This document shows, one piece after another, positions 1 through 64,000 of a stretch of DNA of 64,000 nt; positions within the stretch are counted from its first letter, which is position 1, and every line of letters begins with the position of its first letter. The stretch comes from an uncultured Acidobacteriia bacterium (lineage in GTDB: Bacteria > Acidobacteriota > Terriglobia > Bryobacterales > Bryobacteraceae): NCBI GenBank assembly GCA_903828455.1, contig CAIKMJ010000022.1:124001-188000 (forward strand), in the 5' to 3' direction. The notes beneath the pieces were generated by a model, which was given only the letters and a program-made list of their open reading frames with translations, was not told the DNA's origin and did no database searches. The position numbers were made by a program, and so were the translations under genes.

Positions 1-638
1 TGACGTGGGACGCGACCATCAAGGTGGAGCATCTGCTGCGGCACCGCGAGCTGCTGCCGGAGTTTCGCCGCACCGGCTGCCTGTTCGTTACCAGCGCGGT
101 GGAATCGCTGGATGATGCGCTGCTTGCGCGGCTCGGCAAGGGCCACACGCGGACCGGTTTTATTGAAGCGCTGGGAGTGATGCGGGCGTGCGGGATTGCG
201 ATGATTCCGACGTTCGTCGCGTTCACGCCGTGGACGTCGATGGATGCCTACCGCGATCTGCTGCGGGCGGTGCGCGATCTGGAGCTGATCGAAAACGTGG
301 CGCCGGTGCAGTTCGCGGTGCGGCTGCTGATTCCGGACGGGTCGAAGCTGCTGGAGATGGAAGATCTGGAGCACGGCGACTTCAGCGCGGCGGCGCTGGT
401 GTGGAAGTGGAAGCATCCGGACCCGGAAATGGACCGGCTTGCCGCCGATCTGCAGGTGCTGATTCACGAGGCGGAGAAGCGCGGCGAGCGGCGGGCGGCG
501 ATCTTCGGCGCCGTGTGGCAGCGCGTGTTCGACGAGCTGCCGGATTTTCATCTGCCGGACCGTTCGACAATCCCGTATCTGACCGAGCCGTGGTTCTGTT
601 GAGCGGAGCCGGGGGAGGAGCAGTTGGCTCTTCTATAG
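1..638 (+). CDS. CUAEP-tail radical SAM selenoprotein (5' partial)
   Basis: The gene enters the window already open (frame starting at base 3) and carries the C-terminal half of a radical SAM enzyme. The visible part includes a VEHLLRHRELLPEF stretch and a CLFVTSAVESLDD segment typical of the second half of the radical SAM barrel. The cluster cysteines must lie upstream of the window. At 600-602 the frame meets TGA directly after a Cys codon (597-599). Reading through gives Cys-Sec-Ala-Glu-Pro and then eight more residues to a TAG at 636-638. From memory, a family named CUAEP/CCAEP-tail radical SAM (seleno)protein is defined by exactly this tail, with Cys replacing Sec in some members. A hairpin fitting a bacterial SECIS follows at once. 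A conventional reading would end the gene at 602 and lose the tail. The substrate is unknown. The readthrough is inferred from the tail and hairpin. Confidence 0.88.
603..634 (+). promoter_or_regulatory. Putative bacterial SECIS element
   Basis: Immediately 3' of the in-frame TGA (600-602), bases 614-621 pair with 627-634 in an 8-bp stem with two G-U pairs, closing a five-base loop AGTTG (622-626). The loop starts 19 nt after the TGA and has G at its second position. This fits the usual bacterial SECIS rule of an apical loop about 16-37 nt downstream with a G among its first two bases. An alternative 5-bp stem (606-610 with 626-630) is also possible. The hairpin lies within the coding sequence, as expected for bacterial selenoprotein mRNAs read by SelB. 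Folding was done by eye. Confidence 0.7.
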
Positions 639-654
639 ATCTGCAGCGGCGGGC

Positions 655-1356
655 TTAATCGTAACGCTCATAAACGACGCGCTTCCGGTCGAAGCCCATC
701 GCTTTGAATTGCGCGCGCAGATCGTCGACCATCTCGCGCATGCCGCACAGGTAGACGTCGATATCGCGCCGCTCGCCCGCGGCGGCGATCGCATGGGCCT
801 GCACGCGGCCGGTGAGTCCGGCCCATCCGGCGTGTGGCTGCGTCAGCGCCGGCTGGTAGGTGAAGTTTGGATGCGCGGCGCTCAGGGCGCGGAACTCGGC
901 ATCGTAGAGCAGGCCCTGCCGATGGCGCGCGCCGAAGATCAGTGTGAACTGTGTTGCCGGATATGCCGCCACGGCCGCCGCCAGCATGGGGCGAAACGGC
1001 GCGATGCCCGTGCCGACGGCTACAAAGACGGAGTCCGACGGCGGCTTGCGCAGCGTGAATCCGCCCCACGGGCCGGTGAACTCGATTTCATCGCCGGGCC
1101 GCAGCGAAAAGAGGAACGGCGTGAAGCGCCCGCCTTCCACGCAGTTCGCGCAGAGGGCAAGGGTTGCGCCGCCGGCCGCTGAGGCGTGCGGATGCGAAGC
1201 GATCGAGTACGCCCGCGTGACCTTGTTGCCGTCGATGGTCTGCGTGAGCGAAACGAACTGGCCCGGCTCGAAGCGGCCGGTCCATTCGTCGCAAGCGAAC
1301 TCGAAGTGAGCCGTGCGCGGCGCCAGTTCGCGTACCGATGCCAGACGCGCTCTCAA
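655..1356 (-). CDS. FAD-binding ferredoxin/flavodoxin-NADP reductase family protein
   Basis: A 233-residue single-chain flavin reductase of the ferredoxin-NADP+ reductase fold. The FAD-binding RAYS motif is at about 48-51, the NAD(P)-binding GTGIAPFRP segment at 116-124, and the C-terminal nucleotide-site cysteine in YLCGM near 205. No 2Fe-2S domain is fused, so it would pass electrons between NAD(P)H and a separate ferredoxin or flavodoxin in the cytoplasm. The start is a TTG whose last two bases form part of the TGA stop of the upstream cbiX-like gene, so the pair is translationally coupled. Pairing with a sirohydrochlorin chelatase hints at a sirohaem-dependent reductase pathway, but no sulfite or nitrite reductase gene is in view. 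Confidence 0.85.
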   Translation of the reverse strand: MRARLASVRELAPRTAHFEFACDEWTGRFEPGQFVSLTQTIDGNKVTRAYSIASHPHASAAGGATLALCANCVEGGRFTPFLFSLRPGDEIEFTGPWGGFTLRKPPSDSVFVAVGTGIAPFRPMLAAAVAAYPATQFTLIFGARHRQGLLYDAEFRALSAAHPNFTYQPALTQPHAGWAGLTGRVQAHAIAAAGERRDIDVYLCGMREMVDDLRAQFKAMGFDRKRVVYERYD

Positions 1357-1715
1357 CCCTGGAGTTCCTTGGCCCGGCCGGCCAGAATGGTGCTCAGCGC
1401 GGGATGGCCGTCGAGCGGGGGAGCGACGCGCATCGCGACGTTGTATTTGGCCGAGAACTCTTCCACCAGCTTCGGCAGATCGCGCTTGAGATGAATCCCC
1501 AGCGTGAGGAAGTACGGGACGACGAGAATTTCGCCGTAGCCTTCGGCGGCCAGTTTAGCCACGGCTTCGCCGAGTTGCGGCGGAAAATCGAGAAACGCGG
1601 TTTCATAGCGCTCCCAGGCGCCCTGCCGCGCGGCGTCGGCGGCCACCGCGCGCACGGCGTCATTGGCCGATTCCACACTCGACCCGTGGCCGAAAACGAT
1701 GATGGCGGTTCGCAT
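1353..1715 (-). CDS. CbiX/SirB-type sirohydrochlorin chelatase-like protein
   Basis: A short 120-residue protein with a single CbiX domain. These chelatases insert cobalt or iron into sirohydrochlorin for cobalamin or sirohaem synthesis. The N-terminal IIVFGHGS motif (about 5-12) carries the metal-binding histidine, and a second segment, VPYFLTLGIHLKRDLP (66-81), supplies the other conserved His. At half the length of CbiK or SirB it resembles the small archaeal-type CbiX that works as a homodimer. The ATG at 1713-1715 starts exactly at the domain; the frame is open further upstream but nothing recognisable is encoded there. The stop overlaps the start of the flavin reductase. Confidence 0.85.
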   Translation of the reverse strand: MRTAIIVFGHGSSVESANDAVRAVAADAARQGAWERYETAFLDFPPQLGEAVAKLAAEGYGEILVVPYFLTLGIHLKRDLPKLVEEFSAKYNVAMRVAPPLDGHPALSTILAGRAKELQG

Positions 1716-1753
1716 AAATTCGTTAGATGCGCGAGCCGGGCCGAAGCTTCGGG

Positions 1754-2401
1754 CTACAGAATAATTCGCGGCCGGTCGGGTTCGGGCTGCGCGGCGCCGG
1801 CGCGGCCGAGGGGCCGGTAGAATCCGCCCAGAAAATCGACAAACGCGCGGCTCTTCTTTCGCCCGTTGTTCTGCGCGCGTTCGATGCGCTGCAGGAAGAC
1901 GAGCACGCCGAGCACGGCCGAGTCCGGAACGCTGGTGCCGCCGGTAGCTTCGGTCTCTTTGGAGCGAACTTCCTCGATCTTGTTCTGCACGGAACCGGCG
2001 AGGCGCGCGGCGAAAACATTGTCGGGCCGCGACTCGTAGAAAATGCCGCTGTCGCGCGAACGGTAGGTGCGGGTGAGCGCGTCGAAGGCCTCGCGGACAT
2101 CCCAGTCGGTGGCGTCGGGCGTATCGAGCCACGCCTCGAACAGGGCGACCGCGATGAAGGCGAGCAGCACTTCGTGCTCCACCAGGAACTCTTCGGAGAC
2201 GCGCACGTCGGGGTTCGGCATGGCGGCGGGATTGGGATCCTGCGCCTTTTCGAACTTGTGCGCCTCCCGCAGGTATTCGCATTCGAGCGGGCAGTTTATG
2301 GTTTGCTCGCGCTCGGTTCCGCAGCAGACGGCGCAGATTTCCTCCCGCACGCCGGCGCAATAGCGGCGCGGCTTCCGGGTCTGACAGAGTGGACAGGACA
2401 C
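1754..2401 (-). CDS. Conserved zinc-ribbon-like hypothetical protein
   Basis: I do not recognise a named family. The N-terminus is packed with cysteines (residues 3, 6, 15, 23, 26, 27, 37 and 41) in CPLC, CAVCCG and NCPLEC arrangements. This predicts one or two small metal-binding ribbons within the first 45 residues. The rest of the 215 residues is mainly helical with no transmembrane segment and ends in a proline-rich tail. The start chosen is GTG at 2399-2401, which places the first CxxC at the very N-terminus. A 15-bp tandem repeat lies just upstream. The role could be nucleic-acid or protein binding, but nothing in the neighbourhood decides it. Confidence 0.6.
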   Translation of the reverse strand: MSCPLCQTRKPRRYCAGVREEICAVCCGTEREQTINCPLECEYLREAHKFEKAQDPNPAAMPNPDVRVSEEFLVEHEVLLAFIAVALFEAWLDTPDATDWDVREAFDALTRTYRSRDSGIFYESRPDNVFAARLAGSVQNKIEEVRSKETEATGGTSVPDSAVLGVLVFLQRIERAQNNGRKKSRAFVDFLGGFYRPLGRAGAAQPEPDRPRIIL

Positions 2402-2409
2402 GTCATTCA

Positions 2410-2454
2410 GTATATGGACAGGCAGTATATGGACAGGCAGTGTATGGACAAGAC
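2410..2454. repeat. 15-bp tandem repeat, three copies
   Basis: Three adjacent 15-base units start at 2410, 2425 and 2440. The first two are identical (GTATATGGACAGGCA) and the third differs at three positions. The array lies 9 bp upstream of the GTG start of the zinc-ribbon gene and about 80 bp upstream of the small gene at 2536, so it sits within a divergent promoter region. Each unit carries a TATA-like core. Confidence 0.85.
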
Positions 2455-2535
2455 CGCGGCTGCGGCCCGGGCGGACGTGGTTACAGCCCGCGTCAGCCGC
2501 GCAGGAGTAGCGGGGCGCGACTATAGAGAAAGAAC

Positions 2536-2685
2536 ATGCGCACCAATCTTTACCTCAAGGTCATTGTGGAGCACGACGATAAGGAAACCCCCGAGCGGCT
2601 CGGCGCTGAACTCTGCCGTCAGCTGGAACGCAACTTCATGGTTCGCGATGCCGAGATGACCAGCTACGCGCCCGTGGAAGACTGA
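2536..2685 (+). CDS. Small conserved-looking hypothetical protein, 49 aa
   Basis: A short ORF from ATG 2536 to TGA 2683-2685, beginning MRTNLYLKVIVEHD and ending SYAPVED. It is preceded by a purine-rich AGAGAAAG at about 2525-2532 that can serve as a ribosome binding site. The composition is balanced, with regular charged residues, and looks like a folded mini-protein rather than a random frame. The protein is soluble, with no signal peptide. It is convergent with the dgt-like gene, whose stop lies 10 bp away. The function is unknown. Confidence 0.6.
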   Translation: MRTNLYLKVIVEHDDKETPERLGAELCRQLERNFMVRDAEMTSYAPVED

Positions 2686-2694
2686 CCGGCGACG

Positions 2695-3798
2695 TCAGGC
2701 GAAGACGCCGTCGTAAAAACGCTGGAAGTAGCGGTCGGTCATGCCGGCAATGAAATCGCAGACCACGCGATGCAGCGGAACGCCCGACTGCTCGTGCGAC
2801 GTCAGCCGGCCGGGGTTTTCCATCAGATATTCAAAGATGCGGTCGAGCTGTTCGATGGATGTCCGCCGGTCCTCGGCCAGCGCCTTCGAGGCGTACACTT
2901 CGCGGTAAAGAAAGCGCTTCAGACCGAGACTGGTTTCGCGCGCTTCCGCTGTAAAACGGGCCACGCGGGAGGGCGACTGCCGCACGTCCTCCACGCTGGC
3001 GACGCGCAGTTCGGCCGCCGCGTTTACCGTGCCTTCGATGATCCCCGACACGAGGCTGTCGATCAGGTGGCGGATGGATTCCTGAAACTGCTCGCGCTCG
3101 GTGGCGCCGGGGAACTGCGTCTCCACGGTTTCAAGAATCGCGGCGTAGGCGGGAACGGCGGCGGCGATCTGCGCCGGAGTGAGGAGGCCGGCTTCGTAGG
3201 CGTCGTCGAGGTCGGCTGCATTGTAGGCCGCTTCGTCGGCGAGGTCGATGAGTTGCGCTTCGAGCGGCGGACGGAGGCCGGGCAGGTATTCATCGAGCGC
3301 GGGATACTCGCCGGGGCCGAAATCGCGCGAGTGTTTGACGATGCCTTCGCGCACTTCGAAGGTGAGATTGAGGCCGGGAAAGCGGGGATAGCGCTGTTCC
3401 AGCTTGTCGACGATGCGCAGGGCCTGAATGTTGTGGTCGAAGTGCTCGCCGAACTTCTGCATCTGCCGGTTCAGCGCTTCTTCGCCGGCGTGCGCGAAGG
3501 GCGGATGGCCGATGTCGTGGGCGAGCGCCAGCGCCTCGGTGAGATCTTCGTTGAGGCCGAGGGCCGAGGCCAGAGTGCGCGCAATCTGGGTGACCTCCAG
3601 CGTGTGAGTCAGGCGATTGCGGAAGTGGTCTGAGATTTCCGGGGCGAAGACCTGCGTCTTGTTCTCCAGACGCCGGAAAGCGCGGGTGTGGATGACGCGG
3701 TCGCGATCCCGCTGAAAGGCGCCGCGGTAGGGATGTGCGGGTTCCGGATACCTGCGGCCTCGCGACGATTCAACCGGAAACCGGAGGCTGGAGAGCAT
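2695..3798 (-). CDS. dgt: dGTPase-like deoxynucleotide triphosphohydrolase
   Basis: A 367-residue HD-domain enzyme of the Dgt family, which hydrolyses dNTPs to nucleosides and triphosphate and so controls dNTP pools. The N-terminal RDRDRVIHTRAFRRLENKTQVF segment is family-specific (residues about 30-51). The metal-binding set is visible as H65 in RLTHTLEV, the paired H94-D95 in ALAHDIGHPPFAHAGE, and a later aspartate in LADEAAYN. The length is typical of the shorter type-2 subfamily. The ATG at 3796-3798 gives the expected N-terminus. It lies 35 bp downstream of the YfgM-like gene on the same strand and is probably co-transcribed with it. Confidence 0.92.
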   Translation of the reverse strand: MLSSLRFPVESSRGRRYPEPAHPYRGAFQRDRDRVIHTRAFRRLENKTQVFAPEISDHFRNRLTHTLEVTQIARTLASALGLNEDLTEALALAHDIGHPPFAHAGEEALNRQMQKFGEHFDHNIQALRIVDKLEQRYPRFPGLNLTFEVREGIVKHSRDFGPGEYPALDEYLPGLRPPLEAQLIDLADEAAYNAADLDDAYEAGLLTPAQIAAAVPAYAAILETVETQFPGATEREQFQESIRHLIDSLVSGIIEGTVNAAAELRVASVEDVRQSPSRVARFTAEARETSLGLKRFLYREVYASKALAEDRRTSIEQLDRIFEYLMENPGRLTSHEQSGVPLHRVVCDFIAGMTDRYFQRFYDGVFA

Positions 3799-3833
3799 GT
3801 CGTAAGTGAACGGGCGAGGCCGTTCCGGCGGCG

Positions 3834-4538
3834 TTACTTCGAAAGATCGCTCAGGGCCGCGGCGGCGACGGTGGCGACGTCACCCTTCGAATCGGCGATC
3901 GGCTGCAGCATCTTGCGCGCTTCAGCGGGCCTCGATTGTGCGATGGCCTTCGCGTAGGCGATAGTGGCCTGTTCTTCGGAAACCAGGTCGGTGGGATGCG
4001 ACATCAGATCCCGGAAAATCGGTTCGGCTTCCGCCATGCGGTTTTCGGCGACATCGAGCTGCGCGAGGGCAAGCCGCGCCAGACCGGCCCAGTTGGCGGG
4101 CGCGTGGTCGGCGACGTCCTGATAGCGACGACGGGCATCGTCCAGTTTGGTGCCTTCGGCGTCCATGGAAGCGAGATAGTATTCCGCGACGTAGGCTTCG
4201 GCAGAGCCGCCATTCTTACTGATCAGCTCGTTGAAGGCCTTCTTCACCGCGTCCTGCCGGGCTGCTTCGGTGGCGAAGCTCGGCGAACCGGGATTCGCGG
4301 CCGGGCCGACGGGAGCGCTGACGAGCTCGATGGCCTCACCGAGTTCGACGGCGCGCGCGGTCTGCTTCGAGTTGTAGAAGTAGTAGCCGCCTCCGACGAT
4401 TGCGGCGAGCGCGAGAACTGCGCCGCCAATGCGGATAGCCTGCTGGCTGTGGGCTCCCAGATAATCAACCGAGTGCTCCACCTGAACGGCGAACTGATCC
4501 TGTTTGAGCAGGTCCTTACGAGACAGATTGCTGGACAC
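3834..4538 (-). CDS. YfgM-like membrane-anchored tetratricopeptide protein
   Basis: A 234-residue protein with a short cytoplasmic N-terminus (LSRKDLLKQDQF), one transmembrane helix at about residues 35-55, and a C-terminal TPR-like helical array of about 180 residues. This is the architecture of the YfgM/TPR_21 family, which attaches to the Sec translocon and passes secreted proteins to periplasmic chaperones in E. coli. The start is GTG (4536-4538), preceded by AGAGG with good spacing. The family assignment rests on architecture, as sequence identity with YfgM is low. It is divergent from the MerR gene across a 140-bp AT-richer gap that likely contains both promoters. Confidence 0.7.
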   Translation of the reverse strand: MSSNLSRKDLLKQDQFAVQVEHSVDYLGAHSQQAIRIGGAVLALAAIVGGGYYFYNSKQTARAVELGEAIELVSAPVGPAANPGSPSFATEAARQDAVKKAFNELISKNGGSAEAYVAEYYLASMDAEGTKLDDARRRYQDVADHAPANWAGLARLALAQLDVAENRMAEAEPIFRDLMSHPTDLVSEEQATIAYAKAIAQSRPAEARKMLQPIADSKGDVATVAAAALSDLSK

Positions 4539-4680
4539 GAAAACCTCTGATTTAATTGAAGCTTCATGTTAACACGGCTTCGCGGGACGGCCGGAGCTGG
4601 TCCGGCGGCCCGGCCGTTTAGCGCGCCGGGAATCTGATAAAATTCTAGAGTTCCCGGAAAGCACACAGAGGCGACGCGAA

Positions 4681-5184
4681 ATGTTCAAAACAAAAAAGGA
4701 CCTCCCCGTAGCGCAGCCTGAACTGGAAGCTTATTCCAGCGGTGAGGTCGCGCGCAGCGCCGGTGTGAGTCTCCGGCAGTTGCAGTGGTGGGATGAGCGC
4801 AATGTGGTGTCGCCCCGCCAGGAGGGACACAAGCGCGTTTACCTGCCGCAGGAGGTGGTGGAAGTTTCGGTGATCGCCGAACTTCGCCGCAAGGGTTTCT
4901 CGCTGCAAAAGATCCGGCGCGTGCTGCGGTTCCTGCAGAAGGAAATGGGCAAGAGGCTGAGCGACGCGGTGGCCAATGCGGGCGATGTTCACCTCATTAC
5001 CGATGGCCGGAACATCTACCTCGAAGACCAGCCGGAGCGGATTATCGACGTTCTGAAGAACGCCAAACAGCCGATGTTCCTGGTTTGCGTCACCGATCAG
5101 TTGCGGCGTTTCCAGATGGCCAGCGGCCGCAAGCCGGTGAAGTCGGAAACCGGCGCACAGGCGGCGCGGGCCAAGGTCGGCTGA
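4681..5184 (+). CDS. MerR-family transcriptional regulator
   Basis: A 167-residue regulator. The winged helix-turn-helix at residues about 18-60 reads SSGEVARSAGVSLRQLQWW followed by a VYLPQEVVEVSVIAEL dimerisation lead-in, the signature order of MerR proteins. The C-terminal part has a helix (RRKGFSLQKIRRVLRFLQK) and then a roughly 70-residue domain with no conserved cysteine pair, so the metal-sensing type is unlikely. The ligand is unknown. The ATG at 4681 is preceded by GAGGCGA. A TAAAAT box at about 4639 may be its -10 element. It is divergent from the YfgM-like gene. Confidence 0.85.
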   Translation: MFKTKKDLPVAQPELEAYSSGEVARSAGVSLRQLQWWDERNVVSPRQEGHKRVYLPQEVVEVSVIAELRRKGFSLQKIRRVLRFLQKEMGKRLSDAVANAGDVHLITDGRNIYLEDQPERIIDVLKNAKQPMFLVCVTDQLRRFQMASGRKPVKSETGAQAARAKVG

Positions 5185-5201
5185 TTCGCCGACGTAACGG
5201 A

Positions 5202-6503
5202 TTAGCCGCCGTAACGATAGATATCGACTCCGAAGCAGCGCAGCCCGAAGTATCCTCTGGGCGCATTTTGACTGTCCGGTACCCGCGTCACCAGCGCGTC
5301 TTCCACGTAATCGCAGACTTCGAACTCTTCCGGCGTGCCTTTGCTGACCGCCACGGAAATCGTGTAGACGCCGGGAGCAAGAGCCGGCGTGACCCAGTGG
5401 AAATCGGCCTGTCCGGATTCGCCGGGCCCCATAGCGGGCAGCGGGTGGTTCTCGCGGGCGGTGTTGGTGCCGAACAGCGTTTCGCCCTTTTCGTTACGCA
5501 CCAGGAATCCGGCCAGCAGGTCCGTCTCCGCACGGTTGGCGCAAAAACGAAGCCGAAGCGTCACGGGCCGCAGGGGTGCAAGTTCCCGCACCGGTGTGCC
5601 CGCGCCGTCCACCAGTTCGACGCCGGTCACGGTGGCCTCGCCGCCGCCGAACCGGTGATTTCCCGCAAAGGCCGCGACGGGTTCGAAAGGGGCCGCAACG
5701 GCCTGGCTTTCGGGCGGATGGCTGTGCGCCGCCGCTTCTCCCCGGAGCCGCGCGTTTTCGCGCCGCAGCGTGGATTCGAGGTACTGCGCCGTCACTTCGT
5801 CCGCTTCGCCGAGGAGACGCATTTCGCCATCCTGCAGCCACATGCAGCGTTCGCAGAGGGCCTTCACTTCGGAGGCTTCGTGCGAGACGAACAGGATCGT
5901 CGCCTTCTGCGCGCGCAGCTCATGGATGCGCCGCATGCAGCGCTGGCGAAAGGCGATGTCGCCCACGGAGAGCGCTTCGTCCACGATCAGAATTTCCGGA
6001 TCGACATGCGCGGCGACGGCGAAGGCCAGACGGAGGACCATGCCGGTGGAGTAAGTCTTGATCGGCTGATCGATGAAGTCGCCGATGCCGGAGAAGCGAT
6101 GGATGGTTTCAAAGCGCGCCTCGGTCTCCTGGCGGGAGAAGCCGAGAAGCGAGGCGTTCAGATAAACGTTGTCCCGTCCGCTGAACTCCGGTGAAAAGCC
6201 CGAGCCCAGTTCCAGCAGCGCCGAGAGCCGCCCGTGGATCGCCACGGTTCCCGAGGTTGGCCGGAGAATGCCGGCGATCACCTGCAGCAGCGTGCTCTTG
6301 CCGGAGCCGTTGGCGCCGACGATGCCGAATGCCTCGCCGCGACCGACCGTGAAGCTGATATCACGCAGCGCCCGGATGCCCCCGCCACTTCCGCCGCCGC
6401 TGAAGACCTGACGAAGCCGCGCGGTTTGCGAAGACGCCATCGGATACGTCTTGCAGAGATTGCGAACTTCTACCGCGGCCGTGGCAGCAGCGTCCGGGTT
6501 CAC
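5202..6503 (-). CDS. Wzt-type polysaccharide ABC transporter ATPase with C-terminal substrate-binding domain
   Basis: The ATPase half of an ABC-2 exporter for O-antigen or other polysaccharide. Walker A is GANGSGKST at residues 63-71, the signature loop YSTGM at 151-155 and Walker B LIVDEA at 172-177. The H-loop region reads LFVSHEASEVKALC. After about residue 280 comes a roughly 150-residue beta-rich domain (TVTGVELVDGAGTPV onward) matching the Wzt C-terminal domain, which in known systems recognises the modified end of the glycan. The start is taken as GTG 6501-6503, forming a GTGA overlap with the preceding gene's stop. A longer reading to 6632 would run inside that gene and lacks ABC sequence. 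The permease partner (Wzm) is not in the operon. Confidence 0.87.
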   Translation of the reverse strand: MNPDAAATAAVEVRNLCKTYPMASSQTARLRQVFSGGGSGGGIRALRDISFTVGRGEAFGIVGANGSGKSTLLQVIAGILRPTSGTVAIHGRLSALLELGSGFSPEFSGRDNVYLNASLLGFSRQETEARFETIHRFSGIGDFIDQPIKTYSTGMVLRLAFAVAAHVDPEILIVDEALSVGDIAFRQRCMRRIHELRAQKATILFVSHEASEVKALCERCMWLQDGEMRLLGEADEVTAQYLESTLRRENARLRGEAAAHSHPPESQAVAAPFEPVAAFAGNHRFGGGEATVTGVELVDGAGTPVRELAPLRPVTLRLRFCANRAETDLLAGFLVRNEKGETLFGTNTARENHPLPAMGPGESGQADFHWVTPALAPGVYTISVAVSKGTPEEFEVCDYVEDALVTRVPDSQNAPRGYFGLRCFGVDIYRYGG

Positions 6504-7372
6504 GGCATCTGCTTCCGCGCGGTCAGAATGATTCGGCGGAACGGATGTCCGCCGGGCCGCAGCAGACCGGAATGCCAGCCGGTCTCTTCCACCTGGACGA
6601 AGCCGAGTTTCAGGAAGAGCTCGGTGAGGCAACTCTTATTGGGCAGCCACCAGGAGATGTGGTCTTCGGCCGGATCGTCGCCGCCCACGTACACCATGGC
6701 CGGGGGTTCCTGCGGGCCTTCCGGCAGCATCTGGGCCAGCACGAGCGAACCCCTGCACAGAGGCGCCAGAGCGGCGAGCGCGCGAAGCGGGTAGAGAGTA
6801 TGGACCAGAACGTCGCCAACGAAGATCAGGTCGAAATCGGTCTCGCCGAGCTTTTCGGGCGACAAATCGTAGATGGTGGAATAGCAGCGTTCGACTTTGG
6901 AGCCGAGGCGCTCGCGGCAGAACTGAAAAGGCCCGTCGAGCAGGCACTTGTACAGCTCACGCTCTTCGTCGCCACGGCGCAGGCCTTCCAGCTTGAGGCC
7001 GTCCGGGAAGATCATGCGCTCGATTTTGCGCAGCGAATTTTCCACGTCCTGGCCGGGGAAGCGGTCCAGATCGCGGAGGGAAGGCAGTTCGGCCGATATG
7101 ACGCGGGCGCCGCGGCGTTCGAACTCGAAGGCGAAGAAGCCGGTGGCCGAGCCCACGTCGAGCACCTTCATGCCGCGCATGTCGGCGGGAAAATGGAAGT
7201 CCCCGAGGGTCTGGCGATAGTCGTAGAGGCCCGGTGTGACAAGGCCGCCGCCGAGGTCGATGGTGTGATACCAGTAATAACGATCGATGCCGCTGAGCCC
7301 CAGCTCGCGGGTGCGCGCGGCAAAGGCCTCGGTCTGGCGGACGAATTCTTCGGCGAGGGTGGTGGGTGTCAC
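6500..7372 (-). CDS. SAM-dependent methyltransferase
   Basis: A 290-residue class I methyltransferase. Motif I, VLDVGSATG, lies at residues 70-78, the acidic end of strand 2 is ISAELPS, and the post-II segment TDFDLIFVGDVLVH is clear. The YYWYHTIDLG and TPGLYDYR blocks before motif I resemble the DUF1698/CmoB-type group, but the gene neighbourhood suggests a glycan substrate rather than tRNA. The start is GTG 7370-7372, overlapping the TGA of the upstream methyltransferase by GTGA, and its own stop overlaps the wzt-like start in the same way. A role as a capping or decorating methyltransferase for the exported polysaccharide is inference from context. Confidence 0.82.
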   Translation of the reverse strand: MTPTTLAEEFVRQTEAFAARTRELGLSGIDRYYWYHTIDLGGGLVTPGLYDYRQTLGDFHFPADMRGMKVLDVGSATGFFAFEFERRGARVISAELPSLRDLDRFPGQDVENSLRKIERMIFPDGLKLEGLRRGDEERELYKCLLDGPFQFCRERLGSKVERCYSTIYDLSPEKLGETDFDLIFVGDVLVHTLYPLRALAALAPLCRGSLVLAQMLPEGPQEPPAMVYVGGDDPAEDHISWWLPNKSCLTELFLKLGFVQVEETGWHSGLLRPGGHPFRRIILTARKQMP

Positions 7373-8187
7373 TTTGCCGCCTGCCCGCTCGCAGCTTTAT
7401 TCGCGTCTTTATACGCGGCGCAGACGACGCGTTTGCCGCGCGCGTGCTGTTCGTAGGCGCCGGGGGGCGGGGTAATCATTTCCACCCGAGCGAATCCGGC
7501 CTGTTTCAGCATGTAGCGCAGCGCTTTGGGGGAGGGGCAGGTGGCCATGGGGCTGACGCCGGTCTCGCGAATGCCGGTATCGAACTCGGGCGTTTCGTCG
7601 ATCACGGCGATGATTCCCGCGTACGGCCGCGTCCATTCCCGCGAGCCCCATTCGGCGAAACCATCCACTTCATCCACGACCTGGGTTTCGATGACGCACA
7701 TTTCGCCCGTGACGGCCGCTACCTGGCGCAGGCAGCGCATGGGATCTTCCACGTGATAGAGGACGCCGAGAAAGAGCGTGAGGTCGAACGTCTGACCGGG
7801 GTGGCTGGCCGCGAGACCGGCCGCCAGCGATTCCACGCGTCCTTCGCGATATTCGATTCCGGCCACGCCCTGGGCATCGGCAACGAAGCGGGCGCGGCGC
7901 AGATTTTCCTCGCGCGCGTCGACGCCGACCACTCCGCGCACGCCCTTCCGCGCCATGGCGAGAGAATAGAAGCCTTCATGGCAGCCGATATCGAGGCAGC
8001 GAACTTCGGGCAGCCGCGCCCCGAAGTGCGCATCCACGGCGCTGTTGACCATGCGGAGCCGCGTTTCGAAGATATCCACCACGGCGGGCGGAAGCAGCGA
8101 GGTGGTTTCGAGGCCGCCGGCGAACTCGAAGCGGTAGAACCAGGGTGCGTGCGCGGCAATGCCCTGCTGAATCTGCTCGGCGGTCAC
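7369..8187 (-). CDS. SAM-dependent methyltransferase (second of the operon)
   Basis: A 272-residue class I methyltransferase with motif I CLDIGCHEG at about 64-72 and a post-II block FDLTLFLGVLYHVEDPM, again of the DUF1698/CmoB-like kind. A GTG at 8185-8187 is chosen as start. It overlaps the upstream stop (GTGA) and has a strong Shine-Dalgarno, GGAGGAAA, about six bases before it, inside the end of the upstream gene. The frame stays open upstream to 8400 but that stretch is shadow of the CmcI-like gene. It probably modifies the same glycan as its neighbours. Confidence 0.82.
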   Translation of the reverse strand: MTAEQIQQGIAAHAPWFYRFEFAGGLETTSLLPPAVVDIFETRLRMVNSAVDAHFGARLPEVRCLDIGCHEGFYSLAMARKGVRGVVGVDAREENLRRARFVADAQGVAGIEYREGRVESLAAGLAASHPGQTFDLTLFLGVLYHVEDPMRCLRQVAAVTGEMCVIETQVVDEVDGFAEWGSREWTRPYAGIIAVIDETPEFDTGIRETGVSPMATCPSPKALRYMLKQAGFARVEMITPPPGAYEQHARGKRVVCAAYKDANKAASGQAAK

Positions 8188-8954
8188 CGTTTCCTCCACA
8201 GCCAGCTGTCGGGCCAGTAAGTAATGTTGTTGCGCAGGGTGCTGCGGTTGAAGAGCCACGCGGGCTGGCGCATCTCGAATTCGGGATGCTTTGCAGCAAA
8301 TTCGAGTGCCGCCGAAGAGGGATTGTCGTCGGCCCAGGAGGGATCGCCGCCGGGCACGTCCGTCAGATCCCGCATGATGCCGTCCGCCGCCACGATGCAC
8401 GAACCTGGGGTCACGAGCGGCGAATACGCTTCCAGTTCACCGGCCACATGCGCCTTCGTGTGATTGGAATCGAGCAGCACCATCACCGTTTCGCCGGGCC
8501 GCACGAGCTGGCGCACGGCTTCCACCGTGGCCGGCGCGATGGCGTCGCCCTCGATCATCTTAATGCGGTGCGAGAGCCGGTGCGAGGCGATCGCGGTCCG
8601 CGTGTCTTCCGGAATGTGCACGTCGACGCCGATAATCCGGCCCTTGCGCAGGGTCTCACAGATGGTGGCGTTGAACAGCAGCGAGCCGCCGCTGTAAATC
8701 CCGGTTTCGATAATGACGTCCGGCTGCAGCGCCACAATGACTTCCTGCAGCCGCACCAGGTCTTCGGGCAGCTGCAGAATGGGCCGACCGAACCAGGTGA
8801 AGGTGAAGTAGTAGTGGAGCGCCCAGCCGCACCGCACCCATTCGCGGCTCAGAAGCTCGAACGCTTCACGGCTGTAGAGCGGTATTTCGCGCGGCGCGGC
8901 GCCGCTGTCTTGTGTGGTCAGGATACCCGTGTCGGTATCGAAGCTGAACTTCAT
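8184..8954 (-). CDS. Cephalosporin hydroxylase (CmcI)-family protein
   Basis: A 256-residue Rossmann-fold protein of the CmcI family (cephalosporin hydroxylase/rhamnosyl O-methyltransferase), which are SAM-dependent methyltransferase-like enzymes common in O-antigen and glycolipid loci. The SAM-binding loop is IIETGIYSGGS (81-91), followed by VDVHIPED and VLLDSNHTKAHV, where the Asp-Ser-Asn-His stretch forms the probable metal/substrate site. The start is ATG 8952-8954; the frame is open to 9035 but nothing family-like precedes MKFSFDTDTG. It is the first gene of the four-gene operon reading toward 5202. Confidence 0.83.
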   Translation of the reverse strand: MKFSFDTDTGILTTQDSGAAPREIPLYSREAFELLSREWVRCGWALHYYFTFTWFGRPILQLPEDLVRLQEVIVALQPDVIIETGIYSGGSLLFNATICETLRKGRIIGVDVHIPEDTRTAIASHRLSHRIKMIEGDAIAPATVEAVRQLVRPGETVMVLLDSNHTKAHVAGELEAYSPLVTPGSCIVAADGIMRDLTDVPGGDPSWADDNPSSAALEFAAKHPEFEMRQPAWLFNRSTLRNNITYWPDSWLWRKR

Positions 8955-9033
8955 GAATTTGGCCGGATTCCGTATTATCTCAGCATTGCCGACGCTCCGG
9001 GCGCGCCGCACCGCGGCGGGCGGAGCCGCGCAC

Positions 9034-9072
9034 AAAAAAGACCGCGTCCCGGGCGTGCCGGAACGCGGTCTT
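9034..9072 (-). terminator. Intrinsic terminator after the dihaem cytochrome c gene
   Basis: A perfect 10-bp inverted repeat, AAGACCGCGT at 9038-9047 and ACGCGGTCTT at 9063-9072, with a 15-nt loop. On the minus strand it is followed by a run of T (bases 9039 to 9034). It sits 35 bp past the stop of the cytochrome gene and upstream of the CmcI operon, separating the two units. Confidence 0.9.
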
Positions 9073-9107
9073 CAGAGCTCCTGTCGAAAAGCTATTGCGA
9101 GTGCAGC

Positions 9108-9479
9108 TTACTCTTTGGCTGCGGGAGCGGACACCGGCATCATGGCGCCGCGGTGGCAGGTGTAGCAGGTGACGTGTTCCTTGCTGTCGGCGAACGCCTT
9201 GTTGATGTTTTCCACCATGGCGAACATCATGCGCGCGGTGACCTTCATTTCCTTGGTGTCCACGGAGCGGTCCTCTTCATGGCAGTCCACGCACTTGGCG
9301 CCCAGTCCGACTTCGGCCGCTTTCATCCCGGCGCGATAGTTTTCCGCCGTCAGCACCTTGAGGTTCTTCGGGGGCGTTGCGGCCTTTTTGGGCGCGGCGG
9401 GCGCCTGTGCCAGCAGACTTGCCCCGAGCAGCAGACTTGCCGCGGAGATGGTGAGGACAGCGATGAGAGGGTTGCGCAT
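9108..9479 (-). CDS. Secreted dihaem c-type cytochrome, reaction-centre cytochrome-like
   Basis: A 123-residue exported cytochrome. An N-terminal signal sequence (RNPLIAVLTISAASLLLG) precedes two haem-attachment sites, CVDCH at 63-67 and CYTCH at 105-109. The spacing, with helical MMFAMVENINKAF between them, resembles half of the photosynthetic reaction centre cytochrome c subunit family, often found as short periplasmic proteins in non-phototrophic acidobacteria. It presumably carries electrons in the periplasm; no partner is adjacent. The start is ATG 9477-9479, which places the signal peptide at the N-terminus. The upstream extension to 9503 adds eight residues and is less likely. Confidence 0.85.
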   Translation of the reverse strand: MRNPLIAVLTISAASLLLGASLLAQAPAAPKKAATPPKNLKVLTAENYRAGMKAAEVGLGAKCVDCHEEDRSVDTKEMKVTARMMFAMVENINKAFADSKEHVTCYTCHRGAMMPVSAPAAKE

Positions 9480-9544
9480 GGGATGCAGTATAGCCGATTC
9501 CACACCAAATCAATATAAATGTTTAGTAAATGCAGCGGCTGACG

Positions 9545-9610
9545 CTGAGATCCATTCTCAGTAATTCCTATAGGGAATACGGTATACTCACAGTCAGACC
9601 TCGACTGACT
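9545..9610. promoter_or_regulatory. Cluster of three inverted repeats around a TATACT box
   Basis: Between the cytochrome gene and the TSUP gene, three short inverted repeats follow each other: 9545-9550/9556-9561 (CTGAGA/TCTCAG), 9564-9568/9574-9578 (ATTCC/GGAAT) and 9592-9597/9605-9610 (AGTCAG/CTGACT). A TATACT box at 9583-9588 is a good -10 element for the rightward TSUP gene, and the third repeat would span its transcription start. At least one is likely an operator; the first could also be an RNA hairpin. Confidence 0.45.
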
Positions 9611-9626
9611 TCACGGATCACTCGTT

Positions 9627-10388
9627 TTGGAAATACTTGCTGGATTCCTGATCGCCCTCGCCATCGGTATAACCGGAGTTGGCGCGGGCAGCATTACTGC
9701 ACCGATTCTGATCCTCTTTTTCCATGAATCGGCGGCGGATGCCGTCACGACGGCGCTGGTTTTCGGCACGGTGGTGAAGCTGATCGCGACCCCCGTCTAC
9801 CTCGCCCGCGGGCATGTCAACTTCTCTGTTTTGAAATACATGGCGCTCGGAGGGCTGCCGGCGACGCTGATCGGGAGCCTCGTTCTGATCCGGCTGCACG
9901 AAAAGGCGCTGACCTCGCCTGTGCTGCTGATTGTGGGCTGCATTGTACTCATCACGGCCGGCGCCACGCTTTGGCGCAGCCTGGCGAAGACGATCGCGCT
10001 GCGGCCGGCGATTCATCCGAAGTGGCTGGCGTGGATTGTGGCGCCGATCGGCTTCGAAGTCGGATTCTCGTCGGCCGGCGCGGGGGCGCTGGGCACGATT
10101 GTTCTGATGCGTTATACGGATCTTGCCCCGGCGGATCTGGTCGGCACCGACATCGCATTTGGGTTGCTGCTCTCGGTCTTCGCGGGCGGCGTTCATGCCA
10201 GCGTGACTGGTGTGCCGTGGCACACGCTGATCCGGCTGCTGATTGGCGGCGTGCCGGCGGTGTTGATCGGGACGCAGCTGATCCGCGTGGTATCGGCCCG
10301 CAAGATGCGGATTGCGTTGTGCTTCTGGCTGATTTACATCGGCGGACAGCTGGCGTGGCGGGGCGCGGCCGGGCTCATGGGAGCCTGA
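9627..10388 (+). CDS. TSUP-family (TauE/SafE) anion exporter
   Basis: A 253-residue inner-membrane protein with seven to eight hydrophobic helices and the tandem TSUP half-repeats: GxxxGxGAGSITAPIL near the N-terminus and FEVGFSSAGAGALGT in the middle. The family exports sulfite, sulfonates or other organosulfur anions. The start is TTG 9627, because the protein begins right at the first helix (MEILAGFLIALAIGITGVGAGS) and no ATG or GTG is available. No strong ribosome binding site is seen. The promoter region has several inverted repeats, suggesting regulated expression. The substrate is unknown. Confidence 0.88.
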   Translation: MEILAGFLIALAIGITGVGAGSITAPILILFFHESAADAVTTALVFGTVVKLIATPVYLARGHVNFSVLKYMALGGLPATLIGSLVLIRLHEKALTSPVLLIVGCIVLITAGATLWRSLAKTIALRPAIHPKWLAWIVAPIGFEVGFSSAGAGALGTIVLMRYTDLAPADLVGTDIAFGLLLSVFAGGVHASVTGVPWHTLIRLLIGGVPAVLIGTQLIRVVSARKMRIALCFWLIYIGGQLAWRGAAGLMGA

Positions 10389-10415
10389 TCCCGGGCGGGC
10401 TGCATACGCCCGGCC

Positions 10416-10472
10416 TTGCGGGTGCACCGAAAGCGCCACTATATTAGGGGCTGCGCGGAGCGACGTACGTCG
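10416..10472 (+). promoter_or_regulatory. Candidate promoter and palindromic operator of ggt
   Basis: TTGCGG (10416-10421) and TATATT (10440-10445) are separated by 18 nt and resemble a sigma-70 promoter. A perfect 12-bp palindrome, CGACGTACGTCG, lies at 10461-10472, just after the expected transcription start and 36 bp before the ggt start codon. This is a plausible repressor site. Confidence 0.4.
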
Positions 10473-10508
10473 TGACCCGCGCGCCAGGTGAAACCGGAGG
10501 CCGCTGTT

Positions 10509-12215
10509 GTGAGGACCGTCCCAATGTCGAACCGAAACTGGTGCGAGGCAGTGGTCGTGCTGGCGCTCTGCATCCTGCCGCCTGTTCTTCCGGCGCAGCA
10601 GCCGGGCCGGACTTATGGCCGCTCGAACGTGATCACGCAGCAGGGAATCGTTGCCACCAGTCAGGTGCTGGCGTCGCAGGCGGGCGTGCAGATCCTGGCC
10701 AAAGGAGGCTCGGCGGTGGATGCCGCCATCGCGGCCAACGCGGTGCTGGGGGTGACGGAGCCGCTGATGACCGGTCTCGGCGGCGATCTGTTCGTCACGT
10801 ATTGGGATGCCAGGAGCGGTAAGCTCACGGGGCTGAACAGTTCCGGCTCGGCGCCGAAAGGGCTGACGCCCGGGTTCCTCGCCGGCAAGGGGATTGGGAA
10901 CATGCCGGCGGCCGGTATCCACAGCGTGACCGTGCCTGGCGCGGTGCGCGGCTGGTGGGCGATGCACCAGCGTTTCGGCAGGCTGCCCTGGAAGGATTTG
11001 TTTCAGGCCGCCATCGCTTACGCCGAACAGGGTTACCCGGTACACGAGGGCATTCAGGAGATCTGGGCGTCGCCGTATACGGTGCGCGGGTTGCAGGCCA
11101 ATGAGGAATCGTCGCGCGTGTTCCTGCCGGGCGGGAAGGCGCCGGCGGTGGGGCAGCTGATTCGCGACCCCGAAATGGGCCACGCGTTCCGGCTGATTGC
11201 CGAGCAGGGCCCCGACGCGTTCTATAAAGGCGAAATCGCCCAGGCGATCCTGAAGACCTCGCAGCATCTCGGGGGCACCATGACGGCCGAAGATCTGGCG
11301 GGTTTCGCGCCGGAGTTCGTGGAACCGATCTCCATCGACTATCGGGGCTGGCGCGTGTACGAACTTCCGCCCAACGGGCAGGGCGTGGCGGCGCTCGAGA
11401 TGCTGAAGATCATGGGCACCCGCCCGCCTTCGGCGATGGGACCGTTCAGCCCCGCCGAGTGGCACTACCGCATTGAAGCGATGAAGCTGGCGTATTCGGA
11501 CGTTCACCGTTACGTGGCCGATCCGCGGACCTACGCAGCGCCCGTGGCGGGCCTGCTGTCCGATAGTTATGCAAAAAAGCGCGCGGCGCTGATCAAACCG
11601 GAGCGAGCCAACTGCGGCGTTGCGGCGGGGGAGCCGGTGGGCAGCAACACGACTTACCTGACGGTTGTGGATAAGGACGGCAACATTGCCAGCTGGATAC
11701 AGAGCGTGTATTCGTTCTTCGGCTCGAGGGTCACGACGGAAGGCATGGGCTTTGTGCTGCAGAACCGCGGGGCGGCATTCACTCTGGAACCGGGGCATCC
11801 CAACGTACTGGCTGGCGGCAAGCGTCCGTTCCACACCATTATTCCGGCGTACATGGAAAAGGGCGACGAGCATATCGGCTTCGGCATCATGGGCGGCGCG
11901 GTGCAGCCGTTGGCCCACGCGCAGTTCGTGTCGAACTACGTGGATTTTGGCATGAATCTGCAGGAGGCGCTCGAGGCACCGAGGTTTGCCAAAAGCAGCG
12001 CGGAAGGCTGCGATGTCGCCGTGGAACTGCGGGTTCCGGCGGCGACGGTGCGGAAGCTTTCCGAACAGGGCCACGTTGTGGAGGTGCTGCGCGAATATTC
12101 CGAATCGATGGGCCGCGGCCAGGCGATTCTGCACAATTCGAAGACCGGCACAAACTTCGCCGCTTCCGATCCGCGTGCCGACGGCGCCGCGCTGCCGGTC
12201 CCGATTGTTCCGTAA
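10509..12215 (+). CDS. ggt: Gamma-glutamyltransferase
   Basis: A 568-residue exported gamma-glutamyltransferase (peptidase family T3), which cleaves glutathione and other gamma-glutamyl compounds in the periplasm. An N-terminal signal peptide (CEAVVVLALCILPPVLPA) is followed by the large subunit. The autoprocessing nucleophile is the first Thr of SNTTYLTVVD, about residue 381, so the small subunit starts there. GGAVQPLAHAQF near the C-terminus matches the oxyanion-hole glycine pair region. GTG 10509 is chosen because GGAGG lies 8 nt upstream (10496-10500). An ATG five codons downstream has no such site. The gene is monocistronic. Confidence 0.93.
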   Translation: MRTVPMSNRNWCEAVVVLALCILPPVLPAQQPGRTYGRSNVITQQGIVATSQVLASQAGVQILAKGGSAVDAAIAANAVLGVTEPLMTGLGGDLFVTYWDARSGKLTGLNSSGSAPKGLTPGFLAGKGIGNMPAAGIHSVTVPGAVRGWWAMHQRFGRLPWKDLFQAAIAYAEQGYPVHEGIQEIWASPYTVRGLQANEESSRVFLPGGKAPAVGQLIRDPEMGHAFRLIAEQGPDAFYKGEIAQAILKTSQHLGGTMTAEDLAGFAPEFVEPISIDYRGWRVYELPPNGQGVAALEMLKIMGTRPPSAMGPFSPAEWHYRIEAMKLAYSDVHRYVADPRTYAAPVAGLLSDSYAKKRAALIKPERANCGVAAGEPVGSNTTYLTVVDKDGNIASWIQSVYSFFGSRVTTEGMGFVLQNRGAAFTLEPGHPNVLAGGKRPFHTIIPAYMEKGDEHIGFGIMGGAVQPLAHAQFVSNYVDFGMNLQEALEAPRFAKSSAEGCDVAVELRVPAATVRKLSEQGHVVEVLREYSESMGRGQAILHNSKTGTNFAASDPRADGAALPVPIVP

Positions 12216-12231
12216 GACGACGCGAGCTGCT

Positions 12232-13065
12232 TTACCAAAGCCCGCGCACGACGATCGCGCCGTAGACCAGCGACAACGCCAGCATCTGCAGGCCCACCCG
12301 CGTCAGCGGCATTTGCAGCGATGCAGTGCTCCTTTGTCGCGCCAGTTCGGCACCGTAGCCCGATGCAGCCACGAGCAGTGCGGCACCGAGCCAGTAGCTG
12401 CCCGCCGCGGCGAGCGCAATTCCCGCCGCTCCAAGCAGCACGATGCAGAAGATCGCAGGCCTGCGGGAGTTTGAAGCGAGATTGCCTGTCCGCGCCGCCA
12501 CACGCGCATCGAGCCGGGCGTGTACGGTGAAGATTCCGGCGGCGGATTGCGCAGCCGTGAGTCCCCAGAGCCGCCAGCACCAGGGCGGAATCGAGCCGGT
12601 CGCTGAGAGCGCGGCGACCAGCGAAGTAGAGGTGAGCACGACCGCGCTCGCCACCTGAAACGCTGTTCCGCGCTGCCGGTTCCGGACGTTCACCAGAATC
12701 GCCAGCCCCGAGAACGCAGCAGCCGCGCCGAAGAGCAGCAGATACAGTTGCCACGGTCCGGTTGCGAGGAGTGAAACGCCGCACGCCAGCATGACCGAAA
12801 GTTCAGCGGCGATCCAGCGCACCGCCAGCGCGGCTTCCGGATGGTGCTGCTTCCACACCCACCGCTGGCGCGCCAGCACCACCAGCGGATCCCTGGCCAT
12901 GAAAACGCAGACGATGGCCGCCAGAGCCGCCGCCTCCTGCCAGCGAAGCGCGCGAGCGAGGATTGCCGCTGCGCAGAACGGCATCAGCAGCATGGCTGTG
13001 GCGCCGTGCTCATGCGGGAAGAACCCGGCGGGGCTCTGATTGGCGCCGGGCGTTGCAGTGGTCAT
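12232..13065 (-). CDS. YwiC-like membrane protein
   Basis: A 277-residue integral membrane protein with about eight hydrophobic segments. The N-terminal PHEHGATAMLLMPF motif corresponds to the PxxHGAWxM motif that defines the YwiC-like family. The family resembles UbiA-type prenyltransferases in size, but the Asp-rich prenyl-binding motifs are absent, so function remains unassigned. The gene converges with ggt (16-bp gap) and follows the RNase H-like gene by 21 bp on the same strand, so those two may be co-transcribed. Confidence 0.8.
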   Translation of the reverse strand: MTTATPGANQSPAGFFPHEHGATAMLLMPFCAAAILARALRWQEAAALAAIVCVFMARDPLVVLARQRWVWKQHHPEAALAVRWIAAELSVMLACGVSLLATGPWQLYLLLFGAAAAFSGLAILVNVRNRQRGTAFQVASAVVLTSTSLVAALSATGSIPPWCWRLWGLTAAQSAAGIFTVHARLDARVAARTGNLASNSRRPAIFCIVLLGAAGIALAAAGSYWLGAALLVAASGYGAELARQRSTASLQMPLTRVGLQMLALSLVYGAIVVRGLW

Positions 13066-13086
13066 GTCCGCCGTCCTGCTTTGACC

Positions 13087-14352
13087 TTAACGCAGCCGCG
13101 GCCCGGCCAGTTTGAGCTTCGGCTGCCGGCCGGTTCGTTCCATGCGTGCTCGCAGGCGCAGTTCGCGGCCCTGCAGCGAGCCGCTGTCTTCGATTTCGCG
13201 CGCGGCGCGCGTACATTCGAGCGCCATCGCGAGGTTCTTCTCGCGGCGCTCGTAGTGCATCGCGAGTTCCTCCCAGGCGCGGCCGCGGTACGCATTCGGC
13301 GACAGAGTCAGATCGATGAACGTGGCCACCGACGCCGCTTCCATCCCCAGCTTCTTTTCCAGCCGGCCGGTCTCATAAAGCGTGCGGAACAGGTGAACAT
13401 CCGGCAGCCCGAGGTCCACCGCCCGCCGCATCATGCGGTGAGCCTCCTCCGCGCGGCCCGCCGCCAGCAGCCATCGCGCGAGGCCCAGCAGATCGGCTCC
13501 GTGCTGCAGACGCACGCCTTCCGGATCGCGGAACGCATTCGGAATCACGCCCGTGAGGCAGGCCAGCGAGAGGATGTCGATTGCGTTATGCACGAACACC
13601 GGCACGAGGCGCAGGGCGCGGCGCGTCCGCACGTATTCGAAGAAGCAGTACGGGATGAGTTCGCCCGGAATGTCTTCATCGCGTTCCACGCCCAGGATTT
13701 CGTTCTCCAGATTCACCAGCCGGCAGTTCTTCAGCCGCAGACTGAACAGACGCCGCGCGCCGTGCAGAAGATCGACGTGTTCGAGGCGCGTGAACGGCGT
13801 GCGCGCGCGGTTCATGGTGAAGCGTGTTTCGAGCAGCGGCGCGTCGTAGGTCCGCCCGTTGTAGGTGATCAGCACGTCGAAGCGGCTCAGGAATGCAGCG
13901 ATTGCGCTCAGCATCGACGCTTCTTCGCTGTAGTCCCGCATGAAGAACTGGCGCACGCGAAACCCCTCTTCGCCGATCGATCCGATTCCCACCAGAAACG
14001 CATATGTGCCGGAGCCGCCCGCAAGGCCGGTCGTCTCGGTATCGAGAAACGCCCACTTTGTGGGATGAGAATCCCGCAGCGCGCCGCCCGAGAGCTGCTC
14101 CAGTTGATCCACGGGCAGCGCGATCAGGTCGGAGACGTCGAAACTGCCGTGCCGTTCATGCCGCGCGTAGAGCTTCTCGCATTCGAAGTGTTTGCCGTGC
14201 GCTGTTTCGACGACCTGCCCGGACAGCAGTTCCTCGATGAACACCGGCGCGGCGGACTTCGGTGGCGCGGCCGGCTCCGGCAGCCCTTCGTATTTGCGAT
14301 CGATCGCCGCAACCGTTTTGCGCAAATGGGCGAGCTGTTCCCGAATATCCAT
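13087..14352 (-). CDS. Ribonuclease H-like (YprB-type DEDD) exonuclease with C-terminal TPR-like helices
   Basis: A 421-residue protein. The central domain is a YprB-like DEDD 3'-5' exonuclease: FLDTETTGLAGGSGTYAF carries the first two acidic residues, LITYNGRTYDAPLLETRF the exo II part, and HNAIDILSLACL the last Asp. The C-terminal 120 residues (LLAAGRAEEAHRMMRRAV onward) are repeated helices of TPR type. It is likely a nucleic-acid processing enzyme of unknown target. ATG 14350-14352 is preferred over a TTG 11 codons upstream. The start region overlaps that of the divergent glycosyltransferase by 27 bp. Confidence 0.83.
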   Translation of the reverse strand: MDIREQLAHLRKTVAAIDRKYEGLPEPAAPPKSAAPVFIEELLSGQVVETAHGKHFECEKLYARHERHGSFDVSDLIALPVDQLEQLSGGALRDSHPTKWAFLDTETTGLAGGSGTYAFLVGIGSIGEEGFRVRQFFMRDYSEEASMLSAIAAFLSRFDVLITYNGRTYDAPLLETRFTMNRARTPFTRLEHVDLLHGARRLFSLRLKNCRLVNLENEILGVERDEDIPGELIPYCFFEYVRTRRALRLVPVFVHNAIDILSLACLTGVIPNAFRDPEGVRLQHGADLLGLARWLLAAGRAEEAHRMMRRAVDLGLPDVHLFRTLYETGRLEKKLGMEAASVATFIDLTLSPNAYRGRAWEELAMHYERREKNLAMALECTRAAREIEDSGSLQGRELRLRARMERTGRQPKLKLAGPRLR

Positions 14353-15840
14353 CTTCGCCGTTCTTTCGCCCTGCCGATAAATCAACTATATCGTGTTCCG
14401 CCGCACATCGCCCTCTTCTGCGACATACTGGGAATTCTGCGCACCGCTCTCTTCTTTATCGGCATCTTCGCGCTGCTGCTTGCGGCGCACCTCTGCCATT
14501 CCGGCGTGCTGTGGGAAGGCGAAGATCTTCCGCTTGCGGCCGCCCTGCAGATGAAACACGGCGCGGTTCTCTATCGCGACGTGTGGTTCGACAAGCCGCC
14601 GCTGGTCCCCGTGTTTTACCTGCTCTGGGGCGCGGCCACCGGTCCGGCGCTGCGTATTGCAGGCGCGCTCTATTCGCTGCTCGCGTGCGTCCTCGCGTAC
14701 CTGATTGCAACCACCGCGTGGACGCGGCGCGAAGGTTATGCCGCGGCGGCATTTCTCGCGTTCTTCCTCACCTTCGATACGCACTCTTCCGTGTTGCCCA
14801 TTGCCGCCGATCTGCTGCTGCTGGTTCCGCATCTGGCTGCGATTTTGTTCGCTTTGCGGAAGCAGCCCTTGTGGAGCGGAGCGGCTGCCGGCGTCGGCTT
14901 CCTGATCAACACGAAGAGCGTGTTCGTGCTCGCTGCCTGTGCGGTGTTCGCGTGGCCCGCCCTGCCGCTGCTGGCAGTCGGATTCGCCGCTCCTCTCGCG
15001 CTCGCCGCCGCGTGGCTGGGCGCAGCGGGAGCCATGCCGGCTTACATCGATCAGGTGTGGCGCTGGTCTTCGGCTTACGCCGCCAGTCCCGTGGTGGCCG
15101 ATCCGGTGCGCAACGGGCTCCTGCGCACGGTGAACTGGCTCGGCTTCCACGCCGCGCTCGTCATTGGAGCCGCACTGCTATGGACGCGTCGCGAGGGCCG
15201 CAAGTACCTGCTCTGGATTGCGATCTGCTATCCCGGCGTGGTGCTCGGCTGGCGCTTTTTTCCGCGCTACTTCTTTCTGATTCTTCCGGCGCTCACGATC
15301 GGCGCGGCCCGCGGAGTTACGGTTGCGCGCAGCCGCGTCGTCAATGCCCTCGTGCTGCTTGCGCTCGCCGTTCCGCTGGTGCGTTTCGGGCCGCGTTACG
15401 TTACGCTTGCGGCCGACCTGCTGCATCACCGGGAATCCAACTGGTCCGACGTCGCGCTCGATCAGGACAGCCGCGCCGCCGCACGGCTGGCGCTCGCCTC
15501 CGCCAGTCCGGACTCCACGTTGTACGTGTGGGGCTACCGGCCCGATATCTTCGTCTACACGGGCCTCGCGCCGGCCAATCGCTACCTCGATTCGCAGGCA
15601 CTCACCGGCGTGCCCGCCGACCGCCATCTCACGCAGTCCCAGGCGGTGACTACGGCCGGTACGCATGAAGCGCGACTCGAACTCGCCGCATCGAAGCCCG
15701 GAATTCTGATTGACGGTCTCAGCCTGTACAATCCGGCGCTCTCGATGGATCATTATGAAGAATTGCGCCCGTGGCTCACGCACTACCGCGAAGCCGGCCG
15801 CACAAAGGGAACGATCATTTATGTCCGAACGGACCATTAG
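14326..15840 (+). CDS. Membrane glycosyltransferase, PMT/ArnT-like
   Basis: About 504 residues with ten or more hydrophobic helices and, in the first periplasmic loop, GEDLPLAAALQMKHG followed by LYRDVWFDKPPL. This is the acidic-motif/YRDxxxxKPP signature of GT39/ArnT-type lipid-linked sugar transferases. The C-terminal periplasmic domain contains YVWGYRPDIFVYTGL, typical of the group. The start is doubtful: ATG 14326 is the only standard in-frame start before the first helix and lies inside the 5' end of the opposite-strand nuclease gene. The real start could be a non-AUG codon near 14428. It is followed 15 bp later by galE, so the two probably form a unit for cell-surface glycan synthesis. 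Confidence 0.8.
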   Translation: MGELFPNIHLRRSFALPINQLYRVPPHIALFCDILGILRTALFFIGIFALLLAAHLCHSGVLWEGEDLPLAAALQMKHGAVLYRDVWFDKPPLVPVFYLLWGAATGPALRIAGALYSLLACVLAYLIATTAWTRREGYAAAAFLAFFLTFDTHSSVLPIAADLLLLVPHLAAILFALRKQPLWSGAAAGVGFLINTKSVFVLAACAVFAWPALPLLAVGFAAPLALAAAWLGAAGAMPAYIDQVWRWSSAYAASPVVADPVRNGLLRTVNWLGFHAALVIGAALLWTRREGRKYLLWIAICYPGVVLGWRFFPRYFFLILPALTIGAARGVTVARSRVVNALVLLALAVPLVRFGPRYVTLAADLLHHRESNWSDVALDQDSRAAARLALASASPDSTLYVWGYRPDIFVYTGLAPANRYLDSQALTGVPADRHLTQSQAVTTAGTHEARLELAASKPGILIDGLSLYNPALSMDHYEELRPWLTHYREAGRTKGTIIYVRTDH

Positions 15841-15855
15841 GACGAACCACTGCTG

Positions 15856-16833
15856 ATGCCACACCGAATCCTCGTCACCGGCGGCGCCGGCTACATCGGG
15901 TCCAACACGACGCTGCAGTTGCTCGATGCCGGCTATGAAGTGGTGGTGGCCGATAATTTGTCGCGCGGCCACGAGGCCGCGGTTCCGCCGGGCCTGCTCC
16001 GCGTGGTGGATATGCATGACACCGAGCGGCTGTTCAACATTCTGCAGGCGGAACAGATTGACGCCGTGATCCACTTCGCCGCTTACATTGCGGTGGGCGA
16101 ATCGATGAAGCTGCCGGAGGTGTACTTTTACAACAACGTCGCCGGTTCGCTCTCGCTCATTCGTGCGATGCTGCGCGCCGATGTGAAGAAGATCGTCTTC
16201 TCTTCCACTGCCGCCGCGTATGGCATGCCGAGCCGCTCGCCGATTCCCGAGTCCGAGCCCTCCGCGCCGATCAATGCGTACGGCGAGTCCAAGGTCATGG
16301 TGGAAAGGCTGCTCGACTGGTTCGATCAGCTTCACCAGCTCCGCTCGGTGCGCCTGCGCTACTTCAACGCTTCGGGCGCCGACCCGGCGTGCCGCGCCGG
16401 CGAAGACCACGAACCGGAAACGCACCTCATCCCGCTGCTGTTCCGCGCCATCGAGACCGGCCAGCCGGTTACGCTGTTTGGCGACGACTACCCGACGCCG
16501 GACGGCACGTGCATCCGCGACTACATCCACGTCACCGATCTGGCGCAGGCGCACATTTCCGCGCTGGAATCGCTCTTCGCCGGGGGACCGTCGGCGACCT
16601 ACAACGTAGGCACGGGCGCCGGTTATTCGGTCCGCGAGGTTCTGGATGCCGTGGAAGCCGTGACGGGCCGCAAGGTTCCGCACGTGATCGGTCCCCGGCG
16701 TGAGGGGGATCCGCCCGCGCTGGTGGCAGATTCCACGCGGCTCCGCACCGAACTCGGCTGGGCGCCGCGCCATTCGGATCTGAAGACGATCATGGCCACG
16801 GCGTGGGCCTGGGCACAGCGCGCGCACAAGTAG
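15856..16833 (+). CDS. galE: UDP-glucose 4-epimerase
   Basis: A 325-residue short-chain dehydrogenase-type epimerase interconverting UDP-glucose and UDP-galactose. The NAD-binding GGAGYIG is at residues 9-15, the catalytic SST at 116-118, and the Tyr-Lys pair Y142/K146 in INAYGESK. The family signature GDDYPTPDGTCIRDYIHV is present. The length is typical. It lies 15 bp after the PMT-like glycosyltransferase and is followed by a strong terminator, so the pair forms one transcript supplying sugar nucleotides for surface glycans. Confidence 0.95.
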   Translation: MPHRILVTGGAGYIGSNTTLQLLDAGYEVVVADNLSRGHEAAVPPGLLRVVDMHDTERLFNILQAEQIDAVIHFAAYIAVGESMKLPEVYFYNNVAGSLSLIRAMLRADVKKIVFSSTAAAYGMPSRSPIPESEPSAPINAYGESKVMVERLLDWFDQLHQLRSVRLRYFNASGADPACRAGEDHEPETHLIPLLFRAIETGQPVTLFGDDYPTPDGTCIRDYIHVTDLAQAHISALESLFAGGPSATYNVGTGAGYSVREVLDAVEAVTGRKVPHVIGPRREGDPPALVADSTRLRTELGWAPRHSDLKTIMATAWAWAQRAHK

Positions 16834-16841
16834 ACGCGTCC

Positions 16842-16893
16842 AAAAATAAAAAGGGCCGGGATGCCATGTACTGGCCCCGGCCCTCTTTATTTT
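16842..16893. terminator. Bidirectional intrinsic terminator between galE and the TonB receptor gene
   Basis: A 9-bp GC stem, AGGGCCGGG at 16852-16860 and CCCGGCCCT at 16876-16884, is flanked by an A-rich run on the left and a T-rich run on the right. It can therefore terminate the converging galE and TonB-dependent receptor transcripts. It fills the 71-bp gap between the two stops. Confidence 0.93.
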
Positions 16894-16904
16894 AGGGTTT
16901 CCGC

Positions 16905-19850
16905 TTAGAAGGTAATCTTCGCGGCAAGCTGCAGGATTCTGGGATCGCTCACGCTGGTGACCGCCATGAAGTTCGAGGTCGGCGTGAAGATTCCGTTCGA
17001 GAATGTGTACTTGTTGGTCACGATGCCGGAGAAGTTCGCCCGGTTCGTGATGTTGAACGCTTCGGCGATCAGCCGGAGCCGCACTTTCTCGTTCATCAGC
17101 GGGATGTCCCGCGTCAGCCGGAAATCGGCCGTCGCGAAGGCAGGTCCGCGCAGTGTGTTGCGGCCGACACCGGGAACGCGATCATTGCCGGTATTTGCAT
17201 CCGCATTCGGGTCGCCACTCACTGTGGCGTTATACGGGCGGCCCGACAAAGCGTAGGCGATTCCACTGAGTTCCCAGTTGCTCAGGAGAGCCTTCATGAC
17301 GCTGTTCTGGATGTTCTTCGCGTAGTTCAGATCCCAGATGCCCGAGAAGACGAACTTGTGGCGGATATCGGCATCGCCGGGTCCGCGATCGTTGTTCGGC
17401 TGCAGGGTGTCCTGCGCGACCTTGGCATCGTCGCCCGCGTTGCCCGACACCACCGAGGTGTTGTCCGGCCGGGAATCGATGACCTTCGAGTAGGTGTACG
17501 ACGTCAGCACCTGGAAGTTATTGGCGAAGCGGCGGGAGTACTGGATGAAGCCGCCGTCATAGACGGAGTCGGCTCCGCTCTCAAACAGCGAGATGCGGCC
17601 GAAGGCCGGGTTCGGACGCTGAATGCCCGGCGTGGAACCGTTGTGGCGCAGATAGAGGATCGGCGATCCGGTGGCTGCCGTGCAGGGCGCTGAGGTCGGG
17701 CAGACGTAGCCGGTGGCGACAGACTCCGGATACAGGTTGATGTCACGCGTCCGCGTGAGGTGGGTGCCGATCACGCCGAGGTAGCCGATGGTCAGGCTGG
17801 AATTGCGGTCGATCTTCATTTCCGTCTGCAGGCTGATCTGCTGCGTGCGTCCGGTCTTGAAGTTCGGCGCCATGACGTTGATGTCCGGCGGGGCGGCAGG
17901 GCCGGGGGCGGAGGTCAGAATCGCCGGGTACTTCGGCAGATTCGACGTCAGCGTGTAGGTCAGCACGTCGATCCCGTTCTGCAGGATCGCGGTCGAGAGG
18001 AGCAGACCGGCCGTGCGTTCGTAATAGATGCCGTAGCCGCCGCGGACCACGAGTTTGTCGCTGTTCATCGGGCGCCAGGCAAAGCCGACGCGGGGTCCGA
18101 TATTTTTCGGATCCGTGGGGATCTTGTTGGTGTTCAGGCCGGCGGCAAGCAGACCGGCGTTGGTGTTTTCCGTGGTCGGCTGACGATACGCGAAGTAGTC
18201 GTAGCGGATCCCGTAGTTCAGGGTGAAGTTTTCGGTGACGCGCCAGGAGTCCTGCGCGAAGAACGCCCATTCGTTGACGTCGGGATGGGAGGTCGGAGCC
18301 AGCGTCGAGTTGCCGCTGAAGCCCTGCACGAATTTGGACGGATTGCTGTTGATGAAATCCGTGTAGGAGTTGAAGGTGTAAGCTCCGGCGAAGTTGCCCG
18401 GGAAGTAGTTATCCACGCGGGCGAAGTTGAAGTCGACGCCAACCTTCATGGTGTGGCGGCCCTTCACAACGCTCAGGTTGGAGGTCGGCTGATAGGCCTT
18501 CGTGTTGGTATAGCGCGGGCTGAAGTTGTTCTGCCCGAAGCTGATGCCGTTCAGGATGTTGACTTCCGGTCCGGAACCATTGGCGAAGCCCGGTTCGTTG
18601 TCCTTTACGAAGTTGAAGCGGCTTTCCCAAACCTTGTTGGAACCGATGGTCCGCGTGTACACGGCGGCGATGGTGTCCGTGTTCACCTGATTGTCGCCGG
18701 TGTGCTGCTGGGCGCTGGAGGAGCCGCTGTTTTCGGCGTTGACGCCGGTGTAGCGGCTGAGGTTGTAACGAACGCTCAGGCGGTCGCGGTCGGTCAGATT
18801 GAGATCGACCTTTGCCAGTGCGACCTTATTTTCCAGACCGAGCGAGTAGGGAGTCAGATACTGCTGGAACGTGGGCAGCTGAGCCGCGGTGGGCAGGCTG
18901 TTCGGAGTCAGGACCTGGGTCGAATTGTTCTTCTGCTGGTCGTAGTTCAGGAAGAAGAATGCTTTATCCTTCTTCACGGGGCCGCCGAAGCTGCCGCCGA
19001 ACTGGTTGTAGTGATACGGGTTCTTCGGCGCTCCGATACGGTTGTTGATAAACGTATTGGCGTTCAGACCCTTGTCACGGAAGAATTCGAAGGCCGAGCC
19101 GTGGAACTGATTGGTACCGCTCTTGGTGATCATATTGATCACGCCGCCGGACGCGCGTCCGACTTCGGCCGGGAACGAGTTGGCGTTCACCTGGAATTCC
19201 TGCACCGCATCCTGGCTGAATGCATAGGGACGGAAGCCGGTGCGGCCCGTCGCCTGGGCGTAGAAAAGATTATTCGAATCCGCGCCGTCCACCAGCAGCG
19301 AGTTGGCCGGGCCACGCTGGCCGCCGAACGTCAGGTCGCCGCCACGCGTCGGGTCTTTCACGACTCCCGGCGTCAGCGCGGTGAAGTCGATAAAGTTGCG
19401 GCCGTTGACGGGCAGTTCCGCCACCGAACGCGCATCCACGGACGTGCTCGTTGAAGCGCGCGTGGAATCTACCACCGGTGCTTCGGCAGTCACGTCGACG
19501 GTTTCCGAAGTTGCACCGATCTGCATCCGGAAATCGAGGGTCAGCGAAGAGCCGACGTTCAGCTCGATATTCTTTGCGCTTTCCGATTTGAAGCCCTTGG
19601 CTTCCACGGTTACGTCGTAGGCGCCGACGGGAACCTTAATGGAGTAAAGGCCGGCGGTGCTGCTGCTTACGGACTGGGCCAGGCCCGTCCCGCTGTTTTT
19701 TACGCTGACCTTTGCGCCCGCGATAACCGCGCCGCTCGGGTCGGACACTGTGCCATTCACGCTGGCTCCGCCAACTTCAGTCTGGCCCCAAAGCGGCGTC
19801 ATGGCCGCGAAGCATAAACAAAACATCAAGAGATGTTTGGGTTGTCTCAT
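16905..19850 (-). CDS. TonB-dependent receptor with N-terminal carboxypeptidase-regulatory-like domain (Oar-like)
   Basis: A 981-residue outer-membrane protein. After a signal peptide (HLLMFCLCFAAMTPLWG) comes a roughly 80-residue beta-sandwich beginning GGASVNGTVSDPSGAVIAG, then a plug domain with LPVNGRNFIDFTALTPGV and a GLNANTFINNRIGAPK region, then a 22-strand-type barrel ending in AAKITF with an aromatic C-terminus. Acidobacteria carry dozens of such receptors, thought to import oligosaccharides or other large nutrients with TonB energy. The substrate cannot be told: no glycanase or TonB gene is adjacent. ATG 19848-19850 is chosen so that the signal peptide is N-terminal. The gene stands alone between terminators. 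Confidence 0.9.
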   Translation of the reverse strand: MRQPKHLLMFCLCFAAMTPLWGQTEVGGASVNGTVSDPSGAVIAGAKVSVKNSGTGLAQSVSSSTAGLYSIKVPVGAYDVTVEAKGFKSESAKNIELNVGSSLTLDFRMQIGATSETVDVTAEAPVVDSTRASTSTSVDARSVAELPVNGRNFIDFTALTPGVVKDPTRGGDLTFGGQRGPANSLLVDGADSNNLFYAQATGRTGFRPYAFSQDAVQEFQVNANSFPAEVGRASGGVINMITKSGTNQFHGSAFEFFRDKGLNANTFINNRIGAPKNPYHYNQFGGSFGGPVKKDKAFFFLNYDQQKNNSTQVLTPNSLPTAAQLPTFQQYLTPYSLGLENKVALAKVDLNLTDRDRLSVRYNLSRYTGVNAENSGSSSAQQHTGDNQVNTDTIAAVYTRTIGSNKVWESRFNFVKDNEPGFANGSGPEVNILNGISFGQNNFSPRYTNTKAYQPTSNLSVVKGRHTMKVGVDFNFARVDNYFPGNFAGAYTFNSYTDFINSNPSKFVQGFSGNSTLAPTSHPDVNEWAFFAQDSWRVTENFTLNYGIRYDYFAYRQPTTENTNAGLLAAGLNTNKIPTDPKNIGPRVGFAWRPMNSDKLVVRGGYGIYYERTAGLLLSTAILQNGIDVLTYTLTSNLPKYPAILTSAPGPAAPPDINVMAPNFKTGRTQQISLQTEMKIDRNSSLTIGYLGVIGTHLTRTRDINLYPESVATGYVCPTSAPCTAATGSPILYLRHNGSTPGIQRPNPAFGRISLFESGADSVYDGGFIQYSRRFANNFQVLTSYTYSKVIDSRPDNTSVVSGNAGDDAKVAQDTLQPNNDRGPGDADIRHKFVFSGIWDLNYAKNIQNSVMKALLSNWELSGIAYALSGRPYNATVSGDPNADANTGNDRVPGVGRNTLRGPAFATADFRLTRDIPLMNEKVRLRLIAEAFNITNRANFSGIVTNKYTFSNGIFTPTSNFMAVTSVSDPRILQLAAKITF

Positions 19851-19989
19851 ATGCCTGTAATAATACCGGAATAGCGCCATTTTCCAATGACGATTTCTTA
19901 AACATTGCCTTACAGCGGTGCCGCAATGGATGGAACGAACGGGTTTGGGGCGGGCGCAGCGCGGGACAAGCGGCCCGGGATTGGGGCGC

Positions 19990-20925
19990 CTACGCTGCCG
20001 GCGCGAAGAGTTCCACGGCGTGGCCGTCGATCGCGGCCATGGCGCCCGATCGCGCTCCGGGGACGCGCACGTAGGCCAGGCCGAACACCACGCCGTCCAC
20101 CATTGCCGCCGAGGTGACTTCTCCGGCGGGTTGCCCTTCCACCAGCAGCTTCGTGCCGGGCGCGGGGGCGGCTGGCGCTTCGAGCCGGAAGCCCATCAGC
20201 ATTTTGTTGACGTGCCCGCGCGAGCGAACGCGTTCCACAATTTCCTGCCCCAGGTAGCAACCCTTCTGGAAGTGCAGCGCGTGGATCTGCTGCGTCTCCT
20301 GCGGAATATTGCTGTCGGTGATGTCGCAGCCGTACTGCGGAACGTAGTTTTCGAGGCGCACCAGTTCGGCGTCCGCGGGCGTGGCCGCAATGGCGCCGGC
20401 ATTTTCCAGCAGCAGGATGGCTTCATCCTTGCGGACGGCCGGTCCGTAAATACGCAGACCGTGCGGGCCGGTGGCTGTGCAGGCGGCAGCGGTGAAATCG
20501 CCCCAGCGGGTGTGGGAGTAGCGGTGATGTGGAACGGCGAGGCCGGCGTGGGCGGCCACCTCGGCGGCCTTGGGACCTTCGAGCCCGAGGCAGAAGGTCT
20601 GCGCGGTGACGTCTTCCGGGGTGACGTCATCGGCGATGATGTAGCGGTCGATGTGCTGGAAGATGAACTCGCGGGTCGCGGCTTCGGTGTCGAGCAGAAA
20701 ATGATCTTCGAAGCAGAGGATGACTGCGTCGGCGAGGATGCGGCCCTGGGCGTTGAGAAAAAACGCATAGAGGCCGTCGGACGGCTTCATCTGCTGGACG
20801 TGGTTGGTGGTCAGCGCGTGGAGCAGGCGGGCGCGGTCGTCGCCGGTGATGCGGATGCGGCCGCGGGCGGAGAGGTCGAGCAGCGCTGCGCCGTCGGTGA
20901 GAGCGTCGTAACCGGGTGTCATCAT
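19990..20925 (-). CDS. ygfZ: Folate-binding protein YgfZ (iron-sulfur cluster assembly)
   Basis: A 311-residue homologue of YgfZ/IBA57, related to the glycine-cleavage T protein. YgfZ binds folate and supports repair or assembly of certain 4Fe-4S enzymes, notably radical SAM proteins. The diagnostic motif KGCYLGQE with its conserved Cys lies at 221-228 (C223). The N-terminal GDDRARLLHALTTNHV block is also typical. Two adjacent ATG codons (20923-20925 and 20920-20922) could start it. It is divergent from the MBL-fold gene with an 8-bp gap, so the promoters must overlap the coding starts. Confidence 0.9.
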   Translation of the reverse strand: MMTPGYDALTDGAALLDLSARGRIRITGDDRARLLHALTTNHVQQMKPSDGLYAFFLNAQGRILADAVILCFEDHFLLDTEAATREFIFQHIDRYIIADDVTPEDVTAQTFCLGLEGPKAAEVAAHAGLAVPHHRYSHTRWGDFTAAACTATGPHGLRIYGPAVRKDEAILLLENAGAIAATPADAELVRLENYVPQYGCDITDSNIPQETQQIHALHFQKGCYLGQEIVERVRSRGHVNKMLMGFRLEAPAAPAPGTKLLVEGQPAGEVTSAAMVDGVVFGLAYVRVPGARSGAMAAIDGHAVELFAPAA

Positions 20926-20933
20926 TACTAATC

Positions 20934-21563
20934 ATGATCCATGAGATTTTGCCGGTGGGGATGCTGGGTTGCAACTGTTCGGTGATTGGCGATGAGGTGA
21001 GCCACGAAGCGCTGGTGATCGATCCGGGAGACGACATCGGCGAGATCGTTTCGATCCTCGAACGGCATCACCTCAAGGTCAAGATGATTGTGATTACGCA
21101 CGCCCACATCGACCATATTGGCGGCGCGGCGAAACTGCGTAAACTGACCGGCGCTCCCGTCTATATGCACGAGGCCGATAAGATGCTGAGCGACCGGCTG
21201 GATATGCAGGCGGCCTGGCTCGGCATGGAAACGCCGGAAGATCCCGGCATCGATGTAGCGGCGCAGGAGGGCGACATTCTGCGCGCGGGTTCGCTGGAGG
21301 CCCAGGTGCTGCATACGCCGGGCCATACGCCGGGAAGTATTTCGCTGTATATGCCGGCCGAAAGCCTGGTGCTGGCCGGCGATACGCTGTTCCAGGGAAG
21401 CGTGGGGCGGACCGACTTGCCGGGGGGCGATGCGGCGCAGATTGCGCGGTCCATACGCGGCAAGCTGTACACGCTGCCGGAGAACACGGTGGTGGTGCCG
21501 GGGCACGGCGAAAATACGTCGATCGGCGAAGAGCGGCGGTCGAATCCGTTCGTTCGTCCGTGA
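20934..21563 (+). CDS. MBL-fold metallohydrolase, glyoxalase II-like
   Basis: A 209-residue metallo-beta-lactamase-fold hydrolase. The metal-binding THAHIDHIGG motif gives H56, H58, D60 and H61, with further ligands in HTPGHTPGS (His), AGDTLFQGSVGRTDL (Asp) and VPGHGENTS (His). The size and motif order match the short glyoxalase II-like proteins that hydrolyse thioesters such as S-lactoylglutathione, but substrate specificity cannot be read from sequence. ATG 20934 is preferred to the GTG at 20916, which would run into the divergent ygfZ gene. Confidence 0.88.
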   Translation: MIHEILPVGMLGCNCSVIGDEVSHEALVIDPGDDIGEIVSILERHHLKVKMIVITHAHIDHIGGAAKLRKLTGAPVYMHEADKMLSDRLDMQAAWLGMETPEDPGIDVAAQEGDILRAGSLEAQVLHTPGHTPGSISLYMPAESLVLAGDTLFQGSVGRTDLPGGDAAQIARSIRGKLYTLPENTVVVPGHGENTSIGEERRSNPFVRP

Positions 21564-21592
21564 GAGGCGCCCGGCCTGAGTCACGCCCGGCG

Positions 21593-21844
21593 CTACGCCT
21601 TTTTCAGCTCCGTCATGACGTCTGAGATGAGTTCCTTGGCGTCGTTAATGGACTTCAGGATGATCTGAATGTCCATGGCCGGTTTGCCCGGTTGGCGGGC
21701 GCTCTGGCAATAGACGCCGTGCTGGCCGACGAGGATGAGGGCGTCGGTGAGGACGTCGAGCGTCACGGCGAGCCGGCCCCGCGCCGGGCCCATCATGAAT
21801 TCGTGCTTTTCCAGTTCCTCACGGCGCTCGTCGCGGACGCTCAT
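21593..21844 (-). CDS. Small hypothetical protein, 83 aa
   Basis: An 83-residue soluble protein, MSVRDERREELEKHEFMMG at the start and a C-terminal amphipathic helix (IQIILKSINDAKELISDVM). A hydrophobic core segment (LAVTLDVLTDALILVG) suggests a compact helical fold. I do not recognise the family. ATG 21842-21844 is chosen; upstream codons to 22021 are antisense to the SBBP gene. It converges with the MBL-fold gene across a 29-bp GC-rich gap with a weak inverted repeat and diverges from the SBBP-repeat gene. Confidence 0.55.
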   Translation of the reverse strand: MSVRDERREELEKHEFMMGPARGRLAVTLDVLTDALILVGQHGVYCQSARQPGKPAMDIQIILKSINDAKELISDVMTELKKA

Positions 21845-21944
21845 GGGTTCAGTGTAGCGGCACGGCACATCGTCGCTAAATGTGCGCGCGCTGTAAAGGT
21901 TTCGCGGCCCTCCACCGATCAATCCGGGGCGAGGACAACGAAAA

Positions 21945-24692
21945 ATGCTTATTGCGCGAAGCACTTTGGCGTTCTGGACGTTGGCGCTGTGGTTCGCCGT
22001 GTGTCCGGCCGCCCGCGCCAATAGCGATACGCCCCGTATGCCGCTGAGTTTTGCGGAAAACCGCGGCCAGGCGGCCCGGGAAGTTCGCTATGTCGGCACC
22101 GGGCCTCGATTCAAGGTCTGGTTCGAAAACGGCGGAACGATTCTGCAGCAGGGCGAAGCCGCCATGCGAACCAGCTTTGTGGGCGGCGCGGTGCCGGTGA
22201 TGGTGGCGGAAGAGCCGCTCGGCGCACAGGCCAATTATCTGCGTGGCCGCGACGCGAAGCACTGGCAGACGGGAGTGCCGCTCTATGCCGCGATTCGCTA
22301 CAAGGGAGTCTGGCCCGGCGTGGAAATCCGCTACCGCGCCGGGCAGGACGGCATGAAGGCGGACTACTTTGTTGCGCCGGGCGCGGCGACGGACTGCATC
22401 CGCCTGCGCTTCGACGGCCGTACCGAAATTGCCGCCGACGGCTCGCTGCGGGTTCACGGGGCCGGCGGCGAGCTGGTGGAAGAAAAACCAGTCGTTTACC
22501 AGGAGATCGACGGCGCCCGCCAGGATGTCGACGGCGCGTTCGAACGTTTTGCCGACGGGTCGATCGGCTTCCGGGTGGGCCGGCGCGACAACTCGCGCGA
22601 ACTGGTGATCGATCCGGTATTTCTATTCAGCGGATACTTTGGCGGCAGCTCGCAGGATTCGGTTAATGCGGTCGCCGTGGACGCCAGCCGCAATATCGTG
22701 GTGGCCGGCTATACCAGTTCCACCGATTTGCCCACTACCGGCACGGTGCATCCGGCGGCCGGAGGAGGCGTGGATGCCTTTGTCGCCGGCTTCACATCCG
22801 CCGGACAGCTTCGCTATTGCACGTATCTGGGCGGGTCGGCCGACGATCGCGCATTCGCCCTCGCGCTGGACAGTTCGCAGAACGTCTACATCACGGGACA
22901 GACATCTTCCATCAATTTCCCGCTGGCGGGTCCGGTACAGAACAGACTCAGCGGATCGCGCGACGCGTTTGTGGCCAAGCTCAGTGCGAGCGGCACCACG
23001 CTGATCTACAGCACCTATTTGGGCGGCGGCGGTGTGGACGTCGGCAATGCGATCGCAGTGGATTCGGCGGGAGAGGCGGTCGTCTTTGCGGATACGACGT
23101 CGACATCTCTTGCGGTTACAGCGGGCGCATTTCAAGTGACGCCGGGCGGAGGTCAGGACACGTTCGTCGCCAAGCTGACGGCGGCCGGGAACGGGTTCCG
23201 GTTCCTGACGTTTCTCGGCGGCAGCGATGTGGAACATTCGGCCGCCGTGAAGATCGACAACACAGGCGCGATCGTTCTCGGCGGGTACACATGGTCGACC
23301 AATTTTCCGGTTGTCGCTGCGTGGCAGTCCCACTCCGGCGGCGGCCAGGACGGCTTCGTGACAAAGCTGTCATCGAACGGCGCCAGCCTTCTTTTCAGCA
23401 CTTATTTAGGCGGGTCCGGGGGCTCGGTCGGCCTGCCGGAAGAAGTGAATGCGCTGGCGATCGACCTGCTGGGGAATGTCATCGTCGGCGGCACAACCAG
23501 CTCGGCGAACTTTCCGGTGACGGCCGGCGCGTTCCAGACGACGATGGGCGGGCAGACCGATGGCTTCCTGACGCGCTTCAACAGCACGGGTACGCTGCTG
23601 AACTCCACGTTCCTCGGCGGCGCGCTGACCGATTACATCAATGCCGTGGCGCTGGATTTCCACGGTGATGTGTATGTAACGGGAGGCACATCTTCGCTGG
23701 ATTTTCCCGTCGTCCGCTCGCTTCAGCCAGCCACTGCCGGCTACATCGACGCGTTTGTGACGAAGCTGACGCCCACGTTTTCCTCGCTTGTCTGGAGCAC
23801 CTATCTCGGCGGCAGCCGCAGCGAGGCCGGCCAGGCGATCGCCGTGGATCCATTTACGAATGTTGTGGTGGCGGGCCAGACCAGTTCGCTGGATTTCCGC
23901 GTCACGGGAACCAGTTCCCTGAACAGCGCGCTGCCTTCGACGGTGTCCGGGTTCGTCACCAAATTGACCACGAGCTGGAATATGCTGATTGCCTGGCCCG
24001 TCGCCGGAACGCTGCTGTTCCTCAACGACGGCGACCACGGCAAAAGCTCTACCTACAGCACGTTTTTTGGCAACTCCACGGACATTGCCGTTGCCGGCGA
24101 CTGGGACGGCACCGGAGTCACCCGCATCGGCGTGTTCCGCAACGGGACCTGGTATCTGGATATACAGAACAAAGGACGTTTCGACAGTTCCAACAAGATT
24201 GTCAATTTCGGACAGGCGGGTGACATTCCGGTGGTGGGCGACTGGCTGGGCACGGGCCGCCTCGCCCTCGGACTGTTTCGCAACGGAACCTTCATTCTGG
24301 ATCTCAGCGGCCATCTCACGGGCGTGCCAACCGGTCAAAGCGATGCGACCTTTTCGTTCGGTCAGGGCGGCGATCTGCCGGTGGTGGCGGACTGGAATGG
24401 CTCCGGCACCACGAAGGTCGGCGTGTTCCGCAACGGTCTGTGGCTGGTGGATTATCTCGGCAACCGGACCTACAGCGCGGCCCACGCCTTCAACTACGGC
24501 CAGGCGGGCGACATTCCGATTACCGGCGACTGGGACGGCTCCGGCCTTGCGAGGATCGGCGTCTATCGCGCGGGCGTGTGGATCATGGATTACGACGGGG
24601 ACTATACGCTCACCATCCCCTACCTCAACGAACTGGTGTTCGCCTTCGGCACCGCTACGTCCGAGCCGATCATTGCCCGATCTCCGAATTAG
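21945..24692 (+). CDS. Secreted SBBP beta-propeller repeat protein with C-terminal FG-GAP-like repeats
   Basis: A 915-residue exported protein. A signal peptide (LAFWTLALWFAVCPAARA) is followed by a conserved region, MPLSFAENRGQAAREVRY, found ahead of SBBP repeats. From about 210 to 690 there are at least eight SBBP repeats of the form STYLGGS...AIAVD...GN..V.G.TSS.NFPV, each about 50 residues, building a propeller. The last 230 residues hold five repeats like DIPVVGDWLGTGRLALGLFRNGTF, resembling FG-GAP/VCBS blades. Such proteins are a hallmark of acidobacterial and planctomycete genomes and are extracellular or cell-surface, of unknown role. ATG 21945 has a GAGGA ribosome binding site. Confidence 0.88.
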   Translation: MLIARSTLAFWTLALWFAVCPAARANSDTPRMPLSFAENRGQAAREVRYVGTGPRFKVWFENGGTILQQGEAAMRTSFVGGAVPVMVAEEPLGAQANYLRGRDAKHWQTGVPLYAAIRYKGVWPGVEIRYRAGQDGMKADYFVAPGAATDCIRLRFDGRTEIAADGSLRVHGAGGELVEEKPVVYQEIDGARQDVDGAFERFADGSIGFRVGRRDNSRELVIDPVFLFSGYFGGSSQDSVNAVAVDASRNIVVAGYTSSTDLPTTGTVHPAAGGGVDAFVAGFTSAGQLRYCTYLGGSADDRAFALALDSSQNVYITGQTSSINFPLAGPVQNRLSGSRDAFVAKLSASGTTLIYSTYLGGGGVDVGNAIAVDSAGEAVVFADTTSTSLAVTAGAFQVTPGGGQDTFVAKLTAAGNGFRFLTFLGGSDVEHSAAVKIDNTGAIVLGGYTWSTNFPVVAAWQSHSGGGQDGFVTKLSSNGASLLFSTYLGGSGGSVGLPEEVNALAIDLLGNVIVGGTTSSANFPVTAGAFQTTMGGQTDGFLTRFNSTGTLLNSTFLGGALTDYINAVALDFHGDVYVTGGTSSLDFPVVRSLQPATAGYIDAFVTKLTPTFSSLVWSTYLGGSRSEAGQAIAVDPFTNVVVAGQTSSLDFRVTGTSSLNSALPSTVSGFVTKLTTSWNMLIAWPVAGTLLFLNDGDHGKSSTYSTFFGNSTDIAVAGDWDGTGVTRIGVFRNGTWYLDIQNKGRFDSSNKIVNFGQAGDIPVVGDWLGTGRLALGLFRNGTFILDLSGHLTGVPTGQSDATFSFGQGGDLPVVADWNGSGTTKVGVFRNGLWLVDYLGNRTYSAAHAFNYGQAGDIPITGDWDGSGLARIGVYRAGVWIMDYDGDYTLTIPYLNELVFAFGTATSEPIIARSPN

Positions 24693-24858
24693 AGTGCCGA
24701 ACCTTCGCCGTTCCCGCTTGCCGATCACAAGAGGCGAGAATATTTTCGAGCTCGCGTAAGTCGCTGATTACACAGCATGCTCTGCCACCGGCCTGGCAGC
24801 CGACGGCGCGGGTTTCTTCGGCTCCGATGACAAAATCGGGGCGGAAGGAACCAGACGC

Positions 24859-27800
24859 TTGCCCGAACGCATCAACAAATTTCAGCCGGACCGCACGGTC
24901 TACCTGCGCGGCTTCAACTCTTTTGCCGCCGCCGCTTCCGTACATTCCGCCTCGCCCAACGGCTTCACCGTCAGCGGAACCTTTCGCGATCCGGCCGATT
25001 TTGCTGCTGCCGTGCTTTACGACGCCGACAACTACTACGAACATCCGTTGATCCGGTATCTCCCCGATTTCAACCTCGCCGGACTCACGCTCAGCTTCAA
25101 CCTCAACTACTCGGCCGGCCTGCAGCCCATCGATTCGCCGAAATACAACTGGATCGACTGGGCCACGCTGGACTGCATCCGCGAAGACGGCACCACCGCG
25201 CAGATCCGCCTCTGGGACCACGCCACGCTCTCCGGCAATTCTTTCCCCGCGGCCTCGGCGTCGTTCCACGTCGTCAACGGCGGCGTGCAGCCGGGCGATC
25301 AGGTCAGCGTCTGGTATCAGGACCTGGCCTTCGCGTACACGGTTCCCGGCGGCCGGGGCAGCTCGGCCGCCTACTTCTGGCAGGATGCGGGGACCACGGC
25401 GAGCATATCGGTCGGTTCGGCCACCTATACCTACGCCGTCACCACAACGGGTGGCGAGGATGGCGCAACCATCGCTGCTGGCGTCGCCGCGGCCGCGGCT
25501 GGCGACCCGCAGGTCTCTTTCACCGCGACGGGCAGCTCCGTCAGTTTCGCGCCGAAGGTCAACACGGGCGACACCGTCAACGTCTCCGGCTACAACCTGT
25601 GGCTGGTAACCGATGCGCCGGAGCAATTCATTGCCGCCGATCTCGCCGCCCAGATCAACGGCGCCAACTGGATCGCAGCGAACACTCCGCACGGGTTGCT
25701 GGCCTCGGCCACCGGAGCGCAGGTCGCCGTTACCGCCGCCCGCTACGGCACAGTCAACGTCAGCGGGACCGCTGTCAGCTGGGTTTCGGGAACTCGTTTT
25801 ACCGGAATTACCCCCGGTTCCTCGTTCCGGATCGGCGGGGCAGAGTACACCGTCGCTTCGGTGAGTTCGCCGACCTCATTAACCCTGACGGCGTCCGCGC
25901 CTTCTGTGACGGGCGCCGCCTATCTCGCACCGCGCGGCGGCTACGACGGCAACATGATCCGCCTGTACACGCTCGCGGCCACGTCCACGCTCACGCTCGA
26001 CCAGTCGGCAATTCAGCTCACCGGCGGCAGCTCCGCCGTCTCCTGGAACTGCACGCTCGACTTCACCGCGCTCGGCATCGATCGGCTTCGCCAGTGCTGG
26101 CTCACTTTCGCGCCGGCGCTGACCTACGCCGCTGCCTTTACGCCGGTGGAGTGGCAGGCCACTTTTTCGAACTGGCAACTTACGGGGGATGGCTCGGTCG
26201 CCGCGCTGCAGGTCGCCGGGCCCGGCAGCGTCCGCATCGAACAAAACGATTCGGCCTGCACATACACCGGCTCCTGGAGCGAGGAATCCGGCTTCTACTC
26301 GCAATATTTTGCCAGAGCCACCAGCGACTCGGCCGCGACGCTCACCGTTTCGTATGCGTGCCAGTTCACCCACAATCTCTACATCGGGACGTCGCTCTAC
26401 ACCGACCGCGCCGTTGCCGGTGTCAGCCTCGATGGCGACGCCGTCACGTCGCTCAACTGCGTTCTCAACACGAGCAGCGCCGTCGTCACCCGCAGACTGC
26501 TTCGCTCCGGCGTTGCGCCCGGCCGCCATACCGTGACGTTTACGATCCAGCACGCCGGCGTCTTCTATTTCGACTTTCTCGAAGCCGCGGTGCTCTCCGA
26601 CGTTCCCGACGCCCTCAATCCGCGCACCAATATTTCACCGGCGCTCGACTTCGACACCAACCACAGCTACCAGCTCACGCCGGCCCGAATCCACTGGATC
26701 TTCGAGAAGCTGGGCTACGCGGGGCCGATGAACGAATACCTCGGTGTCTTCTGGTGGAACGAACGGGTCGCGAGCGGGCGCTCTCTTTCACAGGCGCAGG
26801 TCTCATTTTCGGGAACGTTCGCGGCCGGCGATTCCATCGTCCTGACGCTCAACGGCGCCACACTGCGTAAGTCGGTCCTTGCGGGCGACACGCTGCAGAC
26901 CATTGCCAGCCACTTTGCCGGCTACATCAACGGCGCATTTGTGGGAGCATGGGCGTCGGCCTCCGGAGCCGTTCTCACCATCAACTCGCGCTCGGCCGGG
27001 CCCGACTGGGATCTCTCCGTGGCTGTAAGCAAGACTTCCGAAGCCGGCGTCGCAACCGTTTCGCAGGAGCCGCAGCCCGGCACCGCGCCCGCGTGGATCA
27101 TCGACGCGTCCGTGACTCCTCCGCTCAACCGCGCCGCCCGCGACTGGCACGCGGACTTCTACGCCGTGGCCGCGGCGCTCGGACGCACGGTCACCACGGC
27201 TTGTTCGATGGAGCTGGTCAATCCGCCCGCCGGCTTCGCCGCCCTTTTCCCCGATGCCGCGCGCACTCCGGTAGCCACCGCGACCGGTTTCGCGTCGCTG
27301 ATTTCGCAGCAGTGCGCCGTGGGGGCGTCGGCGGTGCTGGCGTTTCAAAAGCAGGTCTACCGTACTATCGCGCAGTTGCAGTCCGCCGCCGGACTCACGC
27401 CGTTCGTGCAGTACGGCGAATTTCTCTGGTGGTACGACGCAGGCCCCGGCGGCATGGCCTTTTACGACGACGAAACCAAAGCGGCGGCGCAGGCTGCTCT
27501 GGGCCGCGCGCTGCACGTCTTTACGACTCCGAACGATGACCCGTCCGTCAACGGCGGCGCAGATGCGGCATTTCTCCGCAACCGGCTGCGCGACCACGTG
27601 GCGGCGCTGATCGCCGATCTGCGGTCGGCGTACCCCGCGGCCCGGTGCGAAGTTCTCTGGCCGTATGACGTCAATTATCCGACTCCCGTCGGCAGCCCCT
27701 CGGTGGGCGGACAACTCAACCGCGCCATCAATCTGCCGGTGGAGTGGCAGTCGCCCGCAACGGCCGGCTTCGAGACGATTAAGGTGGAGGCCCTGGCATT

Positions 27801-28056
27801 CGCCGCCACGCTGCGGGACCTGAATCTTTCCCGCCAGGCCATCGGCCTGTTTCAGGGTTTCGGCTGGCCGCTCGCCGCCGTGCGCTATCTGGTTCCGGTC
27901 TTCGGAATCGCTACGCCGTGGCTGCGGGAACTCAACATGGTCCGGGCCGCCGGAATCCCGGTTGCCAACCTCTGGGCATTCGACCATATCTGTCTCTACA
28001 ACCTCGAAGTCCCGGAACGGCAGCGGCAGCGCCGGTCATGGATGAAGATCGGATGA
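24859..28056 (+). CDS. Large phage-tail-like / TIM-barrel-like protein of unknown function
   Basis: A 1065-residue protein with no signal peptide. The N-terminal 150 residues (PDRTVYLRGFNSFAAAAS, YLPDFNLAGLTLSFNL, WIDWATLDCIREDG) recall to me proteins called non-contractile tail sheath proteins in acidobacterial genomes; this is from memory and unverified. The middle has two beta-domains with repeat-like TASISVGSATYTY and AQVSFSGTFAAGDSIVLTLNG units, the latter followed by LQTIASHFAGYING, as in phage tail-associated modules. The C-terminal third (VQYGEFLWWYDAGPGG, then CEVLWPYDVNYPTP) resembles a glycosidase-like TIM barrel with a possible catalytic Glu. The start is TTG 24859, ten bases after GGAAGGAA. 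No capsid, terminase or baseplate gene lies nearby. Its stop overlaps the glnE start. Confidence 0.6.
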   Translation: MPERINKFQPDRTVYLRGFNSFAAAASVHSASPNGFTVSGTFRDPADFAAAVLYDADNYYEHPLIRYLPDFNLAGLTLSFNLNYSAGLQPIDSPKYNWIDWATLDCIREDGTTAQIRLWDHATLSGNSFPAASASFHVVNGGVQPGDQVSVWYQDLAFAYTVPGGRGSSAAYFWQDAGTTASISVGSATYTYAVTTTGGEDGATIAAGVAAAAAGDPQVSFTATGSSVSFAPKVNTGDTVNVSGYNLWLVTDAPEQFIAADLAAQINGANWIAANTPHGLLASATGAQVAVTAARYGTVNVSGTAVSWVSGTRFTGITPGSSFRIGGAEYTVASVSSPTSLTLTASAPSVTGAAYLAPRGGYDGNMIRLYTLAATSTLTLDQSAIQLTGGSSAVSWNCTLDFTALGIDRLRQCWLTFAPALTYAAAFTPVEWQATFSNWQLTGDGSVAALQVAGPGSVRIEQNDSACTYTGSWSEESGFYSQYFARATSDSAATLTVSYACQFTHNLYIGTSLYTDRAVAGVSLDGDAVTSLNCVLNTSSAVVTRRLLRSGVAPGRHTVTFTIQHAGVFYFDFLEAAVLSDVPDALNPRTNISPALDFDTNHSYQLTPARIHWIFEKLGYAGPMNEYLGVFWWNERVASGRSLSQAQVSFSGTFAAGDSIVLTLNGATLRKSVLAGDTLQTIASHFAGYINGAFVGAWASASGAVLTINSRSAGPDWDLSVAVSKTSEAGVATVSQEPQPGTAPAWIIDASVTPPLNRAARDWHADFYAVAAALGRTVTTACSMELVNPPAGFAALFPDAARTPVATATGFASLISQQCAVGASAVLAFQKQVYRTIAQLQSAAGLTPFVQYGEFLWWYDAGPGGMAFYDDETKAAAQAALGRALHVFTTPNDDPSVNGGADAAFLRNRLRDHVAALIADLRSAYPAARCEVLWPYDVNYPTPVGSPSVGGQLNRAINLPVEWQSPATAGFETIKVEALAFAATLRDLNLSRQAIGLFQGFGWPLAAVRYLVPVFGIATPWLRELNMVRAAGIPVANLWAFDHICLYNLEVPERQRQRRSWMKIG

Positions 28057-31000
28057 CAGGTTGCCCGCAAAGCGGCCCGGAACATCCGCCGGTGGAAAGA
28101 CGGGTTAACCCACGTTATCGTCCCGATCACCCTATAATCAGAGAGGTGCTGAATCTCCTCGAAGAGATCCAGTTTCGCGACCCTGTGCGAGCGCGACCGG
28201 AGCTCATCTACCTGGGAAAACTCCCTCCGCCCGCCGTTCGAACGGTGGCGGCGCTGCTGCCGTCGCTGCCGAACCCGGACGATTCCATCCACTATCTGAA
28301 CCGCCTTCTCGCCGAAGCCCCGGCCGGTGCGCGCGAGATTGCGTCCGACCCGACTGCGCTCCGCTACGCGCTGTCGATTTTTTCCTGGAGCCGCTTTCTT
28401 TCCGAAGCCGTGATCCAGTATCCGGGCTGGCTGCTGGAGATCGCCGGCGCGCGCGACCTGCACCGCGGCTTTCTTGCGGAAGATTACGAAGATCAGCTGG
28501 AGCGCGTGCTCACGCCGAACGCCGCCATTCGCGCTACCGAACTGGCCATGTTCCGCCGCAAACAGCTGCTGCGGATCGTGCTGCGCGATGCGCTTCGTTT
28601 TGCCGACCTGCCGGAGACCACCGAAGACATTTCGAACCTTGCCGACGCCATCCTGAACGTCACGTGGCGCAATGTTCGGGCCGAACTGGCGCGGGAAACC
28701 GGTGCGCCCGTGAATCCGGACGGCAGCGAGCCCGGCTTTTCCATCGTGGCGCTGGGCAAGCTGGGTGGCCGCGAACTGAACTACAGTTCCGATATCGATC
28801 TGATGTTCATCGCCGGCGGCGCCGATGCAGTCTGCCCGGGCAGCGGGCTAACGGCCAGGGAATTTTTCAAGACCGCGGCCAATCGCCTCACCGACATTCT
28901 TTCCACCTACACGGAAGGCGGCACCTGCTACCGGGTGGATCTGCGCCTTCGTCCGGATGGCCGACTGGGTGAGATCTGCCAGACCATTGAAGGCGCGAAA
29001 CACTATTACGAGACCCGTGCCCGCGACTGGGAGCTGCAGATGCTCCTCAAGGCACGCGTGGCCGCCGGAGACCGCGGCCCGGGCCGTGAAGTGCTGGATT
29101 TCGCCGAACCGCTGATTTACCGCACCACCACCGACTTCCGCACCATCGAGGCCGTTTCCGAAACGCGCGAGCGCATCCACGAAAAGCACCGCTTCGAAAA
29201 ACACCGGCGCGGCAAACCCGCGGGCGTCAACGTGAAGCTGGCGCGCGGCGGCATCCGCGACATCGAGTTTCTGGTGCAGTGCCTGCAGCGGCTGCACGGC
29301 GCGCGCGACAGCTGGGTGCGCCACGGCGGCACCCTGCTGGCTCTTTCGCGGCTGCGGGATAAAGAGCTGTTGTCGTCGCTGGAATACGCGCGGCTGGCTT
29401 CGGCTTATCAGTTTCTCCGCCACGTGGAGCACCGCCTGCAGTTCGATGAGGATCGTCAGACCCATACGCTGCCGCTCGATAAGGACGAACTGGATCTTCT
29501 GGCCCGCAAAATGCCGCTCGGTTCGCCCGTGCAGCCGAGCGCAGGGGCGCTGGAACGCGAGCTCGATCAGCATTTCGCCAGCGTTCGCGACCTCTATGAC
29601 CGCGTGATTCACTCCCGCCTTGTGCCCGCCGGGCTGCAGGAGCCGGCAGCTGTAACGGCTCCCGAACCGGCTCCCGAGCCCGTGTCACGTCACGCCGAGC
29701 AGAGCCACGCGGAGCAAAGCCACACGGAGCAGAGTCACACGGCGCAAAGTCACGCAGCCCATCCTGGCGTGAATGAGGAAGCAGCTCCGGCGGTGTCCGA
29801 TGCCGCGCGTCAGGTGGAAATTGTGCGGCCCGAGCGTGCCGAGTTTCCTTCCGCCAATCTGCGCCGCTATCTCGATCGTCGTGCACCTAACTTCTCCCAC
29901 CTGCTTACGAGTGGCATCATCGAGCGCAGCCAGGAGAGCTTTGAGGCGTTTCTCGAAAAAATCGTGGCCGCGCCCGGCTGGCTGAACGCGCTCGAAGCGG
30001 AGCCCGAACTGGCCCGCTGCACGGCCGACGTCTTTGAACACAGCCAGTATTTTGCCGATCAGCTGACGCGCCACGTCGACCTGCTGGCCGAAGTCCGCGC
30101 CGCCTGCGGGCAGAAGCAGGGCCGCTACGGCTTCCATGCGCCGCGCGATCCCGACGGCCTCCGCCGCTTCTTCCGCGAGCAGATGGTGCGGATTCAGAGC
30201 GACAGCGTCTACCACCGGGTACCCGTATTCCGCACGCTGGAGCGCACCTCAGAGCTGGCCGAGTCCGTTATCGCCGCCGCTTACGAGATCGCCATTCAGG
30301 AGGCCTGTTACGCGCGGCAGGCGGAGTCTCCTTCGTGGGTGCCCGCCGGCCAGATGATGGTAATCGCGCTGGGCCGCCTCGGCATGATGGAGTTCGATCT
30401 TGCGTCGGATGCCGACCTCGTGTTCGTGATTCCGGATTCGGAAGCGCCGGAAACGCAGTTTTGGACCAGCGTGGCCGAGTACATGATCAGCGTGATCGGC
30501 GCGTACACCGGCGACGGCGTCGTCTTCACCATCGACACCCGCCTGCGCCCCAACGGCCGCGAAGGCGAACTGGTACAGACCGAGAGCGCCTACAAGGAAT
30601 ATTTCACCAGCCATGCCGAAGCGTGGGAAGGCATTTCCTACATGAAGGCGCGCGGTGTGGCCGGCGATCTGCAGCGGGCTACTGTCTTCCTCGACGAACT
30701 GCAGCAGCTCGACTGGCGGCGTTACGGACAAAACGGCCGTTCGCGCGCCGAACTGGCGCAGATGCGCGCGAAGCTGGAGCGCGAACAGGGCTCCCGCAAT
30801 CCCCTCAAGGCCGGAATCGGCGGCTTCTACGATATCGATTTCGCGCTGATGTATCTGCGCCTGAAGGCCGCCGGCTTCTTTTTCAAAGTTCTCAACACAC
30901 CGGAACGCATCGACATCATCGAAAAGATGGGGCATATTGAGCGGGACGACGCCGCCTTCCTGCGCGACGCCGCTACCTTCTACCGCGCCGTCGATCACGG

Positions 31001-31202
31001 TCTTCGCGTCGTGACAGGCCATGCCGAGGGCAACCTGCCGACTAATCGCGCGCAACTGGCCATTCTGACCGATCTGGTGCATCGCTGGACGCCGGAGAAT
31101 CTGCATGACGCCCCGCTCGAAGCGGTGGCGCGCCGCATCCGCAAGCAGACCCGGGCGTTTTTCGAGTCGCTTTTCGGCAGCGCGCCGGGCAGGACGCTGT
31201 AA
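28053..31202 (+). CDS. glnE: Bifunctional glutamine synthetase adenylyltransferase/deadenylase
   Basis: A 1049-residue GlnE, which adenylylates and deadenylylates glutamine synthetase in response to PII/nitrogen status. Two nucleotidyltransferase halves are present. The N-terminal one has GKLGGRELNYSSDIDLMF with D247 and D249; the C-terminal one has GRLGMMEFDLASDADLVF with D786 and D788, somewhat degenerate in the glycine-rich part. Each is followed by its helical domain (LARGGIRDIEFLVQCLQ and GIGGFYDIDFALMYLRL). ATG 28053 overlaps the preceding TGA (ATGA). The frame is open further upstream but without GlnE sequence. The linker between halves contains a low-complexity pentapeptide repeat (residues 547-567), not usual in the family. 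No PII or glnA gene is in the window. Confidence 0.93.
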   Translation: MTGCPQSGPEHPPVERRVNPRYRPDHPIIREVLNLLEEIQFRDPVRARPELIYLGKLPPPAVRTVAALLPSLPNPDDSIHYLNRLLAEAPAGAREIASDPTALRYALSIFSWSRFLSEAVIQYPGWLLEIAGARDLHRGFLAEDYEDQLERVLTPNAAIRATELAMFRRKQLLRIVLRDALRFADLPETTEDISNLADAILNVTWRNVRAELARETGAPVNPDGSEPGFSIVALGKLGGRELNYSSDIDLMFIAGGADAVCPGSGLTAREFFKTAANRLTDILSTYTEGGTCYRVDLRLRPDGRLGEICQTIEGAKHYYETRARDWELQMLLKARVAAGDRGPGREVLDFAEPLIYRTTTDFRTIEAVSETRERIHEKHRFEKHRRGKPAGVNVKLARGGIRDIEFLVQCLQRLHGARDSWVRHGGTLLALSRLRDKELLSSLEYARLASAYQFLRHVEHRLQFDEDRQTHTLPLDKDELDLLARKMPLGSPVQPSAGALERELDQHFASVRDLYDRVIHSRLVPAGLQEPAAVTAPEPAPEPVSRHAEQSHAEQSHTEQSHTAQSHAAHPGVNEEAAPAVSDAARQVEIVRPERAEFPSANLRRYLDRRAPNFSHLLTSGIIERSQESFEAFLEKIVAAPGWLNALEAEPELARCTADVFEHSQYFADQLTRHVDLLAEVRAACGQKQGRYGFHAPRDPDGLRRFFREQMVRIQSDSVYHRVPVFRTLERTSELAESVIAAAYEIAIQEACYARQAESPSWVPAGQMMVIALGRLGMMEFDLASDADLVFVIPDSEAPETQFWTSVAEYMISVIGAYTGDGVVFTIDTRLRPNGREGELVQTESAYKEYFTSHAEAWEGISYMKARGVAGDLQRATVFLDELQQLDWRRYGQNGRSRAELAQMRAKLEREQGSRNPLKAGIGGFYDIDFALMYLRLKAAGFFFKVLNTPERIDIIEKMGHIERDDAAFLRDAATFYRAVDHGLRVVTGHAEGNLPTNRAQLAILTDLVHRWTPENLHDAPLEAVARRIRKQTRAFFESLFGSAPGRTL
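29691..29753 (+). repeat. 15-bp tandem repeat encoding HAEQS-type pentapeptides inside glnE
   Basis: Four 15-base units (29691-29750) plus a final CAC encode HAEQS, HAEQS, HTEQS, HTAQS, H. Copies differ at third codon positions and at a few first positions. The repeat is in frame and lies in the linker between the two catalytic halves of GlnE, after a Pro/Ala-rich stretch (APEPAPEPV). Confidence 0.95.
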
Positions 31203-31281
31203 ATAAAACACTCCGAATAATGCGGATTCGGCGTATGTTTCCCGCGCACCCGCCCCAGGCACGATAAAATAGCCCTTACGC

Positions 31282-31947
31282 ATGGTTCGCGACGGAATTT
31301 ATTACGCGCTCGGTTTCACGGTCGGCGCCGCGGTGGTTGCCTGGGTGGCAGGCCCGTGGACGGCGCTGCCGCTGTTCATCCTCGGCGCGTTCTGCGCCTG
31401 GTTCTTTCGCGATCCGGACCGCCTGATCCCGGCGGGCCCGGTAGCCGTTTCGCCCGCCGACGGCCGCGTGGTCGCGGTAGCCCCGGAACCCGGCGGCGTC
31501 ACGCGGGTCAGCATCTTTCTCAATATCTTCGATGTCCATGTGAACCGCTCGCCGATTTCCGGCGTCATCACGGACGTGACCTACAAGCGAGGGAAGTTCC
31601 TGGTCGCCAGCCTCCCCGCTGCCTCCACGGAAAATGAAATGAACGTCATCACGGTGCAGGCAAAGGATGGCACGAAGGTCACGTTCAGCCAGATCGCGGG
31701 CCTGATTGCGCGCCGGATCGTCTGCACCAAGAAGGTCGGCGATGTGGTGGATGCGGGCGAGCGCGTCGGGCTCATCAAGTTCGGGTCGCGCGTCGACGTG
31801 CTGTTCGGTCCGGAGTGGCGAATCGAGGTCGGCCCCGGCAACCGCGTGGTCGCCGGCACCACGGTTCTGGCCCGCCGAGGTGGTGAAGTGGAATTGCCGA
31901 TGACTCTCGTCGCAGGTATAAAGGAGCCCGCCCTTTGTCAGACGTAA
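31282..31947 (+). CDS. psd: Phosphatidylserine decarboxylase, short (archaeal-type)
   Basis: A 221-residue proenzyme that decarboxylates phosphatidylserine to phosphatidylethanolamine at the inner membrane. Two N-terminal hydrophobic segments are followed by WFFRDPDR, SPADGRVV, NIFDVHVNRSP and the self-cleavage site FGS (G168-S169 in IKFGSRVD), where the pyruvoyl group forms. This short form lacks the extra N-terminal region of E. coli Psd. The start is ATG 31282. A TAAAAT box at 31265-31270 lies only 11 bp upstream, so the 5' leader would be very short. It overlaps pssA, making a phosphatidylethanolamine pathway pair. Confidence 0.94.
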   Translation: MVRDGIYYALGFTVGAAVVAWVAGPWTALPLFILGAFCAWFFRDPDRLIPAGPVAVSPADGRVVAVAPEPGGVTRVSIFLNIFDVHVNRSPISGVITDVTYKRGKFLVASLPAASTENEMNVITVQAKDGTKVTFSQIAGLIARRIVCTKKVGDVVDAGERVGLIKFGSRVDVLFGPEWRIEVGPGNRVVAGTTVLARRGGEVELPMTLVAGIKEPALCQT

Positions 31948-32810
31948 AGCCGGATGATACGCGGAAACGTCCGCCGCGCGCCGCCTATGCGCTGCCCACG
32001 CTGTTTACCGCGGGCAATATTTTTCTCGGATACCTTTCGATCGTTCGTTCCATTGCCGCGGTGACGGCCTACCCGTCGAACCAGGCGCTGGCGGCGCAGA
32101 ATTTTGAAGTGGCCGCGAAGACCATCGGGCTGGCCGTGGTGCTGGACGGCCTCGATGGCCGCATCGCCCGCATGACGAACACCACCAGCGATTTCGGCCG
32201 CGAACTGGATTCGCTGGCCGACGTGATCAGCTTCGGCATCGCGCCGGCGATTCTGGCGTATACCTGGGGCGTGCAGTTCGTGACCGGCTCGTTCGGCCCG
32301 GCGACGCTCGACCAGTTGCAGCGCGCCGGCACGCTGATCGCGTTTCTGTTTCTGGCCTGCGGCGCCGCGCGCCTCGCGCGCTTCAACGTGCAGAAGAACC
32401 CCCAGCCGAGAAATCCGGGGCGGCCGGACCGCAAGTATTTCGTCGGCCTCGCGATTCCGGCGGCAGCGGGTTTGCCGGCGGCGATCGTCTATGCCATGGA
32501 AGGCTATCCGCTGACCGGTTTTGTGCCCGCGGTGTTGTGGCTCGGCCTGCTGTCGCTCCTGTCATTCCTGATGGTGAGCACGTGGCGGTACTCCAGCTTC
32601 AAGGAGCTGAATCTGTTGCGTCCGCGTTCGCCGATCATGCTGGTCGCCATGTGCGCGGTGATCTACGCGATCTGGAACTGGTCGCAGACGGTCCTGCTGG
32701 TCGTGGCCGGAATCTACGTGGCCAGCGGCATCGCGACCCGGCTGGGCGGCCTCGCCCGCCGCTATTTCCGCCACACCCCGCGGCCGGACCCGGAGGCGCA
32801 GGTTGGCTGA
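31935..32810 (+). CDS. pssA: CDP-diacylglycerol-serine O-phosphatidyltransferase
   Basis: A 291-residue integral membrane enzyme making phosphatidylserine from CDP-diacylglycerol and serine, the step before Psd. The CDP-alcohol phosphatidyltransferase motif D-G-x2-A-R-x8-G-x3-D-x3-D runs from D74 to D96 (DGRIARM ... DFGRELDSLAD). Five or more helices follow. The start is TTG 31935-31937, which has AAGGAG eight bases upstream and lies inside the 3' end of psd, giving a 13-bp overlap. Its own end overlaps the next gene by 8 bp. Confidence 0.94.
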   Translation: MSDVKPDDTRKRPPRAAYALPTLFTAGNIFLGYLSIVRSIAAVTAYPSNQALAAQNFEVAAKTIGLAVVLDGLDGRIARMTNTTSDFGRELDSLADVISFGIAPAILAYTWGVQFVTGSFGPATLDQLQRAGTLIAFLFLACGAARLARFNVQKNPQPRNPGRPDRKYFVGLAIPAAAGLPAAIVYAMEGYPLTGFVPAVLWLGLLSLLSFLMVSTWRYSSFKELNLLRPRSPIMLVAMCAVIYAIWNWSQTVLLVVAGIYVASGIATRLGGLARRYFRHTPRPDPEAQVG

Positions 32811-33804
32811 CACGATTTCACTGATTGGCGGCGAAACGCTGATGGGCCGCGAGGTCCGCGACGTCTTCGGCGAAACTTCCCTCGGCTCGCACCTGCGCCT
32901 TGTGGCGGCGGACGAAGAAGAGACCGGCACCCTGACCAGCATCGCGGGCGAGGCTGCTTTCCTCGCCAAACTTGCGCCGGACGCCGTGGAAGATGCGGCG
33001 GTCGTAATTCTGGCGGGCACGGCCGAGTCCTCGCGCGCGGCTGTGGACGCGGGCCCGTCCGGCGTCATCATCGATCTGACCGGAACGCTCGAAGACGATC
33101 CCGAAGCCCGCGTGCGCGCGCCGCTGGCGGAGGATCCGGATCAGGCGGTCGACCACACCGGTCCCCAGGTGGTTGCGCATCCGGCGGCGATTGCCGTGGC
33201 GTGCATTCTGCGGAAGCTGCAGCGGACGTGGCCGGTGCAGCGGGCGATTGTCGAAATCTTCCAGCCGGCCAGTGAACAGGGCCGCGACGCTATTGAAGAA
33301 TTGCAGCAGCAGACGGTCAATCTGCTCTCCTTCGCGCCGCTGCCGAAGAAGATTTTCGATGCGCAGGCCGCCTACGCCATGCTGGCGGAATTCGGCCCCG
33401 AAGCGCGCACGAAGCTGAGCGAAGTGGAAGAGCGGATCGAGCGCCACCTCGCAACGCTGCTCGGCGGAAGCAGTCTGGAAGCGGATGAGGCGGTACCCAT
33501 GCCGTCCATGCGCCTGATCCACGCGCCGGTTTTCCACGGCTACAGCTTTTCGTTCTGGGTGGAGTTTGAAGACGCGCCCTCGGCCGCCGATATTGAAGAC
33601 GTTTTCCGTGACTCGCCCTTCGACCTGCGCTCCGCTGAACTGGAACCGCCGAACAACGTCGGCGTGGCCGGGCTGAGTGGCATTTCCGTGGGCGCCATTT
33701 CGTCGGACCGGAACAACGGCAACGCCGTGTGGATCTGGGCCGCAATCGATAACCTCCGTCTGGTGGCCGAAAACGCCGCCGCCATTGCGCAGGAGGTGCT
33801 GTGA
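32803..33804 (+). CDS. Aspartate-semialdehyde dehydrogenase homologue lacking the catalytic residues
   Basis: A 333-residue protein with the Asd/USG-1 fold. The N-terminal SLIGGETLMGREVRDVF corresponds to the NADP-binding glycine loop, and the C-terminal dimerisation domain is complete (NNVGVAGLSGISVGAI). In true Asd the nucleophile sits in an NPNCST-type loop; here that position reads HPAAIA (126-131) with no Cys. The GHS motif with the catalytic His has become GYS (in APVFHGYSFSFW). It should therefore not act as a dehydrogenase and may be a structural or regulatory pseudoenzyme. The start is TTG 32803 with GGAGG 6 nt before it. It overlaps pssA and lptE. Confidence 0.8.
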   Translation: MADTISLIGGETLMGREVRDVFGETSLGSHLRLVAADEEETGTLTSIAGEAAFLAKLAPDAVEDAAVVILAGTAESSRAAVDAGPSGVIIDLTGTLEDDPEARVRAPLAEDPDQAVDHTGPQVVAHPAAIAVACILRKLQRTWPVQRAIVEIFQPASEQGRDAIEELQQQTVNLLSFAPLPKKIFDAQAAYAMLAEFGPEARTKLSEVEERIERHLATLLGGSSLEADEAVPMPSMRLIHAPVFHGYSFSFWVEFEDAPSAADIEDVFRDSPFDLRSAELEPPNNVGVAGLSGISVGAISSDRNNGNAVWIWAAIDNLRLVAENAAAIAQEVL

Positions 33805-34337
33805 GACGGTTTCCGGCCATTCCGGCGCTGATCTTCACAGCTCAGATCTTCGCAGTTCTGACTTCCGCCGGTTGCGGTTATCACGTCGCCGGCGCGGCCG
33901 GCATCCTCCCGAAGGAGGTGCGTACGATCGCCGTCCCGGCGTGGAAGAACGTCAGCACGCAGTACCGCTTTTCCGACTACATTGCCGAAGCCGTCACGCG
34001 CGAGCTGATTTCCCGCACCCGCTACACCGTTGTCGCCGATGCCGCGAATGCCGATGCGGTCCTGACGGGATCGGTCGCCCGGGTGCTTCAGTCCGCCACG
34101 ACGCTCGATCCGGTGACCAACCGCGCCACGGCCGCGCAGATCATCGTGCAGCTGCAGGTGCGCCTTACGGCCAAAGACGGCAAGGTTCTCTACGATCAGC
34201 CCGGCCTCGAACTCCGTGACCGCTACGAGATCAGCATCGATCCCAAACAGTACTTCGACGAAAGCCAGCCCGCCACCGAGCGCATGGCGCGCGATATTGC
34301 CCGCACCGTGGTGAGCGCTGTGCTCGAAAGCTTCTGA
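33801..34337 (+). CDS. lptE: LptE-like outer-membrane lipoprotein (LPS assembly)
   Basis: A 178-residue lipoprotein. The signal peptide ends in SAGC with the lipidated Cys at 25, followed at once by GYHVAG, the conserved LptE start. The domain continues with TIAVPAWKNVSTQYRFSDYIAEAVTRELISR and VLTGSVARV, matching the LptE fold that plugs LptD in lipopolysaccharide export. The start is GTG 33801 in a GTGA overlap with the preceding stop, with AGGAGG at 33790-33795. It indicates a Gram-negative envelope with LPS. It is upstream of holA, as in many bacteria. Confidence 0.87.
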   Translation: MRRFPAIPALIFTAQIFAVLTSAGCGYHVAGAAGILPKEVRTIAVPAWKNVSTQYRFSDYIAEAVTRELISRTRYTVVADAANADAVLTGSVARVLQSATTLDPVTNRATAAQIIVQLQVRLTAKDGKVLYDQPGLELRDRYEISIDPKQYFDESQPATERMARDIARTVVSAVLESF

Positions 34338-34350
34338 ACGGCCGCCGCGT

Positions 34351-35415
34351 ATGACGCCCGCCCAATTTCTCGCCCGCGTCAAACGCAATGAAATTCCTCC
34401 CGTCTGCCTGTTTCTCGGGCTCGAAGGCTACAATCGCCGCCGCTGCCGCGAGGCTATCGTCGCGGCCCGCGCCGCTGTTGAGGCCGAACATTTCGATGCC
34501 GCCGAAACGCCGCTCGCCGCCATCATCGACGACGCCCGCGCGATGTCGCTCTTCGCAAACGAGCGGCTGATGTTCGTCAAAGGCGCGGAGGCCGCCATGC
34601 CGAGAAGTTCGCGCAGCGCCGCGGCCGCCGATGAGGATGACGGCGATTCCGACGGCGGACCGGCCGCCGCGGGAAGCGCCGGCCCGCTGGAAGCCTACGT
34701 CAAAAGCCCCACTCCCGGCGTGACCATTGTTTTCGAAGCCACGCGCTGGGATTTCGAAGGCGACGAGAAAGCCAAAACCGAGCGCGTCCGCAAGTTCTAC
34801 GGCGCGATTCCCGATGTGGTGGAATTTCGCCGCTTCACGGCAGATGAAGCTCGTCAGGAACTGTCCTCGCTGGCCCGCGCCTCCGGCGTGAAGCTGGATC
34901 CGGCCGCCGCCGAAGCGCTGGTGGATGCGCTCGCCGCCGACGTGGCGCGCATCGCAGTGGAGATCGAAAAACTGGCGCTCTACGGCAAGCCCATCACCGT
35001 GAACGATCTGCCGCAACTGGTGCCCGACGCGCGCCAGAGCACCATCTTCGCTCTCGTCAACGCGCTCGGCCGCCGCGATCGCGCGCGGTCGCTCGAATCG
35101 CTCGACGCACTGGTGCGGGATGGTGAGTACTTGCCGCTCGCCCTCACGTTTCTGGCCGGGCAGTTCCGCATGGCGCTGGTGGCGAAGGAAGCGAATTTGC
35201 GCAGTTCCTCGCAGATTCAGGGGCACTTTCAGCGCTCCGGGATTCAGATGTGGGGCTCGCGCGCCGAGCAGGTCGCGACGACGGCGTCGAAGTTCACGAA
35301 GGAACAACTGGAACGCGGGCTGAAGCTGATCTTCGAGGCCGACCGCGACCTGCGCAGCGCGCGGCCGGACGACCGCACGGTGGTGGAAAACTTCGTCGTC
35401 CGGCTCTGCGCCTGA
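34351..35415 (+). CDS. holA: DNA polymerase III delta subunit
   Basis: A 354-residue clamp-loader subunit that opens the beta sliding clamp. Recognisable are the N-terminal CLFLGLEGYNRRRC block (corresponding to the ydiGxExfL start of HolA), the central FRRFTADEARQELSSLARASGVKLDPAAAEALVD helical region, and the C-terminal LALTFLAGQFRMALVAKE block. A low-complexity acidic insert (ADEDDGDSDGGPAAAGSAG) lies near residues 91-110. It begins 13 bp after lptE, the usual lptE-holA order. It converges with the aminotransferase gene. Confidence 0.88.
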   Translation: MTPAQFLARVKRNEIPPVCLFLGLEGYNRRRCREAIVAARAAVEAEHFDAAETPLAAIIDDARAMSLFANERLMFVKGAEAAMPRSSRSAAAADEDDGDSDGGPAAAGSAGPLEAYVKSPTPGVTIVFEATRWDFEGDEKAKTERVRKFYGAIPDVVEFRRFTADEARQELSSLARASGVKLDPAAAEALVDALAADVARIAVEIEKLALYGKPITVNDLPQLVPDARQSTIFALVNALGRRDRARSLESLDALVRDGEYLPLALTFLAGQFRMALVAKEANLRSSSQIQGHFQRSGIQMWGSRAEQVATTASKFTKEQLERGLKLIFEADRDLRSARPDDRTVVENFVVRLCA

Positions 35416-35421
35416 TTTCCG

Positions 35422-36585
35422 CTAAGCGCTGAGGTATTCGAGCGCCGCGTCCACGCCGCCGCGCTTGTGCGGCACGCCGGCCAGCTTCAGACCCATTTCG
35501 ACGCCGCTCAGCGTGCCAGCCAGCATCAGATCGTTGAAGTAGCCCAGGTGGCCGATGCGGAAGACCTTGCCCGCGAGCCGGCTCAGCCCCGCGCCGAGCG
35601 ACATATTGAACTTCTGGAAGATCACGCGCCGCAACGCCGCTTCATCAAAACCTTCCGGCATCAGCACCGACGTCAGCGCGCTGCTGTAAGCGGCTTCATT
35701 CTGCGCGTACACTTCGAGCCCCCAGGCGCGAACCGCGCGGCGCGTGGCTTCGGCGTGACGCTTGTGGCGCGCGAACACGTTTTCGAGACCCTCTTCTTCC
35801 AGCATCGCCAGAGCTTCCTTCATGCCGTACAGCAGATTCGTGGCGGGCGTGGTGGGGAAGAAGCCGGTGCGGTTCTGCGCCAGCATGTCGTCCCAGCGCC
35901 AGTAAGCCTTCGGCATCTTCGAAGTCTTGCCGGCTTCGAGCGCTTTGGCGCTCACGGCATGGAAACCGAGGCCGGGCGGGAGCATGAGCCCCTTCTGGGA
36001 ACCGCTGATCGTCACGTCGATACCCCATTCGTCGTGCCGGTAATCCATGGAACCAAGACCGGAAATCGAATCCACCAGCAGCAGCGCGGGATGGCGCGCA
36101 TCGTCCAGCGTCTTACGGATCGACGCCATATTGCAGGTGATGCCGGTGGCCGTCTCGTTGTGAATCGCGAGCACGGCCTTGATTTCGTGGCCGGGATCGG
36201 CCGCGAGCTTCGCGGCGAGCGCGGTGGCATCGGGGCCCTGACGCCAGTCGCACGCGATGGAGTCTACCGTCAAGCCCAGATGGCCGGCCATTTTGGTCCA
36301 GAGAGCGGCGAAGTGGCCGCTGTCGAAGACCACCACGCGGTCGCCGGGGCTGAGCGTGTTGACCAGCGCGGCTTCCCACGCGCCGGAGCCGGACGCGGCG
36401 TAGATGAAGACTTCGCTCTTCGTCGCGAAGACCTTCTTCAGGCCTTCAAAGCAGGCGAAGGCCAGGGGCGGAAAGTCTGCGCCGCGATGGTCGATCGTCG
36501 GGTTGTCGATCGCACGCAGCACGCGGTCGGGGACATTGGTCGGTCCCGGAATCTGGAGAAAGTGACGGCCGGCTTGGTAACTCAT
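35422..36585 (-). CDS. Class V aminotransferase, alanine-glyoxylate/serine-pyruvate type
   Basis: A 387-residue PLP enzyme of the alanine-glyoxylate/serine-glyoxylate aminotransferase group. The N-terminus FLQIPGPTNVPDRVL is diagnostic. The PLP-binding aspartate is D172 in LLLVDSISGLGSMD and the Schiff-base lysine is K198 in SGSQKGLMLPPG. It would transfer amino groups between serine or alanine and glyoxylate/pyruvate in the cytoplasm. The start is ATG 36583-36585. The frame stays open far upstream but that part is antisense to the M3 peptidase gene. It is divergent from the peptidase gene. Confidence 0.93.
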   Translation of the reverse strand: MSYQAGRHFLQIPGPTNVPDRVLRAIDNPTIDHRGADFPPLAFACFEGLKKVFATKSEVFIYAASGSGAWEAALVNTLSPGDRVVVFDSGHFAALWTKMAGHLGLTVDSIACDWRQGPDATALAAKLAADPGHEIKAVLAIHNETATGITCNMASIRKTLDDARHPALLLVDSISGLGSMDYRHDEWGIDVTISGSQKGLMLPPGLGFHAVSAKALEAGKTSKMPKAYWRWDDMLAQNRTGFFPTTPATNLLYGMKEALAMLEEEGLENVFARHKRHAEATRRAVRAWGLEVYAQNEAAYSSALTSVLMPEGFDEAALRRVIFQKFNMSLGAGLSRLAGKVFRIGHLGYFNDLMLAGTLSGVEMGLKLAGVPHKRGGVDAALEYLSA

Positions 36586-36639
36586 GAATCCCTCGGGGTT
36601 GCAATCGATGGGTCGCAGGATAATAAAAATTAGCCCATC

Positions 36640-38658
36640 ATGCAGGAAAATCCACTCTATCAAATTCAATTCCAGATTCCGTTCGATCAGATTCGCGCCG
36701 AGCATGTCGAGCCGGGCGTGCGGGAACTGCTGAAGCGGTCGCAGGCCAATATCGACGCCATCGTGGCGGACGCGGCACCGCGCACCTGGGAGAACACCAT
36801 GATGGCGATGGAGCGCGCCACCGAGGGCCTCGACTACGCGCTTGGCGTCATCCGGCATCTGGAATCGGTGAACACCAGCCCCGAACTGCGCGCGGCGTGG
36901 AATGCGGTGGAAGGTGACGCGAGTGAATTCTATACGCTGATCCCGCTGAATGACGGCCTTTGGAAGCAGCTCAAAAAATTCGCGGAGACCGATGAAGCCA
37001 AGGCGCTCACCGGCACAAAGGCGCGCTTCGTGACGAAAACGCTCGATTCGTTCCGCCGGCATGGCGCCGATCTCGATGCAGCCGGCAAGAAACGCCTGGC
37101 TGAGATCGATGTGGAACTGACGAAGATCACGACGAAATTTTCGGAAAACGTGCTGGATTCCACCAACGCCTTCGAACTGATCGTGACCGACGAAGCGCAG
37201 CTGGCGGGTCTGCCCGAGAGCGCCCGCGCGGCGGCGAAACAGTCGGCCGAAACCAAGGGCGTGGCCGGATGGCGCTTCACGCTTCAGGCACCGAGCTACA
37301 TTCCGGTGCTCACGTATCTGGACGACCGCTCCATCCGCGAGCGCATGTACCGTGCGTTTTCGACGCGCGCCACCGAGCCCGAGCGCGACAACCGCCCGCT
37401 GATCGCGCAGATTCTGCAGTTGCGCCGGGAGAAGGCGAAGCTGCTCGGTTTTGCCGATTTCGCCGACTTCGTCCTCCATGACCGCATGGCGCACACCGGC
37501 GCGCGCGCCATGGAGTTTGTGCTCGATCTGGAAAAGAAGACGCAGCCGTTCTTCGGGAAGGAAAATGCCGAGCTGGAAGCGTATGCCGGCATGAAGCTGG
37601 AACCGTGGGATGTGGGCTACTGGGCTGAAAAGCAGCGCCGCGCGCTGTACGATTTCGATGAAGAAGAGCTGCGGCCCTACTTCCGGTCCGAGCGCGTTGT
37701 GGATGGCATGTTCGAGATCGTGCAGAAGCTGTTCGGCATAAGCGTGACGCGTCGCGAGGGCGTGCCGCTGTGGCATCCCGACGTGCGCTGCTACGAAGTG
37801 CGCGACCGCGACGGTCTGCTGCTCGGCTCGTTCTACGCCGACTGGTATCCGCGCGAGACCAAGCGCGACGGCGCGTGGATGGAGGCGTTCATCACCGGCG
37901 TCGAAACGCCGAAGGGCTTCGAGCCGCACTCCGGCTGCGTCTGCGGCAACATGACGCCGCCGGTGGGCGACAAGCCGGCGCTGCTGACGCACCGCGAAGT
38001 CGAAACCATCTTCCATGAGTTCGGGCATCTGCTGCATCATGTGCTGAGCCGCGTGGAGGTGAAGAGCCTTGCGGGCACGCAGGTCGCGTGGGACTTCGTG
38101 GAGCTGCCGAGCCAGATCATGGAGAACTGGTGCTGGGAGCGGAAGGCGCTCGATCTGTTCGCGCGGCACTATGAGACCGGCGCCGCGATTCCTGAAGAGC
38201 TGTTCCGGAAGATGGTGCGGGCGCGGACGTATCGCGGCGCTAATGCGCAGATGCGGCAGCTCGGCTTTGCCTGCGTGGATCTGAAGCTGCATCGGGAATA
38301 CGATCCCGGGCGCGACGGCGATGTGATGGAGTACGCGAAGAAGATCGCGCAGCCGTTCTCCGCGGCGAAGTTCCCGGAAAAGTACGGGATGATCGCCGGC
38401 TTCACGCATCTGTTCGCCAGCCCGGTGGCGTACGGCGCCGGCTATTACTCGTACAAGTGGGCCGAAGTGCTGGATGCCGATGCCTTCACCCGTTTTCTCG
38501 AAGAGGGCATCTTCAGCGAAGAGGCGGGCGCAGCGTTCCGCGAGCATATTCTGTCGAAGGGCGACAGCGAGGATCCGGCGGAGCTCTACCGCAGGTTCAT
38601 GGGCCGGGAACCGAATCCGGAAGCGCTGCTGGTGCGTTCGGGACTGGTGGCGGCCTGA
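36640..38658 (+). CDS. M3-family oligopeptidase
   Basis: A 672-residue zinc metallopeptidase of the thimet oligopeptidase/oligopeptidase A family that degrades short peptides in the cytoplasm. The HExxH zinc motif is HEFGH at 459-463 in ETIFHEFGHLLHHVLS, and the third ligand Glu is expected in the ELPSQIMENWCWE segment that follows. Family landmarks FVLHDRMAHTGARAMEFV and the Tyr/His-rich loop (FASPVAYGAGYYSYKWAEVLDADAF) needed for substrate binding are present. The length is standard. ATG 36640 is right after an AT-rich, promoter-like GATAATAAAAAT. Its stop overlaps the ATPase start by one base. Confidence 0.94.
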   Translation: MQENPLYQIQFQIPFDQIRAEHVEPGVRELLKRSQANIDAIVADAAPRTWENTMMAMERATEGLDYALGVIRHLESVNTSPELRAAWNAVEGDASEFYTLIPLNDGLWKQLKKFAETDEAKALTGTKARFVTKTLDSFRRHGADLDAAGKKRLAEIDVELTKITTKFSENVLDSTNAFELIVTDEAQLAGLPESARAAAKQSAETKGVAGWRFTLQAPSYIPVLTYLDDRSIRERMYRAFSTRATEPERDNRPLIAQILQLRREKAKLLGFADFADFVLHDRMAHTGARAMEFVLDLEKKTQPFFGKENAELEAYAGMKLEPWDVGYWAEKQRRALYDFDEEELRPYFRSERVVDGMFEIVQKLFGISVTRREGVPLWHPDVRCYEVRDRDGLLLGSFYADWYPRETKRDGAWMEAFITGVETPKGFEPHSGCVCGNMTPPVGDKPALLTHREVETIFHEFGHLLHHVLSRVEVKSLAGTQVAWDFVELPSQIMENWCWERKALDLFARHYETGAAIPEELFRKMVRARTYRGANAQMRQLGFACVDLKLHREYDPGRDGDVMEYAKKIAQPFSAAKFPEKYGMIAGFTHLFASPVAYGAGYYSYKWAEVLDADAFTRFLEEGIFSEEAGAAFREHILSKGDSEDPAELYRRFMGREPNPEALLVRSGLVAA

Positions 38659-39257
38659 TGTTTCTGAAGATTCTCGCGCATCCGATATTTCAGAATCTGA
38701 ACTTCCACATGCCGATGATTGTCGACCTCTCGCATCCGCTCGTGATGCTGACCGGCGAGAACGGCTCCGGCAAGTCGACGCTGCTGCATTCCATCAGCTA
38801 CGCGCTGAAGGGCGAGCAGGTGGATGGTTTCGTCTACAAGCTCGATCGCGGCGGCGTGAAGCGCGGCAAGGTGTTTTTGTTCGACGCCGAGCAGCACAAC
38901 CCGCGGATGCAGCTGGAATTCTTCGCGGATCAGCCGGAGATGCTGGAGTTCCTGAAATCGGCAAGCCACGGGCAGGTGATGCTGGCGATGTTCCAGCAGA
39001 ATTTTCCGGCGCTGGAGAGGGGAACGACGCTGCTGCTCGATGAACCGGAGATGGCGCTTTCGCAGTCGAATCAGCGGCGCGTGCTGAAGATGCTGCAGGA
39101 ACTGGTGGATCAGCGCGGCTTCCGCATCATCTGCGCCACGCACTCGCCGGTTTTAATCGGCGCGCCGGAGACTTACGTGATCAATCTCGACAACCACGTG
39201 AACCGCAATATCCCGCAGGATGATTTCGGTGTGGAAGGTGCGAGTACGATCCAGTAG
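38658..39257 (+). CDS. Small AAA/ABC-type ATPase
   Basis: A 199-residue ATPase with Walker A GENGSGKST at 33-41, a signature-like SHGQ at 103-106, Walker B TLLLDEPEMAL at 124-134 and a switch histidine in ATHSPVL. This is the compact SMC/ABC-like AAA_21-type fold, shorter than usual because the region between Walker A and the signature is trimmed. No fused nuclease (such as OLD/TOPRIM) is present. It starts at ATG 38658, sharing a base with the upstream TGA (TGATG), so it is translated with the M3 peptidase. A functional link is suggested by coupling, but no mechanism is known to me. Confidence 0.82.
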   Translation: MFLKILAHPIFQNLNFHMPMIVDLSHPLVMLTGENGSGKSTLLHSISYALKGEQVDGFVYKLDRGGVKRGKVFLFDAEQHNPRMQLEFFADQPEMLEFLKSASHGQVMLAMFQQNFPALERGTTLLLDEPEMALSQSNQRRVLKMLQELVDQRGFRIICATHSPVLIGAPETYVINLDNHVNRNIPQDDFGVEGASTIQ

Positions 39258-39263
39258 AGCGGC

Positions 39264-40862
39264 TTACTTGCCTTCTTTGCTTTCGTGATATTCCATCTCG
39301 GTGTTCAGCGCCCACAGGTTGCTCTTGTCGGTGCTGCCCGAGATGATGTTGTCCACCGCCGTCATGGCGGTCAGCATGGAGTGGTCCTGGTTGTTGTACT
39401 TATGCATGCCGTTACGGCCGACCAGAAACAGGTTCTCGAAACGGCTGATGTATTCCTTCACTTCGCCGAAACGCTCGTAGGCGCCGAAGTAGGCCGGATA
39501 GGTCTTCGGCATGCGGATCACGCAGGCATCGAGCACGTCGTTCTCGTCGATGATTCCGATCTTCGCCACTTCGCTCTTCGCCAGCGCGATCATCTCGTCA
39601 TCCGGCAGCTGCCAGAGCGCGTCGCTTTCGTAGCAGAAGTATTCGAGGCCGATCCAGACGTTCTCTGGATTCGAAACCAGATACGGACTCCAGTTGTTGA
39701 AGATCTGCATCCGGCCCACCTGAACGTCCGGCTCCTGCACGTAAATCCAGTTGTCGGATAAGAGCCGTTCGCCCTGCGGCGTCTGTTCCTTGATCTTCAG
39801 CTTCTTCAGCAGCAGTCCCACCGTGATGAAGTCGCGATACTGCAGGCCCTGGCTGACCTCCCGCACATTCTGCGGTACCGGCGCTTCCAGACACCCGATC
39901 AGCTCCTTAATCGGCATGGTGGAGAAGAAATAGTCGGCTTCGATGCGCCGCCGTTCGCCGGTCTCGACATGTACAGTATCCACGGCCGTGACGCGGAAGC
40001 CGCTGGTATGGATCTTGTCCACATTCCAGCCCGATTCCACCAGTCCACCCTGCCGCTTCACATCCTCGGCCACGTACTCCCAAAGCTGTCCCGGCCCGTA
40101 CTTGGGATACATGAAGCGCTCGATCAGCGACGTTTCCGTGCCCTTCTGCGCAATGTCTCCGCTGCCCGCCGTCTTTGGTTTGCCGGCGAAAGCCTTCTTC
40201 ACAAAGTGCGTGACCGCTTTCAGAATCGACAGGCCTTTAATTCGCTGCGCGCCCCACTCGGCGCTGATCTGATCGCACGGCACGCCCCAGACTTTTTCCG
40301 TGTACGACTTGAAGAACGTCAGATACAGCTCGCGGCCGAACCGGTTGATCAGGAATTGTTCCAGCGTCTTTTCCGGTTTGATCTGGCTCAGCATGCTGGC
40401 CGTGTAGCTAACGCCGATCTTTATGGTGCGTACAATGCCGAGGTTCTTCACCGTGTCGCCGTTCAGCGTGATTGGGTAATCGAAGAAGCGCCGCAGAAAG
40501 TAGATGCGCGACTTGCGATTGCGAATCAGCATCACGCGGTCGTCGCGCGTGGCGTCCGGGGCATTCGGCGCGGCGGTGACCTCGGTCGACTGGTTGTGAT
40601 ACGTGATCTGTTGCGGCGCGCCCGGTGTGCCTTCCACCGGCATCACTTCCATCCACCACTTCATGACGCGGTCGCTCTTGGAAAAGAAGCGGTGGCCGCC
40701 GATATCGATCAGATTGCCTTTGTAGCGGACGGTTCGCGAAATTCCGCCGATGTAATCGCTCTTTTCGAGCACGTGCGGCGTCACATCCGAGCGCTTCAGC
40801 AACTCGAATGCGGCCGTCAGTCCGGCCGGTCCCGCTCCGATGATGAGCGCGGTCTTACTCAT
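39264..40862 (-). CDS. NAD(P)/FAD-dependent oxidoreductase, UDP-galactopyranose mutase-like superfamily
   Basis: A 532-residue flavoprotein. The N-terminal dinucleotide motif [16 protein letters not shown] (7-22) with the acidic end LEKSDYIGG is followed by [15 protein letters not shown], as in the Glf/amine-oxidase-like proteins often found with polysaccharide loci. The C-terminal [21 protein letters not shown] block closes the FAD site. The reaction is unknown; candidates are sugar-nucleotide mutase-like or protoporphyrinogen/carotenoid-oxidase-like chemistry. It lies 46 bp downstream of yggX on the same strand. Confidence 0.85.
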
Positions 40863-40908
40863 GCTCGCGATGTCCCGGTTTGTATGACGCGGTGCGGCAC
40901 GTAGCCGG

Positions 40909-41238
40909 TCATTTTGCGCGCGGAGCCACGAAATCCGGCGGCAGCGCCGCGCCTGCTCCGAAGAAGTATTGCTCCATCTGCTGGATCAGAAACTCCTGCG
41001 CTTCTTTCGTTCCGAGGTTGAGCCTGTACTCGTTCATAAGCATCTTCATGTGCTCGACCCACATCTTCCACGCATCTTTCGAGACGTTGTCGTAGATGCG
41101 CTGGCCGAGCGGGTGGCCTTCGAACGGCACCTCCGTCAGACCTTCCATCTCCCGCTGAAACTTCACGCAAAAGACCTTGCGCGCGCCCTCGGGGATCGGC
41201 GCGAACTGATCGGGATTGCCACCTGTTCCACAAGCCAT
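40909..41238 (-). CDS. yggX: YggX-like Fe(II)-trafficking / oxidative damage protection protein
   Basis: A 109-residue protein matching YggX throughout: [14 protein letters not shown] with its conserved Cys, [46 protein letters not shown]. YggX protects iron-sulfur enzymes from oxidative damage and is linked to iron trafficking. The N-terminus has about 20 extra residues ([19 protein letters not shown]) and the C-terminus a short Pro-rich tail compared with the ~90-residue E. coli protein. The start is ATG 41236-41238, though an internal start nearer the conserved region cannot be excluded. Confidence 0.9.
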
Positions 41239-41260
41239 ATAACGTCAGGATACCAGTCAC

Positions 41261-42697
41261 TCAGGACGAAACGGGAGGTCTTTGTTTATGCCAGTCCGTC
41301 CGTTTTTGAAATTCGTTGGCCAGAGCCAGCACCATGTTTTCGCTGAACGCGGGCCCCAAAATCTGCAGCCCCACCGGCATGCGCCCCGACGTTGTACCAG
41401 TCATGCCGCACGGCACACTGATGGCCGGCAGCCCCGCAAGATTTCCGGCCGGCGTCAGCCCGCGAAGGCCCCGCGAGGTGGGCGTCTTGTCGCGCGGCGG
41501 GTCGGGTCCATCGAACGGTTCCGCCACCGGCGGCGCCTGGCCGTAGCGCGCGGGTGCTACCAGCAGGTCCACATCGCTGAACATCTCGCGAAACTTCGCC
41601 TTGATCAGCGTCCGGATACGCATGGCCCGCAGATAGTCCTTCGCCGGAATCCCGAGGTTCGCGCGGAGTCCCGCCGCCTGGCTGGGGTCCGCCAGTTGAT
41701 CCACCCGGCCGCTGGCGATCAGCTCTTCGAACGCCGCCCCGCCCTCGGCGCCGATCACAATGTCCGCCAGGTCGCCGTAGGGGAAGTCAGGAATCTCCAC
41801 TTCGGTCAGCTTCACGCCGGTTTCGCCGATCGCCTGGATCGCCGCTGCCAGCGCGGGCCGCATCGGTGGTTCGGCCCAGTCGATGTCCGCCGGCGCGAAG
41901 CCGATCTTCAGCTGGTTCAGCGGCCGCGCGTACTGCGGGAAGTAGTAAAAGCTCTTGCCGGCGGAGCCTTCGTCGCGGTCGTCTCCGCCCGCAATCGCCT
42001 GCAGCACGTTGCCGCAGTCGTCGGCACTGCGCGCGAGGACGCCGATTTTATCCATGGTCCATGCCAGCGTCATAGCGCCGCGCCGGCTCACCAGTCCGTA
42101 GGTGGGCCGCAGACCCGTCACGCCGCACAGCGCGGCGGGTCCGAGGATCGAACCCGACGTCTCCGAACCCAGCGCATACGGCACCAGTCCTGCCGCCACC
42201 GCGCTTCCCGGACCGCTGGAAGATCCTCCGGACCATTTCGTGCGATCCCACGGATTCAGTCCCGGCCCGAACAGCGAAGCCCCGGCAATCCGGTAATCGC
42301 CGCCGCCGGCCAGTTCAACCATCGAGAGCTTGCCGATCAGATTCGCCCCGGTTTTATCCAGCTTCTGCAGCACCGCCGCCGTTTCTTCGAACACCTGCCC
42401 TGCATAGGGTTTGGCGCCCCACGTGGTTGGTTGTCCCGCATAGGCCAGCAGATCTTTGGCGCCGTAGGGCACGGCCTGGAGCGGTCCGCGAAGTCTGCCG
42501 TCTTTCAATTCTTTATCGATGTCCTTCGCGCGGCGCAGCGCAATCGCGGTCATCGGGAGCGCAAGTGCGTTGTAGCGGGGGCCCAGTTTTTCGAGGCGCT
42601 CGCAGAAGGCGCGCGTCAGTTCCACGGCGGAAAATTCGCGAGTCCGCCAGCGCTGGTTCAGCTCCGTGATGCCGGCAAAGAAGACGTCGTCATTCAT
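41261..42697 (-). CDS. Amidase-signature family amidase
   Basis: A 478-residue amidase of the Ser-cisSer-Lys class. The lysine is K81 in VPYGAKDLL, the glycine/serine loop is SGGSSSGPGSAVAAG (156-170) with the cis-Ser, and the nucleophile is the last Ser of GSETSGS (about S183). It resembles GatA and general amide hydrolases, but no gatB or gatC is nearby, so a catabolic or periplasmic amidase is more likely. The start ATG 42695-42697 overlaps the stop of the Tat mini-protein (ATGA). Export may be assisted by that protein, as the amidase itself has no signal peptide. Confidence 0.9.
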   Translation of the reverse strand: MNDDVFFAGITELNQRWRTREFSAVELTRAFCERLEKLGPRYNALALPMTAIALRRAKDIDKELKDGRLRGPLQAVPYGAKDLLAYAGQPTTWGAKPYAGQVFEETAAVLQKLDKTGANLIGKLSMVELAGGGDYRIAGASLFGPGLNPWDRTKWSGGSSSGPGSAVAAGLVPYALGSETSGSILGPAALCGVTGLRPTYGLVSRRGAMTLAWTMDKIGVLARSADDCGNVLQAIAGGDDRDEGSAGKSFYYFPQYARPLNQLKIGFAPADIDWAEPPMRPALAAAIQAIGETGVKLTEVEIPDFPYGDLADIVIGAEGGAAFEELIASGRVDQLADPSQAAGLRANLGIPAKDYLRAMRIRTLIKAKFREMFSDVDLLVAPARYGQAPPVAEPFDGPDPPRDKTPTSRGLRGLTPAGNLAGLPAISVPCGMTGTTSGRMPVGLQILGPAFSENMVLALANEFQKRTDWHKQRPPVSS

Positions 42698-42918
42698 GCG
42701 CGGAAGCGGAACGCCGGCTCCACATCCGGCGCAACCGGCACCTTTGCGATTGCCTGCTGCGCGGCCGCGCGCGATTGGCGGGCTTCAGCCAGCCAGTCCC
42801 TCTGCCCGTCCGGCGGAGTTTGCGCCAGCGTTGCCGACGGCGCCAGGAGCGCCGCGGGCACCAGCGCGGCGGCCCCTGCCACCGCCGCCTCGCCCAGCGC
42901 CCTGCGCGTCATTTTCAT
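42694..42918 (-). CDS. Small Tat-signal protein coupled to the amidase
   Basis: A 74-residue protein that is mostly a twin-arginine signal peptide: MTRRALGEAAVAGAAALVP with RR at 5-6 and a hydrophobic stretch ending in ATLAQ. After cleavage only about 40 residues remain (DWLAEARQSRAAAQQ to AFRFRA). From memory, acidobacteria often carry a short protein of this form directly before an amidase; it may be a separate subunit or piggy-back escort. It overlaps aroDE upstream and the amidase downstream, both by four bases (ATGA), so all three are coupled. Confidence 0.75.
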   Translation of the reverse strand: MKMTRRALGEAAVAGAAALVPAALLAPSATLAQTPPDGQRDWLAEARQSRAAAQQAIAKVPVAPDVEPAFRFRA

Positions 42919-44441
42919 AGCTTCTGTTGTTCAGAATAGCGGGTTTCGAGCGCGTCCATCGCGGCCGTTTCCATGGCGGCGCGCGGCGCCGTCTCGCCCG
43001 TCCAGATTTCGAACTGGCGCATCGCCTGTTCAATGAACATCTTCACGCCCGGCACCACTTGCTTGCCCTGCGCGCGGGCGCGCCTGATCAACTGGGTTTC
43101 GAGCGGATTGTAGACCATGTCGAACACAATCTCGCCCGGGATCGGCCCGTCAAAAATACAGTCGTTCACGTTCGGCCACATGCCCACCGGCGTGGCGTTG
43201 ATCACCGCGTCGAAGTGCCGCGCGAGGGCCTGCTCATGAGTCAGGGCCTCGCCGCCAACCAGACGCGCCAGCGCGCGAACCCGGTCTGCATTGCGTCCCG
43301 TGACCGCGATTTTCGTTCCCGCGTCCGCCAGCGCGCATGCCGCGCCGCGCGCCGCTCCGCCATTGCCCACAATCAGCGCCGATGCCGTGGAGAGCTTCAC
43401 CAGCTTGCCCAGCGGCCCGGACACCGCGGCGGCGTCCGTATTTGTCCCGCGCCATTTGCCGGCCTTGCGCCACACGGTGTTGACCGCCCCGATGCGTTTC
43501 GCCAGCGGATCCACGTGATCCAGATACCGCATGATCCGCCGCTTATGCGGAATCGTCACGCTGAAGCCGGACAGCGGCAGACCTTCGGCAAACTGGAAGA
43601 AATCGCGCAACTGATTTGCCGACACCAGCAGCGGCACATACACGGCGTCGATACGTCGCGACTGGAACGCCCGGTTATGAACGTAAGGCGATACCGAATG
43701 CCGCACCGGGTCAGCCACCACGCCGAAGATCTTTGCGGCTTTGGTGAACTTGTCCATCCGGTAAAGGGAACGGAGCTGCCGCGCGTTGATCTGTCCGGCC
43801 GCGGTCCCCAGCGCATGCGCCGGTGCGGCGTATGTGTAGACGGCGCCGAGCGCCGGAGAAAGAACGCGGGACGGGAAGCCGAGCTCGCCCATGGCCAGCG
43901 TTACCAGCGGAATCTTCGGACTCTGCCGGCTCGCCGCCAGGATGCGGCCCACATCGGTCGGCTTGCGGGCGGTGCTGACAATCTTATAGACGTCCGCCGG
44001 CACCTTCCGCATCCGCTTCATCACCGGGTCGAGCGGCGGCGTGGTTTCGAAATGATGCCAGCTCACCACCAGCTGCGCTTTGGTGCGAAGCGCGGCGCAA
44101 CGCTCCGGCACGAGCTCCGCGGTTTCGATTTCGATATCGATGGCCCGTGCCCCGGCCGTGATGGCCAGGTCGTAAATCTTCAGCTGATCGTCAATGCTGC
44201 CGTTGAATTTTCCGTGGTTCTGATGCCGCCGGCAGGTAGCGAGGATGGTGCAGTTGGGATATTCGTCGAGAAATTGCTCAATCGCCCGGACACCGGCCAC
44301 CGGGTCCGGCAGGTAGTCCAGCCGGAACTCCAGGAAGTTTTCGCCGGAGTCCGCTTCGCGCCGTGCCTGCTCGAGCAACCGCGGGACGTCGGGCAGACCC
44401 AGTGCAATACAGATTTTGGGAAGAGCGCGCCTCTGACTCAT
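42915..44441 (-). CDS. aroDE: Fused 3-dehydroquinate dehydratase / shikimate dehydrogenase
   Basis: A 508-residue fusion of two consecutive shikimate-pathway enzymes. Residues 1-225 are a type I dehydroquinate dehydratase: LEFRLDYL, VVSWHHF with the catalytic His (about 129), and DVYKIV with the Schiff-base Lys 153. Residues 235-508 are AroE: GVVADPVRHSVSPYVHNRAF, SVTIPHK with catalytic Lys 300, GAVNT, and the NADP loop VGNGGAARGAA. Both active sites look intact. The fusion is typical of plants and some bacteria, including acidobacteria and planctomycetes. The stop overlaps the Tat mini-protein start. Confidence 0.94.
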   Translation of the reverse strand: MSQRRALPKICIALGLPDVPRLLEQARREADSGENFLEFRLDYLPDPVAGVRAIEQFLDEYPNCTILATCRRHQNHGKFNGSIDDQLKIYDLAITAGARAIDIEIETAELVPERCAALRTKAQLVVSWHHFETTPPLDPVMKRMRKVPADVYKIVSTARKPTDVGRILAASRQSPKIPLVTLAMGELGFPSRVLSPALGAVYTYAAPAHALGTAAGQINARQLRSLYRMDKFTKAAKIFGVVADPVRHSVSPYVHNRAFQSRRIDAVYVPLLVSANQLRDFFQFAEGLPLSGFSVTIPHKRRIMRYLDHVDPLAKRIGAVNTVWRKAGKWRGTNTDAAAVSGPLGKLVKLSTASALIVGNGGAARGAACALADAGTKIAVTGRNADRVRALARLVGGEALTHEQALARHFDAVINATPVGMWPNVNDCIFDGPIPGEIVFDMVYNPLETQLIRRARAQGKQVVPGVKMFIEQAMRQFEIWTGETAPRAAMETAAMDALETRYSEQQKL

Positions 44442-44513
44442 CGTTCCTTTACTAAGCCGTTTTATTCAGCTTTGGCTCACCAGAATATCAGGCGGGTTTT
44501 CGTGGCAACCGCC

Positions 44514-45761
44514 TCAGCGCGTGATTATATCCAGCGTTCGGGCAATGTCAAAATCCAGCTTCCCGTGGGCTCCCCGCAAAGCGGCCTCAACGAACGCCGC
44601 ATCCGGCCCGCCCGCGAAAAGAAAACCGAGGTAACTGCCGCCCTCGGGAGGCGGCTCCAGACGCTGTCCGGCGACGGCGGCGATAATCGCATCTTCGATT
44701 CCCGCGGTCTCGCGCGCCGCTTCGAGGCCCGCGACGCCGCGGTAAATCCCCGGTTGCGGAATCGGAATCATCATCACGCCCGAAGCCGCCCGGGCCGGCA
44801 TCAGCGGATCCGGCATTCGGCTCACTGCGTGCCTTACCAGCAGGTCTTCCAGCGTGATTTCCGCAGCGCCGTCTTCGGAGAGAAACCGCAAAACCCGCGC
44901 GCAAAGCCCGCCGATCGGCCGTGCCGCCACTTCCAGCATCCACACGCCCTGCTCGTTGACGCGCGCTTCGGCGTGAACCGGTCCGTGCCACAGCCCCAGT
45001 GCGCGCGCCGCCTGCCGGACGGCTTCGACAATTGCCGCCTGCACGCCCGCCGGTTCGCGGGAGGGCGTGACATAGATCGTCTCTTCGAAAAACGGGCCTT
45101 CGAGCGGATCGGGCTTGTCGAAGATGGCCAGCACTCGCAGTTCGCCGCGAGTCATCAGCCCTTCGATGGCGAACTCACGGCCCGGAATGTACTGCTCCAC
45201 CTGGATCTCGTCTCCGCCGGAGCCGGGCGACTCCAGAATCTTCCGGATGCGTGCGAATGCGGCGGTGAACTCGCCCTGATTGTCAGCGCGGATCACGCCC
45301 CGGCTGGCCGACATCGCCGTCGGCTTCAGCACACACGGAAAAGCGGTGTGATGCGCAGCTGCTTCGCCGTCGAGGCGGTAGCGAACGGTGCGCGGCACCA
45401 GCATCCCGGCGGCGGAGAACGCTTCGCGGGCGCGTCCCTTGTTGCGGCACTGTTCCGTCGCGCTCGCCGGATGAAACGGCACGCCGAGGCGAGCGGCCAC
45501 CAGCGCGGCAGTCGTGGTGGGCGCGTCCGCCAGCGCGATGACGCCGTCGAGGTGGATGACGCCCAGTTCCTGCAGCACGAGTTCAGCGGCTTCCTGCGGC
45601 TCTTCGAAACGCACCGCGATGGCGCGATCGAGCCACGGGTCTTCGAGGACGTGACAGCGATCCGTTACAAGCACAACGTCAATACCGGCGCGGCGCGCGG
45701 CTTCCGCGATCGATTTCGTCTGGTAGCCGACCTTCGCTGCGGCGATGAGGATGCGCGGCAT
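44514..45761 (-). CDS. ATP-grasp domain carboxylate-amine ligase
   Basis: A 415-residue ATP-grasp ligase of unknown substrate. An N-terminal Rossmann-like part (PRILIAAAKVGYQTKSIAEAARRAG) precedes the ATP-grasp core: CRNKGRAREAFSAAG, FPCVLKPTAMSASRGV with the ATP lysine, EIQVEQYIPGREFAIEG, and the metal-binding VWMLEVAARPIGG. The C-terminal extension is like those in the BL00235/CarB-like amino-acid ligase group (LAL domain), so dipeptide or amino-acid conjugation is plausible. ATG 45759-45761 is preferred over the start at 45827, which adds a non-conserved, charged 22-residue leader. It is divergent from lexA across about 75 bp. Confidence 0.82.
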   Translation of the reverse strand: MPRILIAAAKVGYQTKSIAEAARRAGIDVVLVTDRCHVLEDPWLDRAIAVRFEEPQEAAELVLQELGVIHLDGVIALADAPTTTAALVAARLGVPFHPASATEQCRNKGRAREAFSAAGMLVPRTVRYRLDGEAAAHHTAFPCVLKPTAMSASRGVIRADNQGEFTAAFARIRKILESPGSGGDEIQVEQYIPGREFAIEGLMTRGELRVLAIFDKPDPLEGPFFEETIYVTPSREPAGVQAAIVEAVRQAARALGLWHGPVHAEARVNEQGVWMLEVAARPIGGLCARVLRFLSEDGAAEITLEDLLVRHAVSRMPDPLMPARAASGVMMIPIPQPGIYRGVAGLEAARETAGIEDAIIAAVAGQRLEPPPEGGSYLGFLFAGGPDAAFVEAALRGAHGKLDFDIARTLDIITR

Positions 45762-45835
45762 CTGTTCGCATTGTCCCGCGTTATGTTCGGCCTGCCTATT
45801 GTATTTCTCCTTTTCTTCGCCTATCATTATTTGAA

Positions 45836-46456
45836 ATGGCCATCACCCGCAGGCAAAAGGAAGTCCTCGACTTCATCGCGTCTTATCAGGTTGAAAACGG
45901 GTACAGCCCCAGTTACGAAGAGATCGCGCGCGGCCTCGAGCTTGCTTCCATCGCGACGGTGCACAAGCACATTTCGGCGCTGGAGAAGAAGAACTACCTG
46001 AATCGGGGCGCCAACCAGAGCCGCTCCATCGACGTGGCTCCGCGCTACCTGCAGGAACAGCGGAGGAACCGGCTGCATGCATCGCTCGAAGTGCCGGTGC
46101 TCGGCACCATTGCGGCGGGCCGGCCCGTGGAGACCTACGACGAGCGTTCCAGTCTGAACTTCGCCGATTTCGCCGGGCACAAGGCTACGTACGCGCTGCG
46201 TGTGCGGGGTAACTCGATGATCGACGATCACATCTGCGAAGGCGACATGATTCTGGTGGAAGACACGCCGGATGCGCGCGATGGCGACATCGTGGTGGCG
46301 CTGGTCGGCGGGACCGATACGACGCTCAAGCGGTTGTACCGGGAAGGCAGCACGGTGCGTCTGCAGCCGGCGAATTCCACGATGGCGCCCATCCGCGTGC
46401 CTGCTCATGAAGTGCAGATTCAGGGCCGCCTGCTGGCGGTGCTGCGGAAGTATTGA
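45836..46456 (+). CDS. lexA: LexA repressor
   Basis: A 206-residue SOS repressor. The N-terminal winged helix (ITRRQKEVLDFIASY ... YSPSYEEIARGLELAS) binds operators. The self-cleavage bond is A94-G95 in GTIAAGRP, the catalytic Ser is S127 in RGNSMID and Lys is K165 in DTTLKRLY. The length is typical. ATG 45836 follows an AT-rich stretch (TATCATTATTTGAA) with no obvious ribosome binding site. I could not find a Bacillus-type or alphaproteobacterial-type LexA box upstream, so autoregulation would use a different operator. Confidence 0.95.
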   Translation: MAITRRQKEVLDFIASYQVENGYSPSYEEIARGLELASIATVHKHISALEKKNYLNRGANQSRSIDVAPRYLQEQRRNRLHASLEVPVLGTIAAGRPVETYDERSSLNFADFAGHKATYALRVRGNSMIDDHICEGDMILVEDTPDARDGDIVVALVGGTDTTLKRLYREGSTVRLQPANSTMAPIRVPAHEVQIQGRLLAVLRKY

Positions 46457-46493
46457 CCCGGAATCCCGCCCACCGGGAGGCGTCCGGCAACAG

Positions 46494-46499
46494 TACAAT
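46494..46499 (+). promoter_or_regulatory. TACAAT box ahead of the first TMTC-like gene
   Basis: TACAAT within CAGTACAATG lies 8 bp before the GTG start. The same ten bases occur at the same distance before the second paralogue. At this distance transcription would begin at or next to the start codon, suggesting a leaderless mRNA. No convincing -35 element is visible. Confidence 0.4.
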
Positions 46500-46507
46500 G
46501 CACGTTG

Positions 46508-48400
46508 GTGCCTTTGGATCCGAGTGAGCAAACTACGCGCAGACGGCTTCCCGGCGCCGGCGTCGCGGCTGCGATCGCGATCGTGGCGGCCACTGTCGCG
46601 GCTTATTTCTCCACCTTCGGGTTTGGCTTTGTCGACCGCGACGACAGTTCGTACGTTTACCGCAACTACCACCTGACCGCCCGGGTGACGCTGCACACAC
46701 TGCGCTGGGTGGTGCTGTCGTTCAGTCCGGACAACTGGTTTCCGCTCACGCGGCTGTCTTATCTTGGGGACTACAAACTGGTCGGGCTGCGCGCCGGCTA
46801 CTATCACGCGGAGAACGTCCTCATTCACTGCGCGGCCGCGGTGGTTCTGCTGGTGTTTCTGCGACGGGCGACCGGGCGGCTCTGGCCGAGCGCCTTCGTG
46901 GCGGCGGTTTTCGCGCTGCATCCGCTGCATGTGGAATCGGTGGCGTGGGTCGCCGAGCGTAAGGATGTGCTGTCCGCGCTGTTCTGGTTCGCTTCCCTTT
47001 GGGCCTGGGTTCGCTACACCGAGCAGCCGGGGCTGCGTCGATACAGCGAGGCGCTTGCGCTGTTCAGCCTCGGGCTGATGTCGAAGCCGATGATCGTCAC
47101 GCTGCCATGCACGCTCGTGCTGTTGGATGTGTGGCCGCTGCGACGCGGACCGCTGCGGCGGCGCATCGCGGAGAAGATCCCTTTCTTCGCGCTTTCGTGC
47201 GGCGTAATGGCGCTCACGATTGCCGCACAGCGCGGCGCGATCAAGCCGATGGACACGTTTCCTCTGCCGCTGCGGCTGGCCAATGCGCTGGTTACTACAG
47301 CGATCTATATCGGAGACACTCTGTGGCCGGCACGGCTCTGGGCCATTCACGCCTATCCGCGCAGCGTGCCGGCGTGGCAGGTGATCGGTGCGGCGGCGGG
47401 AATACTGACCGTTTCGGCGGCGGCGCTGCTCCAGCGGCGCAACAGGCCCTGGCTGGCGACGGGATGGTTCTGGTTTCTGATCACGCTGATTCCGGTGATC
47501 GGGCTGGTGCAGACGGGGCCGCAGTCGCGGGCGGATCGCTATATGTACGTGCCGATGACGGGGCTCGCCATTCTGCTGGCGTGGGGTGCGGCTGAGTCGG
47601 TGGGGCGATGGCCGGGGCTGCGCCGCGCGGCGGCGGCGCTCGGAATCGCGGCGTGTCTCGCCATGGCAGTGCGGACCTGGCAACAAACGCAGTACTGGAA
47701 AGATACGGACGCGCTGCTGAGCCACTCGCTGGACATGGACGGCAGTGATTACGAGGCGCTCAATCATCTCGCTTCGAACATGGTTGCTTCCAACCCGGCC
47801 GGGCAGCCGAACGTGATGACCGAAGTCATTGAGTACGACCGGAAGGCGGTCCGGCTTCGTCCGGACGTGGCGACGGTACACAACAACCTCGGCTTCATGC
47901 TTTGCCACGCGGGCCAATATGAAGAAGGCATGGCGGAGCTGCGCGAGGCGCTGCGGATCGAGCCCACCCTGGCCGATGCGCACGACAATCTGGCGGATGC
48001 GCTGCTCAGGACCGGCCACCCGGACGAAGCCGTGGCGGAGGCCGAGGCTGCGCTGCGGCTCAATCCGCTCAACGCCGGCCTGCATAACAATCTCGGCAGC
48101 TGGCTGTGGCACATGCCAGGCCGCGCCGACGATGCGATCCGGCACATGGAGGAGGCGATCCGGATCGATCCGGATTTTCCGGCAGCGCAGCACAATCTCG
48201 CCGTGGTTCTTCTGAATACGCCGGGCCGGCTGGCCGACGCTGTGGCGCATTTCGCGGAAGGAGTGCGCATCGAGCCGGACTCGCCCGCCACCCACATCGA
48301 CCTTGCCAATGCGCTCGACCGCATGCCGGGCATGCAACAGGAAGCCGGCCGGCAGCGCGATGAGGCGCTGCAACTGCAGCTGAACGCCGCCCCACAATAG
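46508..48400 (+). CDS. TMTC-like membrane glycosyltransferase with C-terminal TPR repeats (paralogue 1)
   Basis: A 630-residue protein. About ten hydrophobic helices carry GFVDRDDSSYVYRN (acidic motif near 43-46), NWFPLTRLSYLGDYKLVGL, FALHPLHVESVAWVAERKDVLSALFW (137-161) and GLMSKPMIVTLP, all shared with the TMTC family of O-mannosyltransferases (GT-C fold). The last 180 residues are TPR repeats (AVRLRPDVATVHNNLGFMLCHAG onward). A GT-C transferase using a lipid-linked sugar with periplasmic TPRs is the likely role; the acceptor is unknown. GTG 46508 is chosen because its N-terminus (VPLDPSE) matches that of paralogue 2. It is followed 37 bp later by the paralogue. Confidence 0.82.
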   Translation: MPLDPSEQTTRRRLPGAGVAAAIAIVAATVAAYFSTFGFGFVDRDDSSYVYRNYHLTARVTLHTLRWVVLSFSPDNWFPLTRLSYLGDYKLVGLRAGYYHAENVLIHCAAAVVLLVFLRRATGRLWPSAFVAAVFALHPLHVESVAWVAERKDVLSALFWFASLWAWVRYTEQPGLRRYSEALALFSLGLMSKPMIVTLPCTLVLLDVWPLRRGPLRRRIAEKIPFFALSCGVMALTIAAQRGAIKPMDTFPLPLRLANALVTTAIYIGDTLWPARLWAIHAYPRSVPAWQVIGAAAGILTVSAAALLQRRNRPWLATGWFWFLITLIPVIGLVQTGPQSRADRYMYVPMTGLAILLAWGAAESVGRWPGLRRAAAALGIAACLAMAVRTWQQTQYWKDTDALLSHSLDMDGSDYEALNHLASNMVASNPAGQPNVMTEVIEYDRKAVRLRPDVATVHNNLGFMLCHAGQYEEGMAELREALRIEPTLADAHDNLADALLRTGHPDEAVAEAEAALRLNPLNAGLHNNLGSWLWHMPGRADDAIRHMEEAIRIDPDFPAAQHNLAVVLLNTPGRLADAVAHFAEGVRIEPDSPATHIDLANALDRMPGMQQEAGRQRDEALQLQLNAAPQ

Positions 48401-48423
48401 AGGCCGGTTGCCGCGCCGGACAG

Positions 48424-48429
48424 TACAAT
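48424..48429 (+). promoter_or_regulatory. TACAAT box ahead of the second TMTC-like gene
   Basis: TACAAT within CAGTACAATG, again 8 bp before the GTG start, repeats the arrangement upstream of paralogue 1. This indicates that the duplication included the promoter and that each copy can be transcribed separately. Confidence 0.4.
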
Positions 48430-48437
48430 GTTCGTCA

Positions 48438-50357
48438 GTGCCAGTCGACTCATGTGAGCCGCCGCCGCGGGGCCGGATCAGCCGGACAGATTTGCTGGTG
48501 GCCGCCGTGATGCTGCCGGCGATTGCGCTCGCGTACGCGGCCGTATTCGGGTTCGGATTCATCGGGCTCGATGACGGCATCTACATCTACCGCAACCTCA
48601 ACCTCCGGGCGGCGCTTTCCACGCAAACTCTCGGGTGGCTGCTCCTTTCTTTCCAGCCCGACAACTGGTTTCCGGTGACGCGGCTCTCGCTGCTGGCCGA
48701 TTACAAATTGTTCGGTCTGCGGGCCGAGTTTTATCACGCGGAAAACGTGATGCTGCACGCGGCGGCGGCGCTGCTGCTCTATGCGTTCCTGCGGCGGGCG
48801 ACGAGCACGGTCTGGCCGGCCGCGTTCGCCGCGTTCGTCTTTGCGCTGCATCCGCTGCATGTGGAATCGGTGGCATGGATCTCCGAACGCAAGGACGTGT
48901 TGTGCGCCCTCTTCTGGTTCGCTACGCTGCTGGCGTGGGTGCGTTACACGGAGCGGCCCGGGGTGCGGCGATATCTGGCCGCGCTGGCGCTGTTCGGGCT
49001 CGGGCTGATGGCGAAGCCCATGATCGTTTCGCTGCCGTTTCTGCTGGTACTGCTGGACGTGTGGCCGCTGCGGCGCGCGTGGCGGCAGAAGCTGGCGGAA
49101 AAGGTGCCATTCCTTGGGCTTTCGCTCGCCGTGATGGCGATCACCGTAGTGGCGCAGCGGAGCGGCGGGGCGATTGTGTCGCTGCAGACGGCCCCGCTGC
49201 TGCTGCGCGCCGAAAACGCCCTGATCACCGTGACCATCTACATTGGCGACGCACTCTGGCCGGCGCGGCTGTGGGCGGACTACGCGTACCCGCAGAGCGT
49301 CGCGGCGTGGAAGGTGCTCGCCGCGGTGGCCGCGATTTCGGCGGTGTCGGCCGCCGTTCTTCTGCAGCGCAACCGGCGGCCCTATCTGGTGGCCGGATGG
49401 TTCTGGTTTCTGATCACGCTGATTCCGGTGATCGGGCTGGTGCAGGTGGGCCAGCAGGGCCGGGCCGACCGCTATATGTACGTCCCGCTGACCGGCCTCA
49501 CCGTGATGCTGGCGTGGGGCGCGGCGGAGGCGGTGGAGCGCTGGCCCTCCCTGCGGCGGGTCATTGCCGCGGCGGGCATCGCGGCGTGTGCGGCGATGGC
49601 GGTGAAGACCGCGCGGCAGGTGCAGTACTGGAAAGATACGGACACGCTGCTGAGCCACTCCATCGCGATGGACAGCGGCGACGATCTGGCGCTGAACTCA
49701 TACGGATACACGGCGGTACACAACACGGAGCGGGTGGCCGAGGCGACCGAGTATTACCGCCGGGCGCTGGCGATCCGGCCGGACAGCGCTGTTTATCACA
49801 GCAACCTTGGATACGCGATGTACAGGGCGGGCCGGCTGGAGGCGGCGACGGCGGAGTTCCGCGAGGCGGCGCGGCTCGATCCGGCCATGACGGACGCGTG
49901 GAGCAACGTGGCGGAGACTCTGAACGAGGAGGGCCGGCAGCAGGAGGCGCTCCGGGCGTACGAAGCGGGGTTGCTGGCGAATCCGCGGTCGGCAGCGCTG
50001 CACAACATGCTGGGCGCGATGTTGTGGAAGATTCCGGGGCGGCAGGAGGAGGGACTCCGGCACTTCGAACAGGCGGTGGCCCTGCGGCCGGACTTTGCCG
50101 GGGCGCGAACCAACCTGGGGACGGTATTGCTGGACAGGCCCGGGCGGCTGGACGATGCGGTGGCGCAGTTCGAGGCGTGGGTGCGGATCGAGCCGGGGTC
50201 GGCTGCGGCACACCGTGGGCTGGCGGGCGCGCTCGACCGGGTGCCGGGGATGGAGCCGGAGGCGGGCGACCAGCGCGAGGAGGCGGAGCGTTTGCAGGCG
50301 GAGGCCGGGCGTGTGTGCTCGGAGATTCGGGTGCCTGTCCCGGACGGGTGCAACTGA
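48438..50357 (+). CDS. TMTC-like membrane glycosyltransferase with C-terminal TPR repeats (paralogue 2)
   Basis: A 639-residue paralogue of the preceding gene with the same layout: FGFGFIGLDDGIYIYRNL, NWFPVTRLSLLADYKLFGL, FALHPLHVESVAWISERKDVL and GLMAKPMIVSLP in the GT-C part, then TPRs (ALAIRPDSAVYHSNLGYAMYRAG onward). Blocks of identity reach the DNA level (for example around GGATGGTTCTGGTTTCTGAT in both), so the duplication is fairly old but conserved in the core. The acidic motif is DD here versus DRDD in copy 1. The TPR segment has diverged most. GTG 48438 starts VPVDSCE, parallel to copy 1. Confidence 0.82.
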   Translation: MPVDSCEPPPRGRISRTDLLVAAVMLPAIALAYAAVFGFGFIGLDDGIYIYRNLNLRAALSTQTLGWLLLSFQPDNWFPVTRLSLLADYKLFGLRAEFYHAENVMLHAAAALLLYAFLRRATSTVWPAAFAAFVFALHPLHVESVAWISERKDVLCALFWFATLLAWVRYTERPGVRRYLAALALFGLGLMAKPMIVSLPFLLVLLDVWPLRRAWRQKLAEKVPFLGLSLAVMAITVVAQRSGGAIVSLQTAPLLLRAENALITVTIYIGDALWPARLWADYAYPQSVAAWKVLAAVAAISAVSAAVLLQRNRRPYLVAGWFWFLITLIPVIGLVQVGQQGRADRYMYVPLTGLTVMLAWGAAEAVERWPSLRRVIAAAGIAACAAMAVKTARQVQYWKDTDTLLSHSIAMDSGDDLALNSYGYTAVHNTERVAEATEYYRRALAIRPDSAVYHSNLGYAMYRAGRLEAATAEFREAARLDPAMTDAWSNVAETLNEEGRQQEALRAYEAGLLANPRSAALHNMLGAMLWKIPGRQEEGLRHFEQAVALRPDFAGARTNLGTVLLDRPGRLDDAVAQFEAWVRIEPGSAAAHRGLAGALDRVPGMEPEAGDQREEAERLQAEAGRVCSEIRVPVPDGCN

Positions 50358-50633
50358 CGCGGGCCGGGACACCTGTGGCGGGCGAGTGCGGGGTCGGGGT
50401 CAGGCGGACACATTTTCGGGCGTTTCGACAGCTGTTTCCGGGGGGTGGATCCGAGCCCGAATCCGGCATTGAAGAAACGAAGCCGATTGCGGCATAAGTG
50501 GCTCGTTTTGCAACTACCTGGAGGGTGGATCCCGGTGCCTGTCCGGCTGGCCTTGCTGACTTGCCCGCAGCCGGGCCAATGAACCGACGGCCGGGTAAGT
50601 CCGGCAATCGAGTATCCGACGATAAGATTTATT
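50358..50633. other. Non-coding spacer between the TMTC-like pair and the ilv leader
   Basis: About 275 bp with no convincing gene on either strand. Short direct repeats occur: GGGTGGATCC at 50443-50452 and 50523-50532, and GTGCCTGTCC at 50331-50340 (inside the end of the previous gene) and 50535-50544. The pattern looks like degraded duplicated sequence from the end of the TMTC-like gene. Frames open here are extensions of shadow frames from that gene. Confidence 0.5.
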
Positions 50634-50677
50634 TATAATTCCATCGACTTGCATTTCCAAAACTTTGCGGCTACACT
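50634..50677 (+). promoter_or_regulatory. Candidate promoters of the ilv operon
   Basis: Two options are visible. A perfect TATAAT at 50634-50639 lacks a good -35 but would give a leader RNA of about 190 nt, usual for attenuators. Alternatively TTGCAT (50649-50654) and TACACT (50672-50677) with a 17-nt spacer would start transcription about 7 nt before the leader peptide ATG. The sequence here is markedly AT-rich compared with the flanks. Confidence 0.5.
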
Positions 50678-50690
50678 GATAATTCCGGCA

Positions 50691-50771
50691 ATGCTCGTCA
50701 GCTTCACAGGCCGAATTACTGCGACAGTCTCTGTAGTAGAGATTCGCGTCGTAGTATCCGTCCCCGTCTGA
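50691..50771 (+). CDS. Valine-rich leader peptide of the ilvBNC operon
   Basis: A 26-codon ORF, ATG 50691 to TGA 50769-50771, encoding nine Val, two Ile and one Leu, with runs VV (15-16) and VVV (20-22). Four of the Val codons are GTA and the rest GTC, whereas the structural genes strongly prefer GTG. It has no obvious Shine-Dalgarno. It lies directly ahead of an antiterminator/terminator pair and of ilvB. This is the arrangement of ilv leader peptides, where ribosome stalling on scarce Val-tRNA controls transcription. Confidence 0.8.
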   Translation: MLVSFTGRITATVSVVEIRVVVSVPV

Positions 50772-50811
50772 GGCATCGGGCAGTCCAAAAGAACCGAGGC
50801 CATCAGCGGGG
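50762..50811 (+). promoter_or_regulatory. Predicted antiterminator helix of the ilv attenuator
   Basis: Bases 50762-50779 can pair with 50794-50811: CCCCG with CGGGG, CUGA with UCAG, GGC with GCC and UCGG with CCGA. That is about 16 pairs with one bulge on each side and one mismatch, closing a 14-nt loop. The helix captures the whole 5' arm of the terminator (50798-50806), so the two structures exclude each other. Its 5' strand covers the last leader codons and stop: a ribosome finishing the peptide would block it, one stalled at Val15-16 would not. A further hairpin at 50726-50744 spans Val15-16. Derived by eye. Confidence 0.65.
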
Positions 50812-50837
50812 TGTACAGCCCAACTGATGGCCTTTTT
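50798..50837 (+). terminator. Attenuator terminator upstream of ilvB
   Basis: A perfect 9-bp stem, GGCCATCAG (50798-50806) with CTGATGGCC (50824-50832), is followed immediately by TTTTTG. It lies 26 nt after the leader peptide stop and 30 nt before the ilvB start codon, so as an unconditional terminator it would silence the operon. This fits conditional attenuation. Confidence 0.9.
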
Positions 50838-50862
50838 GTATTTTCAGGAGTCATAAAAAAGT

Positions 50863-52608
50863 ATGCAGACCGAAACCGGCAAACTGATGAACGGCGCGGA
50901 GATCCTGCTGGAGTGCATGGCGCGGGAGGGCGTGGACGTCTTCTTCGGGTATCCGGGCGGCGTCACGCTGCCCTTTTACGATGCGCTGTACGACAGCCAC
51001 ATCAAGCACATTCTGGTGCGGCACGAAGAGAACGCGGCGTTCGCGGCGGGGGGATATGCGCGGGCCACGGGGAAGACGGGCGTGTGCTGCGCAACGTCGG
51101 GGCCGGGCGCGACGAATCTGGTGACGGGCCTGGTGGACGCGATGATGGATTCGATCCCGGTGGTGGCGATCACGGGGCAGGTGCATTCGAAGCTGATCGG
51201 CAGCGACGCGTTTCAGGAAGCGGACACGTTCGGGATTACGCGGCCGGCGACGAAGCACAACTTCATGGTGAAGACGCTGGCGGAACTGCCGCAGATTCTG
51301 CATGAGGCCTTTTATATTGCATCGAGCGGGCGGCCGGGGCCGGTGCTGGTGGATATTCCGAAGGACGTGTTCCAGGCGCGCGGGCATTACGTGCCGGTGG
51401 GCGCGATTCATCTGCCGGGCTACAAAGTATTTACGGAAGGGCACGCGGGGCAGATCAAGCGGGCGGCAGAGCTGATTCGGGAGGCGGAGCGGCCGCTGGT
51501 GTACGCGGGCGGCGGGATTGTGGCGGCTGGCGCGTCGGCGGAGCTGCGCGAACTGGTGGACCTGGCGAATCTGCCGGCGGTGACGACGCTGATGGCGCTC
51601 GGAGCGCTGCCGGCATCGCATCCGAACTACATCAGCATGCCGGGGATGCACGGGAGTTATGCGGCCAACATGGCGCTGACGGAGTGCGATCTGCTGATTG
51701 CGCTGGGGACGCGGTTCGATGACCGGGTGACGGGGCATTTGCCGTCGTTCGCGCGGCATGCGCGGGTGATTCACGTGGACATCGATCCGGCCGAAGTGGG
51801 CAAGAACCGGACGCCGGACATTCCGATTGTGGGCGACGTGAAGCGCGTGCTGCAGAAAATGGTGAAGGCGCTGCACGAGACCGAGGCGGAGCTGGGCAAG
51901 ACGAAGAACGGCCCGGCGCGGCAGGCGTGGCTGCAGAAGATAAACGATTGGAAGACGGAGTTCCCGTACGACCGGTCGCGGGCGGAAGGCGAAATCAAGC
52001 CGCAGCATCTGATGGACGAGATCGACCGGCTGTCCGGCGGGCAGGCGATTGTGACGGCGGACGTGGGCCAGCACCAGATGTGGGCGGCGCAGCTGATCCG
52101 GTTCAACGAGCCGCGGCTGTGGGTGAATTCGGGCGGGCTGGGGGCGATGGGGTTCGGTCTGCCGTCGGCTATCGGCGCTCAGATGGCGCGGCCCGATAAG
52201 CTGGTATTTTCGATCAGCGGCGACGGCGGGTTCCAGATGTCGCTGCCGGAGCTGTCGACGATCGCATCGAATCAGCTGCCGATTAAGATCATCGTGATGA
52301 ATAACGGCGTGCTGGGAATGGTGCGGCAGTGGCAGACGCTGTTTTACAACAACCGGCTGAGCTCGATCCAGCTGGATTGCTTCCCGGATGCGGAGAAGCT
52401 GGCGGCCGCGTACGGATTCAAGGGCCGGACGATCGATAAGCCGTGGCAGCTGGCGGAAGCGCTGGAAGAAGCGGTGAGGGAGCCGGGGCCGTATCTGCTG
52501 AATGTGAAGGTGACGCCGGATGAGAACGTGTACCCGATGGTGCCGGCGGGCGGGGCGATCAACGAAATGGTGATGGGTCCGGCGAAACCGGTGGAAGCGG
52601 GAGCGTAG
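50863..52608 (+). CDS. ilvB: Acetolactate synthase large subunit
   Basis: A 581-residue thiamine-diphosphate enzyme that condenses two pyruvates to acetolactate (valine/leucine) or pyruvate with 2-oxobutyrate (isoleucine). The catalytic Glu lies in LVRHEENAAFAAGGYARATG. The FAD/central domain and SGPGATNLVTGL are typical, and the ThDP motif begins ISGDGGFQM (G453) and runs on to the following VMNN. The length matches catalytic subunits. AGGAG lies about 12 nt before ATG 50863. It is the first structural gene of the operon, controlled by the upstream attenuator, and is followed 9 bp later by ilvN. Confidence 0.96.
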   Translation: MQTETGKLMNGAEILLECMAREGVDVFFGYPGGVTLPFYDALYDSHIKHILVRHEENAAFAAGGYARATGKTGVCCATSGPGATNLVTGLVDAMMDSIPVVAITGQVHSKLIGSDAFQEADTFGITRPATKHNFMVKTLAELPQILHEAFYIASSGRPGPVLVDIPKDVFQARGHYVPVGAIHLPGYKVFTEGHAGQIKRAAELIREAERPLVYAGGGIVAAGASAELRELVDLANLPAVTTLMALGALPASHPNYISMPGMHGSYAANMALTECDLLIALGTRFDDRVTGHLPSFARHARVIHVDIDPAEVGKNRTPDIPIVGDVKRVLQKMVKALHETEAELGKTKNGPARQAWLQKINDWKTEFPYDRSRAEGEIKPQHLMDEIDRLSGGQAIVTADVGQHQMWAAQLIRFNEPRLWVNSGGLGAMGFGLPSAIGAQMARPDKLVFSISGDGGFQMSLPELSTIASNQLPIKIIVMNNGVLGMVRQWQTLFYNNRLSSIQLDCFPDAEKLAAAYGFKGRTIDKPWQLAEALEEAVREPGPYLLNVKVTPDENVYPMVPAGGAINEMVMGPAKPVEAGA

Positions 52609-52617
52609 GAAGCAGAG

Positions 52618-53148
52618 ATGTTACAAACGATTTCGATTCTGGTGGAGAACAAGCCGGGGGCGCTGCTGCGTGTAACCGGCGTGCTTTCGGCCCGCGGGTA
52701 CAACATCGAGAGCCTGACGGTTGCCAAGACGCTGGACCCGCAGCTTTCGCGAATGACGATTGTGGTGGATGTGGAGGACCGCATCCGGACGCAGGTGATC
52801 AAGCAGATCAATAAGCTGATCAACGTGCTGCAGGCGACGGATATGACGGAGATTCCGTCGGTGATCCGTGAACTGGTGCTGGTGCGGGTGCGGTGCGGGC
52901 AGGAAGCGCGCACGGCGGTATTGAAGGAAGCGGAGATTTTCCATTCGCGGGTGGTGGATTCGTCGACCGACGGGTTTGCCATTGAAGCGACCGGCGACCC
53001 GGAGAAGCTGGACGAGTTTATTGAAGTGATGCGGACTTATGGCGAGATTGACGTGGCGCGATCGGGCGCTATCGCGATGTCGCTGGAGACGAAGAAGCTG
53101 CGGTTGCAGCCGCCGGTGGCGGCCCCGGTCGCGGTACAGGCAACTTAG
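52618..53148 (+). CDS. ilvN: Acetolactate synthase small (regulatory) subunit
   Basis: A 176-residue regulatory subunit that activates the large subunit and gives feedback inhibition by valine. Residues 1-75 are an ACT domain (TISILVENKPGALLRVTGVLSARGYNIESL), and the second half is the ALS_ss C-terminal domain (RELVLVRVRCGQEART ... GFAIEATGDPEKLDEFIEVM). This is the IlvH-like length. GGAAGCAGAG precedes ATG 52618. The 45-bp gap to ilvC contains repeated ACAACTTAG and a small AACTTAGTAAGTT inverted repeat but no terminator. Confidence 0.96.
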   Translation: MLQTISILVENKPGALLRVTGVLSARGYNIESLTVAKTLDPQLSRMTIVVDVEDRIRTQVIKQINKLINVLQATDMTEIPSVIRELVLVRVRCGQEARTAVLKEAEIFHSRVVDSSTDGFAIEATGDPEKLDEFIEVMRTYGEIDVARSGAIAMSLETKKLRLQPPVAAPVAVQAT

Positions 53149-53193
53149 GACAACTTAGTAAGTTAGAAATCCCACGTTAGCGAAGGAACAGTA

Positions 53194-54207
53194 ATGCCAC
53201 GCAGATTTTACGAAAAAGACGGAACCACAGAGCCCCTGAAGGGCAAAACGATTGCGATCATCGGCTATGGCAGCCAGGGTCATGCGCACGCGCTGAACCT
53301 GCGGGACTCGGGTCTCGAAGTGATCGTCGGACTGCCGGAAGGCTCGAAGAGCCGGGCGAAGGCCGAAGCCGCCGGGCTGCGCACCGTGACGCCGGCCGAC
53401 GCGGTGAAGGAAGGCGATGTGATCATGCTGCTGGTGCCCGATCACGTTCAGGCCGATCTTTATCAGAGCGACATTGAACCGAATCTGAAGCCGGGCAAGA
53501 CGCTGATGTTCGCGCACGGGTTCGCGGTTCACTTCGGCTTCATCACGCCGCCCAAGGATATCGACGTATCGATGATTGCGCCGAAGGCTCCGGGTCACCG
53601 GGTGCGCGAAGTGTTCGTGGAAGGTTCGGGCGTGCCGGCGCTGGTGTCGGTGTATCAGGACGCGAGCGGACATGCGCTGGAAAACGCGCTGGCGTATGCG
53701 GCGGGCATCGGATCGCTGCGCGCGGGCGTGATCGAGACCACGTTTAAGGAAGAAACGGAAAGCGATCTGTTCGGCGAGCAGGCCGTGCTTTGCGGCGGCG
53801 CGGCGGAACTGATCCGGGCCGGCTTCGAAACGCTGGTGGATGCGGGTTATGCGCCGGAAATCGCGTACTTCGAATGTCTGCATGAGCTGAAGCTGATTGT
53901 GGATCTGATCTACGAAGGCGGCCTCGCGTATATGCGGTATTCGATTTCGGATACGGCGGAGTACGGCGATTACACGCGCGGACCGCGCATTGTGAACGAC
54001 GAAACGCGCAAGGAGATGAAGAAGATCCTGAGCGAAATTCAGTCGGGCCAGTTTGCGCGCGAGTGGATGGCGGAGAACAAAGAGGGCCGTGCGAAGTTCC
54101 TCGGGATGCGGGCGGCGCAGGCCGATCAGCGGATCGAGAAGGTCGGCGGCGAGCTGCGTAAGATGATGACGTTCCTGAAGCGGAACAAGGAAGTCGGCGT
54201 CGCGTAG
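53194..54207 (+). CDS. ilvC: Ketol-acid reductoisomerase (class I)
   Basis: A 337-residue NADPH-dependent enzyme converting acetolactate to dihydroxyisovalerate (and the isoleucine analogue). The Rossmann motif is [19 protein letters not shown] (22-40), in which the phosphate-binding loop continues as [14 protein letters not shown]. The knotted C-terminal domain includes [17 protein letters not shown] with metal-binding Asp/Glu and [19 protein letters not shown]. The short class I form lacks the duplicated domain of enterobacterial IlvC. GAAGGA precedes ATG 53194. Confidence 0.96.
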
Positions 54208-54245
54208 TTAGTCAGAAGTGAGTGTTTTTCGGTAAGAACCCGGTT

Positions 54246-55853
54246 ATGCGCATTTATACGTTCGATACCACTCTCCGGGACGGCTCGCAGGGCGAAGCGG
54301 TCTCTTTCTCGGTCGATGACAAGATGCTCATCGCGAGAAAGCTGGATGAGATTGGCATCGACTATATAGAAGGCGGATGGCCGGGTTCGAATCCGAAAGA
54401 CAAGGAGTTTTTCGAGCGCGCGAAGACGGAGCTGAAGCTGCAGCATGCCAGGCTGACGGCGTTTGGCTCGACGCGTTTCGCGCGCAATTCGGTGCAGGAA
54501 GACCGGAATGTGCGGGAGTTGCTGGACGCGGGGACGCCAACGATCTGCATCTTCGGCAAGACGTGGGATTTCCACGTGACGCGCGCGCTGGGCATCACGG
54601 AAGAAGAGAACCTGAAGATCATTTCCGAGACCGTGAAATATCTGAAGGACCACGGCAGGGAAGTGATTTACGACGCCGAACATTTCTTCGACGGCTATAT
54701 TCACAATCGCGATTTTGCGCTGCGCACGCTGGAGGCCGCGAAGAAGGCCGGGGCGGATGTGCTGTGCCTTTGCGATACGAATGGCGGCACGCTGACAGGC
54801 TATCTGGGGCAGATCGTGAGCGAAGTGCGGGCGCGGTTCGATGGCGTGCTTGGCATCCACACGCACAACGATTCGGACGTGGCGGTGGCGAATTCGCTGG
54901 CCGCGGTGGAGAAGGGCGTGACGCATATTCAGGGCGTGCTGAACGCATACGGCGAGCGCTGCGGGAATGCGAATCTGGCGTCGATCATCGCGAACCTCGA
55001 ACTGAAGATGGGGCACGAAACGATCGGCCCGGAGAAGCTGCAGAAGCTGACGGGGACGGCGCGGTACATTGCGGAACTGGCGAATCTGCCGATGCGGAAA
55101 GATCAGCCGTATGTGGGGCAGAGCGCGTTTGCGCACAAGGGCGGCGTGCATGTCAGCGCCGTGATGAAAGATTCGACGACTTACGAGCATGTGGCGCCGG
55201 AATTAGTGGGGAACCGGCAGCGCGTGTTAGTGAGTGACTTATCGGGCCGCAGTAATGTGCTGTATAAGTTGCAGGAGCAGGGGCTGGCGGGTCGACTTAC
55301 AGAAGATGCGCGGAAGTTACTGCTGGAACGGGTGAAGGAAGCCGAGTATCTGGGTTACGACTTAGAGGCTGCGGACGGGACGTTCGAGTTATTCGTGCGG
55401 CAGGCGCTGCATCCGGAACAGAAGTTTTTCGATTTGAAGGGTTATGAGGTTTCGATCCGGTCCGGCGTGGGCGATACGCCGCACGCGACCGCGACCGTAA
55501 CGGTGGCGACGGAAGATGGCAGCATCCACAGCGATGCGGCGACGGGCCACGGGCCGGTCCATGCGCTGGATGTGTGCCTGCGGAAGTGCCTGGGGGCGCT
55601 GTATCCGCGGATCGGCGATGTGCGGCTGACCGATTACAAGGTGCGGGTCCTCGATTCGAAGAAGGGCACGGCGGCGAAGGTGCGGGTGCTGGTGGAGTGG
55701 AGCGACCATCAGAAGAGCTGGTCGACGGTGGGCGTATCGGACGACGTGATTGAGGCGAGCTGGAATGCGCTGGTAGATGCGTTAAGGCTGGAGCTGATGC
55801 GGCTGGCGGAGGATGCGTCAGGGGTGAGCGGGGCGGTGGAGGCCGTCAGGTAG
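54246..55853 (+). CDS. cimA: Citramalate synthase
   Basis: A 535-residue member of the 2-isopropylmalate/citramalate synthase family. The N-terminal YTFDTTLRDGSQGEAVSFS, YIEGGWPGSNPKD and LGIHTHNDSDVAVANSL (metal-binding His-x-His-Asn), with HIQGVLNAYGERCGNANL, are those of CimA-type enzymes (the GWPGSNPKD block separates them from LeuA). Citramalate synthase makes citramalate from pyruvate and acetyl-CoA, a threonine-independent route to 2-oxobutyrate for isoleucine. That suits its place after ilvBNC. The C-terminal LeuA dimer/regulatory domain is present. ATG 54246 is chosen over GTG 54222. A patch of TTA leucine codons occurs at 55200-55395. Confidence 0.92.
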   Translation: MRIYTFDTTLRDGSQGEAVSFSVDDKMLIARKLDEIGIDYIEGGWPGSNPKDKEFFERAKTELKLQHARLTAFGSTRFARNSVQEDRNVRELLDAGTPTICIFGKTWDFHVTRALGITEEENLKIISETVKYLKDHGREVIYDAEHFFDGYIHNRDFALRTLEAAKKAGADVLCLCDTNGGTLTGYLGQIVSEVRARFDGVLGIHTHNDSDVAVANSLAAVEKGVTHIQGVLNAYGERCGNANLASIIANLELKMGHETIGPEKLQKLTGTARYIAELANLPMRKDQPYVGQSAFAHKGGVHVSAVMKDSTTYEHVAPELVGNRQRVLVSDLSGRSNVLYKLQEQGLAGRLTEDARKLLLERVKEAEYLGYDLEAADGTFELFVRQALHPEQKFFDLKGYEVSIRSGVGDTPHATATVTVATEDGSIHSDAATGHGPVHALDVCLRKCLGALYPRIGDVRLTDYKVRVLDSKKGTAAKVRVLVEWSDHQKSWSTVGVSDDVIEASWNALVDALRLELMRLAEDASGVSGAVEAVR

Positions 55854-55893
55854 GGGGGCGCCAGATTTCAGCGGGCAGAGAGGAGCGACTTCA

Positions 55894-56772
55894 ATGGGTT
55901 CCTTTTTCCTTCCTGAAACTTCTAATGATCCCCTATATGAGCGCACACGAGACGGCGTCGAAGACTACTGGATAATAGGACGAGATCACATCGAAAAGCT
56001 CTGGGGGCGCTGCGAGCAATTCATAGATCCTGACGCAAAACGAAAAGCTCTTTCGGATTTCGCTTCGGTCTACTGGGAACTCCAGTTGGCCTATGCCTTG
56101 TGCGACGCCGGAAAGGCCTTGGTGCCCCGTGGTCGCATGCAATACAAGCGCAACCGAGGACCTGATCTGTTTGCCGAAGGGCCAAGCGTCTGGCTCGAGG
56201 CGATAGTTCCCCGGCCTGGAAATGGCCCAGATGCATTGCCGTATCCCGAGCTACGGGAGATCTACAGCTACGACCCGGATGCCGTTGTCTTACGCCTGCG
56301 TTCTGCCATCAAAGACAAGAGCGAGAAGATCAGCAATTACATTGAGGCAGGAATTATTAAACCAGATCAGGCCATAATAATTGCAATTTCCAGTGTTCTC
56401 TTTCCCGTGCGAAACACAGGATTGTGTCCGCCGGAAATTGTAAAAGCTCTGTACCCCGTTAGCCACCGAGTACTTGAGGTTGAGCGTGCAACAGGAGTGG
56501 TGAGGAACTCGCATTATGAGTACCGAAACGTCATCAAGAAAGACAGGGGGGCTTGCGTAGCTACCGACGTTTTTCTCGACTCACGTTTCGCACACGTGAG
56601 CGCGGTTCTGTTTGACGAGACAGACTGGGTAAATCCGGGGTACATTCCCGGGGCGGACTTCGTAATGGTACACAACAGTTGCGCTACCACGCCATTGCCA
56701 GACGGTTGGTTTCCTCGTGGCCGTGAGTACTGGTGGCGCACTGGCGACCAACTCAAGTGCAAACAGCACTAA
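55894..56772 (+). CDS. Lower-GC orphan protein, possible PD-(D/E)XK nuclease-like fold
   Basis: A 292-residue protein I do not recognise. The base composition is clearly lower in GC than its neighbours (for example 56341-56400 is about 40% GC) and codon use includes ATA, AAT and TTA-type codons rare elsewhere here, suggesting recent transfer. RNRGPDLFAEGPSVWLEAIV resembles the PD-x(n)-(E)-x core of restriction-endonuclease-like folds, but the lysine is replaced, so this is only a hint. There are no transmembrane segments. AGAGGAGCG precedes ATG 55894. It stands alone next to a broken PIN-toxin gene. Confidence 0.72.
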   Translation: MGSFFLPETSNDPLYERTRDGVEDYWIIGRDHIEKLWGRCEQFIDPDAKRKALSDFASVYWELQLAYALCDAGKALVPRGRMQYKRNRGPDLFAEGPSVWLEAIVPRPGNGPDALPYPELREIYSYDPDAVVLRLRSAIKDKSEKISNYIEAGIIKPDQAIIIAISSVLFPVRNTGLCPPEIVKALYPVSHRVLEVERATGVVRNSHYEYRNVIKKDRGACVATDVFLDSRFAHVSAVLFDETDWVNPGYIPGADFVMVHNSCATTPLPDGWFPRGREYWWRTGDQLKCKQH

Positions 56773-56795
56773 TCGCGATCACGAGATCGAACAAC

Positions 56796-57068
56796 CTACG
56801 CGATCACCGGCACAAGCCCCGACCGGATTATTCGCGGATCTGACGTAACAAGCCGCAGTCGGTGGACGCGGGCGGTGGCGACGACCCGAGGGCGGCGACT
56901 TCCATTGCGATATCCGGACTGAACGGGATGATCTTGAACGCGGGATCGGATTCGATCTTGCGGAGAATCTGCGCGACTGGAACCGCGCGGTCGGGCACGA
57001 CGGCGATTTCGAGCAGTGACATGGCGCTGATGGCGAAGGTTTCGCCCTTTCGGAGGGCGGCGGGATAC
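56796..57068 (-). pseudogene. Remnant of a PIN-domain (VapC-like) toxin gene
   Basis: Two minus-strand frames together spell the C-terminal two thirds of a PIN-domain protein. Frame one (from about 57068 to about 56885) reads RKGETFAISAMSLLEIAVV and IESDPAFKIIPFSPDIAMEVAAL. After a frameshift or deletion near 56885, the second frame reads VVATARVHRLRLVTSDPRIIRSGLVPVIA and ends at a TAG at 56796-56798. The N-terminal part with the first catalytic Asp and the start codon is missing, as is the LRDPADR loop expected between the two pieces. No antitoxin partner is left. The reading is by eye from family resemblance. Confidence 0.72.
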
Positions 57069-57076
57069 TAATACCG

Positions 57077-57793
57077 ATGCGGACAAGTATTGAAGCGGCG
57101 CGGGAGAGGGTGCGGCGGGCGAAGCGCGTTGCCGTGCTGACGGGGGCGGGAGTGTCGGCGGAGAGCGGGATTCCGACGTTCCGGTCGAATGGCGGGTACT
57201 GGAGGCAGCGCCGGTTCGAAGATCTCGCGACGCCGCAGGGGTTCGCGCGCGATCCGAAATTCGTGTGGACGTGGTACGAGGAGCGGCGGCGCGGGATTGC
57301 GAGGGCGGAGCCGAATGCGGGGCATCGGGCGCTGGTGGAGCTGGAGGCGCGGGCGGAGCGCTTCACGCTGATCACGCAGAATGTGGATGGGCTGCACGAG
57401 CGGGCGGGGTCGCGGAATGTGATCCGGCTGCACGGGAGCATCTGGTCGCTGCGGTGCCTGGGGTGCCGGCGGGAAATCGAGGAGCATGCGGAGTTGAATG
57501 AGCTGCCGCCGTTGTGCGAATGCGGCGGGATGCTGCGGCCGGGCGTGGTGTGGTTCGGGGAGAGTCTGCCGGCGGGAGCGATGGAGCGCGCAGCGTCGGC
57601 GGTGAGCGAGGCGGAGCTGCTGATTGTGGTGGGGACGTCGGCACAAGTGTATCCGGCGGCGGGGTTGATTCCGATGGCGCTGGGAGCAGGGGCGGCGGTA
57701 CTGGAGGTAAATCCGGCAGAGACAGAGTTCTCCGATGACGTGACGTTCGCGCTGCGGGGCGGGGCGGCGGAGATTCTGCCGGCGTTGCTATGA
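57077..57793 (+). CDS. cobB: NAD-dependent protein deacylase (sirtuin, class III-like)
   Basis: A 238-residue sirtuin. The NAD-binding [14 protein letters not shown] is at 23-36, TQNVDGLH at 100-107 and the catalytic His 119 in RLHGS. The zinc module has CLGC at 127-130 and CECG at 147-150. Y67 and R70 in WYEERR match the Tyr-x-x-Arg pair of SIRT5/CobB-type enzymes, which favours desuccinylase or other acidic deacylase activity besides deacetylation. ATG 57077 follows TACTAATACCG with no ribosome binding site, so the mRNA may be leaderless. The stop overlaps the gluQ start by ATGA. Confidence 0.93.
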
Positions 57794-58617
57794 ACGAAGT
57801 AGTTGGAAGGTTTGCGCCGTCGCCGACGGGCCCGCTGCATTTCGGGTCGCTGGTGGCGGCGTTGGCGAGTTGGGCGGATGCGCGGGCGCGCGGCGGGCGG
57901 TGGCTGGTGCGGATGGAAGATGTGGATGAGCCGCGGTGCGTGGCGGGAGCGGATCGCGAAATACTGCGGACGCTGGAACGCTTCGGGCTGCGGTGGGATG
58001 GTGAGGTGATGTACCAAAGCGCGCGCGGGGCGGCGTATCGGGAGGCGCTGGAGCGGTTGAAGGAGTTGGGCGCGGCGTATGCGTGCTCGTGTTCGCGGAA
58101 AGAGGCGGGCGAAGTGTACGCGGGGACTTGTCGCGCGGGAGCGCGGGAGGCGGGGAAGCCGGTTGCGTGGCGCGTGCGGGTGGAAGATGTCGAGGTTGGG
58201 TTTGACGATCGCGTCTGCGGGAGGTTCACGCAGAATCTGGCGCGCGATGTGGGCGATTTCGTGGTGCTGCGGGCCGATGGGCTGTTCGCGTATCAGCTGG
58301 CGGTTGTGGTGGACGATGCGGCGCAGGGTGTGACCGATGTGGTGCGCGGGGCCGATCTGCTGGATTCGACGCCGCGGCAGATCCGGTTGCAGCGGTTGCT
58401 GGGGTATCCGGAGCCGCGGTATCTGCATGTGCCGGTGGTGACGAATGCGGCGGGCGAGAAGCTGAGCAAACAGACGCTGGCACCGGCGCTGGCGGAGGGT
58501 CGCGAAGAAGAAGATCTGCGGGCGGCGCTGCGGTTTTTGGGCCAGCCGGAAGCGCCGCGCGGGGTGGAGCTGTTGCGGTGGGCTGTGGAGAAGTGGAGGG
58601 TTTCCGATGGCTTATGA
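57790..58617 (+). CDS. gluQ: Glutamyl-Q tRNA(Asp) synthetase
   Basis: A 275-residue truncated glutamyl-tRNA synthetase paralogue that attaches glutamate to queuosine in tRNA(Asp). [19 protein letters not shown] contains the HIGH-like HFGS (17-20). The zinc-type cysteines are CSC at 99-101 and CRAG at 114, and the KMSKS-like KLSKQ lies at 224-228. The absence of the anticodon-binding domain gives the short length. ATG 57790 overlaps the sirtuin stop (ATGA), and its own end overlaps the TfoX-like gene by 11 bp. Confidence 0.94.
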
Positions 58618-58936
58618 TGAGCGGCTGGCGGAACGGGTGAGGTCGCTGATTGAGGGAAAACAGGGATTCTCCGAGCGGAAGATGTTCGGCGGCATCGCGT
58701 TCATGATTCATGGCAACATGTGCTGCGGGGTGGTCAGAAACGATTTGATGGTGCGGCTGACGCCGGCACAGGTCGTTGACGGGCTGAAGCAACCGCACGC
58801 ACGGCCCATGGATTTTTCGGGGAAGCCGATGAAGTCCATGCTGTACGTCGGTCCCGCCGGGGTCGATGCGGACGACGATCTGGAAAAGTGGGTCAGAGCG
58901 GCAGTTCGCTTTGTACTGACGCTGCCGCCGAAGTAA
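58607..58936 (+). CDS. TfoX/Sxy N-terminal-domain protein
   Basis: A 109-residue protein with the TfoX N-terminal fold: [20 protein letters not shown] and [16 protein letters not shown], then a [20 protein letters not shown] segment. Stand-alone versions are widespread and do not act as competence regulators as far as is known; they resemble small YjbR/TfoX-type proteins. The start ATG 58607 lies within the end of gluQ, 11 bp before its stop, so translation is coupled. It converges with dnaE. Confidence 0.85.
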
Positions 58937-58942
58937 GTTTGA

Positions 58943-61900
58943 CTAAGATCCCAGCACTTCCATCGTGTCCGGTCCGCAGATCCGAGTCAGCTCGGCGCGG
59001 AATTCGCGGTCGGGGCGGACCTTCACGGGAACGTCGAGAATAACGGAGAAGTCGCGGGCGGCCTCGAGGCGGAGGCGGACCTGGGTGTCGCCGGGCTTGC
59101 GCGCGAAAAGCTTGTTGAGTTCTTCGGCGCGGTCCATGCCGTTTCGGTTCATCCAGACTTTGATGCCGATGAGCGAAGGCAGCGGCACGCGCGCCACGTC
59201 GAGCGGGATGATTTCCTTCACCGAGATCTTGGTGGGGTTGCCTTCTTCGGGGAGGGCGGAGCCGCGGATGAGCACGGCCTGATCTTCAACGAGCATCTTC
59301 TGCAGAGCTTCGTACTGCGTGGTGAAGACCATGCCGTCAATGTTGCCGAGGCGGTCTTCGATAATGAACGACGCCCAGGGTTTGCCTTCGCGGTTGCGGC
59401 GGCGCTGGATGGCGGTGATGAGGCCGCAGAGCGCCACTTCGTTCCCTTTTTCGAGGCCGTCGAGCTTCGAAGAATCGTGCGAGGCGAGTTCGCTGATTTT
59501 GTCGGCATAGGCATCGAGCGGGTGACCGCTGACGTAAAAGCCGAGGAGCTCCTTTTCGCCCTGAAGTTTTTCGCGCGGAGTCCAGTCGGTGGCTTTCGGG
59601 AGCGGCGGCTCGGGAGTATCTTCAGCGGGACCGCCGCCGAAGAGGCCGGCCTGGCCGGAATCGCGGTCGCGGGCGGCGCGGGTGCCGGTTTCGATGGCAC
59701 TGTCGAGAGCAAGCAGAAGCTGCGCGCGCGTGCCTTCGAACGCGTCCATGGCGCCGGCGCGGATGAGGCTTTCCAGTACGCGGCGATTGATGGCCTGCAT
59801 GTCGGCCTGCTCACAGAACTGGAAGATGGAGTGGAAGCCGCCGACTTCGTTACGCGCCCTGATGATGGCTTCCACGGCGCCCTGGCCCACGTTCTTCACG
59901 GCGCCGAGGCCGAAACGAATGGCGTCGCCGCTTTCAGTGCGGACGGGCGTGAACGTGTACTCGCTGGCGTTGACATCCGGCGGCAGCACGTTGATCTTCA
60001 TGTCGCGGCATTCGTTGATGTACTTCACGACCTTGGCGACGTTGCCGGTTTCCGACGTGAGCAGCGCGGCCATGAAATCCACCGGGTAGTGCGCTTTGAA
60101 CCAGGCGGTCAGAAACGCGACGTACGAATAAGCGGCAGAGTGGGACTTGTTGAAGCCGTAGCCGGCGAACTTCGCCATCAGGTCGAAGACCTTCTCCGAC
60201 TTTTTGGAAGGATGGCCGCGTTCGGCGGCGCCGGCGACGAAGCGGGCGCGCTGCTTATCCATCTCCTCCACATTCTTCTTGCCCATGGCGCGGCGCAGAA
60301 TGTCGGCGTCGCCTAGCGAGTAACCGGCGACGCGATTGGAGATCTGCATCACCTGTTCCTGGTAGATCATGACGCCGTAGGTTTCTTCGAGCACTTCCTT
60401 CATTTCAGGAAGATCGTAAGTAACGGGCTGGCGGCCGTGCTTACGCTCGATGAAGTCATCGATCATGTCCATCGGGCCCGGACGGTAGAGCGCGTTAAGT
60501 GCGGTGAGGTCCTCGATGCGCGACGGCTGGTAGCGGCGCAGAATGTCGCGCATGCCGGGCGATTCGAACTGGAAGATGCCGCTGGTGTAACCCTTGCAGA
60601 AGATTTCGTAGGCGGGCTGATCGTCCAGCGGAATTTCTTCGGGCACGATCTTCACGCCGTGGCGCTTTTCGATGAGCTTGAGCGCGTCGTCGATGAGCGT
60701 GAGCGTCGTGAGGCCCAGGAAGTCCATCTTGAGAAGCCCGAGCTTATCGAGGCCGCTCATGTCGTACTGGGTGACGACTTCGTCCTTGTTGGTGCGGTGC
60801 AGCGGGACGATGTTGCGCAGCGGAACCGGCGAGATGACGACGCCGGCGGCGTGTACCGAGGAGTTGCGGGCGAAGCCTTCGAGGCGCGTGGCGACGTCGA
60901 GGACTTCCTTTACTCGCGGATCCTGTTTGGCGAGGGCGTCGAAGCCGGGTTCGGTTTCGATGGCCTTTTTCAGCTTGATGTTGAGTTCGTTGGGGACGAG
61001 CTTGGTGACCTTGTCGACGTCGGCGAAGCTCATGTCGAGAACGCGGCCGACGTCCTTAATGGCGGCACGCGCGCCGAGCGTGTTGAAGGTGATGATCTGC
61101 GCGACCTGTTCGCGGCCGTACTTGCGGGTGACGTACTGGATGACTTCGCCGCGGCGGTTCATGCAGAAATCGACGTCGATATCGGGCATGCTGACGCGTT
61201 CGGGGTTGAGGAAGCGTTCGAAGAGCAGGCCGTACTGCAGCGGATCGATATCGGTGATCTGCATGGCGTAGCCCACGAGGCTGCCGGCTGCGGAACCGCG
61301 GCCGGGGCCGACGGGAATGCCCTGCGATTTGGCGTAGCGGATGAAGTCCCAGACGATGAGGAAGTAGCCGGAGAACTTCATCTGCTGGATCATGCGGATC
61401 TCGAATTCGAGGCGCACGGCGTAGGCTTCGAGCGGATGCTTCAGGGTGCCGGCGGCGGCCATGGCTTCGAGGCGCGGGCGGCGCTTTTCGAAACCCTCGC
61501 GCGCGATGTAGGCGAACCACGTGTCGGTGGTGTGGGCTTCGGGAATATCGAAGCGCGGGAAGGGGTCTTTAACCTTTTCGAGCTTGACGGCGCAGCGCTG
61601 GGCGATTTCCCAGGGGCGGTTGACGGCGTCTTCGAGTTCGCCGAACAGGGCCATCATCTCGTCGCGCGATTTCAGGTAGAAATCGGGATGATCCCAGTGC
61701 ATGCGGTTGGGGTCAGACATGGTTTTGCCAGTCTGGATGCACATGAGGATTTCGTGCGCCCGGGCGTCGTCGCGGCGCAGGTAATGGGAGTCGTTGGTGG
61801 CGACGAGGGGGATGCCGGTATCGATGGAGAGGCGGTTCACCTGGGGGGTGAGGCGTTTGTCCTGTTCGAGACCGTGATCCTGAATTTCGAGGAAGAAGTT

Positions 61901-62410
61901 GTCCTTGCCGAAGATGTCGCGGTAGGTGTGGGCGAGGCGGCGTGCGTCTTCGTACTTATCGGCGAGGATAGCTTCGTTGGTGTCGCCGCGCAGGCAGGCG
62001 GAAAGACAGATGAGGCCCCTGGAGTGCGCCGCGAGCAGGTCTTTATCGACGCGGGGCTTGTAATAGAAGCCTTCGAGCGAAGCGGTGGAGACCAGCTTGA
62101 CGAGATTCTGGTAGCCTTCCTGGTTTTCGCAGAGAAGAACGAGGTGGTTGTAACGGTCCGATTCGGTGCGGCTCTTGTGGTCCTTCGCGACGTAGACTTC
62201 GCAGCCGAGAACGGGGTGGATCTCTTTGGCTTTGGCGGCGTTGTAGAACTCGACGGCGCCGAAGAGGTTGCCATGGTCGGTCATGGCGACGGCGGGCATT
62301 TGCTGCGAGGCGACGACGTCCATGAGCTGCCTGATTTCGCATGCGCCATCGAGCAGCGAGTAATCGGTGTGATTGTGGAGGTGGACGAAGGGTGTGGCGG
62401 GAATCGACAT
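58943..62410 (-). CDS. dnaE: DNA polymerase III alpha subunit
   Basis: A 1155-residue replicative polymerase. The N-terminal PHP domain begins FVHLHNHTDYSLLDG and includes AMTDHGNLFGAVEF. The palm carries PDIDVDFCMNRR with the catalytic aspartates after GPGRGSAAGSLVGYA. The third Asp and the fingers lie in the MDFLGLTTL and GIFQFESPGMR region. Helix-hairpin-helix sequence (FNKSHSAAYSYVAFLTAWFKAHYPVDF) and a C-terminal OB fold (LCGLITAIQRRRNREGKPW) follow. This is a standard DnaE1 length with intact-looking PHP histidines. It reads toward the TfoX-like gene with a 6-bp gap. The terminator at 62428-62451 separates it from the upstream ABC genes. Confidence 0.96.
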   Translation of the reverse strand: MSIPATPFVHLHNHTDYSLLDGACEIRQLMDVVASQQMPAVAMTDHGNLFGAVEFYNAAKAKEIHPVLGCEVYVAKDHKSRTESDRYNHLVLLCENQEGYQNLVKLVSTASLEGFYYKPRVDKDLLAAHSRGLICLSACLRGDTNEAILADKYEDARRLAHTYRDIFGKDNFFLEIQDHGLEQDKRLTPQVNRLSIDTGIPLVATNDSHYLRRDDARAHEILMCIQTGKTMSDPNRMHWDHPDFYLKSRDEMMALFGELEDAVNRPWEIAQRCAVKLEKVKDPFPRFDIPEAHTTDTWFAYIAREGFEKRRPRLEAMAAAGTLKHPLEAYAVRLEFEIRMIQQMKFSGYFLIVWDFIRYAKSQGIPVGPGRGSAAGSLVGYAMQITDIDPLQYGLLFERFLNPERVSMPDIDVDFCMNRRGEVIQYVTRKYGREQVAQIITFNTLGARAAIKDVGRVLDMSFADVDKVTKLVPNELNIKLKKAIETEPGFDALAKQDPRVKEVLDVATRLEGFARNSSVHAAGVVISPVPLRNIVPLHRTNKDEVVTQYDMSGLDKLGLLKMDFLGLTTLTLIDDALKLIEKRHGVKIVPEEIPLDDQPAYEIFCKGYTSGIFQFESPGMRDILRRYQPSRIEDLTALNALYRPGPMDMIDDFIERKHGRQPVTYDLPEMKEVLEETYGVMIYQEQVMQISNRVAGYSLGDADILRRAMGKKNVEEMDKQRARFVAGAAERGHPSKKSEKVFDLMAKFAGYGFNKSHSAAYSYVAFLTAWFKAHYPVDFMAALLTSETGNVAKVVKYINECRDMKINVLPPDVNASEYTFTPVRTESGDAIRFGLGAVKNVGQGAVEAIIRARNEVGGFHSIFQFCEQADMQAINRRVLESLIRAGAMDAFEGTRAQLLLALDSAIETGTRAARDRDSGQAGLFGGGPAEDTPEPPLPKATDWTPREKLQGEKELLGFYVSGHPLDAYADKISELASHDSSKLDGLEKGNEVALCGLITAIQRRRNREGKPWASFIIEDRLGNIDGMVFTTQYEALQKMLVEDQAVLIRGSALPEEGNPTKISVKEIIPLDVARVPLPSLIGIKVWMNRNGMDRAEELNKLFARKPGDTQVRLRLEAARDFSVILDVPVKVRPDREFRAELTRICGPDTMEVLGS

Positions 62411-62427
62411 TTGGAGCAGACGTCAGG

Positions 62428-62451
62428 AAAAACCTGTCCCGGGGAGACAGG
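62428..62451 (-). terminator. Intrinsic terminator after the ABC transporter genes
   Basis: A 6-bp stem, CCTGTC (62433-62438) with GACAGG (62446-62451), has a seven-base loop. On the minus strand it is followed by five T (62432-62428). It lies between the ABC ATPase stop and the dnaE start, both on the minus strand, so it ends the transporter transcript ahead of dnaE. Confidence 0.85.
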
Positions 62452-62491
62452 ACTATTTTAGCGGGTTGCCCGGGGCCGTAACAGCAGATCT

Positions 62492-63238
62492 TTAATGCGG
62501 GACCACTTCGTCGCGCTCCACTTTTCCGTCGCGGATATGGATGACGCGATGGGCGTGCAGCGCGATGTCGTGCTCGTGCGTCACCAGCACGATGGTGTTG
62601 CCTTCATCGTGCAAACGCTGGAAGAGCGCCATGATTTCGACGCCGGTGGCGGTGTCGAGATTACCGGTGGGCTCGTCGGCCAGCAGAATGGACGGATTGT
62701 TGACCAGCGCGCGGGCGATGGCGACGCGCTGCCGCTGGCCGCCGGAAAGCTCGTTCGGCTTGTGATCCATCCGCTTGGTGAGATCGACCTGCGCGAGAGC
62801 CTGCTTCGCTTTTTCGAGGCGCTCCCGCGGCGGCGTGCCGTTGTAGATGAGCGGCAGTTCCACGTTATGCAGCGAGGTGGCGCGAGGCAGCAGGTTGAAC
62901 GTCTGGAAGACGAAGCCGATTTCCTTGTTGCGGATGCGGGCCAGTTCGTCGTCCGTCATGGAACTGACCAGGCGGCCGTTGATGTAGTATTCGCCCTTCG
63001 ACGGCGAATCGAGGCAGCCGATGAGGTTCATCAGCGTCGACTTGCCGGAGCCGGACGGGCCCATGATGGCGACATACTCGCCGCGCTTGATTTCGATATC
63101 GACGCCGGAAACCGCATTGATGGTCTGATCGCCCATCACATAGGTCTTCCAGAGGTCGTAGGTGCGGATGACGACGCCTTCGCGCCGGAGGCGTTCCCCC
63201 TTTTCGGTGCTGCTTTCCGCTGCCGCTGAGTTGGACAT
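62492..63238 (-). CDS. ABC transporter ATP-binding protein, LolD/MacB-type
   Basis: A 248-residue ATPase. Walker A is GPSGSGKST (60-68), the Q-loop lies in [15 protein letters not shown], the signature is LSGGQ (164-168) and Walker B is ILLADEP (184-190), with the H-loop in LVTHEHD. The FQTFNLLPR and [13 protein letters not shown] blocks are those of the MacB/LolD/FtsE group. No permease domain is fused; a separate FtsX-type permease is expected nearby but is not in the window. It lies 5 bp after the adaptor gene, so the two form an efflux operon read leftward. Confidence 0.92.
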
Positions 63239-63243
63239 GTCGT

Positions 63244-64000
63244 TTAAGTGGCCGGCTTCGGCTCGGGCGGCTTGTTATCGACCTTCACCGTGGTGGCGTT
63301 CCGGATGGTGCGGATGGCCTGATAGGGCGCGGTGACGATCTGTTCGCCCTCATTCAGCCCGCCGGCGACTTCGATGTCCGTGACGCCGGTGATGCCGGTT
63401 TCGACCTTGCGGAAATCGACCTTGCTGTCCGCCGTGAGAATGAACACGCCGGTGATCTCTTCCTTTTCCGCTTTGAGGACAGCGGGATCCGGAATCGCAC
63501 TGCTGTCTACCTTTTTGTTCTTATCGATGGGCGCGAGATCGCCGCGCGTGCGCGTGGTCAGCGCCTGAATCGGAATCGTGAGTACATTCTTCCGCGTGGC
63601 GGTGGTGATCTTTGCCGTGCAGGAGAGGCCGGGACGGAAGCTGTCCGGCGGGTTGTCGATAGCGATCACGACTTTGAAGTCCTTCGCCTCCTGGCTGGAC
63701 GTGGTGCTGGTGGAAGCGGCGAGGCCGGAGGAACGCAGAATCGCCGTGTTGCCGATTTCAATCACGCGGCCGGTGAAGGTCTTGCCGGGGATGGCGTCGA
63801 TGGTGATTTCAGCCGGCTGATCGAGCTGGATGTTGACGATGTCGGTCTCATCGACCTTCACTTCCGACGTCACCAGCGACATATCGGCGATCGTCATGAT
63901 GGTGCTGGCGGCCGAGTTCTGCACGCCGGGCACCACGGTTTCGCCGAAGCGCACGGGCAGATAGGTCACGAGCCCATCGATCGGGGCGACGACGTTGTGT
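63244..64000 (-). CDS. MacA-like periplasmic adaptor subunit (N-terminus beyond window)
   Basis: The C-terminal 251 residues of a membrane-fusion adaptor. It enters from the right edge with the end of the lipoyl/hairpin region ([23 protein letters not shown]) and runs through the beta-barrel ([31 protein letters not shown]) and the membrane-proximal domain ([34 protein letters not shown]). These are features of MacA/HlyD adaptors that link an inner-membrane ABC permease to an outer-membrane channel. A GTG at 63967-63969 lies inside the domain and is not the true start. Confidence 0.9.

Follow-up and report, generated by a model that had tools for sequence, protein, structure and literature searches.

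The window analysed here, a stretch of 64,000 nucleotides, comes from a soil Acidobacteriota bacterium whose best named matches are to Bryobacterales, and it carries on its plus strand four genes in the order ilvB-ilvN-ilvC-leuA, separated by short gaps. The first structural gene, ilvB (50863–52608; Pfam TPP_enzyme N, M and C), encodes the large subunit of acetolactate synthase and is followed by ilvN for the small subunit (52618–53148; ALS_ss_C, ACT), ilvC for ketol-acid reductoisomerase (53194–54207; KARI_N, KARI_C) and a gene for a leuA-type 2-isopropylmalate synthase family protein (54222–55853; HMGL-like, LeuA_dimer). The first-pass annotation of this DNA had described the operon as ilvBNC; all three genes are present, but the description is incomplete because leuA is also included. 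Immediately 5' of the putative attenuator described below lies a plus-strand gene (48408–50357) whose product has a PMT_2 mannosyltransferase-like domain and, after it, many TPR repeats, and the window also encodes a DNA polymerase III alpha subunit on the minus strand (58943–62410; PHP, DNA_pol3_alpha, finger and HHH_6), all by Pfam.

Upstream of ilvB, positions 50691–50771 of the plus strand hold a short open reading frame, MLVSFTGRITATVSVVEIRVVVSVPV, of 26 codons. Nine of them encode valine (codons 3, 13, 15, 16, 20, 21, 22, 24 and 26; four GTA, five GTC and no GTG) and two isoleucine, and at the valine frequency of the window's own genes the probability of nine or more valines in 26 codons is 1.5e-4. 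The likely control codons are GTA and GTC for valine and ATT for isoleucine, and an Ile/Val-rich leader recurs in Bryobacterales relatives. The earlier description of nine valine codons, four of them the locally rare GTA, is accurate, since the ilvB, ilvN, ilvC and leuA genes of the window together contain 9 GTA against 108 GTG, 13 GTC and 5 GTT codons.

Between the leader and ilvB lies an intrinsic terminator (50796–50837, plus strand), whose core is a perfect 9-bp stem (GGCCATCAG, 50798–50806, with CTGATGGCC, 50824–50832) followed by TTTTT. In the fold predicted by RNAfold the core is lengthened by two pairs, to GAGGCCATCAG (50796–50806) with CTGATGGCCTT (50824–50834), and the U-tract runs from 50833. 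A terminator scan missed this element because it admitted loops of at most 8; RNAfold recovers it. The 5' arm of the terminator is overlapped by the 3' arm (50794–50811) of an alternative helix, the antiterminator, whose 5' arm (50762–50779; CCCCG, CTGAGGC, TCGG) mimics the terminator 3' arm and contains the leader stop codon TGA (50769–50771); with 16–17 pairs, this helix is the predicted fold if the RNA ends before the terminator 3' arm. Both the perfect 9-bp terminator with its U tract 30 nt before ilvB and the antiterminator of roughly 16 bp enclosing the leader stop had been proposed at first pass, and both were found where they had been placed.

The whole leader (50684–50862) folds with a z-score of -5.45 relative to dinucleotide shuffles. 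When untranslated it is predicted to form the terminator alongside a long-range leader pairing, and the ribosome-free default is therefore predicted to be "off". The minimum free energy fold of the untranslated leader includes a candidate protector, or anti-antiterminator (50692–50782, plus strand), which pairs 50692–50697 with 50777–50782 and 50701–50706 with 50769–50774; duplexes are also seen in relatives, and in genus g1 pairing is possible between the first six leader codons and the antiterminator 5' arm. Own partners paired better than swapped ones in 1992/2000 comparisons for family f1 and 1954/2000 for genus g1 (that is, 8/2000 and 46/2000 the other way). Since the same test did not reach significance when restricted to the other f1 genera, there is moderate support from sequence that the protector pairing is real.

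A predicted promoter precedes the leader at 50649–50677 of the plus strand, with TTGCAT as the -35 element (50649–50654), a 17-bp spacer and TACACT as the -10 element (50672–50677). It occupies the same place relative to the leader in 32 of 33 f1 relatives, which have TTGCAT (once TTGCGT), a spacer of 16–18 bp and TAnnnT, and in which an in-frame start codon follows 4–25 nt past the -10 element, mostly 6–13. From this position, and taking transcription to start 6–8 nt past the -10 element, the transcript would begin with the leader start codon or a few bases ahead of it, and the mRNA is therefore likely to be near-leaderless. The first-pass annotation had named a transcription start downstream of the leader as a finding that would speak against attenuation; the conserved promoter-like element in f1 lies just upstream of it. 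The TTGCAT–TAnnnT pattern is absent from the f3 family.

Ribosome-mediated transcription attenuation of ilvBN-ilvC-leuA appears to be the best explanation of this arrangement, with a probability that we put at about 0.93 from sequence and modelling; the earlier term "translational attenuator" should accordingly read transcription attenuator controlled by translation. For stalling, termination, start site, kinetic order and sensed amino acids we infer the following scheme. Transcription would begin at the leader start codon or immediately upstream of it, allowing a ribosome to load without delay. When Val-tRNA is plentiful (in relatives also Ile-tRNA), the ribosome would reach the UGA at 50769 and its footprint would cover the antiterminator 5' arm, whereupon the terminator would form and RNA polymerase would be halted at the U-tract ahead of ilvB. 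Under a shortage of Val-tRNA, the ribosome would stall between Val13 and about Val20 and leave the antiterminator 5' arm free, so that the antiterminator would already have formed by the time the terminator 3' arm is synthesized, and transcription would continue into the operon. In an untranslated leader, pairing of the opening codons with the antiterminator 5' arm may hold the operon in the off state.

Folding of only the RNA downstream of a modelled ribosome footprint gave 15–17 antiterminator pairs with the A site at Val13 to Val20, 10–15 at Val21–22 and none at the stop codon, which is the on/off logic expected from folding with and without a footprint, as had been suggested at first pass. 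The stalling site then proposed, Val15–16, falls within the predicted window of stalling but is not its sole position, as that window extends from Val13 to about Val20/21. A point against the model is that a ribosome stalled at the last valine codons (22, 24 and 26) would cover part of the antiterminator. At equilibrium the terminator is more stable once its 3' arm exists, even with the antiterminator region free, and a ranking of helix energies was rejected as a test of the switch for that reason; the switch would therefore have to be kinetic and decided co-transcriptionally, which is the usual assumption for attenuators.

The gene ilvB is present in 56 of 61 relatives, and the attenuator architecture was found 5' of it in nearly all Bryobacterales genomes examined. 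The upstream DNA read for genus g1, for family f1 and for two further families of the order, f2 and f3, contains an Ile/Val-rich ORF whose end keeps a constant position with respect to a hairpin, either terminator-like or competing. A detector requiring an Ile/Leu/Val-rich ORF, a terminator and an antiterminator of at least 6 bp recognized 37 of 48 Bryobacterales upstream regions and none of 192 dinucleotide shuffles. L128, from another order of the same class, has no such leader arrangement 5' of ilvB. In a 35-sequence alignment, both sides had changed in 7 of 12 antiterminator pairs and in 6 of 9 terminator pairs (0/500 shuffles for each, shared ancestry being ignored), and antiterminator arms in relatives read, for example, CCCCGTC/AGCGGGG, ATTCGCC/GGCGAAA, GCCTGCT/AGCAGGC and CCCCTAC/GGAGGGG. 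With the antiterminator register set by hand as the seven bases before the leader stop, own partners formed 6.34 of 7 pairs, compared with 5.63 (sd 0.08) for swapped partners (0/10000, shared ancestry again ignored). One of the antiterminator arms is coding, and the pairing is therefore kept on top of the coding constraint. The first-pass claim of a complete ribosome-controlled attenuator in an acidobacterium, and its expectation of a Val-rich ORF conserved 5' of ilvB in relatives, are thus supported by a conserved leader and two alternative pairings that are conserved and covary.

These data bear directly on one alternative, an ordinary terminator without attenuation, next to which the Val-rich ORF is either fortuitous or encodes a trans-acting small protein. 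We regard it as very improbable: the antiterminator pairing covaries though one arm is coding and the other non-coding, the leader ORF ends within an antiterminator arm, the arrangement arose in 0/192 shuffles, and the leader codons are biased at the synonymous level. A point in its favour is the Bryobacterales MAG L033, which keeps a similar promoter element, TTGCAT, 5' of ilvB without an Ile/Val-rich leader or a terminator, an apparent loss of the attenuator.

Six f3 loci (L119, L120, L122, L124, L126 and L127) strongly keep the leader end and the antiterminator, with a competing hairpin that lacks a clear U-tract, and in L127 the leader stop codon is lost as well; their output mechanism may differ. 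Together with the actinobacterial cys operons, which have leader peptides and no obvious terminators (PMC1262725), these loci would fit ribosome-controlled regulation through Rho or through access to the ribosome-binding site in place of an intrinsic terminator. For the element as a whole this is highly unlikely, because the window and most relatives have a clear terminator and U-tract, there is covariation in the terminator helix, and the terminator ends 30 nt 5' of the ilvB ATG (50863) and leaves the AGGAG at 50846–50850 uncovered. Attenuation at an intrinsic terminator remains the preferred reading.

The composition of the leaders points to the signal that would be sensed. Over the last 20 codons of 47 leaders, compared with the ilvB genes that they precede, valine reaches 25.7% versus 8.2% and isoleucine 15.3% versus 6.0%, with no enrichment of leucine (5.0% versus 8.7%). 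Valine rather than a mixture, as initially suggested, thus describes the window's genus, in which valine probably dominates; across the order, the sensed signal is likely to be valine plus isoleucine. Synonymous choice is strongly skewed: GTA makes up 133/242 (55%) of valine codons in leaders versus 88/1550 (5.7%) in ilvB (odds ratio 20, p 2e-73), GTG 5% versus 42%, and ATT 61% of isoleucine codons versus 22%. Among its 45 tRNA matches the genome has one tRNA-Val gene each with the anticodons GAC, UAC and CAC; by the usual decoding rules GTG is readable by two of these tRNAs and GTA by one. In theory, attenuator leaders use the codon whose tRNA loses its charge most readily, and the GTA preference fits this selective tRNA charging theory (PMC1183508). 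A very stable hairpin within the leader coding sequence (50717–50756, plus strand), seen in the RNAfold structure of the untranslated leader, contains GTA codons and might either act as a pause site or contribute independently to the GTA bias.

Among known systems, E. coli ivbL senses valine and leucine and has an ordinary ribosome-binding site, unlike the acidobacterial leader, which is probably near-leaderless and in which leucine is not enriched. The enterobacterial ilvBN (ivbL), ilvGMEDA and trp attenuators share the principle that two segments compete for a third and that a stalled ribosome leads to antitermination (PMC1183508). To that extent the first-pass comparison with enterobacterial ilv logic holds, but the element more closely resembles the ilvB attenuators of Actinobacteria (Corynebacterium, Mycobacterium). 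Like it, the Corynebacterium glutamicum ilvBNC operon (ilvB-II) has a short leader that contains Val/Ile/Leu codons, among them a GUA control codon, and a model of terminator, antiterminator and anti-antiterminator (PMC11857589, PMC10272879). The inferred start at or near the leader start codon likewise matches C. glutamicum ilvBNC, where the transcription start and the leader start codon are one nucleotide apart (PMC11857589), and Sinorhizobium meliloti trpL, where the 5' end of the attenuator mRNA is the leader AUG, although trpL senses tryptophan through a 14-aa leader (PMC7298713). The C. glutamicum leader, from a different phylum, has 15 aa (MTIIRLVVVTARRLP), lacks the Val-rich end of the acidobacterial leader and uses a leucine codon for control, whereas leucine is not enriched here. 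The acidobacterial RNA has no Rfam match at any of the thresholds used, and the ilvB-II motif was compared by architecture; common ancestry of the leader peptides was considered and is not claimed. In Mycobacterium tuberculosis ilvB1NC, GUA is also regulatory, and a ribosome that has reached the UGA hides the antiterminator, thereby allowing an intrinsic terminator to form; its sequence, operon context and regulatory codons (LVVI) are different, and support there is experimental, here computed (PMC13236596). The ilvB-OMG and Leptospira ilvB motifs are structured RNAs 5' of ilvB with BCAA-rich uORFs, with runs of valine in Leptospira, but they are also Thr-rich, and no covariance match to them was obtained here, provided that Rfam 15 includes them (PMC10272879).

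Because ppGpp riboswitches control some ilvB genes (PMC10272879), a small-molecule riboswitch or a T-box with an incidental leader could be envisaged. Searches with all 4227 Rfam models returned no match for the window at the gathering cut-off or for nine loci, including the window's own, at E-values up to 1, and conservation was seen in the coding leader and in two alternative helices but not in anything resembling an aptamer core; we consider such control extremely unlikely.

Outside Bryobacterales, the detector recognized 7 of 57 other acidobacterial regions (1/228 shuffled) and none of 75 regions from other phyla. Convincing cases occur in f34, f51, f29 (L168), f16 (L169), f26 (L176) and f37 (L189, L196), and in several of them the leader stop lies inside an antiterminator arm that copies the terminator 3' arm; the matches in L192, L193 and L199 may be due to chance, and the detector found no case in the f8 genomes read. 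The f34 attenuators (L144, L159) precede ilvN-ilvB. L145 (f51; G321, complement of 1501–1585) combines a poly-Val leader (MLLLSNAVVTNPDVLVGVVVVVTVVRPTG) with a perfect 12-bp antiterminator and precedes a gene that by its first residues looks like prephenate dehydratase (pheA); ilvB follows downstream. L169 (G069, f16) and L168 (G251, f29) have leaders 5' of ilvB dominated by isoleucine rather than valine, which suggests that acidobacterial families differ in the residue sensed. With covariance model R1, most of the sub-threshold matches read across the phylum (L141, L143, L146–L152) had no BCAA leader and were discarded, and no convincing second copy was found in the window's own genome: the minus-strand match at the attenuator site is a mirror of the terminator, and that at C8:20508 has no Ile/Val leader. 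It is possible, if doubtful, that these elements and those of Bryobacterales form an uncatalogued, Acidobacteriota-wide class of near-leaderless BCAA attenuators, in which the leader stop is embedded in a sequence that copies the terminator 3' arm, tRNA-Val(UAC), the only one to read GTA, is the main reporter of valine scarcity, and f3 has replaced the U-tract terminator by another output.

The element in the window thus appears, from sequence comparison and modelling, to be a conserved ribosome-controlled transcription attenuator, with a mechanism known from other phyla. A literature search found no description of this ilvB element; a comparative study (Lopatovskaya et al. 2010, doi 10.1134/S0026893310010164) might bear on it, and priority is not claimed. 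According to a 2010 survey, functions were lacking for nearly all predicted acidobacterial attenuators (PMC2965389); the Bryobacterales attenuator would have both an operon and a signal assigned to it, as well as covariation evidence spanning an order. It would also offer an independent case of attenuator codon choice, with rare GTA preferred and common GTG avoided, that can be compared with the selective tRNA charging theory (PMC1183508), and its probably near-leaderless leader would make it a simple system in a little-studied phylum.
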